Shown: positions 1-64,000 of the stretch, piece after piece
Layout of the letters: each line of letters starts with the position of its first letter
How positions within the stretch are numbered: position 1 is the stretch's first letter
DNA from: a gamma proteobacterium symbiont of Ctena orbiculata
Lineage (GTDB): Bacteria; Pseudomonadota; Gammaproteobacteria; Chromatiales; Chromatiaceae
Assembly: GCA_003058525.1 (NCBI GenBank)
Contig: QBVD01000063.1
Location: 1-64,000, forward strand
Direction of reading: 5' to 3'
Length of the DNA stretch: 64,000 bases
The notes under the pieces: model-generated
What the model was told of the DNA's origin: nothing
What the model saw: only the letters and a program-made list of their open reading frames with translations
Databases searched by the model: none
Program-made: the position numbers and the translations under genes

Positions 1-1
1 A

Positions 2-142
2 TGGCACCAGATTATCGGCGATCCTACCCTGGCTGACGCCATTCTGGATCGCCTGGTACACAATGCTTACAAGATAAACCTGAAAGGTGAATCCATGCGA
101 AAAAACAAAGCCAAGTTGACACCATCTACCGAGTCTGAGTAA
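2..142 (+). CDS. istB: IS21-family helper ATPase IstB, C-terminal end (partial, cut by window start)
   Basis: Reading from base 2 gives an open frame of 46 residues, from [20 protein letters not shown] to TPSTESE and stop. The pattern [22 protein letters not shown] is the conserved tail of IstB, the AAA+ helper ATPase that works with the IstA transposase in IS21-family elements. The start lies outside the window. The element's terminal repeats follow directly downstream. Whether this copy is intact cannot be judged. Confidence 0.8.
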
Positions 143-177
143 CAATACACAAAACCCGCGTCGCTGACGCTCCGATG

Positions 178-235
178 GCCGGCAGCTTTCCCGAGTTCAG
201 GTGGCAGCTTTCAGAGAGAATCGGTGGCAGGTTTG
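178..235 (+). repeat. IS21-type right-end repeats
   Basis: Three related blocks follow istB: GGCAGCTTTC at 181-190, GTGGCAGCTTTC at 201-212 and GTGGCAGG from 224. Short repeats of this kind next to istB are typical of the multiple transposase-binding sites at IS21-family ends. The exact terminal dinucleotide and target duplication were not found, because the next mobile element abuts here. Confidence 0.5.
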
Positions 236-296
236 GTGAGAATACGCAGTTAAAACTGTAATCGCCAAAACACAGTACAGACTATAAGGAACCACC

Positions 297-1506
297 ATGG
301 AAAAAGATAGCACGAAACCGATGAGTAAAGTGATCCGAATTGATGAGAGCGAGATCCGAACCCATTTAGATGAAATGGTTAGGGGTAAGGTTGAAGAGAC
401 CTTGAATCAGATGCTGGATGCAGAAGCTGATGAGATGTGCCGGGTGCGGCGTTATGAGCACTCGCCTGATCGCATCGATACGCGAGCTGGCCACTATAAG
501 CGCAAGTTACACACGAAAGCCGGCGAGGTCGAGGTCAAGATGCCGCGTTTACGCCAGCAAACCTTTGATACCGCTATTATAGAGCGGTATCGGCGTCGAG
601 ATATCTCGATTGAGGAAGCCATCGTACAGATCTACCTGGCCGGGGTATCGGTACACCGAATCGAGGATATCACCGAGGCCCTATGGGGTACTCGGGTATT
701 CTCAGGTACCGTCTCCAAGCTCAACCAGAAGGTCTACCAACACATTGAGCGCTGGCGGACCCAGCCCATCGAAGGTGAATATGCTTACGTCTACTTGGAC
801 GGTATCGTACTGAAACGTAGCTGGGGTGGTGAGATAAGGAATGTGTCCGTACTGGCTGCTATCGGCGTGGATGAAAAGGGTTTTCGCCGCGTTCTGGGCG
901 TACAGGAAGGTCATAAAGAGGACAAATCAGGCTGGCTGGGTTTTCTCAAATATCTCAAGAAACGCGGCCTGAAGGGTGTCAGGATAATTATATCCGAAGC
1001 TTGCATGGGTCTGAGTGAAGCGGCAGCCGAGGTCTTTCCTGAGGCTGATTGGCAACGCTGCGTGGTGCATTATTACCGCAACGTATTCTCCCACACGCCC
1101 CGTAGCAACATGCGAGAGGTCTCGGCGATGCTCAAGGCCATCCATGCGCAGGAGAACCGAGAGGCGGCAGCAAGCAAGGCTCAGCGTCGTTGAAAAACTC
1201 AAAGCGATGAAACTCGGTGCAGCGGCTGAGCAGGTTGAGACAGCGATCCATGAGACCTTGACCTACTATGCTTATCCACAGCAGCATTGGCTGAAGCTGA
1301 AGACCAACAACCCAATGGAGCGATTACTCAAGGAAGCCAGGCGTCGCACCAAGGTGGTGGGTGCTTTTCCTGATGGACACTCAGCCCTAATGTTGGTTGC
1401 TGCACGATTGCGTCATGTATCCGCGACCACTTGGGGAACCCGTAAGTACATGAATATGGATTTATTGAAAGAGAAGGATCAAGAAGCTGCTTTCTCAGCA
1501 GCCTGA
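297..1506 (+). pseudogene. IS256-family transposase, frameshifted
   Basis: Two overlapping frames make one Mutator/IS256-type transposase. The first (297-1193) runs from MEKDSTKPMSK to KAIHAQENREAAASKA and then goes out of frame. The second picks up at SVVEKLKAMKLGAAAEQ and ends at 1506. A +1 shift near base 1182 joins them. The first catalytic Asp is visible in YLDGIVLK and the Glu in NNPMERL. The second Asp, normally in a SDGCLGL-like motif, is Glu (residue 234, codon 996-998, SEACMGL). Both the frameshift and this substitution point to a dead transposase. The start has no close alternative. Confidence 0.85.
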
Positions 1507-1542
1507 GTAGCAACCGGAGCCATCACCAAAGAAAAAGTGCGC

Positions 1543-1560
1543 AAGATAATTGACACTACC
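1543..1560. mobile_element. IS256 right terminal inverted repeat and insertion junction
   Basis: The sequence AAGATAATTGACACTACC ends exactly where an istA fragment begins at 1561, so 1560 is probably the outer right end of the IS256 element. No matching GGTAGTGTCAATTATC end was found left of the transposase, so the left end looks deleted or overwritten by the IS21 element there. Confidence 0.55.
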
Positions 1561-1739
1561 TAGTCATCCAGCTTGGATGGGGTCTTACGGTTGGGGTAGC
1601 GTGGTTCTATCACGCCACTGGCTAAATATTTGCGGACCGTATTTCTACTTAATCCTGTTCGCCGGGTTATCTCCCGGATCGGCATTCCTTCACGGAAATG
1701 CCATCGTCTGATTACGCTTAAAAACGCCACGTCGATCAC
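1560..1739 (-). pseudogene. istA: IS21-family transposase IstA, N-terminal fragment
   Basis: The minus strand encodes about 59 residues beginning MIDVAFLSVIRRWHFREG and containing a helix-turn-helix, PIREITRRTGLSRNTVRKYL, the DNA-binding domain of IstA. It breaks off at SKLDD, where the IS256 end supplies a stop; full-length IstA is about 500 residues. The GTG start at 1739 is preceded by AGGAG at suitable spacing. It lies in the opposite orientation to the istB remnant at the window start, so the two come from different insertions or a rearranged one. Confidence 0.75.
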
Positions 1740-1784
1740 TCCAATAGTCTCCTGCAAATTCAAGTTGCAGGGTGAGTTGTGTAC

Positions 1785-1832
1785 GTGGGTCAATTTTCGA
1801 TGCAAATTATGGGGACAGGTGGGTCAATTTTC
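1785..1832. repeat. IS21-type left-end repeats upstream of istA fragment
   Basis: The 14-base sequence GTGGGTCAATTTTC occurs twice, at 1785-1798 and 1819-1832, about 34 bases apart and just upstream of the istA start. Tandem copies at this position fit the transposase-binding sites at the left end of an IS21-type element. From about 1845 to 2150 nothing recognisable is seen. Confidence 0.55.
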
Positions 1833-2151
1833 AGTGCAATTCAACAATGCATGGATTATGAATGTTCTCCTATGGCCCGATATTAGTCGTCTGATCGCAA
1901 GTTAAGTGAACATGTCTGATTTAGACGTGTGGCGTGTTATCCCCAATTGGCATATTCGGCCCAAGACTGCCGACTAGGGGTTGTACGGCAGCAAATCCAA
2001 AAATAGCTGAAAGCAGCAAGTGATGCCATTCATGGGAAATCTAAAAATATCTATTAGATTATCTGGCAAAGCTAAAAATAGTCATATTGAATCCAGTTTT
2101 AACTCCTTAAAATCTAATTTTTATCGTGCCCCTACGTTACAACTTTTCAGC

Positions 2152-3309
2152 TCAGTCCCACTTCAAGGCCCCACCCGTCTGATACTCCGTAACCCGTGTC
2201 TCAAAAAAGTTCTTCTCCTTCCGCAAATGCGCCTGCTCATCCAACCAGGGTAGGGTGGCCTCAGCCCCGGGAAAAGGCTCATCAATCCCAAGCTGCCTGG
2301 CACGCCGATTGGCGATAAACCGGAACTGCCCCACATGGTCCTCCTGGGAGTAACCGAGAATAGGATCGCGCAGGATGTAACTCGCATAACCGATCTCGGC
2401 GGCTTCCGATTCGTCCCACATCTCGCGCAGCACCTGTTTGTCGAGGGTGATGTTCTCTTCCTGGATGATCTGTTTGACCACCCGGATGCCGAATGAGGCG
2501 TGCAGCACTTCGTCGCGCATGATGTATTGCAGTTGCTCGGCGGTGCCTTTCATCAGGCCGCGGCGCTGCAGGGCGAAGATGGGGCTGAAGCCGTTGTAGA
2601 ACCAGCAGCCTTCGAAGATGGCGGCGAAGAAGATGTAGGCCATGACGAAGTTCTGCAGCTCATCCGGGTCGCGCAGGTCGATGTCGGCGCGCAGGATGGA
2701 GGCGAGGCGGCGGTTGGTGATCTGGATCTTCTTGTTGATCTCCGGCACCACCCGGTAGCGGTTGTAGATCTCGCCCTGGTCGAGGCCGATGGTTTCGATG
2801 CAGTGCTGGTAGGTCCAGGTATGCAGCGACTCCTCGTAGACCTGGCGCGCCTGGTAGATCTGCAGTTCGGGTGCCGACATCTTCTCCATCACCGCCAGGC
2901 CGATGTTGCGCATCGCCAGGATGTCGGAGGTGGTGAGGTAGGAGAGCACGTTCTCGTAGACGTGGCGCTCCTCCAGGGTCAACTTGTGCTGGTAGTCGTG
3001 GACATCCTGGGCCATGTTGATGTCCAGCGGGGTCCAGTGATTCTTGTTGGCGTTGAGAAAGTACTCCCAGGCCCAGGGATACTTGAAGGGCGCCAGCTGG
3101 TTGATGTCGGTCATGCCGTTGATGACCCGCTTGTCGTCCGGGTTGACCGGTTCCATGGAGGTCATGGCCTCGGCCTGCTCTTCAGCCTGTATGGCGCGGG
3201 CCGCCTCTTCCACCACATGGGGATGGGCCGGTTGGGTCTCGGTGTTCGCAGGGGCCGGCGTCGATTCGATGGGCGCCGGCTTCGCGAGTGGATCGTCCCA
3301 GTTCAGCAT
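2152..3309 (-). CDS. nrdB: Ribonucleoside-diphosphate reductase class Ia, beta subunit
   Basis: NrdB carries the diferric-tyrosyl radical used by NrdA to reduce ribonucleoside diphosphates to deoxyribonucleotides. The 385-residue product has the ferritin-like pattern of the family: EESLHTWTYQH around residue 150 supplies an iron-binding Glu and His and the likely radical Tyr, and DEVLHASFG supplies a second Glu/His pair. The first ~70 residues are a Pro/Ala-rich extension before the conserved DINQLAPFKYPWAWEYF. The tail YQTGGALKWD is the kind that docks on NrdA. The gene lies 55 bases after nrdA on the same strand, so the two are probably one transcript under the NrdR boxes near 6.55 kb. Confidence 0.95.
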   Translation of the reverse strand: MLNWDDPLAKPAPIESTPAPANTETQPAHPHVVEEAARAIQAEEQAEAMTSMEPVNPDDKRVINGMTDINQLAPFKYPWAWEYFLNANKNHWTPLDINMAQDVHDYQHKLTLEERHVYENVLSYLTTSDILAMRNIGLAVMEKMSAPELQIYQARQVYEESLHTWTYQHCIETIGLDQGEIYNRYRVVPEINKKIQITNRRLASILRADIDLRDPDELQNFVMAYIFFAAIFEGCWFYNGFSPIFALQRRGLMKGTAEQLQYIMRDEVLHASFGIRVVKQIIQEENITLDKQVLREMWDESEAAEIGYASYILRDPILGYSQEDHVGQFRFIANRRARQLGIDEPFPGAEATLPWLDEQAHLRKEKNFFETRVTEYQTGGALKWD

Positions 3310-3364
3310 CTTGTGTTCCTCTCTATTCTTTTATCGCTTGAGTGGTGGCTTTTCATTGAATCGC

Positions 3365-6247
3365 CTACTGGCAGGCCTCGCAGTCCGGATCGAGGATGGA
3401 GCAGGCCTGGGGCGCTTCGCCGCCGGCGCCGATCAAGTCGACACCACTACCGCTGTCCTCCTGCTTGATCGAGGTCTTCTCGGCGCCGGTGGCCCCCATG
3501 GAGCGCAGATAGTAGGTGGTCTTGAGGCCGCGTACCCAGGCCAGCTTGTAGAGGTTGTCCAGTTTCTTGCCGGAAGGCTCGGCCATGTAGAGGTTGAGTG
3601 ATTGCCCCTGGTCGATCCATTTCTGGCGCCGGGAACCGGCCTCCACCAGCCAGCGGGCGTCTATCTCGAAGGCGGTGGCGTAGACCGCCTTGAGCTCCGC
3701 TGGAATACGGTCGATGGGCTGCAGGGAGCCGTCGTAGTATTTCAGGTCGTTGATCATCACCTCGTCCCACAGTCCCAGCTTCTTCAGGTCGTGCACCATG
3801 TAGGGATTGACCACGGTGAACTCGCCGGAGAGGTTCGATTTGACGAACAGGTTCTGGTAGGTCGGCTCGATCGACTGGCTGACACCGCAGATGTTGGAGA
3901 TGGTCGCGGTGGGGGCGATCGCCATGGTGTTGGAGTTGCGCATCCCCTGGATCCGGATCTTCTCCCGCAGAGCGTCCCAGTCGAGGGTCTGGCTCTCGTC
4001 CACCTGCAGGTAGTCGCCCCGTTCCGCCTTCAGCAGCTTGAGGGAGTCGATGGGCAGGACACCCTGGCTCCACAACGAGCCCTCGTAGGTGGAGTAGCGG
4101 CCACGCTCGGCAGCCATGTCTGAGGATGCCTGGATGGCGTAGTAGCTCACCGCCTCCATGGAGCGGTCGGCGAACGCCAGGGCCTCTTCCGAGGTGTAGG
4201 CGAGGCGCTGTTTGTAGAGGGCATCCTGGAAACCCATGATACCGAGGCCGACCGGGCGGTGGCGCAGGTTGGAGTTGCGCGCCTGGGGCACGCTGTAGTA
4301 GTTGTAGTCGATGACGTTGTCGAGCATGCGCATCGCGGTGGTCACCGTCTTCTCCAGCTTCTTCAGATCGAGACCGTTTTCATCCACATGGGCGGTGAGA
4401 TTGACCGAGCCCAGGTTGCAGACCGCGATCTCCTGGTCGTTGGTGTGCAGGGTGATCTCGGTGCAGAGATTGGAGCTGTGCACCATGCCCATATGCTGGT
4501 TGCTGTAACGCAGGTTGCAGGGATCCTTGAAAGTGATCCAGGGATGGCCGGTCTCGAACAGCAGGCCGAGCATCTTGCGCCACAGGTCCATCGCCTTGAC
4601 GGTTTTACTCACATCCAGCAGTCCCTTGGCCGCCTTTTCCTCATAGGCGAGATAGGCCTTTTCGAAGGCCTTGCCGGTGAGCTCGTGCAGATCCGGGGTG
4701 TCGTTGGGCGAGAAAAGGGTCCAGTCGGCCTCTTCGGCGACCCGCTGCATGAAGAGATCGGGGATCCAGTTGGCGGTGTTCATGTCGTGGGTGCGGCGGC
4801 GTTCGTCACCGGTGTTCTTGCGCAGTTCCAGGAACTCCTCGATATCGATGTGCCAGGTCTCCAGGTAGGCGCAGACAGCCCCTTTGCGCTTACCGCCCTG
4901 GTTGACCGCCACCGCGGTGTCGTTGGCCACCTTGAGGAAAGGCACCACGCCCTGGGACTTGCCGTTGGTGCCCTTGATGTGGGCGCCGAGGCCGCGCACA
5001 CGGGTCCAGTCGTTGCCCAGGCCGCCGGCGAACTTGGAGAGCAGGGCGTTGTCCTTGATGCTGCTGTAGATGCCGTCCAGGTCGTCGGGCACGGTGGTCA
5101 GGTAGCAGCTGGAGAGCTGCGGGCGCAGGGTGCCGGAGTTGAACAGGGTCGGCGTGGAGCTCATGAAGTCGAAGGAGGAGAGCAGGTCGTAGAACTCGAT
5201 GGCCCGTGTCTCGCGGTCGATCTCATTGATCGCCAGGCCCATGGCGACGCGCATGAAAAAGGCCTGGGGCAGCTCGAAGCGAATGCCGTCCTCGCTGTGG
5301 ATAAAGTAGCGGTCGTAGAGGGTCTGCAGCCCCAGGTAGGTGAACTGCAGGTCCCGTTCGGGCTTGATGGCGGCGATCAGCCGGTCCAGGTCGTACTGGC
5401 CGAGACGGCCGTCGAGCAGTTCCAGCTCCTGGGCCTGCTGGATATAGCGTTTGAAATAGCTGCAGTAGCTGTCGGCCATCTCCGCCTGGGTGTTGACCGG
5501 GGTGTCGAGACCGAGGAAGCCGAGGGCCTCCCGGCGCAGGATGTCGAGCAGCAGGCGGGCGGCGACCTGGGAGTAGTTGGGCTCCTGATCGATCAGGGTG
5601 CGGGCGCTCATCACTAGGGTCTGGGAGACGTCGCTCTCTTTCACACCGTCGAACAGGTTGCGGCAGGCCTCCTGCAGGATGCGGCTCGCATCCACCTCGT
5701 CCAGACCGATGCAGGCCTCGTTGACCAGGGCCTGCATCCGTTCGATGTCGAGGGGGCGGCTGGAGCCGTCGGCCAGGGTGACATTGACGATATGCTCTTG
5801 AGGAATGCCTTCGACCTCGGCGCGCTTGGCCTCCTCTTCCAGGCGTTTTTGGGTCTGGCGCTCGCGATACAGGACATAGGAGCGGGCGGCCTTGTGTTCG
5901 CCGGAGCGCATCAGCGACAGCTCCACCTGATCCTGAATATCCTCGATGTGCACGGTGGCGTTGTCGGGCAGACGGCGGGTCAGTGCGCCGACCACCTGGT
6001 CGGTGAGGGCCTGGACGGTATCATGAACACGGCTGGAGGCGGCCGCACTGCCGCCCTCGACGGCGAGGAAGGCCTTGGTCATGGCAACGCTGATCTTGCT
6101 GGGGTCGAAGTGAGTAACCTTGCCGTTCCGGCGGATGACCTGGATGCCGCTGGTGGTGCTGGCGCGCGTGTGTGTTTGAGGCTCCTGCATCACGGTCGGC
6201 TGGGTAACTGAAACGGAAGCGTCGCTATTGGCTGCTTGTGTGGCCAT
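3365..6247 (-). CDS. nrdA: Ribonucleoside-diphosphate reductase class Ia, alpha subunit with two ATP cones
   Basis: This is the catalytic subunit of aerobic ribonucleotide reductase. Two successive ATP-cone domains are visible in the first ~240 residues (IQVIRRNGKVTHFDPSKI and then ADGSSRPLDIERMQALVNEA). This recalls the long double-cone NrdA of Pseudomonas rather than the shorter E. coli form. Catalytic features follow: SSCYLTTVPDD, the active-site loop NLCTEITLHTN (Asn, Cys, Glu) and the C-terminal redox tail DCEACQ. The start chosen is the ATG at 6247, 11 codons inside the longest frame, because AGGAG lies just upstream; this gives 960 residues. Downstream is nrdB. Confidence 0.95.
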   Translation of the reverse strand: MATQAANSDASVSVTQPTVMQEPQTHTRASTTSGIQVIRRNGKVTHFDPSKISVAMTKAFLAVEGGSAAASSRVHDTVQALTDQVVGALTRRLPDNATVHIEDIQDQVELSLMRSGEHKAARSYVLYRERQTQKRLEEEAKRAEVEGIPQEHIVNVTLADGSSRPLDIERMQALVNEACIGLDEVDASRILQEACRNLFDGVKESDVSQTLVMSARTLIDQEPNYSQVAARLLLDILRREALGFLGLDTPVNTQAEMADSYCSYFKRYIQQAQELELLDGRLGQYDLDRLIAAIKPERDLQFTYLGLQTLYDRYFIHSEDGIRFELPQAFFMRVAMGLAINEIDRETRAIEFYDLLSSFDFMSSTPTLFNSGTLRPQLSSCYLTTVPDDLDGIYSSIKDNALLSKFAGGLGNDWTRVRGLGAHIKGTNGKSQGVVPFLKVANDTAVAVNQGGKRKGAVCAYLETWHIDIEEFLELRKNTGDERRRTHDMNTANWIPDLFMQRVAEEADWTLFSPNDTPDLHELTGKAFEKAYLAYEEKAAKGLLDVSKTVKAMDLWRKMLGLLFETGHPWITFKDPCNLRYSNQHMGMVHSSNLCTEITLHTNDQEIAVCNLGSVNLTAHVDENGLDLKKLEKTVTTAMRMLDNVIDYNYYSVPQARNSNLRHRPVGLGIMGFQDALYKQRLAYTSEEALAFADRSMEAVSYYAIQASSDMAAERGRYSTYEGSLWSQGVLPIDSLKLLKAERGDYLQVDESQTLDWDALREKIRIQGMRNSNTMAIAPTATISNICGVSQSIEPTYQNLFVKSNLSGEFTVVNPYMVHDLKKLGLWDEVMINDLKYYDGSLQPIDRIPAELKAVYATAFEIDARWLVEAGSRRQKWIDQGQSLNLYMAEPSGKKLDNLYKLAWVRGLKTTYYLRSMGATGAEKTSIKQEDSGSGVDLIGAGGEAPQACSILDPDCEACQ

Positions 6248-6529
6248 CTCTTCTCCTGAATGTGTTCGCATCGTAGCCATTACTGCGCCGGGTCTACGGA
6301 TCTGACTGCCCTGGCTGTCGATTGTCTATAGGTGGTTAAACTATTGTCTTTGTCATGCGGACAGGGTGGCCGGTTTGCGCGGGTCGTTGCATGCCCTGTC
6401 TGCGTCAGGCCTCTTGCCGTGGGGGCGTCTAACCCCGAGGCCGGTTTTTCTCTCTATGGCCGATTATTTTTCCGGCCTTATCCTCTGGTCGTTGATGTAG
6501 AATCAAAAGCCAGATTATTAAAACAGTAA

Positions 6530-6577
6530 ACACAATATATATCCTATTTGGCTGATGTCAACCACAAGATATTGTGT
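6530..6577 (-). promoter_or_regulatory. Pair of NrdR boxes upstream of nrdAB
   Basis: ACACAATATATATCCT (6530-6545) and CCACAAGATATTGTGT (6562-6577) both resemble the NrdR operator consensus ACACWATATATWGTGT. Their starts are 32 bases apart, three helical turns, the spacing known for tandem NrdR boxes. They lie about 280 bases upstream of nrdA. NrdR would repress nrdAB when dATP is high. A second pair sits before nrdD. Confidence 0.8.
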
Positions 6578-6897
6578 ATGAAGCTGTGGAAAAGGGTGCT
6601 CTCTCTGTGCGTGAATTGTGGATAAGTTATGGATTATTATGACCTTTTCTCAAGAAATCATCGGTTTACAGTAGAGGGTGGTGATTGACCTCGAAGGCCT
6701 GTCAGGCGGAGAGAGGCGAAAAATTATTTCTGGCTGGAAATGGACTTAAACGGATCGGGAATTTAGTTCTCCATATGACAGGCCCGTTCATTTCCGAACC
6801 TGATTATCCATCAGTCTCAGCGATGTGCTCTAGCCTGCCTCATCGTCACTGAGGACACTGTGAATATAGGTCGCAAACAGTCGCATATATGAATAGT

Positions 6898-7085
6898 ACG
6901 CAAATGAACGCGAAAAAACGCTATTTTAGCGGTTTATACCAAAAGTATCGGTGAGACACCCCCACTAACGTCGTGTCGCACAAGCTACAGGATAGGGTTC
7001 ATCCAATCTACCCTGTTGAAGAACTAATAAAATACTTGCGTTCATTTGCGGACTTAAAACTATATTTGCGAGCATTTGCGGTTTG
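6898..7085. repeat. Inverted-repeat element in the long nrdA-CBS intergenic region
   Basis: The ~1-kb gap between nrdA and the CBS gene has no convincing gene. It contains CGCAAATGAACGC near 6899-6911 and its perfect reverse complement GCGTTCATTTGCG near 7037-7049, with further TTTGCG motifs to 7080. Similar GCGAAT/TTTGCGG arms flank the element at 7801-8229, so this is probably another member of a dispersed non-coding repeat family. Confidence 0.45.
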
Positions 7086-7316
7086 CTTATAAAGTGCACG
7101 ATCACCTTATCGTTGGCCGGGTATCGTGGGTAATCAAGTTTCCGAATTAAGCATTGGTTTGCCCATAATTCCGATCAGGTTGGGGGAGGAAAAGGGTTGG
7201 CAACCAGATCCAGAATGCGTATCGTTAACGGCCTGTAAAACAACGGTATTTGATCAGAGGCCGTTGGATTGTCTGAACAGGCCCTGAAACAATCGAACTG
7301 ACGAGGAGTTTTATAA

Positions 7317-7769
7317 ATGCTGGTAAGCGAAATCATGACAAGAACACCAAAAACGGTGACTCCGGATACCAAGCTTCTGGAGGTGGTCTCTCTGATGTGC
7401 CTGTTTCGTTACAGCGGCCTTCCAGTGGTAGAGGAGGGTAAATTGTTGGGCATCATAGCGGAAAAGGATGTGTTGCATCGCATGTTCCCCACCCTCGAGG
7501 AGGTCATGGATGGAATGTCGGCGCCTGACTACGACAGCATGATGCTGCAATATAAGGATGTGGTGAATCTACAGGTGTCCGATCTCATGACGCCGAATGT
7601 GATAACGGTCAGCCCGGATATGCACATACTGCGAGCCGCCACGATCATGGCGCGCCATAAGTTCCGCCGTATCCCGGTTGCCGATGGCGGACAGCTGGTG
7701 GGGATGCTCAGCCTGGGCGATATTCACAAGGCGATCTTCCAGGCCAATCTGGCCGAGAGTATCAGTTGA
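7317..7769 (+). CDS. Tandem CBS-domain protein
   Basis: The 150-residue product is essentially two CBS domains: LVSEIMTRTPKTVTPDTKLL with VVEEGKLLGIIAEKDVL, then VSDLMTPNVITVSPDMHI with RRIPVADGGQLVGMLSLGDI. Such pairs form a Bateman module that binds adenine nucleotides or similar ligands. No catalytic domain is fused, so it probably acts as a stand-alone cytoplasmic sensor; the partner is unknown. The ATG at 7317 follows GAGGAG with good spacing. It is a single gene, with a long non-coding stretch before it and repeat elements after it. Confidence 0.85.
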   Translation: MLVSEIMTRTPKTVTPDTKLLEVVSLMCLFRYSGLPVVEEGKLLGIIAEKDVLHRMFPTLEEVMDGMSAPDYDSMMLQYKDVVNLQVSDLMTPNVITVSPDMHILRAATIMARHKFRRIPVADGGQLVGMLSLGDIHKAIFQANLAESIS

Positions 7770-7800
7770 TACCAGGCATTGTGATCCGTTAGGAAAACCA

Positions 7801-8229
7801 GCCGCGAATGAATGCTAATCACCGCGAATAGACGCAAATCTTCTGGCCTAGGGCCTGTTAACACTAATCCAATCGACTCTGCTGGAGCTGTTTTTTTACC
7901 CAGCAAGGCAGAATGAGCGAGGTTTAGCCGTGCTAAATGAGCGAATGATAACGCCGCTGGGTGGAAAAACAGCCCCAGCCCTTCGGGTTGTGCCTGAAAA
8001 TGCGCCACTCGGCGTTGCTCGTCACTCATTTGGAATCACCAAACCTCACTCCTCGCACCTTGATTGGCGCATTTTCAGACACAACAGAGCCGATTGGATT
8101 AGTGTTAACAGGCCCTAGTAAAGCAGAAGGATTGTTTGTAAGCCAAAGCATGTTATCGCAAGAACAGAAGTGTAACTGTTTCATAATAACGTCGGCGAAA
8201 ATTTGCGGTGATTAGCGACCATTTACGGC
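7801..8229. repeat. Outer inverted-repeat element interrupted by a MITE-like insertion
   Basis: The left arm at 7801-7829 (GCCGCGAATGAATGCTAATC and following bases) pairs with the right arm at 8201-8229: the reverse complement of the right arm begins GCCGTAAATGGTCGCTAATC. About three quarters of the 29 positions agree. A second inverted-repeat element (7848-8118) lies between the arms, so the outer element seems to have been the target of a later insertion. No protein is encoded. Confidence 0.5.
7848..8118. mobile_element. 271-bp MITE-like element with perfect 28-bp terminal inverted repeats
   Basis: The left end at 7848-7875 (CTAGGGCCTGTTAACACTAA, then TCCAATCG) is the exact reverse complement of 8091-8118. 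Inside are two further imperfect palindromes: a GCTGTTTTT...ACCCAGC arm near 7886-7905 matched by GCTGGGTGGAAAAACAGC near 7956-7973, and GCCTGAAAATGCGCCA near 7993 matched by TGGCGCATTTTCAGAC near 8066. The transcript or single strand would fold into two large hairpins bracketed by the terminal repeats. It has no coding capacity, so movement would need a transposase in trans. Single-end remnants occur elsewhere in the window. Confidence 0.75.
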
Positions 8230-8232
8230 CAG

Positions 8233-8742
8233 TCAGAACTCGCCGGTGGCGCCGGCAACCATCACATCGAGCATTGCCTGGTTGACGCGAATCGCGATCT
8301 CCGTGAGCTCGGGCGGCAGCAATTCACTGTTGATCAGCATATCCAGATTCAACATCATCAGCCAGAGCTGACCGTCCTTATCTTCCACCATGGCGATACG
8401 GCAGGGCATGTAGGCGGCGTAGATTGGATCGTGAATGATCATCTTCCGCGCATCCTCCGGGTTACAGAACTGGAAGATGTCGAGATAGGGGGTTTTAAGG
8501 CCGCGTGCCTCCAGCTCTTTGGATACCTGCTGTCTGGCGACATATTTCAGATTGATCTCCGCTGCGCGGGACATCAGCGCCTGTACCGCATCATCTCTGG
8601 TGACCCCATCCTTGACACTCATCTGCACCACCGTCTGTTTGATGTCGGTGATATTGATTTCAGGTTGATCACCAGCCAGGGCAGAGGCAGTCAAGAATAG
8701 GCTCAGCAGCAAAGCGAGTCCCAGTGCTTGTATCGATTTCAT
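8233..8742 (-). CDS. Secreted DUF302-domain protein
   Basis: The product has 169 residues. A signal peptide (MKSIQALGLALLLSLFLTAS, cleaved near ALAG) is followed by a DUF302 domain with the family signature FQFCNPEDARKMI, then MPCRIAMVEDKDGQLWLM. DUF302 proteins have no firmly known activity; members occur in sulfur oxidisers next to c-type cytochromes. Here it is followed on the same strand by a diheme cytochrome, so a periplasmic electron- or sulfur-transfer role is plausible but inferred. The ATG at 8742 follows GGGAG with 7-base spacing. Confidence 0.8.
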   Translation of the reverse strand: MKSIQALGLALLLSLFLTASALAGDQPEINITDIKQTVVQMSVKDGVTRDDAVQALMSRAAEINLKYVARQQVSKELEARGLKTPYLDIFQFCNPEDARKMIIHDPIYAAYMPCRIAMVEDKDGQLWLMMLNLDMLINSELLPPELTEIAIRVNQAMLDVMVAGATGEF

Positions 8743-8792
8743 AGCATTCTCCCGAATGTTTCGGTTTATTGATTTATTGTGAAATTGTCCGT

Positions 8793-9404
8793 TTACTTTT
8801 TATTGTTGGGCGCCATCGATGAAATATAGGCTAGCAATGCCTCTATATCCTGGTCCGACAATTCGTCAAAGGTTTCATCTTCCGGGTCGTCGTCATGTAC
8901 CCGCTTGTCCCACTGAAACATCTTCATCTGCCGAAAGAGGTAACGTGGGTATTGCAGCGCCAATGCCGGGATCCCCTTGCGTGATTTTCCCATGCCGTTC
9001 TTGCGGTGGCAGCTTTTGCAGTCGCCATTATAGAGCTCTTCGCCCCGTGCCACATTACCGGGCCAGAGCGGGATGTTGTTTAAGATGGGATTGATCTTTT
9101 CAAGGTTGATACTTTCATAGTAGGCAGCGATGTCGTCGACATCCTCTTCACTGATTGAATGCAGGGACGAGGTGACTACCATGCGGGGATTGATCCTGTC
9201 TCCCTTGATGTAGGCTTCGATCTGTTTGATCATATAACCGGCTGGAGTGCCGGCAAGTCTGGGTGAGGCCGGCCCTGGCGTTCCCTGTCCGTAATGACCA
9301 TGGCACAGGGCGCAGCTGCGCGCCTGTTTCATGCCATTGTCAAGATCGACTGCATGCGCAAACATGGGGATGGATAACAGGAGAGTTATCAGTAGCCTGT
9401 TCAT
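8793..9404 (-). CDS. Periplasmic diheme cytochrome c (c4-like)
   Basis: The product has 203 residues from the ATG at 9404, preceded by AAGGAG and followed by a clear signal peptide (MNRLLITLLLSIPMFAHA). The longer frame to 9473 would put a charged stretch before it and is rejected. Two CXXCH motifs are visible, CALCH near residue 32 and CKSCH near 130, about 100 residues apart as in c4/c553-type diheme cytochromes. It probably shuttles electrons from sulfide or thiosulfate oxidation to a terminal oxidase. It sits just upstream of the DUF302 gene on the same strand and is divergent from another diheme cytochrome. Confidence 0.85.
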   Translation of the reverse strand: MNRLLITLLLSIPMFAHAVDLDNGMKQARSCALCHGHYGQGTPGPASPRLAGTPAGYMIKQIEAYIKGDRINPRMVVTSSLHSISEEDVDDIAAYYESINLEKINPILNNIPLWPGNVARGEELYNGDCKSCHRKNGMGKSRKGIPALALQYPRYLFRQMKMFQWDKRVHDDDPEDETFDELSDQDIEALLAYISSMAPNNKK

Positions 9405-9735
9405 AGTTAAGCGGCTCCTTCTTATTAGGATGGTCGTTAAAAAAACAAGGTGTGTATTGGTATATAAAACCAACCGCGAGCCGCAGAAGCCGTGTGCCTC
9501 AGTCCGATATTGATTGAGGCAGTGAATAAATCATTGCTCTTTTGGCACCCCTAGCTGGAGATCTTTTTCAGGATTATTATTCCGGTTTTGGATGGGCCGG
9601 TGATCGATTAACACGATCATTTTTATCGTTTCTGATTCTCACAAAACTGCCTGTCGCTTTCAATTATTCTTATTCTTTATCAACCCTAAAATAATCAATG
9701 GAATTAGATTGACCTGTGCTTTATTTATTGTGTCC

Positions 9736-9751
9736 TGGCAATACCCTGGCT
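9736..9751 (+). promoter_or_regulatory. Possible sigma-54 promoter before diheme cytochrome c
   Basis: TGGCAATACCCTGGCT keeps the GG-N10-GC spacing of a -24/-12 sigma-54 promoter, but several consensus positions differ. It is about 155 bases upstream of the cytochrome gene at 9907. The ~500-base divergent region 9405-9906 otherwise shows nothing I can name. Confidence 0.25.
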
Positions 9752-9906
9752 ATATTACATCTTACATAGAATAAATACTGAAGCAGTGAAAACTACCTGA
9801 CCTGTGGCATTTCTTAATTCAGGTATAGCTTGGTTTGCAGTCTCGATTGAGTGATTTATTTCTGATCGCACTGTACGATGACGATAAATTACATTATGGA
9901 GTTTCA

Positions 9907-10683
9907 ATGAGAAAGTCTATTTGGGTAACTTCCTTATTGTGCGTATTGGCTACGGGGCAGGTGGTCGCACAACCAACCGACGATGCTATGCGTGAATATG
10001 AGCAGGCAATGGAATTGACCCCGAACCTGGAGAACGGAAAAAAGGTATATCGAATCTGCTCCGTTTGTCACACTCCGGAGGGATGGGGCCTCGAGAGTGG
10101 CGCCTATCCTCAGGTTGCCGGTCAGTTGCCGACAGTACTGATCAAGCAGCTGGCCGATATTCGTGCCCGTAACAGAGACAATCCCACCATGCTGCCGTTC
10201 ACTTCCCCAAACCTGCTTGGCGGGGCTCAGGAGATCGCGGATGTGGCGGCCTATATCTCACAATTGCCGATGTCGCCGTACAATGGTGTGGGACACGGGA
10301 ATGACCTTGTATGGGGTGAAAAACTCTATAAGGACAACTGTACCGAGTGTCACGGTGAGATGGGTGAGGGTGATCTGGAGGATCACATCCCCGCCATATA
10401 CGGACAGCACTACCGCTATTTGCTACGTCAGTTCGAGTGGATAAAGATTGAACGCCGTCGTAACGCCGACAAAAAGATGGTTAAGCAGATTCACAACTTT
10501 ACCCATCGCGATATTCGAGCCGTTCTCGATTATGTTTCGCGCATCAGACCGCCAAAGGAGAAGATTGCGAAAGAGGGGTGGCGAAATCCGGATTTTCCCA
10601 ACTTTGCCAGGCCGGCGCACTTGCACTCCGGCGCCGGTTACGCCATCGATAAACGGCCGGGCAGGCCCATGCGGCCTGAATAG
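9907..10683 (+). CDS. Periplasmic diheme cytochrome c
   Basis: The product has 258 residues from the ATG at 9907. This start is chosen over the longer frame (9835) because GGAG precedes it and it opens a signal peptide, MRKSIWVTSLLCVLATGQ, cleaved near VVAQ. Two haem sites are present, CSVCH near residue 49 and CTECH near 147, in tandem cytochrome c domains like the divergent gene at 8.8 kb. The tail after the second domain (KEKIAKEGWRNPDFPNF to the end) is Pro/Arg-rich. It faces fccB across a shared terminator. A role in carrying electrons from sulfide oxidation is inferred from position. Confidence 0.85.
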   Translation: MRKSIWVTSLLCVLATGQVVAQPTDDAMREYEQAMELTPNLENGKKVYRICSVCHTPEGWGLESGAYPQVAGQLPTVLIKQLADIRARNRDNPTMLPFTSPNLLGGAQEIADVAAYISQLPMSPYNGVGHGNDLVWGEKLYKDNCTECHGEMGEGDLEDHIPAIYGQHYRYLLRQFEWIKIERRRNADKKMVKQIHNFTHRDIRAVLDYVSRIRPPKEKIAKEGWRNPDFPNFARPAHLHSGAGYAIDKRPGRPMRPE

Positions 10684-10710
10684 GTCCGTTGCGGAGCGCG
10701 GCAGGGCATA

Positions 10711-10743
10711 AAAAAAGCGGGGTTTAACCCCGCTTTTTTTATT
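10711..10743. terminator. Bidirectional rho-independent terminator
   Basis: A perfect stem, AAGCGGGG/CCCCGCTT with a TTTAA loop, is flanked by A-run and T-run. It lies between the cytochrome gene ending at 10683 and fccB ending at 10770, which converge, and can serve both. Confidence 0.9.
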
Positions 10744-10769
10744 ATGCCGGTCCTTGGCATGCAGTCGGT

Positions 10770-12068
10770 TTACATGAAGATATCATTGGTGATATTGGTA
10801 AACCAGCTGTGGGCGTATGCGACTTCGCGCGCACGCATCTCCGGTGTTGCGTCGGTTGGCGTCAGACCACCGGATACCTTGGTGATCTTGGAGCCGTCCT
10901 CGGCCAGCTGATAGACAGCCGCGACGGAGATACCCCAATCCTTGCCAACGATGGAGTAGCAGGTGTTGACATAGGCCGGTGTGCCGGGCTCCTGACCGTT
11001 CAACAGGGCTGCCACGCTTGCGGCGCAGACTTTTGCTTCGGAATTGGCGGCATAACCGGATTTCGGCATACCTTTGGCAATCGAGGCGTCACCGATCACA
11101 TGGATGTTCTTGTGAATGGTGGATTCGAAGGTATGCAGGTTGATGGGGCACCAGCCGCTGTCGTTGGTCAGGCCGGCCGCAAAGGCGATCTTACCCGCCT
11201 TCTGGTTCGGGATGACGTTCAGAACATCGGCCTTTATCGTGTCATCGAAACCGGTAACGACAGATTTCGAGCCGGCGTCAACCTTGATCACGGCATTGTC
11301 GTTCGAGCCCTGAGCACTGCCACGCCACTCGATCATGGAGTTGTCGGTCTCATAGCCGTAGAGTGCCTTCCAGCCCTGGGTGAAGAGCCCCATTTTGGAG
11401 AACTTAGGCTTCGGATCGAGGATGATGATCTTCGACTTCGGCTTATGCTGCTTCAGATAGTGGGCTATCTGAGAAGCACGCTCATAGGGTCCAGGAGGAC
11501 AACGGAAGGGGTTGCCGGGAGGCGCGATAACGACAGTGCCGCCATCCTTCATGGCTTCCAGTTGCTTGCGCAGGGTAACGGTCTGGGAACCGGCTTTCCA
11601 GGCGTGCGGAATCTCCTCAGCCACCTTGGCGTCGTATCCATCGATGGTTTCCCACTTGAAGTCGATACCTGGAGCAACGATACAGCGATCGTAAGGGAAG
11701 CTCTTGCCGCCGGCTGTCTTGACGGTCTTGGCGTTGGCATCGATGGCGGTGACCACATCATGGACAACGTTGACGCCGTGTTTGCCGAGTCCGGCATAGC
11801 CGAATTTGATGGAGTCGATACTACGGTCGCCGCCCAATACCTCGTTGGACAAGTAGCAGGTGTAGTAGTTTTTGTTGGCTTCGATCAGGGTGACTTCGAT
11901 GGTTGGATCGGCCATGCGCAGATATTTGGCAGCAGTGGCACCACCGGTACCGCCGCCGACAACAACCACTTTCTTGGAAGCGCCCAAGGCGATATAGGGG
12001 GTACCCATCATGCCGATGGCAGTAGCCGCACCCGCGCCTTTAACAAATCCTCTTCGAGTAATCTTCAT
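10770..12068 (-). CDS. fccB: Flavocytochrome c sulfide dehydrogenase, flavoprotein subunit
   Basis: FccB oxidises sulfide to sulfur or polysulfide in the periplasm and passes electrons to the FccA haems. The 432-residue product starts with a Tat signal ([12 protein letters not shown], cleavage near ALGA), then the FAD Rossmann motif [17 protein letters not shown]. Cysteines at [22 protein letters not shown] and [12 protein letters not shown] fit the redox-active sites of the family. The ATG at 12068 is preferred to 12077 because AGGGGG is ten bases upstream of it but only one base from the other. It directly follows fccA, so translation is probably coupled. Confidence 0.93.
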
Positions 12069-12083
12069 ATCTCTCATTCCCCC

Positions 12084-12701
12084 TTATTGCTTGCCCTGGG
12101 CGTAGTAGTTGAAGAGCGCCTCGAAGCCGGCATCGCCCTCTTTCTTGATCATCTGATTGACCTTTTTCTTCATCTTCTTCGTCATCTCACGATCGCCCGC
12201 CTTGTAGTCGGCCATAGTGTAGTGAAGATAAGGTATCAGCTGACCCATCAGGATACCGGAGTCATCCTCTGCCGATGTGCCGCCGTCAGCATGGCATTTC
12301 TCGCAGTATTTATCATGTAGCTTGGCGCCTTTCTTGGCCAGCTTCGGATCAGAATCCTGCTTGGCAGGAACAAAGGGTTGTTTGGCGAAGAATTCGCCCA
12401 TGGCCTTAATCTCATCATCGGAATAGCCCTTGGCGATACGTCCCATGATGGTGTTTTTAACCGAACCATCTTTGAAACCCAGCATCACCTCTTCGAAATA
12501 GATGGCAGAGATGCCGCCGATGCTCGGGGTTGCCGGGCCCGCGCTTGCGCCGTTGGTTCCATGGCAACCGGCACAGGTAACGGCCAGCATGTTGGCACTG
12601 GCGCCCGTCATCGTCTTGGGCTTGTCAGCAGCGAAGGCCGCAGATGAAGCACTGATTGCCAGTGCGCCGATCAGGGCTCTCTTTAGTTTTGTGTACGCCA
12701 T
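12084..12701 (-). CDS. fccA: Flavocytochrome c sulfide dehydrogenase, diheme cytochrome subunit
   Basis: The 205-residue product has a signal peptide (MAYTKLKRALIGALAISASS, cleaved near AFAA) and two CXXCH motifs, CAGCH near 43 and CEKCH near 133, in the two-domain layout of FccA. The C-terminal half is Lys-rich (MTKKMKKKVNQMIKK), often seen in partners that dock acidic cytochromes. It takes electrons from FccB FAD. A strong GGAGGTAAC ribosome binding site precedes the ATG. It is first of the fccAB pair. Confidence 0.93.
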   Translation of the reverse strand: MAYTKLKRALIGALAISASSAAFAADKPKTMTGASANMLAVTCAGCHGTNGASAGPATPSIGGISAIYFEEVMLGFKDGSVKNTIMGRIAKGYSDDEIKAMGEFFAKQPFVPAKQDSDPKLAKKGAKLHDKYCEKCHADGGTSAEDDSGILMGQLIPYLHYTMADYKAGDREMTKKMKKKVNQMIKKEGDAGFEALFNYYAQGKQ

Positions 12702-12887
12702 GTTACCTCCTTTGGTATTAAAAACAGGCTTACATTATTTTAGATCAGGGTGCAAAGTGCGCCCTGTCGTATGAACCGGAGCAGCGATTGGAACTGTTCC
12801 TGTTGCAGTAGACTCAGATGGGTATCCTCCACGCCTCGAGAGAGGCAAATAATGGGAAATACTTCCCCCACCTGGGCAATGCCCTTT

Positions 12888-13820
12888 TTATTTTAGAAGG
12901 CCCGCAACCTCGACATGCTTTTTCTTTTCAGCGATGTCCAGGGCAGTATGGCCCTCATTGTCTTTATTCATTTTATTTGCGCCGTGTTGAAGCAGCAGCT
13001 TAACCATCGGCTGTGAACCTTTACGGGCGGCTTCCATCAACGATGTGATGCCGTCCGTATCCGCCAGATTGACATCGGCGCCGGCCTCGAGCAGCAAGCG
13101 TGCAGCCTCGAGCCTATCCTGTCCCACGGCCCAGATCAGGGCGGTAGCGCCGTCATTGTCTTTGGCGTCGAGATTGGCATAGTGGTCGATAAGCACCGTA
13201 ACCGCACTGTTGTTGCCGCTGTCGGCGGCAAGTATCAATGCCGTGGAGCCATTCTTATCCCGGCTTTCAATCTCTGCGCCATGCTTCAGGAGCATGGCGG
13301 CGGTGTCGGCATGTCCTTTCTCTGCCGCCATCATCAAGGCGTTGTGACCATGTTTGTCTGAGGCCTTGGGATCGGCACCCTTGAACAGCAGTTGTTCAAC
13401 CATGTCTGTGATGCCGTAGCGCGATGCGATCATCAGCGAATCCCAGCCGGCGCGTGTGCGATCATGCAGATTGGCGCCCCGTTCCAGCAGCATGGCCGTC
13501 AGGGCGGGATGGCCGTTCTCGGCGGCGAATGTCAAAGCCGAACAGCCCGCTACGGTCCGCGCATTCACATCCGCACCGCGGTTCAGCAGCACCACCACGC
13601 TCTCGAAATTGTCGTTCTCGACAGCCATCATCAGCGCGGTTTTACCGAATTTGTTTGCCGTGTCGACCGGTATTCCTCTGTCCAGCAGGGCGGATATGGT
13701 TTCGACATCACCGATGCTGGCGGCCAAGCGCAGATCTTTCTCGTCCTGTTTGTCACCGGCATACAGGGGCGACGTTAAAAGTAGCACAATGGTCGCAAGG
13801 AGCAGTCTGGTGTATTTCAT
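12888..13820 (-). CDS. Secreted ankyrin-repeat protein
   Basis: The product has 310 residues from the ATG at 13820, which follows AGGAAAG and opens a signal peptide (MKYTRLLLATIVLLLTSP). The mature protein is almost wholly nine ankyrin repeats, for example TANKFGKTALMMAVEND and ASDKHGHNALMMAAEKG. Ankyrin arrays bind other proteins; export to the periplasm suggests a partner there, perhaps the cytochromes or flavocytochrome c encoded alongside. The partner is not shown by the sequence. It lies between fccAB and a NapC-type cytochrome, all on the minus strand. Confidence 0.85.
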   Translation of the reverse strand: MKYTRLLLATIVLLLTSPLYAGDKQDEKDLRLAASIGDVETISALLDRGIPVDTANKFGKTALMMAVENDNFESVVVLLNRGADVNARTVAGCSALTFAAENGHPALTAMLLERGANLHDRTRAGWDSLMIASRYGITDMVEQLLFKGADPKASDKHGHNALMMAAEKGHADTAAMLLKHGAEIESRDKNGSTALILAADSGNNSAVTVLIDHYANLDAKDNDGATALIWAVGQDRLEAARLLLEAGADVNLADTDGITSLMEAARKGSQPMVKLLLQHGANKMNKDNEGHTALDIAEKKKHVEVAGLLK

Positions 13821-13899
13821 TGCTTTCCTGTCAAGAGACTTAACTTCATATTTCATTGAGCAAAGCCAGTGAATTATATCAAACCTGTTTCAAGAGCGG

Positions 13900-14466
13900 T
13901 TAGGACTCATCGCCCTCATCCGGTTCGTCCGGCTCCTCGTGCGCGACGCCTTTATGACAATCGATACAGGCCTTGCCCTCATCCATTGCCTTCGGGTGGC
14001 GTTTGCGGGCACTGCGATCCTGCTCACTCAGGTCCATATTGGCAAACTCATGGCAGGAGCGGCACTCACGGGAGTCGGAAGCGCGCATCTTCTCCCAGAC
14101 CCTGGTCGCCATATCCCAGCGGAGGGCCTCATACTTTTCCTTGGTGTCGATGGTGCCCATGATCTCGTGATAGACATCCTTTGCAGCCATCACCTTTGCG
14201 ATCATCTTGGGGATGAAAGGCTTGGGTACATGACAGTCCGCACAGGTGGCCTGCACACCGGAAGCATTCTTGTAGTGAGCAGTCTCCTTGAACTCTTCCA
14301 GGTTGACCTTCATGGAGTGACAGGAGGTACAGAAATCCATCTCATTGGTGAATGCCAGGCCCATACTGAACAGGCCGGAAAAGATGATACCACCAATAAA
14401 AATTATGCCCGCTAGGATTATAGAAATTTTACCCGCGGACCTGTAGCCAGCATGCTGTCTGAACAT
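13900..14466 (-). CDS. NapC/NirT-type membrane tetraheme cytochrome c
   Basis: The product has 188 residues. A single N-terminal membrane anchor (ISIILAGIIFIGGIIFSGLF, residues ~14-33) is followed by four CXXCH motifs: CTSCH, CADCH, CRSCH and CIDCH. This is the layout of NapC/NirT/NrfH quinol dehydrogenases, which move electrons from the quinol pool to periplasmic partners or the reverse. The tail is acidic (EEPDEPDEGDES). No dedicated reductase gene is adjacent; the nearest periplasmic partners are FccAB and the ankyrin protein. The ATG at 14466 is the only sensible start. Confidence 0.88.
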   Translation of the reverse strand: MFRQHAGYRSAGKISIILAGIIFIGGIIFSGLFSMGLAFTNEMDFCTSCHSMKVNLEEFKETAHYKNASGVQATCADCHVPKPFIPKMIAKVMAAKDVYHEIMGTIDTKEKYEALRWDMATRVWEKMRASDSRECRSCHEFANMDLSEQDRSARKRHPKAMDEGKACIDCHKGVAHEEPDEPDEGDES

Positions 14467-14655
14467 ACTCCACCCTCGAAATTCTGCAAGGAAAACGTTC
14501 TGTATTCCTTGTGTCGTTTGTAGCTATCCCGTCTACTTCCTGTTAGACCGGGTTATTTTTCTTGACTGGAGGATGTTACGTCAAGTCGAATGTCAATGCA
14601 AAAAATACTCTGTAAACAATCGCATGTGACATTATTAGTAGGAACTAATCTAGCT

Positions 14656-15282
14656 CTAACTGACCCGTTGGACCGGGCGTTCTTGCGGCAAATGACGATA
14701 AGTCTGCCACTTATGATTGATCTCACCCAGGGTCATGAGTTCCTCTAGGAGGCGGTTTCGGTAGTCTGGATTGTCTATGGCGGGAAAAAGCGTGGTGCGT
14801 ATTTCATGGGCTACGCCGCTGGCGGCCAACAGGCGGGCGGAGCGCCAGGCCGACTCCCCGGAATGGCGCGTCCCGGTCAGTGCGGGATAATCTTCCGCCA
14901 GGGCCTTGATATCCAACCCCACCCAATCGATCAGCGGCAGCAGTTGCTCGAAGCGTTCTGGATAGATACCCGCCGTATGCAGGCCGACCAGAAAACCCAT
15001 CGATTTAATATCTCTGACGGCCTGTGCGATCGATCGCTGGAGCGTCGGTTCACCGCCGCTGAACACGACCCCATCCAGTAAACCGATACGGACTGAGAGA
15101 AATTCGAGAATCTCCTTCCAGGATGGCCGGTTGTCGTTTCGTCGCGGCAGTAGCTCCGGGTTGTGACAGTAGTGGCAACGCATAGGGCATCCCTGACAGA
15201 ACACCACGGCCGCCAGATGACCCGGGAAGTCGATGGTGGTCATGGGGGTCAACCCCCCCACCCGAAGCGCTTCGCCCGGCAT
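14656..15282 (-). CDS. nrdG: Anaerobic ribonucleotide reductase activating enzyme (radical SAM)
   Basis: NrdG generates the glycyl radical on NrdD using S-adenosylmethionine. In the 208-residue product the radical SAM cluster motif CX3CX2C is visible in GCPMRCHYCHNPELL near residue 32, followed by the SAM-binding GGEP motif in VVFSGGEPTLQ. It starts two bases after the stop of the small glycyl-radical gene, so nrdD, the small gene and nrdG form one tight operon under the NrdR boxes near 17.57 kb. Confidence 0.92.
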   Translation of the reverse strand: MPGEALRVGGLTPMTTIDFPGHLAAVVFCQGCPMRCHYCHNPELLPRRNDNRPSWKEILEFLSVRIGLLDGVVFSGGEPTLQRSIAQAVRDIKSMGFLVGLHTAGIYPERFEQLLPLIDWVGLDIKALAEDYPALTGTRHSGESAWRSARLLAASGVAHEIRTTLFPAIDNPDYRNRLLEELMTLGEINHKWQTYRHLPQERPVQRVS

Positions 15283-15284
15283 GA

Positions 15285-15488
15285 TCAGCTGTCGATGTCC
15301 ACCGTTTCTTCATCCATGGAGAAATTGGGCGAGGCGGAGGTCCGAGCCTGAACGAAGTAGCGGCGCTCCGCCTGCTCCGACTGTTTGCCGGGATTGAATG
15401 CGGAGATGGGGCGGTGGTAGCCCATCACCCGTGTCCAGATCTCGCAACGGGTGCGTTCCTCATCTTTCAGTTCAATGGTGTGATGCAT
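15285..15488 (-). CDS. Separately encoded glycyl-radical domain of class III ribonucleotide reductase
   Basis: This 67-residue protein starts at an ATG (15488) inside the 3' end of nrdD, in another frame, with AGGAG seven bases upstream; the overlap is 17 bases. It contains RVMGYHRPISAFNPGKQSEQ, which matches the glycyl-radical loop that ends ordinary NrdD proteins (RxxGYL...FNxGKxxE), with the radical Gly in RVMGY. NrdD here stops right after its zinc-site cysteines and lacks this loop. The two polypeptides therefore probably assemble into one active enzyme. A programmed frameshift joining them is the alternative, but the good ribosome site favours separate translation. Confidence 0.75.
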   Translation of the reverse strand: MHHTIELKDEERTRCEIWTRVMGYHRPISAFNPGKQSEQAERRYFVQARTSASPNFSMDEETVDIDS

Positions 15489-17517
15489 GGTTGATCTCCT
15501 GTTGTTTGCGCAGTATGAGTTCGTGATCACATTTGGGACAGAATTCGTGCTCTCCGTTCAGATAGCCGTGTCGCGGGCAGATGGAGAACGTCGGTGTGAT
15601 GGTCAAGTAAGGTATGCGGAAACTCTGCAGGGCGCGCCTGACCAGTTTTACACACGCCTCGTCGCTGCTGATCCGCTCATTCATATAGAGGTGCAGCACG
15701 GTGCCGCCGGTATATTTTTGCTGCAGCGGCTCTTGATGCTGCAGAGCAGCAAAGGGGTCGTCGGTAAAGCCCACCGGGAGCTGGGATGAGTTGGTGTAGT
15801 AGGGTTTCTCTACACTCCCCGCCTGCAGAATGTCCGGATAACGTTTTCTGTCCTCCTTGGCGAAGCGGTAGGTGGTTCCCTCTGCCGGTGTCGCCTCGAG
15901 GTTGTAGAGATTGCCCGTCCCCTCCTGAAACGCCACCATGGTCTGGCGTATATGGTCGAGGAAGCGATGCGCGAAATCAGCGCCTTCTGCTGTGGTGATG
16001 TCCTCCCGGTCGTCCGTGAAGTTACGGATCATCTCGTTGATGCCGTTGACGCCGAGGGTGGAGAAGTGATTTCTCAAGGTCCCCAGATAGCGTTTTGTAT
16101 AGGGAAAGAGACCGGCGTCCATATGGCGCTGTATCACCTTACGCTTGATCTCGAGGCTGTTGCGGGCCAGTCTCAGGAGTTCATCCACTCTTGCCATCAG
16201 GGCAGCCTCATCGCCGGCGTAGAGATACCCCAGGCGCGCGCAGTTGAGGGTTACCACACCCAATGAACCGGTCTGTTCCGCCGAGCCGAAGAGCCCGTTG
16301 CCCCGCTTCAGCAATTCCCGCAAATCGAGTTGCAGGCGACAGCACATGGAGCGCACCATGTTCGGACTCAATTCGGAATTCAGGAAGTTCTGGAAATAGG
16401 GCAGACCATATTTTGCCGTCATCCTGAACAGCCGCTTTGCGTTTTCACTCTCCCAGGGAAAGTCGGGAGTGATGTTGTAGGTGGGTATGGGGAAGGTGAA
16501 GACCCGGCCTTTCGCATCCCCGGCAGTCATTACCTCGATATAGGCGCGGTTGATCAGGTCCATCTCATGCTGCAGCTCGCCGTAACAGAAGGGCATCTCC
16601 TGGCCGCCGATGACGGGGACCTGGTGGCGCAGGTCCTCGGGACAGACCCAGTCGAAGGTCAGATTGGTGAATGGGGTCTGGGTACCCCAACGTGAGGGAA
16701 CATTGAGGTTGTAGATCAACTCCTGTATGGCCTGATGGACCTGCTCATAGCTGAGGTTGTCTTTGCGCACGAAGGGCGCCATGTAGGTGTCGAATGAGCT
16801 GAAGGCCTGTGCGCCGGCCCATTCATTCTGCAGGGTACCGAGAAAGTTGACGATCTGGCCGACGGCGCTGCTCATGTGCTTTGGAGGCGCGGACTCCACC
16901 TTGCCGGGCACCCCGTTCAAGCCTTCATGCAACAGGGTGCGCAGAGACCAGCCTGCGCAATAGCCGGCAAGCATGTCGAGGTCGTGGATATGTATATCAG
17001 CCGTACGGTGGGCTTCACCGATCTCAGGGGGATAGACATGATTGAGCCAGTAGTTGGCGATCATCTTGCCGGAGGCGTTGAGGATTAATCCGCCCAGGGA
17101 GTAGCCTTGGTTCGCGTTGGCGGAGACCCGCCAGTCGGTGCGCTGCAGATATTCGCTGACCGAGGCGCTGACATCCAGCAGGGTGCGGCGGTCTTCCCTC
17201 AGCTTTTTGTGTTGTTCGCGATAGACGATATAGGCACGGGCTGTCTTCAGGTGGTTGGCGCTTATCAGTACCTGCTCGACGATATCCTGGATACGCTCGA
17301 TGCTAGGGATCATTTCCCGGTAGCCTGTATGGCTCAACACCTTGATTACATGGGCGGTCAGTAAACCGGCCTCGTCACCACTGAATTCGCCGCTGGCATC
17401 ACCCGCCTTGAGGATGGCGTTTTGTATCTTGTCACTATTGAAATCGACCTCAGCGCCATCGCGCTTGGTGACCTTGGCGGGCAGCCAGGATTCTCTCTTC
17501 AAGGCGTGGGCATGCAT
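15472..17517 (-). CDS. nrdD: Anaerobic ribonucleoside-triphosphate reductase, catalytic subunit lacking its glycyl-radical tail
   Basis: The product has 681 residues. An N-terminal ATP cone (LPAKVTKRDGAEVDFNSDKI) is followed by the ten-stranded barrel of class III reductases, with catalytic-type cysteines in VRSMCCRLQLDL and VVTLNCARLGYL. Near the C terminus, SICPRHGYLNGEHEFCPKCD resembles the zinc-binding segment. The protein ends ten residues later at INHASHH, without the RxxGY glycyl-radical loop, which is encoded by the overlapping downstream gene. A GGAGG site precedes the ATG at 17517. Expression is expected under low oxygen, with NrdR control from the boxes just upstream. Confidence 0.92.
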   Translation of the reverse strand: MHAHALKRESWLPAKVTKRDGAEVDFNSDKIQNAILKAGDASGEFSGDEAGLLTAHVIKVLSHTGYREMIPSIERIQDIVEQVLISANHLKTARAYIVYREQHKKLREDRRTLLDVSASVSEYLQRTDWRVSANANQGYSLGGLILNASGKMIANYWLNHVYPPEIGEAHRTADIHIHDLDMLAGYCAGWSLRTLLHEGLNGVPGKVESAPPKHMSSAVGQIVNFLGTLQNEWAGAQAFSSFDTYMAPFVRKDNLSYEQVHQAIQELIYNLNVPSRWGTQTPFTNLTFDWVCPEDLRHQVPVIGGQEMPFCYGELQHEMDLINRAYIEVMTAGDAKGRVFTFPIPTYNITPDFPWESENAKRLFRMTAKYGLPYFQNFLNSELSPNMVRSMCCRLQLDLRELLKRGNGLFGSAEQTGSLGVVTLNCARLGYLYAGDEAALMARVDELLRLARNSLEIKRKVIQRHMDAGLFPYTKRYLGTLRNHFSTLGVNGINEMIRNFTDDREDITTAEGADFAHRFLDHIRQTMVAFQEGTGNLYNLEATPAEGTTYRFAKEDRKRYPDILQAGSVEKPYYTNSSQLPVGFTDDPFAALQHQEPLQQKYTGGTVLHLYMNERISSDEACVKLVRRALQSFRIPYLTITPTFSICPRHGYLNGEHEFCPKCDHELILRKQQEINHASHH

Positions 17518-17550
17518 GATCGGTGACCCTCCAGGTGATTTATTTTTAAA

Positions 17551-17597
17551 GCACTATATGTAGCGGTGTATATGAAGTAAAACACTATATATTGTGT
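17551..17597 (-). promoter_or_regulatory. Pair of NrdR boxes upstream of nrdD
   Basis: ACACTATATATTGTGT at 17582-17597 matches the NrdR consensus fully. GCACTATATGTAGCGG at 17551-17566 is a weaker copy starting 31 bases away. The pair ends 34 bases upstream of nrdD. With the nrdAB pair at 6.55 kb, both reductases in the window would respond to NrdR. Confidence 0.85.
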
Positions 17598-17771
17598 TTT
17601 CAAGGTAAATACTTGACCCAGGTCAATTGCCCGTAAAATCTTCTTCAGATTAGAGCCGTTTTAAGATTCAGGGAGTTAGAATGGGGTGTTGATAAATCAC
17701 CCTAAGTTCTGTTCAAAATGGAGGAACCCGGCAGGAGGTGACATGACCCGGCAGCCATCCAATCAGCTGGG

Positions 17772-17800
17772 CCGATTGGATTAGCGTTGCCAGTCCTTAG
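17772..17800. repeat. Remnant of the CTAGGGCCTGTTAACACTAA repeat end
   Basis: CCGATTGGATTAGCGTTGCC followed by AGTCCTTAG resembles the right end of the 7848-8118 element. It overlaps the last codons of the metallo-hydrolase gene: the stop TAA (minus strand, 17797-17799) lies in the repeat. Confidence 0.5.
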
Positions 17801-18435
17801 CAACCGTCGCAGACAAAGGGATTGCTGCGTCGCTCTTCGCCGAAAGTGGATTCCGGACCGTGCCCGGGGATGAATCTCACTCCGTCACCCAGCGGCCAAA
17901 GGCGATTACGGATCGAGTGGATGAGGGTGGCGTAGTCCCCACGGGGAAAATCGGTACGACCGATGGAACCATTGAAAAGCACGTCCCCGACCTGGGCTAA
18001 TTGCGAGGCGCGATGAAAGAAAACCACATGTCCGGGTGTGTGGCCAGGGCAGTGATGGACCTCCAGATGCTCATCCCCAACGGTGATTTCATCTCCCTGG
18101 TCCAGCCATTGGTCGGGTTGACAGGCGGTACTGCCGCCAAATCCGAACATCGCGGCTTGTTGCTGCATATTATCCAGCAGGAAGGCATCTTCACGATGCG
18201 GCCCGATTATCGGCAGATTCAGCATCCGGGCCAGTTCGCCGGCGCCGCCGGCATGGTCGAGATGACCATGGGTGAGCAGAATGCGCTCAGGCGCGAGTTC
18301 AAGTGCGTTGAGCTGATCCACGATCAGCCGGGTATCGCCACCCGGATCGATGATGGCTGCATTGCGGGTCTTATCACACCAGAACAGGGTGCAGTTCTGT
18401 TGGAAGGGGGTGACGGGAATGATTTTATAGTGCAT
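17797..18435 (-). CDS. Metallo-beta-lactamase-fold hydrolase (glyoxalase II-like)
   Basis: The 212-residue product has the THxHxDH metal-binding motif (LLTHGHLDHAGG, residues ~54-65), CPGHTPGHVVF for the next His, and GDVLFNGSIGRTDF for the bridging Asp, with PGHG near the end. Length and pattern fit the compact YcbL/GloB-like group of thioester hydrolases that lacks the long C-terminal domain of true glyoxalase II. Substrate not known. Its ATG overlaps the stop of the upstream thioredoxin gene by one base (ATGA), so they are co-translated. Its own stop lies in a repeat remnant. Confidence 0.87.
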   Translation of the reverse strand: MHYKIIPVTPFQQNCTLFWCDKTRNAAIIDPGGDTRLIVDQLNALELAPERILLTHGHLDHAGGAGELARMLNLPIIGPHREDAFLLDNMQQQAAMFGFGGSTACQPDQWLDQGDEITVGDEHLEVHHCPGHTPGHVVFFHRASQLAQVGDVLFNGSIGRTDFPRGDYATLIHSIRNRLWPLGDGVRFIPGHGPESTFGEERRSNPFVCDGC

Positions 18436-18806
18436 CAGGCGTGCTTCTTCAGCATGGTCTCCAATTGTGATTCCGTTTTCGCTCCCAGAGCGACCTGCGT
18501 GACCACATTGTCTTTCATCATTACCAGTGTGGGTGTGGCCCTGATATTGAAGGTCCTGCTTGTCTCGGGATCCTCACGGACATCAACTTTGACGATACCC
18601 TCGTATTGCCTCGCCAAACGATCGATGATCGGTGTCATGGCACGACAGGGCGAGCAGCGTTGGCTGTAGAAATAGAGCATTCGGTTGCCGTTCAGATTAC
18701 TATCGATCTTTCTGCCGACCAGGCGTTTTGCCGATAGATAGCTGAACATCGGCACAAGTATGAGAAAACTTGCAACCAACAGTAACACGATCATTATCCA
18801 GGACAT
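18435..18806 (-). CDS. Membrane-anchored thioredoxin-like protein
   Basis: The product has 123 residues. An N-terminal membrane helix (IMIVLLLVASFLILVPMFSY) precedes a thioredoxin fold with active-site CSPC in YFYSQRCSPCRAMTP and the cis-proline in NIRATPTLVMMK. The Lys/Arg-rich stretch after the helix suggests the domain is cytoplasmic, but topology is not certain. CSPC differs from the thioredoxin CGPC, implying a different redox potential. It is coupled to the downstream hydrolase by a one-base overlap. Confidence 0.85.
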   Translation of the reverse strand: MSWIMIVLLLVASFLILVPMFSYLSAKRLVGRKIDSNLNGNRMLYFYSQRCSPCRAMTPIIDRLARQYEGIVKVDVREDPETSRTFNIRATPTLVMMKDNVVTQVALGAKTESQLETMLKKHA

Positions 18807-18929
18807 AGTGAGTGTTTACCTCGTCTCTGCAAATACCGATTCCCAGATGGTTTTTCAGGATCTATTAACAGATCCTGGGCCGGCCGGATACAATGACAGC
18901 CTACTTTCAGTGCAATAACGAGTCAAAGC

Positions 18930-19649
18930 TTGTCAGATTCCTATTTCTGGCAGCATGACTCATATCCTTTAAATATGGGTCTGCGGATGGATCAGATGAC
19001 AATTATTTTCGCTGTCGGAGGATTATTGATCCTCACCCTGATACTGGCAAGTATTGCCCACCGGTATCATGCTTTCGTGGAGGAGCGGCGGCAGCATGTG
19101 CAACGCATCCTGAAACGTGTGGAAGAGATCGATGGGATTATTCAACGCATGGTTGGCCTGCCCATACCGGTTGAACTGGAACGGCTTTTACGACGGGACA
19201 TAGTTGCGCGTTTGCAGGCAGTGAAAGGGATCCATGCCGGATTTAAGGGTATCAACGGAATGATAGCCCAGGCTCATCAGGCAGTTGAACAGGCCGCGGT
19301 GAGCGCTGCAACAGGCGATTTGAGCGAACAGCAAGTAGAGCGTTTTTCACGGCTGACAGGTGAAATCGAGTGGCTGCTGAAGGAGGACAGGCTACTGGTG
19401 GGGATAAACGATCAGGAGCGGGAGCGACTGCTGGAGATGATCGACACCCGACGGATGGAAACCCTTTATGGCTACCATATGCGTGAAGCCAACCGCAAGC
19501 TAAAGGGCAACCAGCTCCATCAGGCCCAGTGGCACTGTGAGCAGGTGAAATCGATGCTGTCGAGTCATGGCTTGGAGAATGATCAGATCGAGGACTGGTA
19601 TCAGGAGGCCGATCAGCTGCACCAGCAGGTTGTCCGACGCCTTTCGTGA
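18930..19649 (+). CDS. Hypothetical membrane-anchored coiled-coil protein
   Basis: I do not recognise this 239-residue product. A single membrane helix (MTIIFAVGGLLILTLILASI, residues ~24-43) is followed by a long, mostly helical, charged region with coiled-coil character (VEERRQHVQRILKRVEEIDG and onward). The TTG at 18930 gives the longest frame but has a weak ribosome site; ATGs at 18975 and 18987 are alternatives and the last would start just before the helix. It stands alone on the plus strand between two minus-strand groups. Confidence 0.65.
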   Translation: MSDSYFWQHDSYPLNMGLRMDQMTIIFAVGGLLILTLILASIAHRYHAFVEERRQHVQRILKRVEEIDGIIQRMVGLPIPVELERLLRRDIVARLQAVKGIHAGFKGINGMIAQAHQAVEQAAVSAATGDLSEQQVERFSRLTGEIEWLLKEDRLLVGINDQERERLLEMIDTRRMETLYGYHMREANRKLKGNQLHQAQWHCEQVKSMLSSHGLENDQIEDWYQEADQLHQQVVRRLS

Positions 19650-19688
19650 ACCTGGCCGGCTGTTCGATTATCAGGTGGGATGCTGTGG

Positions 19689-19880
19689 TTAATTGCCGTT
19701 CTCGCCCTCAGGGTGGTCACCCAGGGGTTCCGAAATACGGTGATTCTCATCCAGCCAGTCTCCCAGGTCGATGAGTCGACAGCGTTCACTGCAGAAAGGT
19801 CGCCAGGCGGAGTCCGATGACCAGGCGACGGCTTTACCGCATGTGGGGCATGGTACGGTTCTCTGATCTTCTTTACCCAT
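19689..19880 (-). CDS. yacG: DNA gyrase inhibitor YacG
   Basis: This is a 63-residue zinc protein with the YacG signature: [10 protein letters not shown], then [17 protein letters not shown]. The four Cys bind one zinc. E. coli YacG binds GyrB and blocks DNA binding. It lies 20 bases after zapD on the same strand, the usual neighbourhood (zapD-yacG). A repeat remnant fills the gap between them. Confidence 0.93.
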
Positions 19881-19881
19881 G

Positions 19882-19903
19882 GGATTGGTGTTAACAGGCC
19901 TTA
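19882..19903. repeat. Repeat remnant between zapD and yacG
   Basis: GGATTGGTGTTAACAGGCCTTA matches the right end of the 7848-8118 element with one small deletion. It fills the 20-base gap between the two genes, and the zapD stop codon (minus strand TAA, 19901-19903) lies in it. Confidence 0.6.
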
Positions 19904-20668
19904 AAAGATACAGGCGGTGAGTTGGAAATCGATATCGTGCGTGGTCTGCACTGGCTTACCGGTATCCAACACCTCCATAAAGCGAATACTGAAACGATGC
20001 TTGTTGCCGCTGATCTCGGTGAAGATGGCACTGTTTCTGGGGAGACCGACACGGATCAACTGGGCAGGGGATGAGCTGTCGAGGGTTTTCTGGAAGAAGC
20101 CCTGAAGGGCCCGCTCCCGGGTTGGCAGGTTACTGCCGCGAACCAGGTTCAGTAACAAAACCACTGCTTCACGCACCGGATGCAGCTCCTGCATCCATTC
20201 GCTCATTTGATTTTGACGGACCTCATGGGGTTGATTCAACCAGTGGTGGTATTGGGGCAGATCGAAATTGCAGCCGCCTCCCGGGATGCTGCTGCGCTGT
20301 AGAATGGTGGTGAGAAACTCATTATTGCGCAGTTTGCGGGCGATCTGCCCATCCATGCGATAGACTTGATGAATCGCCTGTTCGAGATCATCCAGTACCT
20401 GTCCCAGTGCCTGCATGTCTACACCGGGCTGCTGCCGTACCCGTTCCAGGCTTGTGGTATGGCGTTCCAACTCTTTGAGAATCTCCGTCTTGAGGTCCGA
20501 GCGGCCGAAGACCGTGATAATACTGAGCAGGCCGTCTATCGCGGCCCGGTTACTCCAACTGTCCGCCAGCGGGCGGAAATGATCCACGTGAAGAAACAGA
20601 TGCTCGAGCCGGAGAAAGGTGCGAATCCTTTCGTTCAACGGATGCTCAAAGTGAATCAAATCGGACAC
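19901..20668 (-). CDS. zapD: Cell division protein ZapD
   Basis: ZapD cross-links FtsZ filaments at the division ring. The 255-residue product opens with [20 protein letters not shown], the conserved family start, and contains the family pattern [19 protein letters not shown]. Full length and no internal damage. The start is a GTG at 20668, which begins [11 protein letters not shown]; a weak GGAAG site lies upstream. It is followed by yacG; the usual third member coaE is not here. Confidence 0.93.
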
Positions 20669-20714
20669 GAGAGATCAGTCTTCCATTAGTTATTGTCAGG
20701 GTCTGTGATTATAT

Positions 20715-20726
20715 GGGCCTGTTAAC
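20715..20726. repeat. Short remnant of the dispersed repeat
   Basis: GGGCCTGTTAAC matches the core of the repeat left end. It lies in the 220-base gap upstream of zapD, which otherwise shows no feature. Confidence 0.35.
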
Positions 20727-20888
20727 GCATTTCGAACCGGCCCTGGTAGTCGCAATAACAATCCGGCTGTGAGCCGGTCACAATGTTGCGGTCTTGGACA
20801 GCCGTTATTATGTCAGGGCTTGTTGATTACTGCTAACCCGGATCGGAGTTATTGACGCTTTTGCTATCGGGTTTGCAACTCTTGATAT

Positions 20889-21899
20889 CTATCCGCGCAC
20901 ACCCGGACTGACTGTGAAGCTGTCGATTATGTTGACATAGTTGATCCGTTCAAAGGCACTCGGATCGGCAACGCTGATCTGACTGACCCTGCCGCGAAAC
21001 TCGCCAATCGATTCAAATCCCTGCTCTTCCATCCACGCTTCAATACCCGAAATGATGGGCTGAATTGCCCCGGGGCCCTGTTCCAGCAGCAGGCTGCATA
21101 GGTGGACCACATCGGCGCCCGCCAGCAGCAGCTTGATGGCATCCTCCGGAGTGTGTACACCGCCTGTGGCGCCGAGAGAGAGCTGGGTGCGGCCATACAG
21201 AATAGCGATCCAGCGCATTGCCAGCAGGGATTCGGCGGAGGTCGAGGTCTGTAAACTGGCGCTGAGGCGCAGATTATCGATATTGATGTCGGGCTGGTAG
21301 AAACGGTTGAACAGCGACACGCCGCCGGCGCCCGCCATCTCAAGTTGTTTCACCACGTTCGCCAGCGAACTGAAGGCCGGAGATAGTTTCATGTTGATAG
21401 GAATTGATATCTGCTGTTTCAGTTGGCTGAGCAGTTCCACATAGCGCTGTTCGACTTCGCTGCCGCTGACATCGACATCGGCGGCGACATGGTAGACATT
21501 CAATTCCAGTGCATCGGCGCCTGCCTGTTCCATCTCCTCGGCATGGGTGATCCAGCCGCCCGGCGTGGTGCCATTGAGGCTGGCGATGATGGGAATTTCC
21601 AGGGCCTCCTTCAAAGCCCGCAGATTCTCCAGATAGCGCTCCTGGCCGTTGGAGAAGTCATAGTGGTGGGGCAGGAAGCTGTCCGCCTCGGCAAAGCCGG
21701 TCTCCTGGTGGTGGAGAAAGCGCACCATGCTCTCCTCCTCAGCGGTGACGGCCTCCTCGAACAGGGAATACATGATGATCGCGGCAGCACCGGCGTCTTC
21801 CAGACGGCGGGCGTGGTCGATGCTGCGGGAGAGGGGGGAAGCGGACGGCACCAGCGGATTACTTAGCTGCATGCCCAGGTATCGGGTTGTCAGATCCAT
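20889..21899 (-). CDS. Dihydroorotate dehydrogenase-like flavoprotein
   Basis: The 336-residue TIM-barrel protein opens with MDLTTRYLGMQLSNPLVPSA, typical of DHOD-like proteins. NMKLSP, SLFNRFYQPDI and SLGATGGVHTPEDAIKLLLA match FMN- and substrate-binding strands. Members of this subgroup are often found near pyruvate:ferredoxin oxidoreductase genes and are probably not the biosynthetic PyrD. Here nifJ is 16 kb away. The true substrate is unknown. Confidence 0.82.
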   Translation of the reverse strand: MDLTTRYLGMQLSNPLVPSASPLSRSIDHARRLEDAGAAAIIMYSLFEEAVTAEEESMVRFLHHQETGFAEADSFLPHHYDFSNGQERYLENLRALKEALEIPIIASLNGTTPGGWITHAEEMEQAGADALELNVYHVAADVDVSGSEVEQRYVELLSQLKQQISIPINMKLSPAFSSLANVVKQLEMAGAGGVSLFNRFYQPDINIDNLRLSASLQTSTSAESLLAMRWIAILYGRTQLSLGATGGVHTPEDAIKLLLAGADVVHLCSLLLEQGPGAIQPIISGIEAWMEEQGFESIGEFRGRVSQISVADPSAFERINYVNIIDSFTVSPGVRG

Positions 21900-22202
21900 G
21901 GCAGTCTCTCGGCTGACGGAGGTATGAAGATGATCTTACATGGTATATAGCATGATTCGCGAATTTGAGTCAGAAACATTTCCCCTATCCGAGAGACGCA
22001 GTTGTATGCGGATAGCTGTTTTCTCAACTACAGAGGTGGTCGCAGCCAAGCGCACTCTATGCATGGCCGGTGAAGCTATGGGGCGGCATCGTTGGCAGCT
22101 TATCCGCTGGTCCCCAGGTTGTCGTTTGAATGAGTAATTGATCGCTTTTCAGTTTGAATTCATTTTATCCATCTAATATCAAACTACCACTTTGAAACAG
22201 GC

Positions 22203-23501
22203 ATGCCTGATCGGATATTTGGTTCATTGATGACAACGGGTCTACTGGCACTGATAATCGCTGTTGCAATCGTGTTGCAAATAATGCTTGCGCTACTGAC
22301 AGGGATTTGGCATAAGCGCAATTCTCTCGGTAACGAGGATGATTCTGCAACTGAAGGGGTCGGAGCGCCAGCTGGTTCTGACCTTGAGAGGCATCAGGCT
22401 GCTGCGGGAAAGTGGGAGGGATTCAAACCGTTTCGCGTGGTGCGCCGGGTGGAGGAGAATGTCGCCGGCGATATCTGCTCGTTCTATCTGCAGCCCACTG
22501 AACCGATGACATTGCCCGACTTCCACCCGGGTCAATACCTCACGTTGAAACTCGAGCTGCAATCCGGGGGGGATGGCGACAAGCGGAGCGCGGTTCGGTG
22601 CTATTCGCTCTCCGACCGGCCACGCCCGGACTGTTACCGTATCTCGGTCAAGCGTGTGGGGGCGCCGGCGGATCGATCGACGGCACCGCCAGGCCAGGCC
22701 TCCAACCACCTGCATGACCGGGTGGAGGTGGGTGATCTGTTGATGGTCAAGGCGCCTTCTGGAAATTTTCACCTGATGGAAGAACCCCCCTTGCCGTTGG
22801 TGCTGATTGCCGGAGGGATCGGTATTACTCCGATGCTCAGCATCATCAATACATTGGTGGAGCAGAAGAGCGAGCGCGAGATCTGGCTCTTCTATGGCGC
22901 GCGCAATGGACGCGAAGTGATTATGCACACCTTGCTGAAACGACTTGACCAGACCCGCCCGCATTTTCACCTGCATCTCTGTTACAGTCGTCCCGATGCG
23001 GTAGACAGGATCGGGACCGATTACCAACATGCCGGACATGTGGATATGAGGCTGCTGCAGGATGTGCTCAGACTGAGACGTTATCAATATTATATCTGTG
23101 GGCCAGCCGCCATGATGGAGAGTATCGTCCCCGGGCTGCAGGCATTGGGTATACCGGCATCCGATATTCATTATGAAGCCTTCGGTCCCGCATCTCTGGC
23201 AAAACCGAAAGCGAAAGTCAGCGAGGCGTCGCACAAGCCTGAAGCGTCCTGGCGTGTGACATTCAGCAAAAGCGGTCGGTCGGCACAGTGGACGAATGGT
23301 CATGACTCGCTGCTCAGCTTTACCGAAGGTGAAGGCATTGCGGTGGACTCGGCGTGTCGCGCCGGTAGCTGCGGCAGTTGCCAGACAAGGATTGAATCGG
23401 GCGAGGTGGAATATAACCATGCGCCCGATGCCGATGTGGAGGCTGGCCACTGCCTGCTCTGCGTCAGCCGTCCCTCGAGTGATCTGAAACTGTCGTTATA
23501 G
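22203..23501 (+). CDS. Membrane-anchored FAD/NAD(P)H oxidoreductase with C-terminal 2Fe-2S domain
   Basis: The product has 432 residues. An N-terminal membrane helix (LMTTGLLALIIAVAIVLQIML) precedes a ferredoxin-reductase module: RCYSLSDRPRP for FAD, VLIAGGIGITPMLSIINTL for the nicotinamide nucleotide and YICGPAAMMES near its end. It finishes with a plant-type 2Fe-2S domain (CRAGSCGSCQTRIESG, last Cys in CLLC). This is the order in Hcr and flavohaemoprotein-type reductases. It starts a three-gene set with a b-type membrane protein and an octaheme cytochrome, suggesting electrons move from NAD(P)H across the membrane. The ATG at 22203 has a weak ribosome site; 22230 is an alternative. Confidence 0.85.
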   Translation: MPDRIFGSLMTTGLLALIIAVAIVLQIMLALLTGIWHKRNSLGNEDDSATEGVGAPAGSDLERHQAAAGKWEGFKPFRVVRRVEENVAGDICSFYLQPTEPMTLPDFHPGQYLTLKLELQSGGDGDKRSAVRCYSLSDRPRPDCYRISVKRVGAPADRSTAPPGQASNHLHDRVEVGDLLMVKAPSGNFHLMEEPPLPLVLIAGGIGITPMLSIINTLVEQKSEREIWLFYGARNGREVIMHTLLKRLDQTRPHFHLHLCYSRPDAVDRIGTDYQHAGHVDMRLLQDVLRLRRYQYYICGPAAMMESIVPGLQALGIPASDIHYEAFGPASLAKPKAKVSEASHKPEASWRVTFSKSGRSAQWTNGHDSLLSFTEGEGIAVDSACRAGSCGSCQTRIESGEVEYNHAPDADVEAGHCLLCVSRPSSDLKLSL

Positions 23502-23510
23502 GGGGCGGAT

Positions 23511-24089
23511 ATGGAAGGATCAATACTGCGCCGAGAAATCTTGCCCTTCATCGCAATCTTTGCCGGGTTGATCCTGGGGGCGTTGGCTGTCGATCTACTG
23601 TTGCATCAGTTTGATATGGTCTGGTTGGGCCGCTGGCTGGGGATTCCCGGCACCCTGTTGATCCTGACATCCTTCATCTACTCCCTGCGTAAACGGAAGA
23701 AGATTGCATTCGGTAAACCGAAGCGATTGCTGGCGATGCACGAAACCCTGACCTGGATAGGCGCATTGATGATTCTGGTGCACGCAGGCGTCCACATTTA
23801 CACCATCCTGCCGTGGTTGGCACTGATCGCCATGCTGGTGAATGTGATCAGCGGCATGACCGGAAAATACCTGCTCGACAGCGCGAGGAGGCGGCTTGCC
23901 GAAAAGGCGAATCACTACCGGGCGGAAGGAATGAACGGGGAGTCGATCGAACGCAGGCTCTTTTGGGACGCCACCACGGTTGATGCGATGAAGCAGTGGC
24001 GGGTGGTCCATCTGCCCATCACGCTTGCCTTCGCCGTGCTTGGACTGGCCCATATCGTGAGTATCTTTCTCTTTTGGCAATGGCAATGA
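23511..24089 (+). CDS. Small membrane protein, probable b-type cytochrome
   Basis: This 192-residue protein has about four hydrophobic helices. Histidines sit in helical positions suited to haem b: MHETLTWIGALMILVHAGVHIY in the second helix pair and VVHLPITLAFAVLGLAHIVS in the last. It starts nine bases after the reductase gene and its stop overlaps the start of the octaheme cytochrome gene (ATGA). The reading as a transmembrane electron conduit is inferred from histidine placement and context; no family name is certain. Confidence 0.65.
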   Translation: MEGSILRREILPFIAIFAGLILGALAVDLLLHQFDMVWLGRWLGIPGTLLILTSFIYSLRKRKKIAFGKPKRLLAMHETLTWIGALMILVHAGVHIYTILPWLALIAMLVNVISGMTGKYLLDSARRRLAEKANHYRAEGMNGESIERRLFWDATTVDAMKQWRVVHLPITLAFAVLGLAHIVSIFLFWQWQ

Positions 24090-24916
24090 AGCATCGAAAA
24101 CTGCTGTGGGCGGTAACCATGAATCTGGTGGTACTGATCACCTTGACGTTGATGTGGCCTCATTTGATGGTCAGCCCCGGTAAACCGATAAAGGCCCACG
24201 AGGAGATTTCAGACGACTGTTTTGCCTGCCATACGCCGTTCATAGGCAGTACGCCTGATAAATGCATCGCCTGCCACAAGGTGGACGAGATCGGTATCAA
24301 AACCACTCAGGGGCTGCCGATCGGCGGTGAAAAGAAAAATGTGGCGTTTCATCAGCAGCTCACGGAAGATGATTGCGTTGCCTGCCATAGCGATCACAAT
24401 GGAGTGATGGCCTTTCGGCCCATCAGTCAGTTTTCCCATGAGCTGGTCGAGACGACTGTGCGCGGGCAGTGCGAAGGATGTCATGCCGATCCGGTGGATG
24501 CCTTACATCGGAAGATCGAGGACGGTTGCGATCAGTGCCATACCTTTGAAGGCTGGAAGCCGGCGACATTCGACCATAATGACTATTTTCGTTTCGACCA
24601 CCACCATGAGGCCGAGTGCGAGACCTGTCATGTTGACAGCGATTTCAACAGCTACACCTGTTACGGTTGTCATGAGCACTCGAGGTCGAACATCCGCGGT
24701 GAGCATATCGAGGAAGGGATCTACGACTATGAGAATTGCGTCGAGTGCCATCGTAGCGGGGACGAGGATGAGGCAGAGTGGCGCTGGCGTTCCCGCAGGG
24801 AAGACGCCTTGCGTAGCGGAAGGGAGCGTTTCGACGGTGGGTCTGACGAGGGATTCCGGGGTTGGTACGGCAAAGAGCACGAAAAGGGATATGGACGTAG
24901 ATATGACGATGATTGA
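24086..24916 (+). CDS. Octaheme cytochrome c, membrane-anchored
   Basis: The product has 276 residues from the ATG overlapping the preceding stop. A signal-anchor (KLLWAVTMNLVVLITLTLMW) is followed by eight CXXCH motifs: CFACH, CIACH, CVACH, CEGCH, CDQCH, CETCH, CYGCH and CVECH. Many extra His (FDHNDYFRFDHHHEAE) could serve as distal ligands, as in class III cytochromes. The last ~55 residues are highly charged and repetitive in Arg, Glu and Asp. With the two upstream genes it could carry electrons to or from the periplasm. Partner and substrate unknown. Confidence 0.85.
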   Translation: MKHRKLLWAVTMNLVVLITLTLMWPHLMVSPGKPIKAHEEISDDCFACHTPFIGSTPDKCIACHKVDEIGIKTTQGLPIGGEKKNVAFHQQLTEDDCVACHSDHNGVMAFRPISQFSHELVETTVRGQCEGCHADPVDALHRKIEDGCDQCHTFEGWKPATFDHNDYFRFDHHHEAECETCHVDSDFNSYTCYGCHEHSRSNIRGEHIEEGIYDYENCVECHRSGDEDEAEWRWRSRREDALRSGRERFDGGSDEGFRGWYGKEHEKGYGRRYDDD

Positions 24917-25197
24917 ACTTTCTGCGCGATTTATATCCATTTCCTTTGAGGATTAGCCACTAAGCACTACTTCGACATAAGGGTTAAGCAAACAGGGTGA
25001 TGGAAGGAATCAACCGGATTATGTCTATCGTGCAGAGCTTTATCCAGGATATGATTGATACAATGTGTCGAGAAGGTGGTCGCACGCATCGTTGTCTCAC
25101 GCCTGTGCGCAGCACCCGTTGAAGTGATCGCGTCAACTATTCATTTAGTGACGATTCGGTTACAGTCGGCCGGTCATTACATTTCTTCCGGGTGGTC

Positions 25198-25986
25198 ATG
25201 ACTTACCAACCGCTATTTCTGTTCGGCGCAGGGTTTTTGGGGGGTATGCTGAATGCAATCGCAGGTGGCGGTAGTTTCATTACATTTCCCGCGTTGCTGT
25301 TAGTCGGTGTACCACCCGTCAGCGCCAATGCGACCAACACCTTCGCCTCCTGTGCCGGGTACCTGAGTGGGAGCTATGCCTTGCGCAGGGAGCTGGCCGC
25401 CTGCCGGACCCAATTGCCGCGTATCATCGGCATAAGTGCCATAGGTGGCGGTCTGGGTGCGCTGTTGCTGTTGCAGACACCGGAGTCGATTTTTCGGCAA
25501 GCGATACCCTGGTTGCTGCTCTTCGCCACCCTTTTGTTTATCTTTGGCGGGCGTATAAACCGGAACCTGAGAGACTTCGCCACAAGATATCGGCATGCCT
25601 CGCTTCTCGGCGGGCTGCTGCTGGTACTGCTATTGGCGGGGGTCTCCGTCTATGGAGGGTTTTTCAATGCAGGCCTCGGGATAATCATTCTCAGCTATCT
25701 GGCACTGGCGGGCTATAACGATATCAATACCATGAACGGCGTGAAACTGCTTATCTCCACGGTTATATCGCTGGTCGCCATCCTGCTGTTTATCTATGAT
25801 GGGATGATTGCCTGGTTTGCGGGCATAACGGTCATGCTCGGTACTTTGGCCGGGGGGTATATGGCTGCCCACCTGTCACGCCGGCTATCTCAACGCAGCG
25901 TGAGGTCGTTTATCATTTTTGCCGGCAGCGTCATAACACTCTATTTCTTCTACGAGACCTACTTTCAACCCGGCCCGACCGGGTGA
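25198..25986 (+). CDS. TSUP-family (TauE/SafE) anion exporter
   Basis: The 262-residue, eight-helix membrane protein starts with the family hairpin FLGGMLNAIAGGGSFITFPA and NATNTFASCAGYLSG, repeated in the second half as YGGFFNAGLGIIILSYLAL. TSUP proteins move sulfite, sulfoacetate or related small anions; in a sulfur oxidiser sulfite or thiosulfate export is plausible. The ATG at 25198 was chosen over a GTG two codons upstream. The 280 bases before it contain no clear gene. Confidence 0.88.
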   Translation: MTYQPLFLFGAGFLGGMLNAIAGGGSFITFPALLLVGVPPVSANATNTFASCAGYLSGSYALRRELAACRTQLPRIIGISAIGGGLGALLLLQTPESIFRQAIPWLLLFATLLFIFGGRINRNLRDFATRYRHASLLGGLLLVLLLAGVSVYGGFFNAGLGIIILSYLALAGYNDINTMNGVKLLISTVISLVAILLFIYDGMIAWFAGITVMLGTLAGGYMAAHLSRRLSQRSVRSFIIFAGSVITLYFFYETYFQPGPTG

Positions 25987-26005
25987 GTGTCAACACCCCC
26001 TGTCT

Positions 26006-27163
26006 CTAGCTCGACAGTTCCTGTCCCACAGGCGTGACTGGGCCCGTCGGTATTGGGTCGGCGGGTCCGACAAATGTTTTTTTGATCTTGAGCATGATAT
26101 CGCTTGAAAGCGCATCGAGTTTCGCTTCCACTTCATTGAGCTTGCCTTGCCGGTCGTCGGCAGGAACCAACAATTGACGCAGCAATGGGACCAGCTCAAG
26201 CGCATAATCGGTTTGATGATTGTTCTCCAACGCCTGCAGCAGCGCCTGGTCGGCATTGATGTAGTCTTTCAGTTTGCAGTAGACACAGGTGGTGCGCAGG
26301 TAGATGGCGCACTGTCGCTTTTCCTCATTGTTGAGCCCGTGGTCAAGCACTGCGTAATGCTCCTTTGCCTGGTAGTAGTCTGCCGCGTCGTATGAGGCAT
26401 CCGCTTCAGCCAGCAGATAACGGTTGCAGACGCCGATCCAGTAATCGATACGGTCACCGTAAAGATTGAATTTATGATTCCTGATTTCGGCTTTTGTCAG
26501 CCACTCACGGGCTTCCACGAAATGTCCCAGCCGAATATAGTGGCGGCCGATTGTATAGGCGCTCTGAGCATATTTTTTATTGCCCTGCTCGAATCTCTCT
26601 ATGACCGTGTTGATGATGCCCTCGGTGTCCTGCAGTTCGATATTCATCTCCAGTTCTGCAAAGACATCGAGATGCTTACGTGAAAGCTCGCTCATCTGAT
26701 GCAGGGCTTCCCTGGCGGCCTTGTGAACCTCCTCGGGCTCCTCCTCATCGGCGATGATGTCAACCAGCACCAGCAAGGCCCCGTCATCCCTTGACTCCCC
26801 CAGTGCCCTGGCGGAAGCGCAGCGTTCGGTCACGTCGTCCGATCTCAACAGGAACTTCATGCAAAAGAGCATCATTTCACCGATATGATCCTGTTTGCGT
26901 CCCCAGAAAACAAGCCCGATGATGAGTGCAGCTCCCACGGCGAGGGAAATCAGCAAAGCAATGATCAAAGTGGTGGCCATGCCATTGTCATGATTGTTGC
27001 CCAGGGCGCCCTCTGCGGCTTGGATGTCGGTTGTGATCACCAAGGCAACGATCGCGGTTAAGGAGAAGATCCGGGCGGATCGTCCAAAAATACCTGTTTT
27101 TATGTGGCGGGTGGTGGCAGTTAGCATATTCGTATCCATGTTCGTGTGCGCAGTACCGCTCAC
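26006..27163 (-). CDS. Membrane-anchored TPR/HEAT-like protein
   Basis: The product has up to 385 residues. Two hydrophobic segments near residues 28-50 and 65-88 (TTLIIALLISLAVGAALIIG) anchor it. A HEAT-like segment follows (CASARALGESRDDGALLVLV), then TPR-like helical pairs (KYAQSAYTIGRHYIRLGHFVEAREWL, YYQAKEHYAVLDHGL). It probably holds a protein complex at the membrane; no partner is indicated. The start is uncertain: the first ATG at 27163 is used, but a later Met would remove the odd N-terminal stretch. It is convergent with the TSUP gene. Confidence 0.7.
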   Translation of the reverse strand: MSGTAHTNMDTNMLTATTRHIKTGIFGRSARIFSLTAIVALVITTDIQAAEGALGNNHDNGMATTLIIALLISLAVGAALIIGLVFWGRKQDHIGEMMLFCMKFLLRSDDVTERCASARALGESRDDGALLVLVDIIADEEEPEEVHKAAREALHQMSELSRKHLDVFAELEMNIELQDTEGIINTVIERFEQGNKKYAQSAYTIGRHYIRLGHFVEAREWLTKAEIRNHKFNLYGDRIDYWIGVCNRYLLAEADASYDAADYYQAKEHYAVLDHGLNNEEKRQCAIYLRTTCVYCKLKDYINADQALLQALENNHQTDYALELVPLLRQLLVPADDRQGKLNEVEAKLDALSSDIMLKIKKTFVGPADPIPTGPVTPVGQELSS

Positions 27164-27549
27164 AGACCGGGTCTAGATAAACACTGTTACATATGTAATG
27201 AAGCAAAGTCCAGAGCTGCCGCTCAGTCAAACAAATTTATTAAATAATGACATTTCGCCCCGTTCCTGGTGATGCTCATAGTACCGTTATAGTCTTAAAT
27301 TAGTTCTGAGACAGATAGTTACCATAAATACTTGTGGGTAAACCGGTAGACAAATAGCCATAAGCATCCTTTGATACATATTCTATGGATATCCATAGTG
27401 TTTTCCATCCGCCATATTTTATATCTTCAACACTGACCGCAGAAAGGGGTCTATGGGTGGCCGTTTTTCGAGGCTTGGTTATGTACAATAGGCTAAGTAA
27501 TGGTTACGCATGCACAATATTCATTCACAGTAATAACATATAGGCAGAC
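27164..27549. other. Intergenic stretch, nothing identified
   Basis: A 62-residue minus-strand frame (27300-27488, MYITKPRKTATHRPLS...) has no ribosome site or known relative, and I do not accept it as a gene. The stretch is AT-rich and probably holds the promoter of the DUF502 gene. Confidence 0.4.
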
Positions 27550-28218
27550 ATGAGCGGGACAAAATCTCGAACGCTGCATATTCAGCGCTATCTGATCAGC
27601 GGAATAATCACCCTGATTCCCCTTTGGGTCACATGGCTTGTTTTCAAGTATATCTTCAATCAGCTTTCCAAGCTGGGATCGCCATGGGCCAGGATGCTTT
27701 CGCGCAGCATCCAGAACGAGTACCCATCAATCGCCCAATGGCTTCTTGAACCATGGTTTCAAAATACCTTGGCCGTTTTCATCATGCTCCTGGGTCTCTA
27801 TCTTGTTGGCTGGTTGGTGAGCCGGGTGATCGGCCGCAAGATCCTTTTCTTTTTCGAATCGACCGTACAGCGCCTGCCTGTAGTTCAGAATGTTTACGGA
27901 TTGGTGAAAAAACTGATATCAGCCTTGGAGCAGAAACCGGAAAATGTGCAGCAAGTCGTGCTGATCGAGTTTCCATCCTCCGATATGAAGACGGTCGGCT
28001 TCGTGACGCGAACCATGGTTGACGCCAACAGCGGCAAAGAGCTCGCGGCGGTGTATGTGCCTACGACGCCGAATCCCACATCCGGTTATCTCGAAATAGT
28101 ACCGCTTGAAAACCTGGTATCGACGGATTGGAGTATTGATGAGGCGATGAGTTTCATTATCTCAGGCGGTGCGGTGGCACCTGGTAAAGTGCCTTATACG
28201 AGTAAAAAATCAGACTGA
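27550..28218 (+). CDS. DUF502 membrane protein
   Basis: The 222-residue product matches DUF502: two membrane helices (YLISGIITLIPLWVTWLVF and FIMLLGLYLVGWLVSRVIG), then the conserved RLPVVQNVYGLVKKLI and a soluble domain with VYVPTTPNPTSGYLEIVP. Function of the family is unknown; members are widespread in Proteobacteria. It ends ahead of a hairpin terminator at 28.36 kb. Confidence 0.88.
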   Translation: MSGTKSRTLHIQRYLISGIITLIPLWVTWLVFKYIFNQLSKLGSPWARMLSRSIQNEYPSIAQWLLEPWFQNTLAVFIMLLGLYLVGWLVSRVIGRKILFFFESTVQRLPVVQNVYGLVKKLISALEQKPENVQQVVLIEFPSSDMKTVGFVTRTMVDANSGKELAAVYVPTTPNPTSGYLEIVPLENLVSTDWSIDEAMSFIISGGAVAPGKVPYTSKKSD

Positions 28219-28356
28219 TTTTGTTTTAACATGACTGGAGCTATTTGAAATGGCTATGTTGAAGTGGTCGTCCAAAATGCCACCTAAGTAGGCTCCTGGC
28301 TCTAGCTAAAAAAGAGTCTGCTAATTACCCTAATGTGGATATATTTCTAATATAAT

Positions 28357-28384
28357 AAAAGGCGACTATTAAGTCGCCTTTAGA
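28357..28384. terminator. Hairpin terminator between convergent genes
   Basis: AAAGGCGACTATTAAGTCGC followed by CTTTA forms a stem of about ten pairs with a short loop. It lies between the DUF502 gene (plus) and the VPLPA-CTERM gene (minus), so it can stop both. Confidence 0.7.
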
Positions 28385-28404
28385 TATTCAAAATCATATT
28401 ATAT

Positions 28405-29064
28405 TTAAGCTTTCTTGCGTCTGGAATATCCAACTAATCCTATTAATCCAGAACCAAATAACCATATTGCTGCAGGAATAGGGACAGGGGATGGTGTTTC
28501 TCGTACAAGAAAGTAAGAAGTCGTACTATTTATTATTGGATCTTCAACACAACAAGATGAGCCATAGTGTACATACTCTATATTCCCATTAATGCTGATG
28601 GTATAAGCTGTGAACCCGTTAAGTTCTTCCTCCTGCCCTTCTATTACGCCAATTACACCACTGTATTGCACGTTGCCTGATGATACTGATGATACGGTAT
28701 CACCCAAATAGCTAGTTAAAATATTGATCGACGAATCAATCAATTCAGGATCTGAATGCGATCCATTTAAACTATAATCATATCCAGGAAATCCAAAATT
28801 TACCAATAAGCCTACAACTTCGTCTTCTTCGGCAAATCTCCAACCTTTTAAATACCCATCAGACATCCATGAACTCACTGAATCAATAGGCCTGCCGAGC
28901 ATACGTTCCAGACTCAACCATTCTAAACTTGTTGACGTATCTCTTGTAATGACACCTTCCTCGACAATACCTGGAGCTATTAACCAATCGGTTTGAATCA
29001 ACGCTGAATAGGAAATTATAGGAAATGATAAGAAAATAATAATAGTAACAATCCTGATTAACAT
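28405..29064 (-). CDS. VPLPA-CTERM sorted exported protein
   Basis: The product has 219 residues with a signal peptide (MLIRIVTIIIFLSFPIISYS) and a C-terminal sorting signal: VPIPAAIWLFGSGLIGLVGY then SRRKKA, the Pro-Ala motif, hydrophobic helix and basic tail of the VPLPA-CTERM class, which is cut by an exosortase in bacteria that make exopolysaccharide. The middle is Ser/Thr-rich and contains WLSLERMLGRPIDSVSSW, a segment common in such proteins. No exosortase is in the window. Base composition is more AT-rich than the neighbours, suggesting transfer. Confidence 0.8.
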   Translation of the reverse strand: MLIRIVTIIIFLSFPIISYSALIQTDWLIAPGIVEEGVITRDTSTSLEWLSLERMLGRPIDSVSSWMSDGYLKGWRFAEEDEVVGLLVNFGFPGYDYSLNGSHSDPELIDSSINILTSYLGDTVSSVSSGNVQYSGVIGVIEGQEEELNGFTAYTISINGNIEYVHYGSSCCVEDPIINSTTSYFLVRETPSPVPIPAAIWLFGSGLIGLVGYSRRKKA

Positions 29065-29256
29065 CTAACTCTCCATCAACTTTTCGTTTCTAACGCTTGG
29101 TAAAGTGACAAGCAACCCAATATGTTAGCAGAGATAATTAGTATACATTAATAATGTCCTAGAAGATAAGAGTTGTAATGTCAACTTATTCGGTCAGTTT
29201 TTATATTATCTAGTATATTTAAGTCATCGATTATCTTTGGTTATAGTAAAAAAACT

Positions 29257-29430
29257 ATGACATGTAACATGTTAGACAATACTAATGGCCTGCTTTGTGG
29301 TGGCGGCCGACCCTGCAGTTTCTGGGAAATTTATTCCCCTAATGACAGAAATATGACTTGTCCGGTATGCGGCAATTTTATTGAAAAAACGCCATTGGAG
29401 TTGATGAATATTATTTCAGAGTTTAGCTAG
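29257..29430 (+). CDS. Possible small zinc-ribbon protein
   Basis: A 57-residue frame starts MTCNMLDNTNGLLCGGGRPC and continues with a CPVCG knuckle and a short hydrophobic tail. Six cysteines, including CPVC and an upstream Cys pair, could bind zinc. No ribosome site is seen and the surrounding DNA is AT-rich and rearranged, so this could also be a relic. The stop TAG lies at the edge of the duplicated transporter fragment that follows. Confidence 0.3.
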   Translation: MTCNMLDNTNGLLCGGGRPCSFWEIYSPNDRNMTCPVCGNFIEKTPLELMNIISEFS

Positions 29431-29617
29431 GAGCGGATATACAGATAGTCATGTCTCACTGGCTAGAGGGTTGATCCTGACTCTGTGCTGCCAGTTGTTT
29501 TTTAGGGAACGACGAAAAAACAGAGCAACCATGATTAATGCAGACATGAACGTCAAGGTAACGATCGCAGTTCCAACCAGCCCGTACAGCACGATTACAC
29601 CAACACCACAATAGAGT
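29427..29617 (-). pseudogene. Duplicated 3' end of the RND transporter gene
   Basis: These ~190 bases closely match 30952-31141, the 3' end of the RND transporter gene and the bases just after it. The minus strand reads GVGVIVLYGLVGTAIVTLTF, where the intact gene reads GVGVIVLCGLVGTAIVTLTF, and has diverged near the end. With the intact copy it brackets one hypothetical gene as direct repeats about 1.5 kb apart. Confidence 0.8.
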
Positions 29618-29845
29618 AAGGAAATAATCAAGTAGCGGTGGGACGTTCAACAACAATTCTCAGCGATCAGGGTGAAAAATGAGCTAATTGACTGTTCAAT
29701 AACTATCCATCTCAAAGAGAAGGGCTTCTGTTCTTCCTACACCCAGGCTATATTTGCTTTTATGGTGCATTAGGGAATCTAGTAAGTTAGACGTATGCCG
29801 CGACAGCAATTGAGAGTCGCTGGATGGAAAAAACTTGGTTTTTAG

Positions 29846-30916
29846 ATGATGTGGCATTTCGGCTTCAAACACCAATACCCGACGCAAAAAACAGGACTCA
29901 GTCCTGCCGGAATGTTACTTGAACGAGCCCGGCAGCGAATCGCCTCCCTGGAATTATTGATTTCCGGTAGTACGCTCTTTTTGGATCGGATGCCACTGCT
30001 GCGGATATTTCGACGACAGGTGACTGCAGAGGTTTCCATGTTGTCTGAAGGGATAAATAGTACCGTGGGATTTCGCGTGGAATTTAAAACTCCCTATCTG
30101 CATCTTCCTGTTGAGATCGACAAGACCCAGATCGGCAGCGAAGAGGATCAGCTCGGATTCAGGCCTGCGGCATTCAGATTTTTTGATTGGCAGTCATGGG
30201 TGCACATGACCGGAGAGATCGGCTGGCTGAGGGAACGTCAGGTTGAAGTCAGTGGTAAGACACACGATTTTGTCTCGGGATTCGAGTATCGGGTTACGGC
30301 CGTGCCCACTGCTTCAGACAACTTGGGAATCCGACTGGCAGAAGGAATCGATGGAACAGCCAGGGTCCTGGTAAACCGCGATATCAGACAAATGAAATTC
30401 GAACCGGTTTATTGGATGCTGGAACGAGGGAGTGACGGCTATCATATCGTGGCCATAAACAGTAATGAATTGATGGTATTGATCGTATCCCTCTCCGAAA
30501 TTGGCAGCGGAAAAGAGCAAATATACGAGAAGATGATTTCACGCCTGACTGATTGGGTAAGGTTCAGATTTAAAGGAAAAAGTCAGGAACACACCATGTT
30601 GGCTTTTCTGGTATACGTCAGGGATTGGGGGCCACTCGGTATGGAACCGTTATACCGTGGCTTAAAAGACGTGTTAACGCGATTAGATATTACAGGCGCT
30701 GAGCGAATTCTTTTCGATTTTTATGCGGATAATTGGGGTCTGCGGGATAATCGGCACGGCCGGTTGCTCGTCGTAAAAACACTTGAAGTCTTGGAAACCC
30801 AAGAAGCCCATCGTGCCCTCGAAGCCATCAGCGCTCATACACAGAGCCAGAGCATCCCGCCCGAGGAATCGCAACTGATTCGAAACGCTATACGCACATA
30901 CAAAGAAAAAGCATAA
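29846..30916 (+). CDS. Hypothetical protein between transporter-end duplications
   Basis: I do not recognise this product of up to 356 residues. No signal peptide or membrane helix is clear. The N-terminal half looks beta-rich (STVGFRVEFKTPYLHLPVEI) and the C-terminal half helical (SRLTDWVRFRFKGKSQEHTM to the end). The first ATG pair at 29846 lacks a good ribosome site; the ATG at 29912 (MLLERARQRIASLELL) is an alternative. It is flanked on both sides by copies of the RND 3' end, so it may have arrived by recombination. Confidence 0.6.
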   Translation: MMWHFGFKHQYPTQKTGLSPAGMLLERARQRIASLELLISGSTLFLDRMPLLRIFRRQVTAEVSMLSEGINSTVGFRVEFKTPYLHLPVEIDKTQIGSEEDQLGFRPAAFRFFDWQSWVHMTGEIGWLRERQVEVSGKTHDFVSGFEYRVTAVPTASDNLGIRLAEGIDGTARVLVNRDIRQMKFEPVYWMLERGSDGYHIVAINSNELMVLIVSLSEIGSGKEQIYEKMISRLTDWVRFRFKGKSQEHTMLAFLVYVRDWGPLGMEPLYRGLKDVLTRLDITGAERILFDFYADNWGLRDNRHGRLLVVKTLEVLETQEAHRALEAISAHTQSQSIPPEESQLIRNAIRTYKEKA

Positions 30917-30987
30917 GCACGAGCCGCAGAATAAGACACTAACGACAGGCCCTAGGAGCGGATATTCAGGTAATCAGGTTTCACTGG

Positions 30988-33900
30988 CTAGAGGGTTGAT
31001 CCTGACTCAGTGCCACCGGTTGCTTTTGGGGAACGACGAAAAAACAATGCCGCCATGATTAATGCAGGCAAGAACGTCAAGGTAACGATTGCGGTTCCAA
31101 CCAGCCCGCACAGCACGATAACACCAACACCACGATAGAGTTCAGTACCCTCGCCCGGGATCAGGACAAGCGGCGCCAGTCCGCACACGGTCGTCAATGT
31201 CGTCATGGCGATGGGCCTTAGGCGTATGGCGACCGCATCGCGCACAGCCTGTTGTGCCGCCATGTGGTGTTCCCGGACATTGACCATGGCCTGATGCACA
31301 ATCAGAATGGGATTGTTGACCACGGTGCCCATAAGGATGAGAAAACCAAGCATAGTGATCATATCGAATGGCTGGCTCATGGCCGGGTAACCAACGGCTG
31401 GCAGCCAGGCGCCGATCTGGTTCATCAACCAGAGCCCAACAAGTCCGGAAGCGATTCCCAGCGGAATAGTGGTCATGATCAACAAGGGATAACCCCAGTG
31501 GGAAAAGATAGCGACCAGGACCAGATAGATAATGACAAGGGCCACCAGGTAGTTGGCAGTCAGTGATTCGCGGGTGGCCTGCAATTGGTCGCTGGCGCCG
31601 GAGATGATGATTTTTACATTGCTGGGTACGACGCCGCTATCCAACAGATATGTCACCACGTCGCGTTTGACGATCTCCAGCCCTGTCTCCAAGGCGATGT
31701 TGTCTGGTGGTATGATGCTTAGGGTTACGGTGCGTTTACCATTGACGCGGCGGATGTTGCTGGTATCGACTGACTCCTCGATTCTTGCCAGCGATGCCAG
31801 AGGCACCACGGCATTGGAGGGGGTATAGACCGGCAGACTATCCAAACTTTCCAACGAAGCGTTGTTGCCCGCACTGCTGTAGAGATAGATATCGATCTTG
31901 TCATCTTCAAGGAAGAACTCATCGACAAAGGCGCCGTCGGTCAAGGCGGCGATGGTGAAGCCCATGTCGGCATTGGATATACCGGACTGCGCCAGTCGCT
32001 CCCAATTGGGCTTGATCTCGATCAAGGGTTGAGAGAGGGTCAGCGAAGCGGGTTGCGAACGGACCCTCGGTTTTTCGAAAACCTGCTTGGCGCGGGATTC
32101 GGCTCGTGCCGCAACCGCATAGATGGTCTGCAGGGAGGGACCTGAGATGTCGAGGTTAATGCTGCGAGTACCGCCGCTATTGCTGGTTATGATGGAGCCG
32201 CGTGATACAAACGAACGCATACCGACATACTTTTCATACTGCCTGTCAACGGCATCCATCAGCGGCTTGATATGTTTAGGATCCTTTGGCTGAGCGATAA
32301 TGCGCAGGCGAGTGGCCTGAATGCTCAGATTGAAATAGGCCATGGCCGGTACTTCGGTCTCGCCACGGTCAAATCGGCTCGGACCATGCTCCAGGAAGGG
32401 CATGAAATACTCCTGCACTTCATGGCCGATGCGCGTCATGGTTTCGAGATTGTAGCCGGTGGGCGGACTCATGCTGGCAAACAGCTTCGGCTCCTCGCCT
32501 TCCGGCAGGTATTCAGCCGGAGGTGTGAGGTAGACGATGATCGCGCCACAGATACCGATCACCACCACGATGACGCCCAACTGATGTATGCGTGTCCCGA
32601 CTATCCATTCGACACGCCTGATCAGGAATTCCCTCCACCCCACCTTGTCTGTAGACCGATGCCCCCCCAGGCTGCCGCTAAAGACGTGTGCGGCTGCCGC
32701 AGGTATCACGGCAATCGCCACCAGCATGGAGGCGATGATGGAAGCAGAGATGGCGATGGCCACATCGGAATACAACTGCCCCGCCTCTTCGGCGATAAAC
32801 ACGATGGGCACGAACACCAGCACCGTGGTCAGGGTCGAGGCGAGCACCGCCGGCCAGACCTTGCGCACTCCGTCAACGGCGGCCTGCCATCGGTCCAGCC
32901 CCTTGCGCCATGACAGTTCAATGCTTTCCAGCACCACGATACTGTTGTCCAGAGTCATGCCGATGGCGAATGCCACACCGGCCAATGAGATCACATTGAT
33001 GGTGCGACCCGCCAAGATGAGGCCCATAAAAGCGGCGATGGTACAGATCGGTATGCCCATCACCCCGATCAGTGTTGCCTTGCCGGTGCGCAGAAACAGG
33101 AACATCACCATACTGGCCAATATTGCTCCGATAAGCAGATTAGTCCAGACGTTATAGATCGAGGCCTCTACATAACCCACGTCATCCGCCACTAGAAACA
33201 TCTGCATACCTGCTGGTTTGAGCACCTCTTCGTTGATGGCCTCGACCTCCGGCATCATGGCCCGCTTGATGTCGATGACATTGGAACCCGCTTGACGTCG
33301 AACCGACATGCCGATCACCGGATCGCCGTCCGTATAAGAGAAACGGGTGATCTCGAAATGGCCGAGCCGGATCTCCGCTATCTCACCAAGACGAGTCAGG
33401 GCATCGCCCTGATGGTCCACAATCACCTCTTTCAGATCTTCGACATCGCGAACACGCCCGATGGTACGCAGCAGATAACGCCGCTTGCCGGATTCGATCT
33501 CGCCGCCGGAGACGTCACGATTTCGCTGTTGGATGGCACCGCGCACTTGGGCCACGGTGAGATTGCGTTCAGCGAGTCGAGCGGGATCGACCAGTATCTG
33601 TATTTGTCGTTCCGCACCGCCGTAGACAGAGATCTCTGACACGCCTGGCACAGTTTCCATGCGCGAGGCCACATGGTCCCGTATGAAATCCTGCATCGGG
33701 ATCATGTCCAGGTTGCGCGGATTGCCCGCTAAGGGCGTAACCCGGAAATACATGAAGGAGTTGGCTGAAAAGGAGGTGGCGTAGATGCGCGGTTCATCCA
33801 CGTTGTTGGGATAAGAGGGCACGCGGCTCAGCGCGTTGATCACTTCGATCAGGGTATCGTTGAGGTTGATACCGAACGGGAACTCCAGTTCGACCTGGGC

Positions 33901-34158
33901 GCGACCAAAGGAGGCCGAGGAGACGATCCGCTGCAATCCGCGCACGCTGCGCAAGTGTTCTTCCTGTTCGATGAGGATCTCTTTTTCGACATCCTGCGGC
34001 GTAGCGCCTGGCCAGTTGGTGCGGATGGAGATGGTGCGAACCTCCAGATCGGGGATCATTTGCACCGGTATTTTCAAAGCGGCGACGATCCCCAGCACGA
34101 TTATGATGAGCGTGCCCACAGCGACCAGAATTCCGTGTTTGACCATGGCTTCGAACAT
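30988..34158 (-). CDS. RND-family efflux transporter, inner-membrane permease
   Basis: The 1056-residue product has the RND plan: an N-terminal helix (MVKHGILVAVGTLIIIVLGI), a large periplasmic loop (WPGATPQDVEKEI), a helix block with GVAFAIGMTLDNSIVVLESI (the Asp-containing TM4 used for proton transfer), a second loop and a second helix block ending LVGTAIVTLTFLPALIMAAL. Sequence style is closer to the hydrophobe/multidrug (HAE1-like) than the heavy-metal group. It is last of a pair with the adaptor gene upstream; an outer-membrane factor is not in the window. Its 3' end is duplicated at 29.4 kb. Confidence 0.92.
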   Translation of the reverse strand: MFEAMVKHGILVAVGTLIIIVLGIVAALKIPVQMIPDLEVRTISIRTNWPGATPQDVEKEILIEQEEHLRSVRGLQRIVSSASFGRAQVELEFPFGINLNDTLIEVINALSRVPSYPNNVDEPRIYATSFSANSFMYFRVTPLAGNPRNLDMIPMQDFIRDHVASRMETVPGVSEISVYGGAERQIQILVDPARLAERNLTVAQVRGAIQQRNRDVSGGEIESGKRRYLLRTIGRVRDVEDLKEVIVDHQGDALTRLGEIAEIRLGHFEITRFSYTDGDPVIGMSVRRQAGSNVIDIKRAMMPEVEAINEEVLKPAGMQMFLVADDVGYVEASIYNVWTNLLIGAILASMVMFLFLRTGKATLIGVMGIPICTIAAFMGLILAGRTINVISLAGVAFAIGMTLDNSIVVLESIELSWRKGLDRWQAAVDGVRKVWPAVLASTLTTVLVFVPIVFIAEEAGQLYSDVAIAISASIIASMLVAIAVIPAAAAHVFSGSLGGHRSTDKVGWREFLIRRVEWIVGTRIHQLGVIVVVIGICGAIIVYLTPPAEYLPEGEEPKLFASMSPPTGYNLETMTRIGHEVQEYFMPFLEHGPSRFDRGETEVPAMAYFNLSIQATRLRIIAQPKDPKHIKPLMDAVDRQYEKYVGMRSFVSRGSIITSNSGGTRSINLDISGPSLQTIYAVAARAESRAKQVFEKPRVRSQPASLTLSQPLIEIKPNWERLAQSGISNADMGFTIAALTDGAFVDEFFLEDDKIDIYLYSSAGNNASLESLDSLPVYTPSNAVVPLASLARIEESVDTSNIRRVNGKRTVTLSIIPPDNIALETGLEIVKRDVVTYLLDSGVVPSNVKIIISGASDQLQATRESLTANYLVALVIIYLVLVAIFSHWGYPLLIMTTIPLGIASGLVGLWLMNQIGAWLPAVGYPAMSQPFDMITMLGFLILMGTVVNNPILIVHQAMVNVREHHMAAQQAVRDAVAIRLRPIAMTTLTTVCGLAPLVLIPGEGTELYRGVGVIVLCGLVGTAIVTLTFLPALIMAALFFRRSPKATGGTESGSTL

Positions 34159-34178
34159 GATTCTTTCCAGTGGCCTCT

Positions 34179-35285
34179 TTATTCCTCACGCTTGATGATG
34201 ACATTCTGCCCATCGCGCAACGCTTCATTGCCTTGCACCACAACGGTGGTATCGGCGGCCAAGCCGCTGGTGATAGTGACCATGCCGTTGAAACTCAAAC
34301 CGGTTTGAACCTGTTGTTCAGAGACCGTGGCGCTTTCTCCTTTCTGATTGACCGCCCAAACGGTGACACGACCGTCTGGGTAGCGTATCAATGCATCTCG
34401 ATGGATCACGACACCTCGAGTACCTGTATTCAAACGCAGTACCGCGCTGGCCGACATCCCCGGCGCCAGCTTCGCTTGGTGATCGTCTAGCGTTGCCCGA
34501 ACCAGAAAGGTGCGAGTGCCCGGGTCGGTTACCGGGATAATAGTCTCGATCACGCCATCAAATGTTCGCCCAGGCAGTGCATCCAAGCTGATAAGGATCT
34601 TGGTGGTTTTATCCAGTTTGGCGTAAACGGATTGCGGGACCCGGAAATCGATGCGCAGTCCCTCGGTAGCGATCAATTCGACGACGGTGTCACCCGGCTG
34701 AATCCACTCGCCCTGTTCGACCAGTCTGCGACTGATGACGCCGGCGAATGGCGCTATCAGCTTGTGGCGCTTCAGTTGCGCCGCCTGGCGTTGCTGCTCT
34801 GCCTGGAAACGCTTTACTCCAGCACTGTCAATGCGAACCTCAGCCGCCAGCGACTCGATTTCATTGACCGACACGCTGTGGCGCTTGGCCAGCACCTTGG
34901 CATCGTTCAGACGGCGCTTGGCGTCCTCCAGTTCCTGGATCGCACTTTCCGTTGCAGCGCGAGCCGCCGCCAGGGAAAGCCTGTCCAGCTCCGAATTGAG
35001 CTGCAGGATTTCATCACCGGTCCGCACCTGGTCGCCTATCTCGATTGATATACGCTCAACGATACCGCTCACCTCAGTCGATAGTTTAGCGATACGTGCT
35101 GAGATTACGCTGCCGGTTATTGGAACCTCTTCGATTAGTGCGACCTCCTCGGCTGAGTCAACCAGAACCATCGGACCGCTCTGTTGAGCAAATGCTAGGT
35201 TCCCGCAAATGAACGCCATTAACACCAAGCATCGTCTCAAAACAAAGGGGCGTGTCTGGCGCCGATTTTTTTGCGGAATATTCAT
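34179..35285 (-). CDS. RND efflux periplasmic adaptor (membrane fusion protein)
   Basis: The product has about 368 residues. A signal-type N terminus (RRCLVLMAFICGNLAFAQ) is followed by the lipoyl-like half motif GIVERISIEIGDQVRTGDEI, a helical hairpin (RAATESAIQELEDAKRRLND) and the second half motif HKLIAPFAGVISRRLVEQGE. This is the standard adaptor order. The ATG at 35285 is preferred because it places the signal peptide at the start; an ATG at 35321 is possible. It is followed after 20 bases by the permease gene. Confidence 0.88.
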   Translation of the reverse strand: MNIPQKNRRQTRPFVLRRCLVLMAFICGNLAFAQQSGPMVLVDSAEEVALIEEVPITGSVISARIAKLSTEVSGIVERISIEIGDQVRTGDEILQLNSELDRLSLAAARAATESAIQELEDAKRRLNDAKVLAKRHSVSVNEIESLAAEVRIDSAGVKRFQAEQQRQAAQLKRHKLIAPFAGVISRRLVEQGEWIQPGDTVVELIATEGLRIDFRVPQSVYAKLDKTTKILISLDALPGRTFDGVIETIIPVTDPGTRTFLVRATLDDHQAKLAPGMSASAVLRLNTGTRGVVIHRDALIRYPDGRVTVWAVNQKGESATVSEQQVQTGLSFNGMVTITSGLAADTTVVVQGNEALRDGQNVIIKREE

Positions 35286-35468
35286 ATGGCCTTGGCAGGA
35301 GAAACAATGATATGACTTCATAAATCTATCACCGAAGCTCGAAAATGGAGCATTATTTTACTATTGGAAGAATTTGATTTCTCAAGGACTTAATTGTTTA
35401 TAGTGTCTCCCGCCTGCTGAAGTCAGCTGAGTCCGGCCGAGATTTACGTCCGGATTGCCTCCTGCCCT

Positions 35469-35612
35469 TAGACCGCACTTCCAAAACAATAATCCATCGC
35501 AACTGTATTGTCCGTATTTGCACCAAGTTCGGCAGCTTCTTTCAGAGCGCCGTTCATCAGCATACGCATTTTCTTCCGGTCTTCATACAGTTCTCCGGTA
35601 TGTTGGCCCGCT
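35469..35612 (-). pseudogene. Possible decayed gene fragment
   Basis: The minus strand holds an open frame without a good start that reads GQHTGELYEDRKKMRMLMNG, then ALKEAAELGANTDNTVAMDY and stops. It has protein-like composition but no match I recognise, and the upstream frame is closed by a stop. The rest of 35322-35712 shows nothing else. Confidence 0.25.
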
Positions 35613-35712
35613 TAATTTCGTGGTCAGTTAATCCATTCCAGTCATGGATGAGCAGTACCGTCGGGCGTCAGATCCGGCGGAGATATAGTATCCCGCGCAG
35701 GGTCTTCCATCC

Positions 35713-36564
35713 TCACTGTAGATAATGACTGATAAAATCAGCGGCTCGTTGTATGGCATCTTTTGCAGCCAAATCATCAGCAAATGTGCGAATATTCTCT
35801 GGACGAAAATCGAAACCACGCCCAACACCGGGATAGATGAATAGCTCTACAGGACGATTGTTGGCCTGCATAGACTTGACAGCGGTTTCTATACTCCTCC
35901 TTCTTTGGTACTGCTCTTTTTCACCAATAAAGATGAGTGCGGGAATGACGAGATCATCAGCCTCTTTGGCGTAGCGATAAACCTGCATTGGCTCAGGTGC
36001 ATTTGGGTCCTGCATATGTGGATAGTAAGAGACGTAGCAAGCGACTTCTTTGTTTTGCCGCTTCCTGGTAACAGCGACTTTCAGTGTCATGTAACCGCCG
36101 CGTGTATGTGAGTAGAGACAGATTTTATCTGAACTGATATCCGACAGACTAAGTAAATGATCAACTCCCATGCTGACGTCACTTTCCAGTGCGTAGTCAT
36201 GCTCTATTGGAAATTTTTCGATGAAGCGCGCGGAAAAGACATCAGGTGCTAGAATCACGAATCCACGGGCAGCAAGTCTTTGTGCATGGCGTACCACCAA
36301 ATCGTCAAGGCCGCGCCGTCCATGTTGAAACAGAATGCCGGGGTATTTCTTGTTGTCATCAGGGCGGATAATCAAGGCAGGTATTTCAACATCTCCATTT
36401 GTGTAGGATGTATGACGTATAGTCACTGTGTTGTTGACTGGTATAGTTAATCTTCCTTTCTCCCACCATTCTTCATCCCACCACTGCTTGTTTGGGTTTA
36501 GCGGATCTTCAGCCTTCGCTAAGGGGCAAAGTAACGTTATCAGGCAAAGAATGATTCTTGACAT
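35713..36564 (-). CDS. Exported dienelactone-hydrolase-fold protein without the catalytic triad
   Basis: The product has 283 residues with a signal peptide (MSRIILCLITLLCPLAKAED). The alpha/beta-hydrolase core is clear: YPGILFQHGRRGLDDLVVRH, then LAARGFVILAPDVF. At the nucleophile elbow, where the family has GxCxGG or GxSxGG, it reads SHTRGGY with Thr154. The acid position in IFIGEKEQY is Glu217 rather than Asp. The usual GHGF histidine is Arg249 in PGVGRGF. All three catalytic positions are therefore changed, and it is probably a binding protein rather than an enzyme. It stands alone; long gaps lie on both sides. Confidence 0.75.
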   Translation of the reverse strand: MSRIILCLITLLCPLAKAEDPLNPNKQWWDEEWWEKGRLTIPVNNTVTIRHTSYTNGDVEIPALIIRPDDNKKYPGILFQHGRRGLDDLVVRHAQRLAARGFVILAPDVFSARFIEKFPIEHDYALESDVSMGVDHLLSLSDISSDKICLYSHTRGGYMTLKVAVTRKRQNKEVACYVSYYPHMQDPNAPEPMQVYRYAKEADDLVIPALIFIGEKEQYQRRRSIETAVKSMQANNRPVELFIYPGVGRGFDFRPENIRTFADDLAAKDAIQRAADFISHYLQ

Positions 36565-37005
36565 TTTTATAACTACGGTTCTTTGGTTTCAGCATTATAT
36601 TGAAGTACAAATAAAGATAAGCCGAAGCAGAAAGCGATTTGTAAGATATAAAATGATTGTGGATGATATAAACTAAATAAAGACCTTAAGAATATTAGTG
36701 GAATACCTCAATCTAACATTTCGATTCTACTTTCTGAATGATAGCTATAACATTCAGTTTTAGATGCCTAGGCGACGAGTATCTCGATACCGGAAACGAC
36801 CGGTTTTGGCCGAAATCGGCTATAACGCCATCCTCAAGAAATGCCCACTTCTACCCGTATCATCCTGGTGTTTATTTGTAATGCATTTGGATCTGTCGGT
36901 TTGCTTTGTTGAGATGGTTTTAAATTTACAACAATTCTTCCACAGATTAGTTCATATAGAAGTACCTGCGGTAAACTTGAGCACCTGACACGAGTAGCGC
37001 ATTGA
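36565..37005. other. AT-rich intergenic stretch, nothing identified
   Basis: About 440 bases between the hydrolase-fold gene and the end of nifJ. Short frames here have no supporting features, and I see no clear terminator or RNA. Confidence 0.5.
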
Positions 37006-40000
37006 CTATTTATCTGTCTCTCCCACAGCCAGTTTCGCCAACTGTTCATAGAGCTGATAACGGGTCTTGATATGCTGCTGTGCCTGACGCATGAAACGTT
37101 CCGAAAGATCCGGGTGGGTACGCTCCAATACACTGAACCGGGTTTCCGTACTGGCGAAGTCGCGATAGGGGATGGAGGGTTCCTTGGAGTCCATCTTTAA
37201 GGGATTCTCACCTTTTTCGGTCCGTCGGGGATCGTAGCGGAACAGGGGCCAGTGTCCCGAGTCGACCGCCAGCTCCTGCTGCCGGATGTTGTTCGATAGA
37301 TCCACGCCATGGGCGATACAGGGTGAGTAACAGATGATCAGCGAGGGCCCCTCGTAGGACTCGGCCTCGAGAAAGATGCGCAGGGTATGCACGTCCTTGG
37401 CGCCGAAGGCCACCTGTCCCACGTAGACATTGCCGTAGGACATGGCCATCAAGGCGATATCCTTCTTATTGGTCGGCTTGCCGCTGGCGGAGAACTTGGC
37501 GACCGCACCGAGGGGTGTTGCCTTGGATGTCTGGCCGCCGGTGTTGGAGTAGGTCTCAGTGTCGAGCAGCAGGATGTTGACGTTGCGTCCGGATGCCAGG
37601 ACATGGTCGACGCCGCCATAGCCGATGTCGTAGGCCCAGCCGTCACCGCCCACCAGCCAGACACTCTTTCTCGCCAGGCTGTCGGCCACCGCCAACAGTC
37701 TTTTGGCCTCCGGGGTGTCGAGATCGGCCAATTTCTCTTTCAACATATCGATACGCTGGCGCTGTTCGAATATCTCTGCCTCATTCTGCTGTTCTGCGCC
37801 AAGCAGGGCGTCGCACAGTTCACCGCCCAGTTGTTCCTGCATCTCATGGATCAGGGTGATGGCATGGTCCCGCTGTTTATCGATGGCGATGCGCATGCCG
37901 AATCCGAATTCCGCATTGTCCTCGAACAGAGAGTTTGACCAGGTGGGGCCTCTACCCTCCGGATTGGTGGTGTAGGGGGTTGTGGGCAGATTGCCGCCGT
38001 AGATGGAAGAACAGCCGGTGGCATTGGCGATCAGCATGCGGTCACCGAAGAGCTGGGTCGCCAGTTTGATGTAGGGTGTCTCGCCGCATCCCACACAGGC
38101 CCCGGAGAATTCGAACAGGGGCTGCATGATCATCGATCCCTTGAGGGTCGTCTGCTTGAGCCGGCTGCGATCGTACTCGGGCAGGGTAAGGAAGAAATCC
38201 CAGTTGGCGCGCTCCTGGCGGTGGTAGGATTCATCGTCCACCATATTGAGCGCCTTGCGATGAGGATCCTTTTTATCCCGGATCGGACAGATCTCCACAC
38301 ACAGGCCGCAGCCGGTACAGTCGTCGGGCGCCACCTGATAACTGATATGGCTCCCCGGCTCGAAATCCTTGCCGCCCTTTACCTGGGTATGGAGGAAGCT
38401 GTCGGGGGCATGTTCGGTCAGTGCTTCGGGGAAGACCTTTGAGCGGATCGCGGCGTGAGGACAGACAAGGGGGCATTTGCCGCAGTGGGTACAGAGGTCC
38501 ATCTCCCATTTCGGCAGCTGTAGCGCGATGTTGCGTTTCTCATAAGCGGTGGTGCCCACGGGCCAGGTGCCATCGGAGGGCATCAAACTGACCGGCACGG
38601 CATCCCCCAGGCCTGCGATGATCAGGGAGGTCACCTGTTGCACGAAGGGTGGTGCATCGGCGGGCACCACTGCCTTGGGAGTCTCGTCCCTGGTGACTGC
38701 CTGCGGCACCTGTACCGGGTGCAGACCGGCCAGCGCCGCATCGATGGCGTCATAGTTGCGTTGCAGCAGACGTGCCCCCTTGCGGCCATAACTCTTCTTC
38801 ACCGCCTGTTTGATCAGTTCAATGGCGCGATCCTGATCCAGCAGGTCTGAGATAGCGAAGAAGCAGGTCTGCATGATGGTGTTGATGCGCCGGCCCATGC
38901 CGGTCTTGTCGGCAATTGCGTAGGCATCGATGATATAGAAGCTGAGTGCCTTATCGATGATCTGCCGCTGCATCTTACCGGGCAGGGTCTGCCACACCTC
39001 ATCCGCTCCCGCACTGGTATTGAGCAGAAACACGCCACCCGGTTTGGCCTTGTCGAGCATTTCGTATCGGTCCGGAAAGGTGGGTTGGTGGCAGGCGACG
39101 AAACTCGCTTCGTCCTCGCCGATCAGGTAGGTGCTGTTGATCGGCTCGGGGCCGAAGCGCAGATGCGAGACGGTCACTGCCCCCGATTTTTTTGAGTCGT
39201 ATTGAAAATAGCCCTGGGCATGGTTGTCTGTCTGCTCGCCGATGATCTTGATGGAGTTCTTGTTGGCGGATACGGTACCGTCGGCCCCCAGGCCATAGAA
39301 GAGGCAGGCGGTGACGCCCTGGCTGGCTGCGGGCCGAAAACGGCTGTCCCAGGGCAGACTGGTCTTGCTGAGGTCGTCGATGATGCCGACGGTGAAGGGG
39401 TTTCTCGGCCGGTCGAGGGCCAGCTCTTCAAAGATGCCCTTGACCATCGCCGGGGTAAACTCTTTCGAGGAGAGGCCGTAGCGGCCACCGACGATTCTTG
39501 GTAACTGACTCCGGCGCCGGTCGTTGTAGGCCTGGGCTAAGGCTCCTAGTACATCCTTGTAGAGTGGTTCGCCATCGGCGCCTGGCTCCTTGGTGCGATC
39601 GAGGACGGCGATCTTCTGTACCGATGCGGGTACTGCGGCCAGCAGCCGCGCCGCATCGAAGGGGCGGAACAGGCGCACCTTGACCATGCCCACAGGCTCC
39701 CCCTCGGTCACAAGATGCTCCACCGCCTCCTGGGCGGCGCCGATGCCGGAACCCATCAGCATGATCAGGCGCTCAGGTCGCTCCGCACCCAGATATTCGA
39801 ACAGGCTGTATTGGCGGCCGGTTAGGCGGGCAAAACGATCCATCGTCGATTGCAGGATGGACGGTGCATCAGCATAGAAAGGGTTGACCGTTTCACGCCC
39901 TTGGAAATAGACATCCGGGTTTTGCGAAGTGCCGCGAATCACCGGGTGGTCGGGTGAGAGCGCACGTTGCCGATGGGCCGTGATCCACTCTTCGTCGAGT

Positions 40001-40581
40001 ATCGCCCTGATGCTTTCCTCGTTGGGCAGGTGGATCTTGTTGACCTCGTGTGAAGTGCGAAAACCGTCAAAGAAGTGGAGGTAGGGCACCCGGCTTTCCA
40101 GGGTAGCCGCCTGGGCGATCAGGGCAAAGTCCGCCACCTCCTGCACGCTGGCGGAGCAGAGCATGGCATAGCCGGTGGCGCGGCAGGCCATGACATCGCT
40201 ATGGTCACCGAAGATGGAGAGGGCCTGAACCGCCAATGAACGGGCCGAGACATGCAGAACTGTCGGGGTCAGCTCTCCCGCGATCTTGTACATGTTGGGT
40301 ATCATCAAAAGCAAGCCCTGAGAGGCGGTGAATGAGGTGGAGAGAGAGCCCGCCTGCAATGCCCCATGTACCGTCCCGGCGGCGCCGGCCTCGCTCTGCA
40401 TCTCGATCACATCCGGCACCGAACCCCAGATATTTTTTATGCCCCGGGCAGACCACTCGTCTGACCACTCCCCCATGGGCGATGCCGGAGTGATCGGATA
40501 GATGGCGATGATTTCATTGGTTAGGTGTGCAATATAAGCAGCGGCTTCGTTACCGTCGATGGTCACCATGTTTTTTTGCAT
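37006..40581 (-). CDS. nifJ: Pyruvate:ferredoxin (flavodoxin) oxidoreductase
   Basis: This 1191-residue single-chain enzyme converts pyruvate and CoA to acetyl-CoA and CO2 with reduced ferredoxin, or runs in reverse. Domains in order: the N-terminal pyrimidine-binding part (IYPITPASPMGEWSDEW), a transketolase-C-like domain, the gamma domain with HLRFGPEPINSTYLIGEDEA, two 4Fe-4S motifs (CTHCGKCPLVCPHAAI; CTGCGLCVEICPIRDKK), and the TPP domain with CVGCGETPY and GDGWAYDIGYGGVDHVLASG. The ATG at 40581 is preferred over 40626 because AGGA lies upstream and the conserved TIDGNEAAA follows. It is divergent from the hydrogenase operon, which could share its reduced carriers. Confidence 0.95.
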   Translation of the reverse strand: MQKNMVTIDGNEAAAYIAHLTNEIIAIYPITPASPMGEWSDEWSARGIKNIWGSVPDVIEMQSEAGAAGTVHGALQAGSLSTSFTASQGLLLMIPNMYKIAGELTPTVLHVSARSLAVQALSIFGDHSDVMACRATGYAMLCSASVQEVADFALIAQAATLESRVPYLHFFDGFRTSHEVNKIHLPNEESIRAILDEEWITAHRQRALSPDHPVIRGTSQNPDVYFQGRETVNPFYADAPSILQSTMDRFARLTGRQYSLFEYLGAERPERLIMLMGSGIGAAQEAVEHLVTEGEPVGMVKVRLFRPFDAARLLAAVPASVQKIAVLDRTKEPGADGEPLYKDVLGALAQAYNDRRRSQLPRIVGGRYGLSSKEFTPAMVKGIFEELALDRPRNPFTVGIIDDLSKTSLPWDSRFRPAASQGVTACLFYGLGADGTVSANKNSIKIIGEQTDNHAQGYFQYDSKKSGAVTVSHLRFGPEPINSTYLIGEDEASFVACHQPTFPDRYEMLDKAKPGGVFLLNTSAGADEVWQTLPGKMQRQIIDKALSFYIIDAYAIADKTGMGRRINTIMQTCFFAISDLLDQDRAIELIKQAVKKSYGRKGARLLQRNYDAIDAALAGLHPVQVPQAVTRDETPKAVVPADAPPFVQQVTSLIIAGLGDAVPVSLMPSDGTWPVGTTAYEKRNIALQLPKWEMDLCTHCGKCPLVCPHAAIRSKVFPEALTEHAPDSFLHTQVKGGKDFEPGSHISYQVAPDDCTGCGLCVEICPIRDKKDPHRKALNMVDDESYHRQERANWDFFLTLPEYDRSRLKQTTLKGSMIMQPLFEFSGACVGCGETPYIKLATQLFGDRMLIANATGCSSIYGGNLPTTPYTTNPEGRGPTWSNSLFEDNAEFGFGMRIAIDKQRDHAITLIHEMQEQLGGELCDALLGAEQQNEAEIFEQRQRIDMLKEKLADLDTPEAKRLLAVADSLARKSVWLVGGDGWAYDIGYGGVDHVLASGRNVNILLLDTETYSNTGGQTSKATPLGAVAKFSASGKPTNKKDIALMAMSYGNVYVGQVAFGAKDVHTLRIFLEAESYEGPSLIICYSPCIAHGVDLSNNIRQQELAVDSGHWPLFRYDPRRTEKGENPLKMDSKEPSIPYRDFASTETRFSVLERTHPDLSERFMRQAQQHIKTRYQLYEQLAKLAVGETDK

Positions 40582-40885
40582 AGCCTGAATTCCTGCTCTG
40601 GTTGCCGGGATAATCGTGAAAACCAAACTGATCTGCAGCGGTCATCGGTTATTTGCGTGAGGGCAATCCCGCTCCTGTTCGGTGCATTTAATATCCATGA
40701 TTGATGAAGGTCATAGTACGACTGATTTTATGCTTTTTTTGCCTATGCAGCATGGATTCCTTGGCTAGAATTAAGTCGAAGAAGAATCCGATTCAGATCC
40801 TGAATCCTTTAATAGCGCAGGCGCGTATTTTTTAACTTTACGCTTTTTCCCAGTGATGACCAAGTAACGGTCACAAGGATCCAGT

Positions 40886-42016
40886 GTGAATTCTCAGGTC
40901 CACCCATCTGTCGAAAGGCGTCCGGGTTTTCTCCCTCGTTCGTCATTGCAGGCACTCTTCACGGTTTTGTTACAGACCGGCTACAAGATATTCGGTCCCC
41001 AGGTTCGTGACGGTGCGATTCAGTTCGTGTATATGGACGACCCTGAGTCGTTGCCGATGGGTGTGACCAATGAGCAGCAACCGGGACACTATCGATTGAC
41101 CAGCGGGGAGAGCCGGCGACTCTTCGACTGGAATCACGGTCCACAGGCTTTGAAGCCACTCTGTTTCGCTCCTCGTGAGGTGCTCTGGCTGGAGAGTGCG
41201 GCGCCCTTCGCCTTCAAGCGCACCCTGCCGGAGGTCACGCAGACTGCAGTGATAGGCGTGCGGGCCTGTGATTTGGCGGCGCTGGCGATACTGGATCAGC
41301 ACTTCGAGCTCGAGATGCGGCCGGATCCCCATTACCGGCAGCGTCGGGATAGCCTGTTGCTGATCGGGGTCGATTGCGCCCATTCAGCCTCGACCTGCTT
41401 TTGTGCCTCCACCGGTGATGGCCCGGCTCTGGATGGTGGTTACGACATCGGCATGGCGGAACTCGATGAGGGTTTTCTGATCTGGCACCAAAGCGACAAA
41501 GGTCAGGCGATCACCGATCAATTGAAACTCCGGCCCGCCGACGATGACCAGCTGGAGGCGATGCTGCAGGCCACCACCCGGGCAGCCGGACAACAGAAGC
41601 GCCATCTGCCCGGAAGTGAGGAACTGCAAAAACTCTACATGCGTTTGGAACACAGTCACTGGGATCAGGTGGCAGAACGCTGCCTCGCTTGCGGTAACTG
41701 TACCGCGGTCTGTCCCACCTGCTTCTGCTATCAGGTCGAACATGAAATGGCCCTGACCGGCGATAGTGCGGAGATGGTCCGCAGTTGGGACTCCTGTTTC
41801 AGTCCGACCCATAGCGATATGGGGCATTTCCAGGTCCGCAACAACATCAAGTACCGCTATCGTCAATGGATGACCCACAAGCTCGCCGGGTGGCAGGTGC
41901 AGCAGAGACGTATCGGTTGCACCGGCTGCGGTCGCTGCATCGCCTGGTGTCCGGTGGGAATAGATCTGACCGAGGAAGTAACGGCAGTGTTGGAGGAGGG
42001 CAGTCTCGATGTTTGA
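40886..42016 (+). CDS. hydB: Group 3b NiFe hydrogenase (sulfhydrogenase), beta Fe-S subunit
   Basis: The 376-residue product resembles the beta subunit of cytoplasmic NADP-linked hydrogenase I. CLACGNCTAVCPTCFCYQVE and CTGCGRCIAWCPVGIDLTEE supply two 4Fe-4S clusters, and CDLAALAILDQHF is typical of the family's middle domain. The start is a GTG at 40886 with AAGGA upstream. It overlaps the next gene by eight bases. The order beta, gamma, delta, alpha matches hydBGDA of Pyrococcus. Confidence 0.9.
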   Translation: MNSQVHPSVERRPGFLPRSSLQALFTVLLQTGYKIFGPQVRDGAIQFVYMDDPESLPMGVTNEQQPGHYRLTSGESRRLFDWNHGPQALKPLCFAPREVLWLESAAPFAFKRTLPEVTQTAVIGVRACDLAALAILDQHFELEMRPDPHYRQRRDSLLLIGVDCAHSASTCFCASTGDGPALDGGYDIGMAELDEGFLIWHQSDKGQAITDQLKLRPADDDQLEAMLQATTRAAGQQKRHLPGSEELQKLYMRLEHSHWDQVAERCLACGNCTAVCPTCFCYQVEHEMALTGDSAEMVRSWDSCFSPTHSDMGHFQVRNNIKYRYRQWMTHKLAGWQVQQRRIGCTGCGRCIAWCPVGIDLTEEVTAVLEEGSLDV

Positions 42017-42839
42017 TCCCCATATGCCACATGTCGCAGTGATCGATCGGCGTATTCAGGAATCACCCACAATCTTTACGTTAAGGCTTCAGTACGACTG
42101 GGAGGTGCGGCAGGCCTACGAATTCGATCCCGGACAGTTCAACATGGTGACTCTCTTCGGTGTTGGAGAGATCCCCATCTCCATCGTCAACGACCCCCTG
42201 GACAACCACTACTTCGACCATACGATCCGGGTGGTCGGGCGTGTCTCGGATGGGTTGTCGAAACTGCAACCGGGTGATCGGGTCGGTATTCGCGGTCCTT
42301 TCGGTCGGGGCTGGCCGCTGGCGCGAATGAAGGGCAAGGATATTCTACTGATCACTGGAGGACTGGGCTGTGCCCCACTGGTGTCGGTTATCAGATTCAT
42401 CATGCGCCGCCGCGAATACTATGGCCGCATCCACATCCTGCAGGGGGTCAAGCACTCCGATGATCTCATATGGCGCGAACAGTATGACGAATGGGCAAAG
42501 CTGAGAGACGTGCATATTCTGCTGGCGGCGGATGTTGTCGGTAAGGGCTGGAAAGGACAACAAGGGATGGTGACTGAGCTGATCAGCCAGATTTCGGTAC
42601 GACCCCATCGGACAGTGGCCCTGCTCTGTGGGCCGGAGCTGATGATGCTGGCAGCCATCGCCAATCTGCGCGACATGGCGCTGGCCGACGGCAGTATCTG
42701 GTTCAGCATGGAGCGCAACATGCAGTGTGGCATCGGGCAGTGTGGCCACTGCCAGGTCGGTCCGCACTATGTGTGCCAGGACGGGCCGGTATTCTGTTAT
42801 TCGGATCTGGCGGACTTTTTGGGGGCGAAAGGATTTTAA
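42009..42839 (+). CDS. hydG: Group 3b NiFe hydrogenase, gamma subunit (FAD/NAD(P)-binding)
   Basis: The 276-residue ferredoxin-reductase-like product contains YEFDPGQFNMVTLFGVGEIP for FAD binding, LLITGGLGCAPLVSVIRFI for NAD(P), and a C-terminal 2Fe-2S ligand set, CGIGQCGHCQVGPHYVCQDG. It transfers electrons between NAD(P)H and the Fe-S subunits. It overlaps hydB by eight bases but is separated from hydD by a 223-base gap with large inverted repeats. Confidence 0.92.
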   Translation: MFDPHMPHVAVIDRRIQESPTIFTLRLQYDWEVRQAYEFDPGQFNMVTLFGVGEIPISIVNDPLDNHYFDHTIRVVGRVSDGLSKLQPGDRVGIRGPFGRGWPLARMKGKDILLITGGLGCAPLVSVIRFIMRRREYYGRIHILQGVKHSDDLIWREQYDEWAKLRDVHILLAADVVGKGWKGQQGMVTELISQISVRPHRTVALLCGPELMMLAAIANLRDMALADGSIWFSMERNMQCGIGQCGHCQVGPHYVCQDGPVFCYSDLADFLGAKGF

Positions 42840-42844
42840 CTGAC

Positions 42845-42998
42845 GAGTTTTGAGTTATGAGTTTTGAGTTGGTTGTGTGCGGCAAGCCGCACGGTTCTTT
42901 GATTCCCTCTAACACAGGTAGAGGGCACACGTGAGATGAAAAATCTTGAGCGTAGCGAATACAACCAACTCAAAACTAAAAACTTATAACTTAAAACT
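42845..42998. repeat. Large imperfect inverted repeat inside the hydrogenase operon
   Basis: The arm at 42845-42876 (GAGTTTTGAGTTATGAGTTT then TGAGTTGGTTGT) pairs with 42961-42998, which begins ACAACCAACTCAAAACT. Between them are a perfect hairpin, GTGCGGCAAGCCGCAC (42877-42892), and CCCTCT...AGAGGG (42905-42925). It lies between hydG and hydD on the same strand and could act as an mRNA processing or attenuation structure, or be an inserted repeat. Confidence 0.65.
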
Positions 42999-43062
42999 TC
43001 CGGTACCTGTGGCTGTGTAAGCTGATCTATCTGACATTCTTTGGAAGACGGAGTTTAGAAAC

Positions 43063-43851
43063 ATGACGGGTACTAAACCAAAGCTCGCGGTCCACAAATT
43101 CAGCTCCTGCGACGGCTGCCAGCTGGCGCTGCTGAATTTGGGTGAGCCACTGCTGCTGCTTCCGCAGTTGGTGGACATTGTTCATTTTGCCGAGGCAGGT
43201 CCCAGCGACCCGGTAGCCCAGGCCGATATTGTACTGGTGGAGGGGAGTGTCTCCACGCCTGAGGATATCGAGCGTATCCGGCAAGTGCGGGAGCACAGCG
43301 GTTTGCTGATCTCCATAGGCGCCTGCGCCACCGCAGGCGGGTTACAGGCACTGGCCAATTTTACTGACCGTGACAGCTGGATTGCGGCGGTCTATGAGCA
43401 ACCCGACTACATCGACGCCTTGCAACACTCCAATCCCATCTCCCACTACGTCAAGGTCGATTTCGAGATCCCCGGCTGTCCGGTCAATTCCCGTCAGGTA
43501 GTGGCGGCCTTGCGCGACCTGCTGAGCGGCGTCAAACCCCGCCCGGAGCGCCAGTCGGTCTGTATGGAATGCAAGCGTAAGGGGTTGGTCTGTACCATGG
43601 TCAGCAAGGGAGAGCCCTGCATGGGACCGGTGACAGTGGCCGGATGCGGCGCACTTTGTCCATCCATGGGGCGTGGTTGCTACAGCTGTTACGGACCCCT
43701 CGAACAGATCAATGATCGTTCCTTGGCTGAGCGTTTTAACCAGCTTGGCCTCGACCGGGCAGCCGTCGCACGACGGTTCCATTTTATTGCCAATCATGCC
43801 CCTGCCTTTAAACAGGCCGGAGAGCGGCTGAAAGAAACGACCAATGAATGA
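43063..43851 (+). CDS. hydD: Group 3b NiFe hydrogenase, delta (small) subunit
   Basis: The 262-residue small subunit carries 4Fe-4S clusters. Proximal ligands start in SSCDGCQLALLNLGE, continue in IGACATAGGLQAL and FEIPGCPVNSRQV; further Cys are in CMECKRKGLVC and GRGCYSCYGP. There is no signal peptide, as expected for a cytoplasmic group 3 enzyme. GGAG lies eight bases before the ATG. It overlaps hydA by eight bases. Confidence 0.93.
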   Translation: MTGTKPKLAVHKFSSCDGCQLALLNLGEPLLLLPQLVDIVHFAEAGPSDPVAQADIVLVEGSVSTPEDIERIRQVREHSGLLISIGACATAGGLQALANFTDRDSWIAAVYEQPDYIDALQHSNPISHYVKVDFEIPGCPVNSRQVVAALRDLLSGVKPRPERQSVCMECKRKGLVCTMVSKGEPCMGPVTVAGCGALCPSMGRGCYSCYGPLEQINDRSLAERFNQLGLDRAAVARRFHFIANHAPAFKQAGERLKETTNE

Positions 43852-45145
43852 CACAACACGTGATATCCACATCCATGTGCCGGTCTTGACCCGGGTCGAG
43901 GGTGAAGGCGCCCTGAAGATCGATGTGGTGGACGGCGCCATCCAGAATCTGGCCCTGCACATCTATGAACCGCCGCGGTTATTCGAGAAATTTGTCGAAG
44001 ACTACGAGTGCAATCAGGTCATCGACATGGTGGCGCGCATCTGCGGCATCTGTCCGGTGGCCTACCAGATGAGTGCGGTGCAGGCCTTTGAGAGCCTGTT
44101 CGGCTTTCAGCCCCCGGACTGGGTGAGGGATATGCGCCGGGCGATGTACTGCGGTGAATGGCTGCAGAGCCATGCCCTGCATATCCATCTGCTGTCAGCC
44201 CCCGATTTTCTCGGTTTCGATTCGGCTATCGCCATGGCGGCCGACTATCCGGATGCGGTGCGGCGGGGTCTTGAACTGCAGAGCCTCGGCAACGACCTGA
44301 TTGCGCTTTTCGGTGGTCGTTCGGTGCATCCCGTCGGGGTTCGTGTCGGAGGATTCTATCGGGCGCCGAGAGAGGATGAAGTAGCAGCCCTACTAAGACG
44401 CCTGGAGGCGGCACTGCCGGCAGCCGAGGCCCTGGTAGGCTGGACTGCCGGGCTCGAATTTCCGGATGACGAACAGGCCTTCACCAGTGTTGCTATGAGT
44501 CACCCCGATGAGTACGCCATCAATCAGGGCAACCTGATCTCGGGGCAGGGCCTGGAGACCGAGATAACCTTCTATGAAAGCTATTTTCAGGAGCACCAGT
44601 CCCCCCACTCCACCGCCCTCCATTCGACGCTGGATGAACGTCCCTATCTGGTCGGTCCCCTGGCCCGGCTCAACCTCAACTTCCATCAGCTGCCCAAGCC
44701 GGTGCGCAAGATCATGGACGGGTGCGGTATCCCGTTTCCCAGCCACAACATGTTCCACAGCATTGTGGCGCGGGCCATCGAGCTTCACCTGGCGGTTTAT
44801 GAGGCGATCCGGCTGCTGCAAAATTACCATCCGCCCGATGAACCCTATATCCCGCTCAAACCCCGGGAGGGTAACGCATTCGGTTGCACCGAAGCGCCGC
44901 GCGGTATCCTCTGGCACCGCTACGACGTGGACGACCGGGGAATGGTGCGTCATGCCCGCATCGTGCCGCCCACCAGCCAGAATCAAGGGCGGATCGAAGA
45001 GGATATCCGCCTTTCACTGGAGCGCTTCGGTCTGGACAATCCGGATGACGCGCTGCGCCTGAGGGCCGAAAAGGTGATTCGCAATTACGATCCCTGTATC
45101 TCTTGCGCCACACATTTTCTCAGACTCGACGTTCATCGCCGATGA
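43844..45145 (+). CDS. hydA: Group 3b NiFe hydrogenase, alpha (large, catalytic) subunit
   Basis: The 433-residue large subunit binds the NiFe centre through RICGICPVAYQM near residue 66 and DPCISCATHFLRLD near the C terminus, each giving two Cys. The residue after CGICPVA is Tyr where many groups have His. Only about nine residues follow the terminal DPCxxCxxH motif, the peptide a maturation protease would remove. Its stop overlaps the protease start (ATGA). Confidence 0.93.
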   Translation: MNDTTRDIHIHVPVLTRVEGEGALKIDVVDGAIQNLALHIYEPPRLFEKFVEDYECNQVIDMVARICGICPVAYQMSAVQAFESLFGFQPPDWVRDMRRAMYCGEWLQSHALHIHLLSAPDFLGFDSAIAMAADYPDAVRRGLELQSLGNDLIALFGGRSVHPVGVRVGGFYRAPREDEVAALLRRLEAALPAAEALVGWTAGLEFPDDEQAFTSVAMSHPDEYAINQGNLISGQGLETEITFYESYFQEHQSPHSTALHSTLDERPYLVGPLARLNLNFHQLPKPVRKIMDGCGIPFPSHNMFHSIVARAIELHLAVYEAIRLLQNYHPPDEPYIPLKPREGNAFGCTEAPRGILWHRYDVDDRGMVRHARIVPPTSQNQGRIEEDIRLSLERFGLDNPDDALRLRAEKVIRNYDPCISCATHFLRLDVHRR

Positions 45146-45588
45146 CCCGCGTTCTGGGGGTCGGTTCACCCTTTGGCGCCGATCGACTGGCCTGGCTGGC
45201 CATCGATCATCTTGCCGGATTGGGCTGGAAGGATTGTGAACTGGTCAAGCTCGATCGACCCGGCAGCCGGCTGGTCAGCTATTTTCATGGTGTTGAGCAG
45301 GTGGTGATCATCGATGCCGTATGCTTGTCCGATCAACCGGGAAGTGTTGTTGCAATAGACCTTGATAGGTTGCAGCAACTGGATTATCCGACCTCCAGTC
45401 ATGGTTTTGGTGTGGCCGAGGCTGTGGCCCTTGCCAGGCAACTGGGTGAACTGCCACCCCGGCTCCACGTGCTGGGTATTCAGACAGGTGAAGATGTCAT
45501 GCAACTGCCGGCCGTTGATCTACAGGTGCTTGCAAAGCTGGTTAGCGGCTATTTGGATACGACATCCTTTCAGGGTCGATTGGATTAG
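45142..45588 (+). CDS. Hydrogenase maturation protease
   Basis: The product has 148 residues from the ATG overlapping the hydA stop; longer starts would run inside hydA. VLGVGSPFGADRLAWLAIDH matches the family N-terminal motif with its metal-binding Asp/Glu position, VVIIDAVC holds the second acid, and SSHGFGVAEAVALA the His. It probably trims HydA. The last residues (GRLD) and the stop TAG come from a copy of the dispersed repeat, so the native C terminus may have been replaced. Confidence 0.85.
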   Translation: MTRVLGVGSPFGADRLAWLAIDHLAGLGWKDCELVKLDRPGSRLVSYFHGVEQVVIIDAVCLSDQPGSVVAIDLDRLQQLDYPTSSHGFGVAEAVALARQLGELPPRLHVLGIQTGEDVMQLPAVDLQVLAKLVSGYLDTTSFQGRLD

Positions 45589-45604
45589 TGTCAACAGGCC
45601 CTGG
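45577..45604. repeat. Repeat end at the 3' end of the hydrogenase protease gene
   Basis: CGATTGGATTAGTGTCAACA followed by GGCCCTGG matches the right end of the 7848-8118 element with two or three changes. It includes the stop codon of the protease gene (45586-45588). Confidence 0.7.
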
Positions 45605-45707
45605 TTCGGCAATTCGGTGTCAACAAGCTCTGACACTCGTCTCATCATCCGCATAAGGTTTTCAGTGAATTGCCGATAAGAGTGATGGGGTTATTCCGGG
45701 AGTGATG

Positions 45708-48086
45708 ATGAAGCCTAAAAAGATCGGGCGGTTTCAGGTTGGAGAACAACTGGGTGTTGGCAATCAGGGTACGGTCTATCTCTGTCACGACAGCCAGCTG
45801 CAACGCAAGGTTGCGATTAAACTGCTCAACAAGTCGCTGCAGGAATCATCGTTTCTGGATGAAGCCCGGGCGGCTAGTAAGCTCCAGCATGCCAATATCG
45901 TCTCCATCTACGAGGCCGGTGAGCACCAGCAGATACCCTACCTGGTGTTTGAGTATGCACAAGGCGAACTACTGAAAGACCTGATCAATGGTGAGCCTTT
46001 GGAGGTGGGTGATGCACTGCGGATCTTTCAGGGCCTGCTGGAAGGCATGGGCCAGGCCCACAAGGCAGGTATAGTCCATCGTGACCTGAAGCCGGCGAAC
46101 ATCATTATCAGCGAGGATAAGGTTCCGAAGATAATGGACTTCGGCATCGCCCGCCTTTTATCGGAGGCAAAGGGCCCGGATCGTCAACTAATCGGTACAC
46201 CCAGATACCTGGCGCCGGAGTACATCCAAAGAGGTGAAGTCGGGCCGCAGGCTGATGTTTTTGCCCTTGGTTTGATTCTGGATGAGATGTTGACCGGAAT
46301 GCCTGTGTTTAGCGGTCACAATCAGCAGATCGTCATCGATGCCATTCTCAAGCTGGAGGTGAAGCCCCCATCCCAGTTCAATCCGGCAGTGGATGAGAAG
46401 CTCAACCGCTTCATCCTCAAGTCCCTGGAAAAAGATCCTGTCTTACGTTACAGCGATGCAATCGAGATGTTGCAGGCCTTCAATGAGATGCGTGGCGTGA
46501 CAGGGGAAAAACTGAGTGTCGAAGAAGATGCGAGCGGTACGGTGGAGTTCCTGCTCCGGCGGATGAAAAGGAAGAGCGACTTTCCCGCATTGTCGCAGTC
46601 GGTGCGCAGCATCAATGCCATGGCCGATGCCAGCAATAAGGATGTCAATCAGATGGCGGGCGTCATCGTCAAGGATTTTGCATTGACGAACAAGATCCTG
46701 AAGGTGGTCAACTCCGCCTACTATGGACGCTTCTCCGGAAGAATCGGAACCGTATCGCGGGCAGTCGTGGTTTTGGGTACACAAGCTATCCGCTCGTTGG
46801 CGGCCTCTTTGATTTTTTTCGAGCATATCGAAAACAAGCAGCAGGCCGAACACCTCAGGGAGCTGGTCTCTTCGGCGATGTTCCGTGCAACCCTGGCACA
46901 CAAGGTGGCGGATGAAATCGATCAGAAGGAGGCCGAGGCCTATTTTCTTACCGGTTTGTTGAACGACCTGGGTAAGTTGCTGGTGGCATTCTATCTACCT
47001 GATGAGTCACAGGAGATTGATCGGCTGATCAAGGTCGATGGCAAGGAACCGGTCGCGGCGCAGCACAGCGTGCTGGGTGTCAGTTTCGAAAAGATCGGGA
47101 TTGAGATCGCCGGGCAGTGGAATTTTCCCAAGTCACTCATCGATAGTATGAAGCATTGGCAGGGGGATCATAAACCGGTCAACCGATTGGAGCGCAGACG
47201 TCTGGTCACCGCATTTGCCGATGATGCCATGGCGGTGATGATTGAATCGGGGCTCGACAGCAAATCCGCAATGGAAAGCCTGGCTAAAAAATATGATAAG
47301 GGGCTCAACATCACGAACAAGCAGATCTCTCGATTCGCCACTCGGTCCATAGAAGAGTTTCAGGAAGTGGCGAAGGCGATATCGGGCGATATATCAGATC
47401 AATTCATACAAAAACTCACCTCAAAAACCGATGATTTGCAATCCCATAAGGGGGTTGAAAAAAGTAAACCTAAAGCTATGGACAAGGACGGTTTGTCCGA
47501 AACACAGATTCTGGATGAAGAGGGTACCCAGACAGTCCGATCGACAGCCTCCGAGGATAATCCTCCAGCAACTCCGGAAGATGCGGAAACCCTGCTGATG
47601 GATGGCCTGCAGGAGGTGACGGGCATGCTGGTGGGAAACCACAGTGTATCCGAAATCTTCAACGTGGTGCTTGAAACCATGTACCGCGCGGTTGGCTTTC
47701 AAAGAGTCGTGTTGGCGCTACTGGATCGCAAGCGGGGGGAGATGGTGGGCAGATTGGGTTTCGGCAGTTCCGCCGATGAGTTTGTCGAGCTGTTCCACTT
47801 TCCCACGGTATATAGCGTGGATGTCTTTCATGGGGCATTGAAGAATGCCGTGGATGTCTATATCGCAGATACCACCGAAGGGAAGATTCAGGCCGATATT
47901 CCCGAATGGTACAAGCAGATCTCCAGTGCGGGATCATTTCTGCTCTTTCCCCTGGTGGTTAAAAACAAAGCGGTCGGTTTGATCTATGCGGATCATTCCA
48001 GTCCGCACGGTCTGGATATCGATAAAAAGAGACTCAATCTGCTGAAGTCTCTCAGAAATCAGATTGTATTGGCGGTGAAATCCTAG
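45708..48086 (+). CDS. Ser/Thr protein kinase-HDOD-GAF regulator
   Basis: The product has about 792 residues. A bacterial Ser/Thr kinase domain (residues ~10-270) has GVGNQGTVYL, the Lys in KVAIKLL, HRDLKPANI and DFGIARLL, so it looks active. An HDOD domain follows (~280-490, NKILKVVNSAYYGRFSGRIG, LTGLLNDLGKLLVAFYLPDE), then a linker and a GAF domain (~645-790, FNVVLETMYRAVGFQRVVLA). HDOD domains act in signalling; GAF binds small ligands. The triple combination suggests a one-protein signal relay. Of three adjacent start codons, the ATG at 45708 has GGGAG five bases upstream. Confidence 0.88.
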   Translation: MKPKKIGRFQVGEQLGVGNQGTVYLCHDSQLQRKVAIKLLNKSLQESSFLDEARAASKLQHANIVSIYEAGEHQQIPYLVFEYAQGELLKDLINGEPLEVGDALRIFQGLLEGMGQAHKAGIVHRDLKPANIIISEDKVPKIMDFGIARLLSEAKGPDRQLIGTPRYLAPEYIQRGEVGPQADVFALGLILDEMLTGMPVFSGHNQQIVIDAILKLEVKPPSQFNPAVDEKLNRFILKSLEKDPVLRYSDAIEMLQAFNEMRGVTGEKLSVEEDASGTVEFLLRRMKRKSDFPALSQSVRSINAMADASNKDVNQMAGVIVKDFALTNKILKVVNSAYYGRFSGRIGTVSRAVVVLGTQAIRSLAASLIFFEHIENKQQAEHLRELVSSAMFRATLAHKVADEIDQKEAEAYFLTGLLNDLGKLLVAFYLPDESQEIDRLIKVDGKEPVAAQHSVLGVSFEKIGIEIAGQWNFPKSLIDSMKHWQGDHKPVNRLERRRLVTAFADDAMAVMIESGLDSKSAMESLAKKYDKGLNITNKQISRFATRSIEEFQEVAKAISGDISDQFIQKLTSKTDDLQSHKGVEKSKPKAMDKDGLSETQILDEEGTQTVRSTASEDNPPATPEDAETLLMDGLQEVTGMLVGNHSVSEIFNVVLETMYRAVGFQRVVLALLDRKRGEMVGRLGFGSSADEFVELFHFPTVYSVDVFHGALKNAVDVYIADTTEGKIQADIPEWYKQISSAGSFLLFPLVVKNKAVGLIYADHSSPHGLDIDKKRLNLLKSLRNQIVLAVKS

Positions 48087-48149
48087 GGATTGTAAGATCT
48101 GTCCAATAAACATCAATCGCCGTCAATAATCAAAAACAGCTACGGCTCG

Positions 48150-48179
48150 GCATATTGGATTTGTGTTAACAGGCCCTAT
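48150..48179. repeat. Repeat remnant
   Basis: CATATTGGATTTGTGTTAAC then AGGCCCTAT matches the right end of the dispersed repeat with a few changes. It lies between the kinase gene and the next gene. Confidence 0.55.
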
Positions 48180-48240
48180 AATTTGAAGCTACCGGAATAT
48201 GTCTGGTGCTCGGATTTCAGTCTCACAACTGGAAGCCGTA

Positions 48241-48924
48241 ATGTTGGGATTCAACGCCATATTTAACATAGTGAAAGCATATAGCACTAAAGATTCGCTG
48301 ATCTTGTTTCTGACATGCATCATGCTAATGTCTCCGGGACATATCAGTGCATGTGGTTGGTGGGGTGACGGTGAAGTCAATAGGGAGGATAACGAAGAAA
48401 TAACGACACCGGATGGAAGGGTGTTGCCCCACATAGTAAACCATCACTCATCAAAGCTTCCGGGACGGATGGGTTACGGCATTGCAATACCTGATCCGGG
48501 TCGTGCCATTCCTTATCTGCAGGCGACCATGGGACGCCCGCTCAATCGTATTGCGGAGCTGAGCGCGTTCGGGTTTAAAACGGTCATCGATATCGGTACA
48601 TCTGAAAAGAGTGCTCGTCTGCACCGAAAGGAGACCGAAGTGCTTGGTATGCGCTATATAAGCATACCGGTAGACGGCAACCTGCCGAGCCGGGAGCAGG
48701 TTGAGGATTTCACTCAACATGTTGTAGATGCCAGCCATGGAATGCTGTTGGTCTATGCCCCAAGATCAGAACTGCTTGGGACTATGTGGGCGGCCTACCG
48801 GATGAATCTTGGCGCACCTGTCGGCTTCGCCATTAAGGAAGGCAGAGAACTCGGTATGCTGCCTGATCAAGAGATTACTCTTCGTAATCGTTATGGATCA
48901 AAAAAAGACCCTGAAACGCCCTAG
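48241..48924 (+). CDS. Exported dual-specificity-phosphatase-fold protein lacking the catalytic cysteine
   Basis: The product has 227 residues. An N-terminal export signal ends in HISAC, a possible lipobox. The rest resembles the small tyrosine/dual-specificity phosphatase fold of the beta-lactamase-hydrolase-like group: NRIAELSAFGFKTVIDIGTS, YISIPVDGNLPSREQVEDF, then the P-loop region. Where the family has HCxxGxxR, this reads YAPRSELLGTMW, so the nucleophilic Cys is Ala. It is probably a binding protein. It is convergent with the molybdoenzyme operon. The ATG at 48241 has GGAAG upstream; 48199 and a GTG at 48271 are alternatives. Confidence 0.6.
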   Translation: MLGFNAIFNIVKAYSTKDSLILFLTCIMLMSPGHISACGWWGDGEVNREDNEEITTPDGRVLPHIVNHHSSKLPGRMGYGIAIPDPGRAIPYLQATMGRPLNRIAELSAFGFKTVIDIGTSEKSARLHRKETEVLGMRYISIPVDGNLPSREQVEDFTQHVVDASHGMLLVYAPRSELLGTMWAAYRMNLGAPVGFAIKEGRELGMLPDQEITLRNRYGSKKDPETP

Positions 48925-48944
48925 CTGAACAGGGGTTTCGGGTC
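48907..48944 (-). terminator. Terminator of the molybdoenzyme operon
   Basis: GACCCTGAAACGCCCT pairs with AGGGGTTTCGGGTC with small bulges. On the minus strand the stem is followed by TCTTTTTT. It lies just after torD and also overlaps the end of the plus-strand gene. Confidence 0.65.
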
Positions 48945-48994
48945 GATAAAAGTCCTTAAATAGCTGCCTTCATCGGATGGTTTGTATTGCTTAT

Positions 48995-49648
48995 CTAGGC
49001 GGCTGTTTCGGTTACTAGACTCTGCTCTTCGAGCTTAAGGAAACTGTTTGTCAACTTAGCCAGTTCCCGGTAAAAAGGAATACCTGCCTGCGCTATCACC
49101 GCATCACAGAACTTGGGTATCCAACCCAGAATATGCTGTTGCAAGAACATGCGCTGAATTGACAGGCAGTACTCGGCACTGATGCGATCCATCTCTATCC
49201 ACTTGTCGGTTTCCCAATCGGCCAGCTTCTGCATGAACTCAAGTTCAACGCTGATATGATCAGGCAGCCCCGTGAACTGGGAAGCGTAATCAAGTCCGGT
49301 TGTCTCGATAAACTTCTTCACTTCAACTGTTCTGGCGCCCCATAAACCACCTGAGTCACCATCCACTTCAGTGAAAATCGATTCATGGGCGGAAATATGC
49401 CGTCCAGGACCTATGAACAGGCGCGAAAATTCAAGCGCAAGTTGATCGGCTATGGTTGATACGGGTTCGCTGTAAAAAGAGCTCCCCATTTCCAGCTCCA
49501 TGTCCGAGAAGGCCCCCGCCAAGCGGGGCCCCCTCAGTTCGTTGATGAAGGCTTCGCTGGGCTCCTGCCGAAAGACCAGGGTCAATAACCCATACATGTC
49601 ACTTCTTGTTTTGGCGTTATCGGCCATTTTATTCCAGTCGGTTCCCAT
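48995..49648 (-). CDS. TorD-family chaperone for the molybdoenzyme
   Basis: The 217-residue product belongs to the TorD/DmsD/NarJ-like helical family: ALEFSRLFIGPGRHISAHES matches the family core ExxRLFxGP. Such chaperones bind the Tat signal and help insert molybdopterin. It is last in the operon, 30 bases after the catalytic subunit, and is probably dedicated to it. Confidence 0.88.
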   Translation of the reverse strand: MGTDWNKMADNAKTRSDMYGLLTLVFRQEPSEAFINELRGPRLAGAFSDMELEMGSSFYSEPVSTIADQLALEFSRLFIGPGRHISAHESIFTEVDGDSGGLWGARTVEVKKFIETTGLDYASQFTGLPDHISVELEFMQKLADWETDKWIEMDRISAEYCLSIQRMFLQQHILGWIPKFCDAVIAQAGIPFYRELAKLTNSFLKLEEQSLVTETAA

Positions 49649-49677
49649 TTCAGCTCTCCTCTTTCAGTAGACTCAAT

Positions 49678-52203
49678 TTATGCCTTGGCTACCCTGACGA
49701 CGGTATCCATCCACCGCTGTGTGCCGCTGATAGGATCTGATGAGTTGGGGATGATGGTATTGGGATGAGTACCATGCTTTTTCCACCATATATTCTTCAC
49801 ATCCGGATCAGCCGCGGCGCCTCCCGGTGTGGGAGAACGCTTGCCCGAACCATAGACCCCCGAGTGCTTGCGACCCAGGTGATGGGATATGGCGATCACA
49901 CCCGGAATGATGCCTTCGGTAACATAGGCTGTGGTGGTGATCTCACCCAGGCTGTTATAGACCCTGATCTTGTCTCCATTCTTAATACCGCGTGCTTCAG
50001 CCGTCTTGGTATTGATCCAGCCGGGATTGTCGTGCTTGATCTCGGTGAGCCACTTGCAGTGCGCGGTCCTTGAATGGGTATGTACCGCCACCTTGTAGGT
50101 GGTGAGATTCAGCTCATCATCCGCCATCTTCTGGTGTTCGGGAATCGGCGTATAGGATGGGAATGCCGGAAAACCCTTGTTGGCGAAATTATCTGAATAG
50201 AAGTCCAGATAACCTGCCTTGACGAACTTGGTATTGGGTGGATAGGCCAGGTAAGCCGTGCCATCGATATTTTGCGCGACATAGGCCTTTTTAGCGCCTT
50301 TCGTACCCAGATACCCTTGACGCTTGGCTTCGGCTTCACTGCCGACACCTGCCTTTTTCCAGTTCCAGTAGACACCGGTCTTCTCATCGAGAATCACGCC
50401 ATCGCCGGACACGTCCACCTTGGCCTCATAGAAGCCGTAGTTGGGTTTGGCCTTCGGATCGTGCCATACGCCTTGCTTCTTCATATACTCGAAGCCTCCG
50501 GCTTCCCGCACACCGGGTGTCATCTCACAGGACTGACGTACGAAGTCTTCCTTGCTTGAGTATGCCAGTTCAAAGCCCATGCGCTTGGCCAGCTCAGGCC
50601 AGACATCGCCCTGGCAACGTGATTCTCCCAGGGGTTTAACCAACGGCTGCCGGATATAGAACTCGGCGATCTGGTTTGCCGACACCATGTCCTCCCAGTC
50701 CCAGCGCTCCAGGTATGTGACGTCGGGTAGGATCAAGTCTGCATACTGAGATGATTCGTCATAGACGATGGTTGTTGAAATAAGGAAGGGGATAATACTT
50801 TCATCCCGCATAATCGACTGCAGTTCCTTGTTGTCGCCATTGATGAATCCCGGGTTGTAGCAACTCCACCAGTAGACCTTCGGTCGACCCGCCTGGCCAT
50901 CCTTGATCATCGGTAGCACCTGGTGGCTTACATGGTGAGTCGGGTAGGCCGCTTCACCCGGAAACCCGTCCTTGACGTGGAGCGTTTTGTGGACCTTCGC
51001 CTTGGGGGAGGAGGGATGTTTCCAGCCTGCTCCAACACCCATGACACGTCCACCCGGACGATCGAGATTGTTGGTGATCGCTGACAACAGCATTGCCGCC
51101 CGCTCCTGATCCGCGCCGTGATAGTGCATTACGGTTCCACGGTAGGTGACCAGGCAGGCTGATTTGGCTTTTGCGAACCCGCGAGCGATTTTGCGTATGG
51201 TATCGGCTGGCACACCACTCTGTTTCTCTGCAAACTCGGGGGTATACTTAGCGACATTTTTCTTCACCGCTGCAATCTTCTCATCGACAGTCGCTTTGTA
51301 GTTTTCGCTGACACGCATGAATTTGAAGTGATCCTTCCTGTAGAGTTTCTCGTTCATGATGACATTACACATGGCCAGCATCACCAGTCCATCATGTCCC
51401 ACTTTGATCGGTACCCACTGATCGGCCTTGGCCGCTGTGTTTGTCAGGCGCACGTCAAATACATATAAGGGTACGCCACGATCAACCTTGGCCCGGATCA
51501 GTCTCTGGGCAGTCGGAATATGGTTGGTATGGGTCTCAAACTGATTACTGCCGAAAATCACTACGTAATCGGTGTTGTCATAATCCCAGTTGTCATACAT
51601 GCCACCCCACAGACTCTCCTGTCCTACCCATTTTGCCGCCTCACAGACAGAGGTGTGATTACCGATGGTGCCAGTGCCGTAGGCCTGCATGAAGTCGTAC
51701 ATGGTGGCAGCCTGGGACGCCTTGTGTCTGCCGTACTGATACATGAACAGCTCAGGGGTACCCGCATCGCGCAGGGGTTTCAGCTTGGATACGATCAGGT
51801 CAAGGGCCTCATCCCAGGAAATACGCTTCCATTTGTGCTCGCCACGTTTGCCTGCGCGTTTCATCGGGTGCAGGATCCGGTCGGGGAAGTAGACCTGGTT
51901 GATGCCCGCCTGTCCCTTGGCGCAGAGTTTGCCGAGTGTACGGATGGAATCGGGATGTCCTTCGAGCTTTACCAGGCGTCCATCTTCTACATAACCGATC
52001 ATGGAGTCTCGGGTTACACACTGCCAGCAGGCCGTGGGAATTGCCTGTCTCTCCTTACCTGTTGTGGGTGAAAAATCCTTGCCGCCCGCCTGCAGTTTAA
52101 GCGATCCGGCAAATGCACTCTGACTGCAGCCCAATCCGGCTGCCAATGCGCAACCGCTGCCGGCGGTCAGTTTCATGAAATCACGACGATTTAACTTTTT
52201 CAT
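49678..52203 (-). CDS. Tat-exported molybdopterin oxidoreductase, catalytic subunit with Asp at an FS0 ligand site
   Basis: The product has 841 residues of the DMSO-reductase family. A Tat signal (NRRDFMKLTAGSG) is followed by the FS0 4Fe-4S site C59-x2-C62-x3-D66-x27-C94, where D66 (codon 52006-52008, GAC) replaces the third Cys. The likely Mo ligand is C187 in GNHTSVCEAAKW, as in polysulfide, thiosulfate, tetrathionate and arsenate enzymes. NLDRPGGRVMG and the C-terminal cofactor domain (HTHSRTAHCKWLTEI, ISHHLGRKHSGVYG) are intact. Substrate is not known. AGAGGA precedes the ATG. The ferredoxin and dodecaheme subunits lie upstream in the same operon. Confidence 0.88.
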   Translation of the reverse strand: MKKLNRRDFMKLTAGSGCALAAGLGCSQSAFAGSLKLQAGGKDFSPTTGKERQAIPTACWQCVTRDSMIGYVEDGRLVKLEGHPDSIRTLGKLCAKGQAGINQVYFPDRILHPMKRAGKRGEHKWKRISWDEALDLIVSKLKPLRDAGTPELFMYQYGRHKASQAATMYDFMQAYGTGTIGNHTSVCEAAKWVGQESLWGGMYDNWDYDNTDYVVIFGSNQFETHTNHIPTAQRLIRAKVDRGVPLYVFDVRLTNTAAKADQWVPIKVGHDGLVMLAMCNVIMNEKLYRKDHFKFMRVSENYKATVDEKIAAVKKNVAKYTPEFAEKQSGVPADTIRKIARGFAKAKSACLVTYRGTVMHYHGADQERAAMLLSAITNNLDRPGGRVMGVGAGWKHPSSPKAKVHKTLHVKDGFPGEAAYPTHHVSHQVLPMIKDGQAGRPKVYWWSCYNPGFINGDNKELQSIMRDESIIPFLISTTIVYDESSQYADLILPDVTYLERWDWEDMVSANQIAEFYIRQPLVKPLGESRCQGDVWPELAKRMGFELAYSSKEDFVRQSCEMTPGVREAGGFEYMKKQGVWHDPKAKPNYGFYEAKVDVSGDGVILDEKTGVYWNWKKAGVGSEAEAKRQGYLGTKGAKKAYVAQNIDGTAYLAYPPNTKFVKAGYLDFYSDNFANKGFPAFPSYTPIPEHQKMADDELNLTTYKVAVHTHSRTAHCKWLTEIKHDNPGWINTKTAEARGIKNGDKIRVYNSLGEITTTAYVTEGIIPGVIAISHHLGRKHSGVYGSGKRSPTPGGAAADPDVKNIWWKKHGTHPNTIIPNSSDPISGTQRWMDTVVRVAKA

Positions 52204-52236
52204 ATCAATTCCTCTCTTAATACAGGCTCTCAGGGT

Positions 52237-53088
52237 CTATGGAATCTGGTCCACAAAGTGGTCCAGTTTGCCCTTCTTTCGCTGTGTATAGAGGGTTTTC
52301 AACATGTTGTCGGGATCGATGTAGAACACATGAGGAATGGTTCCCTCTTCCGGAAGCAGCACGTTGTCAGCCTTGGCCAGGTTGTGCTCTTTTACAAGCT
52401 TGGAGACTTCACTGTTCGGGTCGTTGAGGTCACCGAAAATTCGTGCACGTCCCTGGCAAGTGTTGACACAGGATGGCTCGACCCCGTTATCGACACGATG
52501 AGCACACATATCGCATTTGTCCGCAGCCTGCTTTGTAGGATCAGCACCCGCTTTGACAAAGGGATCAAATGAACGGACGCCGTAAGGGCAGGCATCGATA
52601 CACTTGCCGCAGCCGATACATTTTTCTTTGTCTATCAGGATCAAGCCATCAGGACGTTTATAGGTCGCACCCGTGCGATAACGTATGGTTTTGCCATCAG
52701 CCGTCTTGAACTTGGCCCGTTTGCCTGGAAATTCCGGACAGGCTTTGACACAAGGTGGAACACCATCTTTCTCATTGCCCTCGCAGTGATTGCACATCAG
52801 GGGCAGGAATTCCTTCTTGGTATTTGGAAATGTACCCATGGTTTTCTCTTGGACGACAGCCCGGAAACGGCCCAAAGAGACGTCGTTTTCAGATTTGCAG
52901 GCCACGGTACAGGCCCTGCAACCTATGCAGCGCCTGAGGTCCATCACCATCGCCCAACGGGGTGCTTTTGATTGAGCCGCTTCAAGACTCACCTTCGGTG
53001 TCGCCAATGTCGCAGCGCCTATCGCGGCTGTGCCTACACCACTTAGAAATTTGCGACGGTTGACGTCTGGTGTTTTGTTGTCACTCAT
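52237..53088 (-). CDS. Tat-exported four-cluster ferredoxin subunit of the molybdoenzyme
   Basis: The product has 284 residues from the ATG at 53088, chosen because AGGAGA precedes it and a twin-arginine signal follows (VNRRKFLSGVGTAAIGAATL). Four 4Fe-4S motifs are present: CIGCRACTVAC, CNHC with CVKACP, CIGCGKCIDACPYG, and CDMC with CVNTC, as in TtrB/PsrB-type subunits. It would wire the Mo subunit to the dodecaheme cytochrome. The ATG lies within the last codons of the cytochrome gene (8-base overlap). Confidence 0.92.
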   Translation of the reverse strand: MSDNKTPDVNRRKFLSGVGTAAIGAATLATPKVSLEAAQSKAPRWAMVMDLRRCIGCRACTVACKSENDVSLGRFRAVVQEKTMGTFPNTKKEFLPLMCNHCEGNEKDGVPPCVKACPEFPGKRAKFKTADGKTIRYRTGATYKRPDGLILIDKEKCIGCGKCIDACPYGVRSFDPFVKAGADPTKQAADKCDMCAHRVDNGVEPSCVNTCQGRARIFGDLNDPNSEVSKLVKEHNLAKADNVLLPEEGTIPHVFYIDPDNMLKTLYTQRKKGKLDHFVDQIP

Positions 53089-54670
53089 ATCGTATTCTCC
53101 TACGCATCTCCTCACCCTCCGCTACAGTTGATTGTGTGGTTTTTGCAAGATCATCACTACTTCTCGTCTCTTCCAATAGCTCAATGGTGTCTTCAAAATT
53201 GCCGAATGCACCGTCGAGAATGTTTACTGCGTACTTTTTGTTATGTACGCCGTTTCCAACGCGTACAATATTGAGAAGCTCACTTCCCTTGGCTAGCATT
53301 TCCTCTGCTTGGGTCAAACTCTCATTGTCCAATCTATCCTTCAGTTCGGCGAAGAGATCTCTGGCTTCCTTCTCAACCTCTTCCACGTCCGCTACTTCAG
53401 TTGTGAGTAATTCCTTCCAGTCACTGAGCATTTTTCTGTGCTGTTCGGTATGGCAGGCAGCACAGGTATCGCCTGATGCAGTTCTCACATCATGCCCTTT
53501 ACTCAGCGTCTTCTTGAGATGACAGCCCATACAGTTTGTGTTGACTTCATACATAAGATGCGGGTCACCCGAGATGTCCTCATCAACAGGAGAGCCTGAA
53601 AGTAATAACCTTTGATACTTATGCTGGTCGACATGACAGAGCTGACAATCATTGCGTACGAAATCAAGATGGTCAGTTCTGTTCTTATGTTCGATCACGC
53701 TGTGACAATCGAAGCAGTCAGCCTTGTTCGGCACATGCTTGCCATGCATGAGTTCGCGGTCGCCTGCGGTTGCCAGTAACGTCTGACTTCTGTTATGGCA
53801 GGTAAGACAGCCGTTCGAGACGACATTTCCGGTATCAATCGCTCCCTCCCCGCTCACCATTTCGAAGTGGCAACTCTCACACGCAACGCCTGATTCCTGT
53901 ATTGTCTGATGGGTGATCGGTTTTTTGGTACTGGCGGGGTCGCCTGCCTGTAACTGGCTTTGAAGCGATTTTGTCGGGATCGTGTGGCAGATATCACAAC
54001 GGGAGACCCCTTGATTGAAATCGATGGCCGGTTTGTTGACAAAAGTGATTTTCTTAATGTCCCCATTGGCCATCTCCGCTTTGTCAAGTGTGGGTTTGTC
54101 CAGTTTAAGGTGACAAAGGAAACAGATATCTTCAGGCACCTCGAAGTGCTTTTTCTCCGTTGTCTTGAAATGGCATGTATCGCAGGTGATTTGGTGGCCG
54201 TCGAGAGCCTTATCACTAAAGTGAACCTGGTGTTTGAAACGGACCCGGTCAGTAAACTGTATCTCCACCAGTGACAGTTTTTCACGGTTGTGACAGCCGG
54301 ACTGTAAACATGCGCCATCCTTGATCACAGGGCGGATGGGTAGGGGAGCATCCCGGTCATAAAGGTAGGCTGCAAGGTGGCGTAATCCTTCGTACTTGGC
54401 CTTCATGGAATGCTTCTCGCCTGGTAAAAAGTGGCAATCGACACACTCCGCTTGCATGCCGTCCGGATTATTGCTCTTGTAGTGATAGTTTGACTTCCAG
54501 GCTTCGTACTGTTCTGTCATGGTGTGGCAGCTGCCCCCACAAAAAGACGACTGCGATGTGTAATACTCAAAACCGCCCCAGGCTGTTAAGAGAAACAGAA
54601 CTGTTCCCGTGAAGATCAGTACCATCAGTCGCCAGGTAACTCTTAATTCAATTCCAGCGCCACTATTCAT
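53081..54670 (-). CDS. Membrane-anchored dodecaheme cytochrome c
   Basis: The product has 529 residues. One N-terminal helix (LMVLIFTGTVLFLLTAWGGF) is followed by a NapC-like start, then twelve haem sites: ten CXXCH (CVDCH, CDTCH, CFLCH, CDICH, CESCH, CLTCH, CFDCH, CQLCH, CMGCH, CAACH), one CX3CH (CGGSCH, residues 44-49) and one CX4CH (CLQSGCH, 121-127). The last ~110 residues are haem-free and helical with GNGVHNKKYAVNIL, recalling the helical end of NrfA-like cytochromes. It is first in the operon and probably links the quinone pool to the ferredoxin and Mo subunits in the periplasm. Confidence 0.9.
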   Translation of the reverse strand: MNSGAGIELRVTWRLMVLIFTGTVLFLLTAWGGFEYYTSQSSFCGGSCHTMTEQYEAWKSNYHYKSNNPDGMQAECVDCHFLPGEKHSMKAKYEGLRHLAAYLYDRDAPLPIRPVIKDGACLQSGCHNREKLSLVEIQFTDRVRFKHQVHFSDKALDGHQITCDTCHFKTTEKKHFEVPEDICFLCHLKLDKPTLDKAEMANGDIKKITFVNKPAIDFNQGVSRCDICHTIPTKSLQSQLQAGDPASTKKPITHQTIQESGVACESCHFEMVSGEGAIDTGNVVSNGCLTCHNRSQTLLATAGDRELMHGKHVPNKADCFDCHSVIEHKNRTDHLDFVRNDCQLCHVDQHKYQRLLLSGSPVDEDISGDPHLMYEVNTNCMGCHLKKTLSKGHDVRTASGDTCAACHTEQHRKMLSDWKELLTTEVADVEEVEKEARDLFAELKDRLDNESLTQAEEMLAKGSELLNIVRVGNGVHNKKYAVNILDGAFGNFEDTIELLEETRSSDDLAKTTQSTVAEGEEMRRRIRYE

Positions 54671-54739
54671 TGCCTTTGTTTTCCCCCAGTCGGGCAGACT
54701 GTGTTCACTCGGCTTTGCGTTTATATGTCTCAGGACATC

Positions 54740-54755
54740 AGCAAGAGTCGTTCCA
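54740..54755 (-). promoter_or_regulatory. Sigma-54 promoter of the molybdoenzyme operon
   Basis: The minus strand reads TGGAACGACTCTTGCT, which fits TGGCACGNNNNTTGCW with one change and exact GG-N10-GC spacing. Transcription would start near 54728, giving a leader of about 60 bases. A GAFTGA-containing activator is encoded divergently. Confidence 0.8.
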
Positions 54756-54818
54756 GGTTATTATCTGTTTGAAAAAAAGAGAAAAATATAAAGGTGAATA
54801 ATTATTGATCCGGATTTT

Positions 54819-54927
54819 GTTACCTGTTGGTTACTTTTCGCTGAATTGCGTAACCATTGTGGTTTGTTCTTTAATTACATGCTGTTAGCAAAACAGCGCC
54901 TCACAGTATGTTACCGATAAGTAACAT
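54819..54927. promoter_or_regulatory. Candidate enhancer sites (GTTAC/GTAAC repeats)
   Basis: GTTAC occurs at 54819-54823 and 54830-54834, GTAAC at 54850-54854, and a palindrome ATGTTAC-N6-GTAACAT spans 54908-54927. They lie about 65-185 bases upstream of the sigma-54 promoter, the usual range for NtrC-type activators. An outer inverted repeat, AGCGCCTC (54895-54902) and GAGGCGCT (54941-54948), brackets the palindrome. Confidence 0.6.
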
Positions 54928-55218
54928 ATCGAGATGTGGAGAGGCGCTCCGGAAAAGGCCTCTTCACTGTTCCTGAAAAAGCGCGTACAAACAGCTGGTC
55001 TGGATGCGGACAGTGGACGTATGCAACTAAAAAACAACAACTTCCTGATTAAATAATGGATTCTGCTATCCTTGCAGAATAGCAATTATAAAAGTATGGG
55101 AAAGCGTAGCCGTTGACGATCTTTGTTCTCTGCAGGGAGCGTATGACGTTTGTCGTAATGCAGCTACCGTGACATAACTTAGCAGTATCCTGAGTAGTTG
55201 TTTTAGTGAGGATCCCAA

Positions 55219-56088
55219 GTGCGATTGACCTTTTTAATATTTCTTTTCTGGATTACTCCAATTTATGCAGTTGATACGGAAGCACCTATCCGTTTTGGTT
55301 TAACGGCTGTTGTGCCCACTGAAAATCTAAGATTTCTGGATCAATGGAGTCAATACCTGGAGCAAAAAACAGGTCGCAAGGTCGAGTTTGTGCAGAGAAA
55401 ATCTTATCGGGAAGTAATGGATCTGTTGGGCACGGGTGTTATCGATTTCGCTTGGATCTGCGGTTATCCCTACATCCAGGCAAGAGAACCTGAATCACTT
55501 CAGCTCCTGACAGTGCCTATTTACCGGGGAGCACCACGTTATCACTCTTATATAATTGTCCACCATAACAGTCCCTATAAACGCTTTAGCGACCTGAGAG
55601 GGAAGAGTTTTGCCTTCTCTGATCCTGATTCGAATTCAGGTTTCCTCTATCCACTGGCCTTGATTGCAAAAAAAGGTGAGAAGCCTGAGTCTTTTTTCCG
55701 TCAGACATTCTTTACCTTCAATCACGCTGAGACGGTACAAGCCGTTTCCGAGCAGGTTGCAGATGCTGGAGCCGTCGACTCGTATATATGGGAGTACATT
55801 GCCGTCTTCAAGCCGGATATTACTGAAAAAACCCGAATAATAAAGAAATCGCCAAGCTTTGGTTTTCCACCTGTTGTTTACCGTTTAGGTGTAGATAGCG
55901 ACATAGTAAAACAAATGAAACATACACTTGAAAATATGAATCAGGATTTAACCGGACAGGAACTGCTCGGCCGGCTCAAACTGGATGGCTTCGGTGATTA
56001 TTCCGATTCGTTGTTCAACGAAATCCGCGCTTTGGAAAATACAGTTCAAAGCGTCGACCCCAGGTATTCCGTGGTACAAACAGATTAA
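55219..56088 (+). CDS. PhnD-like periplasmic substrate-binding protein (probable sensor)
   Basis: The 289-residue protein has a signal peptide (MRLTFLIFLFWITPIYA) and the PhnD-type fold: IRFGLTAVVPTENLRFLDQW, DFAWICGYPYIQA and SDLRGKSFAFSDPDSNSGFL. No transporter genes follow; instead come a histidine kinase and a sigma-54 activator. This is the same layout as AioX-AioS-AioR and ArxX-S-R for arsenite, where the binding protein senses the substrate and signals to the kinase. The ligand here is not known. The GTG start at 55219 has GAGGA seven bases upstream. Confidence 0.85.
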   Translation: MRLTFLIFLFWITPIYAVDTEAPIRFGLTAVVPTENLRFLDQWSQYLEQKTGRKVEFVQRKSYREVMDLLGTGVIDFAWICGYPYIQAREPESLQLLTVPIYRGAPRYHSYIIVHHNSPYKRFSDLRGKSFAFSDPDSNSGFLYPLALIAKKGEKPESFFRQTFFTFNHAETVQAVSEQVADAGAVDSYIWEYIAVFKPDITEKTRIIKKSPSFGFPPVVYRLGVDSDIVKQMKHTLENMNQDLTGQELLGRLKLDGFGDYSDSLFNEIRALENTVQSVDPRYSVVQTD

Positions 56089-56103
56089 TTATTCAGTATA
56101 CAA

Positions 56104-57579
56104 ATGCCCATGATTAATCCGAAATCCTGGCCATTGGCGATAAAGTTGTCCCTTACCATAACGGCCGTTGTTACATGCGTCGGATTCCTGATCGGAGTAC
56201 TCATGGTTGTCCAGGACTGGAAACGATTTCAAAATGATCTGGGTGAAAAAGCACTGCTGCTATCTGAATCCATTTCAATCACTGCGCCAAAGGCGATGCT
56301 GCGAAAGGACTACTGGTCTCTTTACCTCAGTCTCAAGAATATGGCATCCAAGGGACCTGGGGCCAGAAGCGAACACGAAATCACAGATGCGATGATATTG
56401 GATGCTGAAGGTATGGTTCAGGCCCATCTTCATCCCGCGAGGCATCCGATAGGTCTTGTCTTTTCACCGGATAGTGAAACTGAGAAAGCTATAACCAGCC
56501 AGGCGATGGCCGCAAGAACACCGACCGTGTTGAGCAGCGGCGGTTTTTCCAAAGATGGTTTTCAGGAGGGGGTCGTACCGCTGTTTTCAGATCAAAAATA
56601 CCTTGGTGTGGTTCGGGTTCGTCTCTCTGTCGCCAGCCTGTTCGAAAAGGCGAAATCGACAGCCGTTATCGTTCTTCTGTCGATATTGCTCTTCGTCTTC
56701 ATCGGCAGCCTGCTGGGTACCATAGTATCCAGGCGGGTTGTCGGGCCTCTGACCGCCATCACTCACGGACTTGAGGCGGTAGGACGAGGAGAGATGACCG
56801 ACTTTTCGCCAATACCGGTGAAAGAGGGAGATGAAATAGGAAGGCTTAGTGTGACCTTCAATCAGATCATGTCTGAACTGGCGGAAAAAAAGATGCTCGA
56901 GGAGGAGATCGCAATGAGCGAGAAACTGGTTGCCTTGGGAAGAATTACTGCGGGTGTGGCGCATGAGGTGAATAATCCACTTGCAGGGCTTTTAAACTGC
57001 ATAGATACACTGCGTCAGCATCCAAACGACAAGGAGTTGATCGATCGTTACCTGCCGGTTATTGACCAGGGACTGCATCGGATTAAAGATATTGTTCATA
57101 ACCTTCTCGTTGGACTTAGGAACGAGGAGAGTGATGAAATGATAAACATCCAACAGGTCGACAAGCTTCATGATTTGATCCTGGCGGAAATAGGTGAAAG
57201 AGATATCAAAATATTCTGGAACAATACAACAGACAGAGATACCTGTATTCCAGGAAAGACCGAACAGATAATCTGTAATTTGCTGAAAAACGCCGTTGAA
57301 ATCATTCCCGAAAACGGAACCATTGATTTCAACATGCATCAAGAGGGAAGTCTTCTCGTCATCAAAGTCAGTGATAATGGCCCTGGAGTTGCCTCAAATA
57401 TACGAAACCAACTGTTCGACCCTTTCTTTACAACCAAACCCAACGGCACCGGATTGGGACTGTGGGTTGTCTACCGTCTGGTTCAGAATATGCAAGGTAT
57501 CATCGAGGTTGAGAGCGAGTTGGGAAAAGGTACGACTTTCCTCATCGAACTACCCGTAATCAGAAGGCAGGCAGCCTGA
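56104..57579 (+). CDS. Membrane sensor histidine kinase
   Basis: The product has 491 residues. Two membrane helices (ITAVVTCVGFLIGVLMVV near 20 and IVLLSILLFVFIGSLLGTI near 190) bracket a periplasmic sensor domain of about 150 residues. HAMP follows, then the phospho-His box VAHEVNNPLAGLLNCIDTL, and an ATPase domain with NLLKNAVEII, DNGPGV and GTGLGLWVVYRL. It probably receives the signal from the PhnD-like protein 15 bases upstream. Its stop overlaps the regulator start by one base. Confidence 0.92.
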   Translation: MPMINPKSWPLAIKLSLTITAVVTCVGFLIGVLMVVQDWKRFQNDLGEKALLLSESISITAPKAMLRKDYWSLYLSLKNMASKGPGARSEHEITDAMILDAEGMVQAHLHPARHPIGLVFSPDSETEKAITSQAMAARTPTVLSSGGFSKDGFQEGVVPLFSDQKYLGVVRVRLSVASLFEKAKSTAVIVLLSILLFVFIGSLLGTIVSRRVVGPLTAITHGLEAVGRGEMTDFSPIPVKEGDEIGRLSVTFNQIMSELAEKKMLEEEIAMSEKLVALGRITAGVAHEVNNPLAGLLNCIDTLRQHPNDKELIDRYLPVIDQGLHRIKDIVHNLLVGLRNEESDEMINIQQVDKLHDLILAEIGERDIKIFWNNTTDRDTCIPGKTEQIICNLLKNAVEIIPENGTIDFNMHQEGSLLVIKVSDNGPGVASNIRNQLFDPFFTTKPNGTGLGLWVVYRLVQNMQGIIEVESELGKGTTFLIELPVIRRQAA

Positions 57580-58967
57580 TGCAGAATAGTATGGATCAGG
57601 CGATGGAGGCGGATAGCTACAAAGACTTGTGCCTGTTGTTGGTTGAAGATGATGAGATCATGCAAATATCGCTTGTTGACAGGCTGCGTATAGAATCAAT
57701 ACCCGTGCGTGCGGTAAGTGATATAGCGAGTGCAAGAAAAGAGTTGGAAAAAGGAGATATAGATCTTGTGGTAACCGATATCCGCCTGCCGGATGGCACA
57801 GGGATCGAACTCTTTACAGATATCTCAAACAATTATCCAGGCATACCCGTCATCCTGATGACGGCTTACGGCGATATATCGGATGCAGTCGCCACGGTTA
57901 AAGCCGGCGCTTTGGATTATCTGACAAAACCTTTTGACATTAATGAGTTCATCAAGAAGGTGACGCATCAGCTCTCCTGCATTTCCGATATTCAGTTAAC
58001 GATCAACAACTCTGGCACTGATGATAATTACTTCAAACCGGGTAGTGGTTGTTTGGGAAAAAGCAACGCCATGCGAAAGATCGAGAGACTTGTGGCGCGA
58101 CTCAGAGAGAGTGACAGTTCAGTATTGCTTACCGGAGAGTCCGGGGTTGGCAAAGAGGTCGTTGCAAACCTGATACACAACAATAGTCTCAGGTCACAGG
58201 GTCCCATGGTAAGTGTAAACTGTGCCGCTCTACCTGCCACACTGATCGAAAGTGAGCTCTTTGGCCATGAAAAGGGGGCTTTTACCGGAGCGACACAACA
58301 ACGAAAAGGACGTTTTGAGCAGGCCCAAGGCGGCACCATCTTTCTTGATGAGATCGCGGAAGTATCGTCCGATATACAGGTAAAACTATTAAGAGTGCTG
58401 CAGGAGAGGGAGTTCGAACGTGTTGGCGGATCTGTTTCAATTGCACTTGATGTGAGGGTGATTGCCGCAACTCAGGCCAATCTCGATGTCGCTATTGAAA
58501 AAAATGAATTCAGGTCGGATCTTTACTGGCGTCTCAATGTAATCAATATCGAAATTCCACCACTGCGGCAACGTAGGGAGGACATAGTCTATCTCGCCAG
58601 ACAATTCGTCAGCCAACTGGGGCGATGCAAAAAGGGTGGCATCAAAGGTCTGTCGAAGGAGGCTGAGCTCTGTCTTCAATCCATGTCATTCCCTGGGAAT
58701 GTTCGTGAACTGAAGAATGTCATCGAAAGAGCTGTCGCCCTGTGCGAAGGGCCTTGGATAAGCCAAAGCGATCTTTCGATCACTGCCAGCAATACCCACA
58801 CTCACGATACAACTACACTAAAAGAGACTATCGAAGAGGCTGAACGAAAGTCAATAACCAGGGCATTAGCGGATCATAACGGTAAAATCAATCAGACAGC
58901 AGATTCCTTGGGTATCTCGCGTAAAAACCTGTGGGAGAAGATGAAACGCTACGAAATAGATAAGTAG
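57579..58967 (+). CDS. NtrC-family sigma-54-dependent response regulator
   Basis: The product has 462 residues: a receiver domain (LLLVEDDEIMQ, phospho-Asp in VVTDIRLPDG, MTAYGD, LTKPFD), an AAA+ domain with Walker A GESGVGKE and the sigma-54 contact GAFTGA, and a Fis-type HTH at the end (INQTADSLGISRKNLWEKMK). It is the likely activator of the divergent molybdoenzyme operon, which has a sigma-54 promoter and repeated GTTAC sites. Confidence 0.94.
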   Translation: MQNSMDQAMEADSYKDLCLLLVEDDEIMQISLVDRLRIESIPVRAVSDIASARKELEKGDIDLVVTDIRLPDGTGIELFTDISNNYPGIPVILMTAYGDISDAVATVKAGALDYLTKPFDINEFIKKVTHQLSCISDIQLTINNSGTDDNYFKPGSGCLGKSNAMRKIERLVARLRESDSSVLLTGESGVGKEVVANLIHNNSLRSQGPMVSVNCAALPATLIESELFGHEKGAFTGATQQRKGRFEQAQGGTIFLDEIAEVSSDIQVKLLRVLQEREFERVGGSVSIALDVRVIAATQANLDVAIEKNEFRSDLYWRLNVINIEIPPLRQRREDIVYLARQFVSQLGRCKKGGIKGLSKEAELCLQSMSFPGNVRELKNVIERAVALCEGPWISQSDLSITASNTHTHDTTTLKETIEEAERKSITRALADHNGKINQTADSLGISRKNLWEKMKRYEIDK

Positions 58968-59000
58968 CTGCCACGGCTATGCATGAAGGTTGACCAATGA

Positions 59001-59138
59001 TCTAAAGATGGATTCTTCTGGTGGCTGAACGCCTATGCGCCGGATGAAATGGATCCTTATGAGGCTGAAATTCGGGAGGTAAAAAAGAATGCACCGGATT
59101 TAAGGATCGTAATCCCTGGAATCCGGTGCCTAGTATAG
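59001..59138 (+). pseudogene. Possible decayed coding remnant
   Basis: A short frame without a start reads DGFFWWLNAYAPDEMDPYEA and goes on to the stop at 59138. It has protein-like composition but no recognised family. It may be the tail of a lost gene; it overlaps the terminator hairpin. Confidence 0.25.
59085..59129 (-). terminator. Terminator of the Ig-repeat gene
   Basis: GCACCGGATT (59091-59100) pairs perfectly with AATCCGGTGC (59120-59129). On the minus strand the stem is followed by ATTCTTTTTT, so it is oriented to end the gene at 59195-60985. Confidence 0.75.
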
Positions 59139-59194
59139 CCAACCAATCGACTATCTGGTTGCAGCTATATTCTCATGGCCGCTTCGGTCGTCAA

Positions 59195-60985
59195 TCACAT
59201 GGTGCTCTTCATGGCAACGTTGGAGTAATCGCTCTCATTGCCTTCGGTATCATAAGTGGTGACTGCGAAGTAGTAGTCGCCGACATCGAGATTGTCGATG
59301 ACATAGTCGTGGATGGTGCAGTCTGCCAGGTCCATGACCTGTTGCAGGTTGTCTTCGGTTGTTCCCATATAGATCTTGTAGCCGGCGATCTCGCTCATAT
59401 CGAGTACTGAGCCGTCTGTGCGTGTTGATGGCGGAACCCATGCCAGTGATACGCTGCCCACGGTGGGTTCCGGTTCCACTACCTCGATGCTCAGTGGGTT
59501 CAGTGATGCACTGTCGGTTCCATCCGTTACCGTGATGACGATTGCGTCGTAGCGTCCGATGTCCTCACTGTTGGGGGTGCCGCTCAGTACACCGGTTTGG
59601 GTATTGAAACTGGCCCATGTCGGTAGGTTGGATGCGCTGAAGGTCAGCTCATCGTTGTCCGCATCGGAGGCATCGGGTGCAAACCTGTAATCATTCCCGG
59701 CGATGACGCTGGATTCGGCTGTACCGCTGATGACGGGGGCGTTGTTCGGCTCAGTCACATCATTGATGGTGATGGTGAATCCATCGAGGCTTACACTGTC
59801 ACTGCCGTCAGACACACTGATGACGATATTCTCGTATGTGCCTGCAGACTCCGAATCAGGCGTGCCGCTGAGGCGTCCGCTGTTGGGGTTGAACGCTGCC
59901 CAGTATGGCCGGTTGCTGATCGAGAATGTCAGCGCATCGCCGTCGGGATCGCTGGCGGCCGGTGTGAAGCTGTAACCGTTACCCTCTTCAATGGTGGTAT
60001 CAGGTGTGCCGCTGATGCTGGGGGCGCGATTGGTATCGCTGACAGTGATGCTGAAGGCATTCAGGGAAGCGGTGGCATTACCGTCGGAGACGCTGATGAC
60101 AATATGGTCGGTAGTGCCAGCGGAGCCATAGCCAGGGGTGCCGCTGAGAACACCGGTCGAGGGATTGAAGCTGGCCCAGTCCGGTCTGTTATCGATGGAG
60201 AAGGTCAGGTTGTCGCCATCGGCATCATGTGCCTGAGGTGCAAACCGATAACCGGCGCCCTCTGCAACCCTGGTGGCCGGTGCGCCACTGATTGTGGGTG
60301 GCTGGTTGCTGTTGTCGACAGTGATACTGAAGGCATTGAGTGATGCGCTTGCGGAACCGTCAGAACAGCTGATCACGATGTTGTTGGTGGTACCGGCATC
60401 GTTTTGATCGGGTGTGCCGCTCAGTTGCCCTGTGGATGTATTGAAATTCGCCCAGTTGGGTCTATTGGTGATGGAGAAGATCAAAGCGTCGCCATCGGCA
60501 TCGTTTGCGCTGGGGGTAAAACGGTATGCCTGGCCCTCGGCAACCTGGGTCTGCGGTGTGCCGCTGATTACAGGAGGCCTATTCTCAGCGGGTGGCTCCG
60601 GCTCCGAGCCGCTGACGCAGTCCGCCGGTGCCCGAACAACGGCTCTTTCCTGAACAAGCGTTCCATATTCGGTACGCACGCCGCAGGGTACGTTGGCCGG
60701 ATTATAGAACTTTAATCTCCAGTAGCCCCGTCTGTTGACGGTTTTGCTTCCCAGATAAAGATCTGTGCCGGCGATGAAAGCGTCTACCTTTGCGCCTGGC
60801 GTTCCACTGCCCTTGAGGACCAGCAGATCTTTTCTTTTCCGCCATACGGCTTTGTCGAAACTGAATGATTCAGCCGGTTCGACATAGCTCTCTTCAGCGA
60901 CGGTTCCGGCTTGCAGTTGGCTCATTTCGGTCAGGAAAAGTGCGGGGAGAACAACAAGTGGTAGCAGGGTGTGTAGTGCTTTCAT
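59195..60985 (-). CDS. Secreted protein with four Ig-like (He_PIG-type) repeats and a fibronectin-III-like end
   Basis: The product has 596 residues. A signal peptide (LLPLVVLPALFLTEMSQLQA) precedes a domain of about 110 residues, then four tandem repeats of about 90, each opening like PVISGTPQTQVAEGQAYRF and carrying DADGD and LSGTP motifs. A final fibronectin-III-like domain (SLAWVPPSTRTDGSVLDMSE, IAGYKIYMGTTEDNLQQV) ends the chain. It is probably an adhesin or matrix protein. The DADGD-type motifs suggest calcium binding. It ends in no sorting signal. GAGG precedes the ATG. Confidence 0.82.
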   Translation of the reverse strand: MKALHTLLPLVVLPALFLTEMSQLQAGTVAEESYVEPAESFSFDKAVWRKRKDLLVLKGSGTPGAKVDAFIAGTDLYLGSKTVNRRGYWRLKFYNPANVPCGVRTEYGTLVQERAVVRAPADCVSGSEPEPPAENRPPVISGTPQTQVAEGQAYRFTPSANDADGDALIFSITNRPNWANFNTSTGQLSGTPDQNDAGTTNNIVISCSDGSASASLNAFSITVDNSNQPPTISGAPATRVAEGAGYRFAPQAHDADGDNLTFSIDNRPDWASFNPSTGVLSGTPGYGSAGTTDHIVISVSDGNATASLNAFSITVSDTNRAPSISGTPDTTIEEGNGYSFTPAASDPDGDALTFSISNRPYWAAFNPNSGRLSGTPDSESAGTYENIVISVSDGSDSVSLDGFTITINDVTEPNNAPVISGTAESSVIAGNDYRFAPDASDADNDELTFSASNLPTWASFNTQTGVLSGTPNSEDIGRYDAIVITVTDGTDSASLNPLSIEVVEPEPTVGSVSLAWVPPSTRTDGSVLDMSEIAGYKIYMGTTEDNLQQVMDLADCTIHDYVIDNLDVGDYYFAVTTYDTEGNESDYSNVAMKSTM

Positions 60986-61426
60986 TGTACAACCTCGATT
61001 GCGATATCTCTTAGTTGTTCACTATGGCGGTCAGCACCTGTTTTTATTCATTCACGAGGTCACAGTTTTAGAGGACCAATTTCACACATTTTGTAGTGGC
61101 GCTCCACAGTGTGAAAGAGCTCGAAAATATGAAATTTAATTTGTAAAAAATCCACGGAATAACACTCGATGCTCTTGCCTTTTTCACACATTGAGAATGG
61201 TGATATGAGAAGTGAGAACTGGTCGGAATAGACTATGAGAGTCAATTCTAAAAAAACTTCGTTTTGGCCCTTTTTTTGGGAATTTAATGTTGTTTATTAC
61301 CTGCATTCATATTCGGTTTTCTTATGATGTTTATAACAATAAATTAACTGAATGATGTTTGAATAAAAGCAAGGTTAATCAGCTATTTTTATAACACTGG
61401 AAATATAAATAACTTCGGAGCAGGAT
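60986..61426. other. AT-rich intergenic stretch with TTTCACAC repeats
   Basis: TTTCACACATT occurs near 61079 and again near 61179, and GTGTGAAA near 61110 gives a palindromic pair with the first. These could be an operator for either flanking gene, but no regulator is identified. No gene is seen. Confidence 0.3.
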
Positions 61427-62053
61427 ATGATTAAAATTCCTATCGAGTCGGCACTGGTTCTGTTCCTGGCCTTTAGTCTGTCGCAGTCGGTTTCGGCATC
61501 CGATTATGTTATCGATACGGAAGGTGGACACGCCTATATCCAATTCAAAATCAGCCATCTCGGTTTTAGTTGGCTGACCGGGCGATTCAATCGCTTCTCC
61601 GGTGATTTCAGTTACGACGAAAACAACCCGTCAGCGGCGAAGATCGAAGTCGTGATCGATACCCGGAGTATCGACTCCAACCATGCCGAGCGAGACAAGC
61701 ATCTCAGGGATGAGGATTTCCTGAATGTCGCTACCTATCCGGAAGCCAGGTTTATCAGCAGATCGTATAATGAGCATGGCGAGGGTAAGGCAACCCTCGT
61801 CGGTGATCTGACCTTGAGGGGCGTTACCCGGCCAGTGCGAATCGAAGTGGATCATGTCGGTGAAGGGACAGATCCCTGGGGTGGCTATCGGCGTGGATTT
61901 TCAGGCAAGACCCGCATCATCCTGGCGGATTTCGGCATAACCAAGTATCTTGGCTCCACCGCCAAGGCGGTGGAGTTGAGTCTCGGTATCGAAGGCATAC
62001 GTAAAAGATCGAAAAACCGCTCGAGAAGGCCGGGCGGATTACGCACTCGTTAG
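61427..62053 (+). CDS. YceI-family periplasmic lipid-binding protein
   Basis: The 208-residue product has a signal peptide (SALVLFLAFSLSQSVSAS) and the YceI lipocalin-like pattern: YVIDTEGGHAYIQFKISHLG, VVIDTRSIDSNHAERDKHLR, FLNVATYPEARF and DLTLRGVTRPV. YceI proteins bind polyisoprenoids or similar lipids. The last ~15 residues are Arg/Lys-rich (KRSKNRSRRPGGLRTR), an unusual basic tail. GGAGCAGG precedes the ATG. Confidence 0.92.
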   Translation: MIKIPIESALVLFLAFSLSQSVSASDYVIDTEGGHAYIQFKISHLGFSWLTGRFNRFSGDFSYDENNPSAAKIEVVIDTRSIDSNHAERDKHLRDEDFLNVATYPEARFISRSYNEHGEGKATLVGDLTLRGVTRPVRIEVDHVGEGTDPWGGYRRGFSGKTRIILADFGITKYLGSTAKAVELSLGIEGIRKRSKNRSRRPGGLRTR

Positions 62054-62093
62054 GGCCGCGGATTCTGATCGGATGGGTGAAGCGCATTCAGCA

Positions 62094-62495
62094 CTATCCC
62101 GAATGTAGCCATTCGACACGAAAACGGATTTTACGCCATGGATTTTCCTCTTCAAGAAGGCGTACGATGGTGGTTTCCAGCCGTTCGCCCTGGTCCAACA
62201 GCCGGGCAAGGGTGCGGTTTTCACGACGTGGGATGTATCCCAGATGCTCATTTTTAAACCACACGGCGACAGCATAGCGGTCATGGGGATTACTGGGTTC
62301 ACGTTTGAGATGGAGATGCTCGCCGACTCGGAGAAAGGGCCAGATCGACGCAGCACGATGGTATTGAAACCCCGCCAGGGGTGATTCCTGAAGCACCACC
62401 CGGCGCCGAGCTGGGGATGTCAGGCCGTGAGGCGTCAGCCGTAGAGCCAATCCCGCCATCCGCAATATTGAGAATAGGATATTTTTTCTCTTCAT
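62094..62495 (-). CDS. HIRAN-domain protein
   Basis: The 133-residue product starts at the ATG at 62495, with GGGGAG eight bases upstream. The HIRAN signature is clear: SPLAGFQYHRAASIWPFLRV, LHLKREPSNPHDRYAVAVWF, LGYIPRRENRTLARLLDQGE. HIRAN domains bind DNA ends or damage when fused to helicases; here the domain stands alone after a short hydrophobic, basic N terminus that could be a signal or anchor. Role unknown. Confidence 0.85.
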   Translation of the reverse strand: MKRKNILFSILRMAGLALRLTPHGLTSPARRRVVLQESPLAGFQYHRAASIWPFLRVGEHLHLKREPSNPHDRYAVAVWFKNEHLGYIPRRENRTLARLLDQGERLETTIVRLLEEENPWRKIRFRVEWLHSG

Positions 62496-62518
62496 AGGGT
62501 ACACTCCCCGAAGCTTTT

Positions 62519-62538
62519 GGGATTAGTAACAGGTCCTG
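62519..62538. repeat. Repeat remnant upstream of the HIRAN gene
   Basis: GGGATTAGTAACAGGTCCTG matches the right end of the dispersed repeat with a short deletion. Confidence 0.4.
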
Positions 62539-62607
62539 TACGAGAAGTTGAAGAATAACCCGGGTGCAGGCTCAAACCGTGAGCCCGCGGGGGAGGTGGC
62601 GACTGTC

Positions 62608-63009
62608 ATGTTGGAATATATCTTGTTCGATGAACACTCTTGGCGTGGATTCATCGACTATCTGCGCCAGCTGGGTCTGGATCCGCAAACCTCTGTTGCG
62701 GAAGAGGGATGGCTGATTGCCTTACCGGAAGACCTGGTTGAAGCGTTGGATGTAAAGATCGAGGCCTATTATGATCAGTTGCTGGAGGGCGATGAGGCTG
62801 CGGTAGCGGAGAGGGAAGGGGAAGCGCATCTGCATGCCGCCGGCGTGAATGTTACCCTGGCGGATGGACGTATCGTTCAGGCCGTCATCGATCCCAAGCT
62901 GATGCAGCGCCTGTTGGGGGCCGTTTCACCGCAGGAGTTGGGCGAGTTTGTGGATGCCATAGCCGCCGCTGTGGAAAATCCGGACGAACGTCCCTTGTGT
63001 CAACGTTGA
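62608..63009 (+). CDS. Hypothetical protein, acidic
   Basis: The 133-residue acidic protein starts MLEYILFDEHSWRGFIDYLR. I do not know its family. The ATG at 62608, after GGGAGG, is preferred to a TTG at 62548. The C-terminal end overlaps the convergent small membrane protein gene by ten bases. No membrane helix or metal motif is visible. Confidence 0.65.
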   Translation: MLEYILFDEHSWRGFIDYLRQLGLDPQTSVAEEGWLIALPEDLVEALDVKIEAYYDQLLEGDEAAVAEREGEAHLHAAGVNVTLADGRIVQAVIDPKLMQRLLGAVSPQELGEFVDAIAAAVENPDERPLCQR

Positions 63010-63221
63010 GTACCTGTCGCCTGCTCTGGCTGACCCTGTTGCCCCTGTTTCTCACGGTTCTCAGTCGAAAGTCGTTCCGCCTTTCTCTTTTCCACCATCT
63101 CTATATACTCTTTCGGTGTCTGGTGGATATTGGTTTCAGGAGGATTGTCGCTGCTTTTCATGACATACAATATGCCGAGAATGAGCACGATCAGCACGGC
63201 AAAAAAAGCGGTGTTTCCCAT
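63000..63221 (-). CDS. Small single-helix membrane protein
   Basis: The 73-residue protein has one N-terminal helix (TAFFAVLIVLILGILYVM) and a charged, Gln-rich tail. AGGAGA lies upstream of the ATG at good spacing. No family recognised. It converges on and overlaps the preceding gene by ten bases. Confidence 0.6.
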   Translation of the reverse strand: MGNTAFFAVLIVLILGILYVMKSSDNPPETNIHQTPKEYIEMVEKRKAERLSTENREKQGQQGQPEQATGTQR

Positions 63222-63239
63222 AATGGATCTCCTGGCCTG

Positions 63240-63256
63240 CTAGGGCCTGTTTACGC
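63240..63256. repeat. Repeat remnant downstream of the HAD gene
   Basis: CTAGGGCCTGTTTACGC matches the left end of the dispersed repeat. It lies directly after the HAD phosphatase gene, which has another copy on its upstream side. Confidence 0.5.
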
Positions 63257-63259
63257 GAG

Positions 63260-63916
63260 TCAACCATGTAATTGCAGAATCCGCCAGTTACGCTCCCTGG
63301 CGATCCCTGAGAGGATTTCGTCAGGGTTCACGGCAACCGGGTGTTCAACGGTCTCCAGAAGGGGAAGATCGTTGTGTGAATCGCTGTAGAACCAGCTTCC
63401 CCGCAGATCCTCTTGATGGTCATGCAGCCAATCGCGGAGGCGATTCACCTTGCCTTGCTTGAAGCTGGGTTCTCCCTCTACCTCTCCGGTATAGTGGCCG
63501 TCCAATCTCTCCGGCTCTGTGGCAATCAGGTGGTCGATTCCGAACTGTTGGGCGATTGGGGATGTAACAAATGCATTCGTGGCGGTAATGATCAGCAGTG
63601 TATCCCCTGCGTTACGGTGTTTTTCCACCAACTGACGGGATTGAGGACTGATGATGGGCAGGATTTTTGATTCGAGGAACTCTCTGCGCCAATCGAGTAG
63701 ATTTTCCATCGTATTGTCACGCAGCGGTCTCAGGGAGAAACGCTGAAACTCGAAGATATCCAGGCGGCCAGCCTTGTAGTCCTGGTAGAAACGATCGTTC
63801 TCCAGCTTATAAGCCTTGCCGTCCACAATCCCCCTTTCCACCAGGAACTCACCCCAAAGGTAATCCGAGTCCCCCGCCAGTAGGGTATTATCCAGGTCAA
63901 AAATTGCCAACGTCAT
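63260..63916 (-). CDS. HAD-IB family phosphatase
   Basis: The 218-residue product has HAD motif I in IFDLDNTLLAGDSDYLW, motif II in LLIITATNAFV, the Lys in SFKQGKVNRLRDWL and motif III in FYSDSHNDLPLL. The helical cap places it in subfamily IB, with SerB-like phosphatases; the substrate is not certain. The longer frame to 63991 would translate through a repeat element, so the ATG at 63916 opening MTLAIFDLDN is used. Confidence 0.9.
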   Translation of the reverse strand: MTLAIFDLDNTLLAGDSDYLWGEFLVERGIVDGKAYKLENDRFYQDYKAGRLDIFEFQRFSLRPLRDNTMENLLDWRREFLESKILPIISPQSRQLVEKHRNAGDTLLIITATNAFVTSPIAQQFGIDHLIATEPERLDGHYTGEVEGEPSFKQGKVNRLRDWLHDHQEDLRGSWFYSDSHNDLPLLETVEHPVAVNPDEILSGIARERNWRILQLHG

Positions 63917-63935
63917 ACTCGTGTAGTGTCCTGTA

Positions 63936-64000
63936 CTAGGGCCTGTTAACACTAATCCACTCCGCCCTGCAGGGACAAATATTTTGTCCACTAAGGCGAT
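63936..64000. mobile_element. Second MITE-like element, cut by window end
   Basis: CTAGGGCCTGTTAACACTAA then TCCA repeats the left end of the 7848-8118 element. What follows differs in sequence, but GGACAAATATTTTGTCC is a hairpin in the same place as the first internal stem of that element. The rest lies outside the window. Confidence 0.6.

Follow-up and report, generated by a model that had tools for sequence, protein, structure and literature searches.

The window, that is, the whole 64-kb stretch of DNA analysed here, holds four minus-strand genes for a dodecahaem cytochrome (Cyt12), a four-cluster ferredoxin subunit (Fer), a catalytic molybdenum subunit (Cat) and a TorD-type chaperone, which face a trio encoding a periplasmic sensor protein (X), a histidine kinase (S) and an NtrC-type activator (R) (Table 1). 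All seven reading frames proved open in an ORF check on the window sequence, Cat and Fer each show a twin-arginine motif, and the domain families (PF00384, PF01568 and PF04879 in Cat, Fer4-type in Fer) agree with the layout, Tat motifs and GAFTGA motif described in the initial annotation. The same seven genes occur together in all eight close relatives, whose Cat proteins are 66-81% identical to that of the window; this rules out adjacency by chance and answers the call of the initial annotation for a search of other genomes for the neighbourhood. A foreign island is ruled out by base composition, as the GC content of 48-60 kb (0.45-0.54) lies within the range of the window (0.41-0.63), and scans of the window with Rfam (gathering threshold) and for tRNAs gave no matches. 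Judging by record titles, relatives occur in Alphaproteobacteria, Gammaproteobacteria, Desulfobacterota and Nitrospirota.

Table 1. Genes and regulatory sites of the cluster, with positions in the window
Feature	Position	Strand	Remarks
Possible accessory protein, probably exported, phosphatase fold	48199..48924	+	Convergent with TorD; PF22741 exactly at cut-off
TorD-type chaperone	48995..49648	-	PF02613, 78 bits; adjoins Cat in 8/8 close relatives
Cat, catalytic Mo subunit	49678..52203	-	Tat signal; C187 Mo ligand by alignment; FS0 motif C59-C62-D66-C94
Fer, Tat four-cluster ferredoxin subunit	52237..53088	-	Likely ATG at 53088; ORF list has GTG at 53115
Cyt12, dodecahaem cytochrome	53081..54670	-	N-terminal membrane helix, NapC/NrfH-like domain and c3-like domains; helical tail free of haem, containing GNGVHNKKYA
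Sigma-54 -24/-12 promoter-like site TGGAACGACTCTTGCT	54740..54755	-	Reads into the cytochrome operon
Putative R-binding operator GTTACCGATAAGTAAC	54910..54925		GTTAC-N6-GTAAC palindrome; only copy in window
X, AioX/ArxX-type periplasmic oxyanion-binding sensor protein	55219..56088	+	PF12974; by sequence comparison
S, membrane histidine kinase	56104..57579	+	HAMP, HisKA, HATPase; two hydrophobic helices
R, NtrC-type sigma-54 activator	57579..58967	+	Receiver, Sigma54_activat and HTH_8; GAFTGA

In the alignment, Cat has a histidine four residues before the molybdenum-ligating cysteine and a conserved GR, features that, like the ferredoxin partner, it has in common with Arr. Its active-site motif is YGRHKAS, whereas PMC6549141 describes XGRGWG near the active site of ArxA and (R/K)GRY for ArrA; GRGWG was present in the ArxA loci L124, L126 and L129. 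The third cysteine of the FS0 motif is replaced by Asp (Asp66 in the window) in every one of the nine close members, a change that none of 13 references shows. Two trees were built, the first after 21 of 103 rows had been dropped and the second with 48 rows (L029, L107 and L108 were left out as too short; L012 and L034 were also left out). The Cat lineage falls outside the ArrA plus ArxA, PhsA, TtrA and DmsA references, with the Cat family (support 100/99) apart from ArxA (100/100), and AU tests, for groups named once the tree had been seen, reject the joining of ArxA alone to the Cat family (p 0.011) or to the window's own clade (p 2e-48) and that of ArrA alone to the Cat family (p 0.005). 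Cat is ruled out as an ArxA by motif, clade, AU tests and an operon that lacks ArxC and ArxB2, and as an ArrA by motif, AU test, separate clade and a score of 171 bits on the ArrA model NF041714, the cut-off of which is 1600. The arx systems (arxB2ABCD with arxXSR) resemble the window cluster in an adjoining XSR trio, a Tat molybdenum subunit, a four-cluster ferredoxin and TorD; they differ in that the window has, instead of NrfD (ArxC) and ArxB2, the dodecahaem cytochrome and Asp66. The phylogeny that the initial annotation had recommended, against ArrA, ArxA, TtrA and PhsA references, thus places Cat inside none of these clades, and its view that the system fits no named one holds for every characterised clade in trees that contain no PsrA, SrrA or AnrA sequence.

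The best NCBIfam score of Cat is that of PhsA (NF012032, 338 bits, the cut-off being 694), and the cysteine ligand is common to a broader lineage that includes enzymes of sulfur, selenium and arsenic, as PMC10100899 and PMC7331816 describe it. Both would suit an enzyme for a sulfur, selenium or thioarsenic oxyanion, with the Aio-type sensor serving a different ligand, but we consider this very unlikely, as the sensor pocket is of the arsenic type, the operator is held in common with arx loci, and in the trees Cat groups neither with the two PhsA references nor with the TtrA-like ones. With its score below the cut-off and no NrfD in the operon, Cat is not classed as PsrA/PhsA, for which the tree references are two PhsA sequences from 299 genomes of the phylum (a family search of 143 genomes of the class gave none). 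Nor is it classed as TtrA, from which it lies apart in both trees, the TtrA references being long-branched and themselves under the NF011567 cut-off. A thiosulfate or tetrathionate reductase is ruled out by the profile scores and the two trees.

The initial annotation had stressed the lack of an NrfD-like subunit. A domain search of the window genes found no NrfD gene within the operon, and the claim stands for the window clade; it does not extend to two sister branches of the Cat family, in which NrfD takes the place of the dodecahaem cytochrome, nor to the deep relative L104, in which Fer, NrfD and an 8-haem cytochrome lie just upstream of the dodecahaem gene. The sister operons, of the order Fer-NrfD-Cat-TorD (Azoarcus sp. 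KH32C, Aromatoleum, Hydrogenophaga and others), belong to the same catalytic family with 38-40% Cat identity and Asp at the third FS0 position; most have XSR, many the same operator, and some lie beside arsA or acr3, whereas their motif is of the GRNRTGG type. We found no characterisation of them in the literature searched. Their gene order is presumably also that of anr in Geobacter sp. SVR. AnrA is cited as an antimony-specific respiratory reductase (PMC13284237), and the sister order, in some cases with X, S and R nearby, would be in keeping with Cat being an AnrA-like antimonate reductase or an antimonite oxidase. This is nevertheless quite unlikely: in PMC5908839 antimonite was among the ligands tested on AioX and ArxX, yet these bound arsenite alone; NaoABC, the other Sb(III) oxidase met in the literature searched, is put nearest NapA by its authors (PMC11521347); and two deeper relatives, L050 and L104, adjoin arsR-acr3-arsD-arsA-arsC, though ars operons may also handle Sb(III).

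The cytochrome had been credited with 12 haems, and the count is confirmed: ten CX2CH motifs, one CX3CH and one CX4CH take up all 24 of its cysteines. Twelve motifs recur in eight of eight close relatives and in ten of 11 deeper ones, the exception (L049) having 11. Besides cytochrome-c3 domains, Cyt12 has a PF03264 (NapC/NirT) domain (59.9 bits against a cut-off of 24.1) and a single hydrophobic membrane helix at residues 15-33, which place it with the NapC/NrfH type; Fer has 16 cysteines downstream of its likely start. A search of solved structures by Cyt12 sequence gave none at E<=0.01, and the AlphaFold models of Cyt12 (mean pLDDT 54.7) and Cat (45.7) are poor, that of Cyt12 being confident only in its N-terminal helix and in the helices at the C-terminus. 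Cytochromes of the NapC/NrfH type usually oxidise quinol and feed reductases, which counts against an oxidase; in some bacteria Arr draws on multihaem donors such as CymA, which feeds ArrAB in Shewanella. The complex may be an arsenate reductase in which electrons from quinol enter at the NapC-like foot of Cyt12 and go on to Fer and Cat, with the product arsenite inducing the operon. We regard this as unlikely, for elsewhere in the window genome there is already an operon of the ArrA type, which includes an octahaem cytochrome and a cytochrome b of its own.

The sensor bears on both substrate and direction. The initial annotation had assigned the X-S-R trio to the Aio/Arx kind, in keeping with scores of 213 bits for window X on AioX, 145 on ArrX and 61 on PtxB. 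The seven pocket residues listed for AioX-type sensors in PMC5908839 are retained (Y88, C106, Y131, S161, S163, H192, D210), as in all nine clade X proteins, although the same source holds that pocket residues alone do not determine selectivity. The loop, in which AioX has Phe57 and ArxX Ile (PMC5908839), is of the AioX/ArxX rather than the ArrX type in nine of nine, which again argues against an arsenate reductase; at the hydrophobic V56/F57 positions of AioX, window X has Val twice. In the X tree the nine have no well-supported group of their own (support 57). Arsenate reduction gains from the five deeper Cyt12 loci whose X has the Cys (L046, L047, L052, L058, L067), all of them with ArrX-like loops, and from the arrA operon L154, which has XSR with an X loop that resembles the AioX/ArxX type by eye and the same operator, so that sensor type does not fix direction. 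With AioXSR the window trio has in common the identical pocket of its nearest match, AioX, the NtrC-type R and a sigma-54 promoter, such as is reported for aox/aio (PMC2848651); it differs in that it would control another enzyme lineage, with R predicted to bind the operator.

The sigma-54 site is the only one scoring at least 18.2 on either strand of the window, a score reached twice when the gap was mononucleotide-shuffled 1000 times. Sites of at least 17.2 lie upstream of the operon in nine of nine clade loci, a threshold that also yields 10 other sites across the eight relatives' loci; for L043, 34 of 1000 shuffles matched the score. The palindrome is present in eight of nine clade loci (it is absent from L043) and, in the gap between X and the structural genes, precedes two of three arx operons (L152 and L153, with the ArxA motif) as well as arrA operon L154; the named arx locus of Cereibacter ORIO lacks it. 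In the 1.5 kb ahead of the first structural gene, it was counted in 18 of the 31 named loci whose sensor is of the AioX/ArxX type, as against 0 of 8 with an ArrX-type one; among loci that lack a full X it occurs in 3 of 39, and where X is Cys-less, in 0 of 2. The window's own genome has six such sites, compared with 10 for a reversed control; as the palindrome is thus no commoner than expected from the control, its meaning rests on conserved position.

Taken together, the AioX-like pocket and loop of X, the operator common to arx and arrA loci and the ars operons beside two deeper relatives point to arsenic, and narrow the earlier notion of some oxyanion substrate. Against this count the failure to find any ars gene next to the cluster in the window (acr3 lies on a different contig), the absence of an Acr3 match in three of nine clade genomes searched and the missing operator in L043 and Cereibacter ORIO. 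We would give roughly two chances in five to the reading that Cat, Fer and Cyt12 form a periplasmic, membrane-anchored arsenic respiratory complex, which would add a third molybdoenzyme lineage to Aio and Arx/Arr. Arsenite oxidation is the more likely direction: AioX and ArxX serve arsenite oxidases (PMC5908839), a dihaem class I cytochrome c is encoded next to the cluster in four of the eight close relatives, and the window genome, which has the ArrA-type protein and NapA, gave no hit for AioA at E<=1e-30. Against it counts that three of nine clade genomes hold a protein of the AioA/IdrA family that scores above cut-off, as a second arsenite oxidase there would be redundant.

In such an arsenic complex, periplasmic arsenite would bind X through the conserved cysteine, X would activate S, and S would phosphorylate R, which would bind GTTAC-N6-GTAAC and switch on sigma-54 transcription of cyt12-fer-cat-torD. 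TorD would aid loading of the molybdenum cofactor, Tat would export Cat and Fer, and Cat would exchange two electrons with an arsenic oxyanion at Mo(Cys). These may pass through the Asp-bearing FS0 cluster and the four Fer clusters to the dodecahaem cytochrome, which would stand in for NrfD and be linked either to soluble cytochrome c or, by its NapC-like foot, to the quinone pool.

An unnamed molybdenum enzyme with a 12-haem cytochrome, under a sensor of the arsenite-binding kind, would probably be a further way of breathing with arsenic. We recognised no description of a dodecahaem-Cat-XSR system in our literature search; a SoeABC-like cluster without a Tat signal has been proposed as a candidate for arsenite oxidation in Thioalkalivibrio (PMC6620896). 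Arsenic respiration is usually sought through aioA, arxA and arrA, markers that would miss the Cat lineage. If the arsenic reading is true, Asp at an FS0 ligand position would be combined with a 12-haem cytochrome that substitutes for NrfD, and potential and direction of electron flow could be tested in one purified complex. A doubtful extension is that the chassis of a third arsenic lineage (Asp FS0, four-cluster ferredoxin, dodecahaem wire) has been used both ways, as a reductase under ArrX-type sensors in anaerobic Desulfobacterota and, after gain of an AioX/ArxX-type sensor and the operator, as an arsenite oxidase in Alphaproteobacteria and, presumably, Gammaproteobacteria. Homologues of the possible accessory protein lie beside the cluster in three of the eight close relatives (L042, L045 and L076).

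The seven open reading frames described in the initial annotation were recovered, at their positions and in their families, by an ORF check and a family profile search; they form two divergent operons with a gap of 548 bp between them, one encoding the dodecahaem cytochrome (Cyt12), the four-cluster ferredoxin (Fer), the catalytic subunit (Cat) and TorD, the other the binding protein, histidine kinase and activator (XSR). The count of twelve haem motifs in Cyt12 also held, these using all 24 cysteines, and the protein has a single hydrophobic helix at 15-33 and matches the NapC/NirT domain family PF03264 with 59.9 bits (cut-off 24.1). Cat reached the curated cut-off of none of the 25 NCBIfam families shown (best PhsA, 338 of 694; ArrA, 171 of 1600). 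Elsewhere in the window, two more ORFs for multihaem cytochromes are unlinked to the Cyt12 operon (Table).

Table. Coordinates of features in the window and in related loci
Feature	Location	Coordinates	Strand	Remarks
Sigma-54-like site	window	54755-54740	minus	TGGAACGACTCTTGCT; sole site scoring >=18.2 in the window
Palindrome (operator)	window	54910-54925		GTTACCGATAAGTAAC; ~155 bp upstream of the sigma-54-like site; sole such palindrome in the window
Weak match to dihaem cytochrome	window	9907-10371		27%; distant
Multihaem cytochrome ORF	window	13900-14466		4 haem motifs
Multihaem cytochrome ORF	window	23996-24916		8 haem motifs
Phosphatase-fold protein	window	48199-48924		BLH/PTP-like
330-aa ORF	L023	5438-6430		between S and R
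Rhodanese-domain protein	L043	14124-14543		between operon and XSR
ArrA-type operon	L040, source-genome contig C49	4675-11330
Operator, arx operon	L152	6648-6663		once
Operator, arx operon	L153	10561-10621		twice
Operator, arrA operon	L154	6289-6904		twice

The placement of Cat was examined in a careful tree of 48 rows rooted on DmsA and a quick tree of 82 rows, with four ArrA, three ArxA (one named, from Cereibacter azotoformans ORIO), two PhsA, three TtrA-like (one in the 48-row tree) and E. coli DmsA references. In the 48-row tree the whole Cat family is a single clade (100/99), ArrA and ArxA form a separate one (100/99), and the window with its eight close relatives forms another within the family (100/100); the quick tree is concordant (supports 99, 100 and 100). 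With groups defined post hoc from the tree, AU tests rejected a union of the Cat family with either ArxA (p 0.011) or ArrA (p 0.005) taken singly, as well as one of the window's own clade with ArxA (p 2e-48). Membership of Cat in ArxA or ArrA is rejected on the separate clades and these tests. Like ArrA, the Cat family retains GR, a Lys following the Mo-Cys and a His four positions ahead of it, but with residues of its own around them. The third ligand position in the N-terminal Fe-S cluster (FS0) is occupied by Cys in all 13 references; the window and its eight close relatives have Asp there.

The proposal that the system fits no named one thus stood with respect to the ArrA, ArxA, PhsA, TtrA-like and DmsA references, PsrA, SrrA and AnrA lying outside the comparison. 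The literature searched contained no description of a Cat-Fer-Cyt12 complex; within this region of the superfamily, PMC10100899 mentions lineages without an assignment. What is already known is the arsenic-type regulation and the general architecture of the enzyme. Among the characterised systems compared there was none with this catalytic lineage, a dodecahaem partner or Asp at FS0, the main risk to calling these new being the antimonate reductase Anr. For Geobacter sp. SVR we take anr to be ordered B-C-A-D with three regulators, which resembles the NrfD branches described below.

Cat matches at E<=1e-100 occurred in 11 of 274 genomes of the class, probably Gammaproteobacteria, including the source genome, and a scan of genome contigs gave at least 564 confirmed relatives; the best 80 of these were retained. 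All seven genes recur in each of the eight loci with Cat 66-81% identical (L042-L045, L054 and L076, labelled as Alphaproteobacteria or orders thereof, plus L023 and L024). XSR points away from the operon in six of these loci, and in L043 and L044 it follows downstream in the same orientation. The ORF between S and R in L023 resembles, by eye, an inserted transposase, and a rhodanese-domain protein intervenes in one relative. Homologues of the phosphatase-fold protein adjoin the operon in L042, L045 and L076; at what is presumably the PTP catalytic-Cys site the window protein reads VYAPRSELLG, and it may therefore act in binding rather than catalysis.

Eleven deeper loci (L046-L050, L052, L058, L066, L067, L104, L107) encode a related cytochrome (31-35% identity), which has twelve haem motifs in ten of them and eleven in L049; the loci are mostly labelled as Desulfobacterota groups, with L107 as Nitrospiraceae and L050 and L104 from bacteria BMS3Abin06 and BMS3Bbin08. 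The tail motif GVHNKKY is invariant in the 18-sequence cytochrome alignment. The absence of an NrfD-like subunit, part of the earlier description, applies to the window clade, whose Cyt12 has its own predicted membrane foot, but not to two branches of the Cat family that carry NrfD, one at 53-59% with a GRMKAS-type motif and one at 38-40% with a GRNRTGG-type motif, typified by the Azoarcus KH32C plasmid, nor to L104. The 38-40% branch has XSR in most loci and arsA or acr3 in several. FS0 has Cys in the 53-59% branch, and Asp in nine of the eleven deeper loci (exceptions L050, L104) and in KH32C-type loci, so that Asp is not strictly tied to a Cyt12 partner. This family is represented by both its dodecahaem and its NrfD type in genome G111 (L023, L027), which also encodes an AioA/IdrA-family protein above cut-off.

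The assignment of XSR to the Aio/Arx kind was borne out, the best solved-structure match of X being AioX (213 bits; ArrX 145, PtxB 61). All seven pocket residues named for the arsenite sensor in PMC5908839, where selectivity is said not to be set by pocket residues alone, are kept in the nine X of the clade, which have the AioX/ArxX-kind loop GLTAVV. Five deeper loci (L046, L047, L052, L058, L067) have an ArrX-like loop, and the X of L107 lacks the Cys. A tree of X places these nine on the side of AioX/ArxX (SH-aLRT 96), though with poor support as a group of their own (57), and those of the deeper loci on that of ArrX (95). In the Cat tree, the window clade is sister to L050, L104 and L058 (98/98), yet L058 carries an ArrX-like sensor, which suggests that the sensor and the enzyme differ in history.

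No ars genes were found beside the window operon. In L050 and L104, arsR, acr3, arsD, arsA and an arsC-like gene adjoin the Cyt12 operon; ArsD, Acr3 and ArsR-family scores exceed cut-offs in both, ArsC models fall under theirs, and ArsA, scanned in L050, passes the general GET3/ArsA cut-off but neither arsenic-specific one. Acr3 occurs in six of the nine clade genomes, including the source genome (4.74 Mb, 112 contigs). The latter encodes seven PF00384 proteins: Cat; a formate dehydrogenase and NapA, which both pass their cut-offs, NapA lying on the contig of the window; DmsA-like and Fdh-like proteins, both under; L003; and an ArrA-type protein with an RGRY motif (1133 bits on the ArrA model, under its cut-off of 1600). 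The operon of this ArrA-type protein also encodes an ArrB-like protein, a cytochrome b and an octahaem cytochrome of the tetrathionate reductase family. The source genome yielded no AioA match at E<=1e-30 and no second AioX/ArxX-like X, the window copy being the sole one. Among the eight other clade genomes, G279 alone has an ArrA-type protein (84% identity to that of the source genome), three (G111, G154, G274) an AioA/IdrA-family protein over cut-off, and none an ArxA-type match at E<=1e-60.

As to direction, the sensor type favours oxidation, as does a dihaem class I cytochrome c that adjoins the operon in four of the eight close relatives (L043, L044, L045, L054) and is consistent with electrons leaving to cytochrome c; the sole counterpart in the window is a weak, distant match. 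Reduction is favoured by the NapC-like foot of Cyt12, and an XSR with the same operator can also stand over an arrA (L154). By eye, a NapC-like start is missing from nine of the eleven deeper cytochromes, and in L104 genes for Fer, NrfD and an 8-haem cytochrome lie upstream of the Cyt12 gene; Cyt12 thus looks like a general wire from the catalytic pair to differing quinone or cytochrome c modules.

Arsenite oxidase genes are placed under sigma-54 control in PMC2848651. Sigma-54-like sites scoring >=17.2 lie upstream of the structural operon in all nine clade loci, and the palindrome GTTAC-N6-GTAAC in eight (missing in L043). The AioR consensus, which we take to be GTTNC-N6-GNAAC, is very similar. 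The 80 named loci (1.37 Mb) hold 54 copies against one of the reversed control; the source genome shows no enrichment (six sites versus ten). Counted within the 1.5 kb that precede the first structural gene, the operator occurs in 18 of the 31 loci whose X is AioX/ArxX-type (anywhere, 23), 0 of 8 with an ArrX-type X (anywhere, 1), 0 of 2 with a Cys-less X and 3 of 39 lacking a complete X (anywhere, 5; in one of the three, L102, X is cut by the contig edge), counts that are not independent since the loci are related. It is absent from the Cereibacter arx locus, and stands between X and the structural genes in two arx operons (L153, and L152, where an arxB2-like gene holds another copy) and in the L154 arrA operon, and so may be a general marker of this arsenic regulon. 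In four gammaproteobacterial MAGs (L057, L062, L069, L079), two NrfD-branch Cat genes stand in tandem adjoining XSR, with paired operators 42-44 bp apart.
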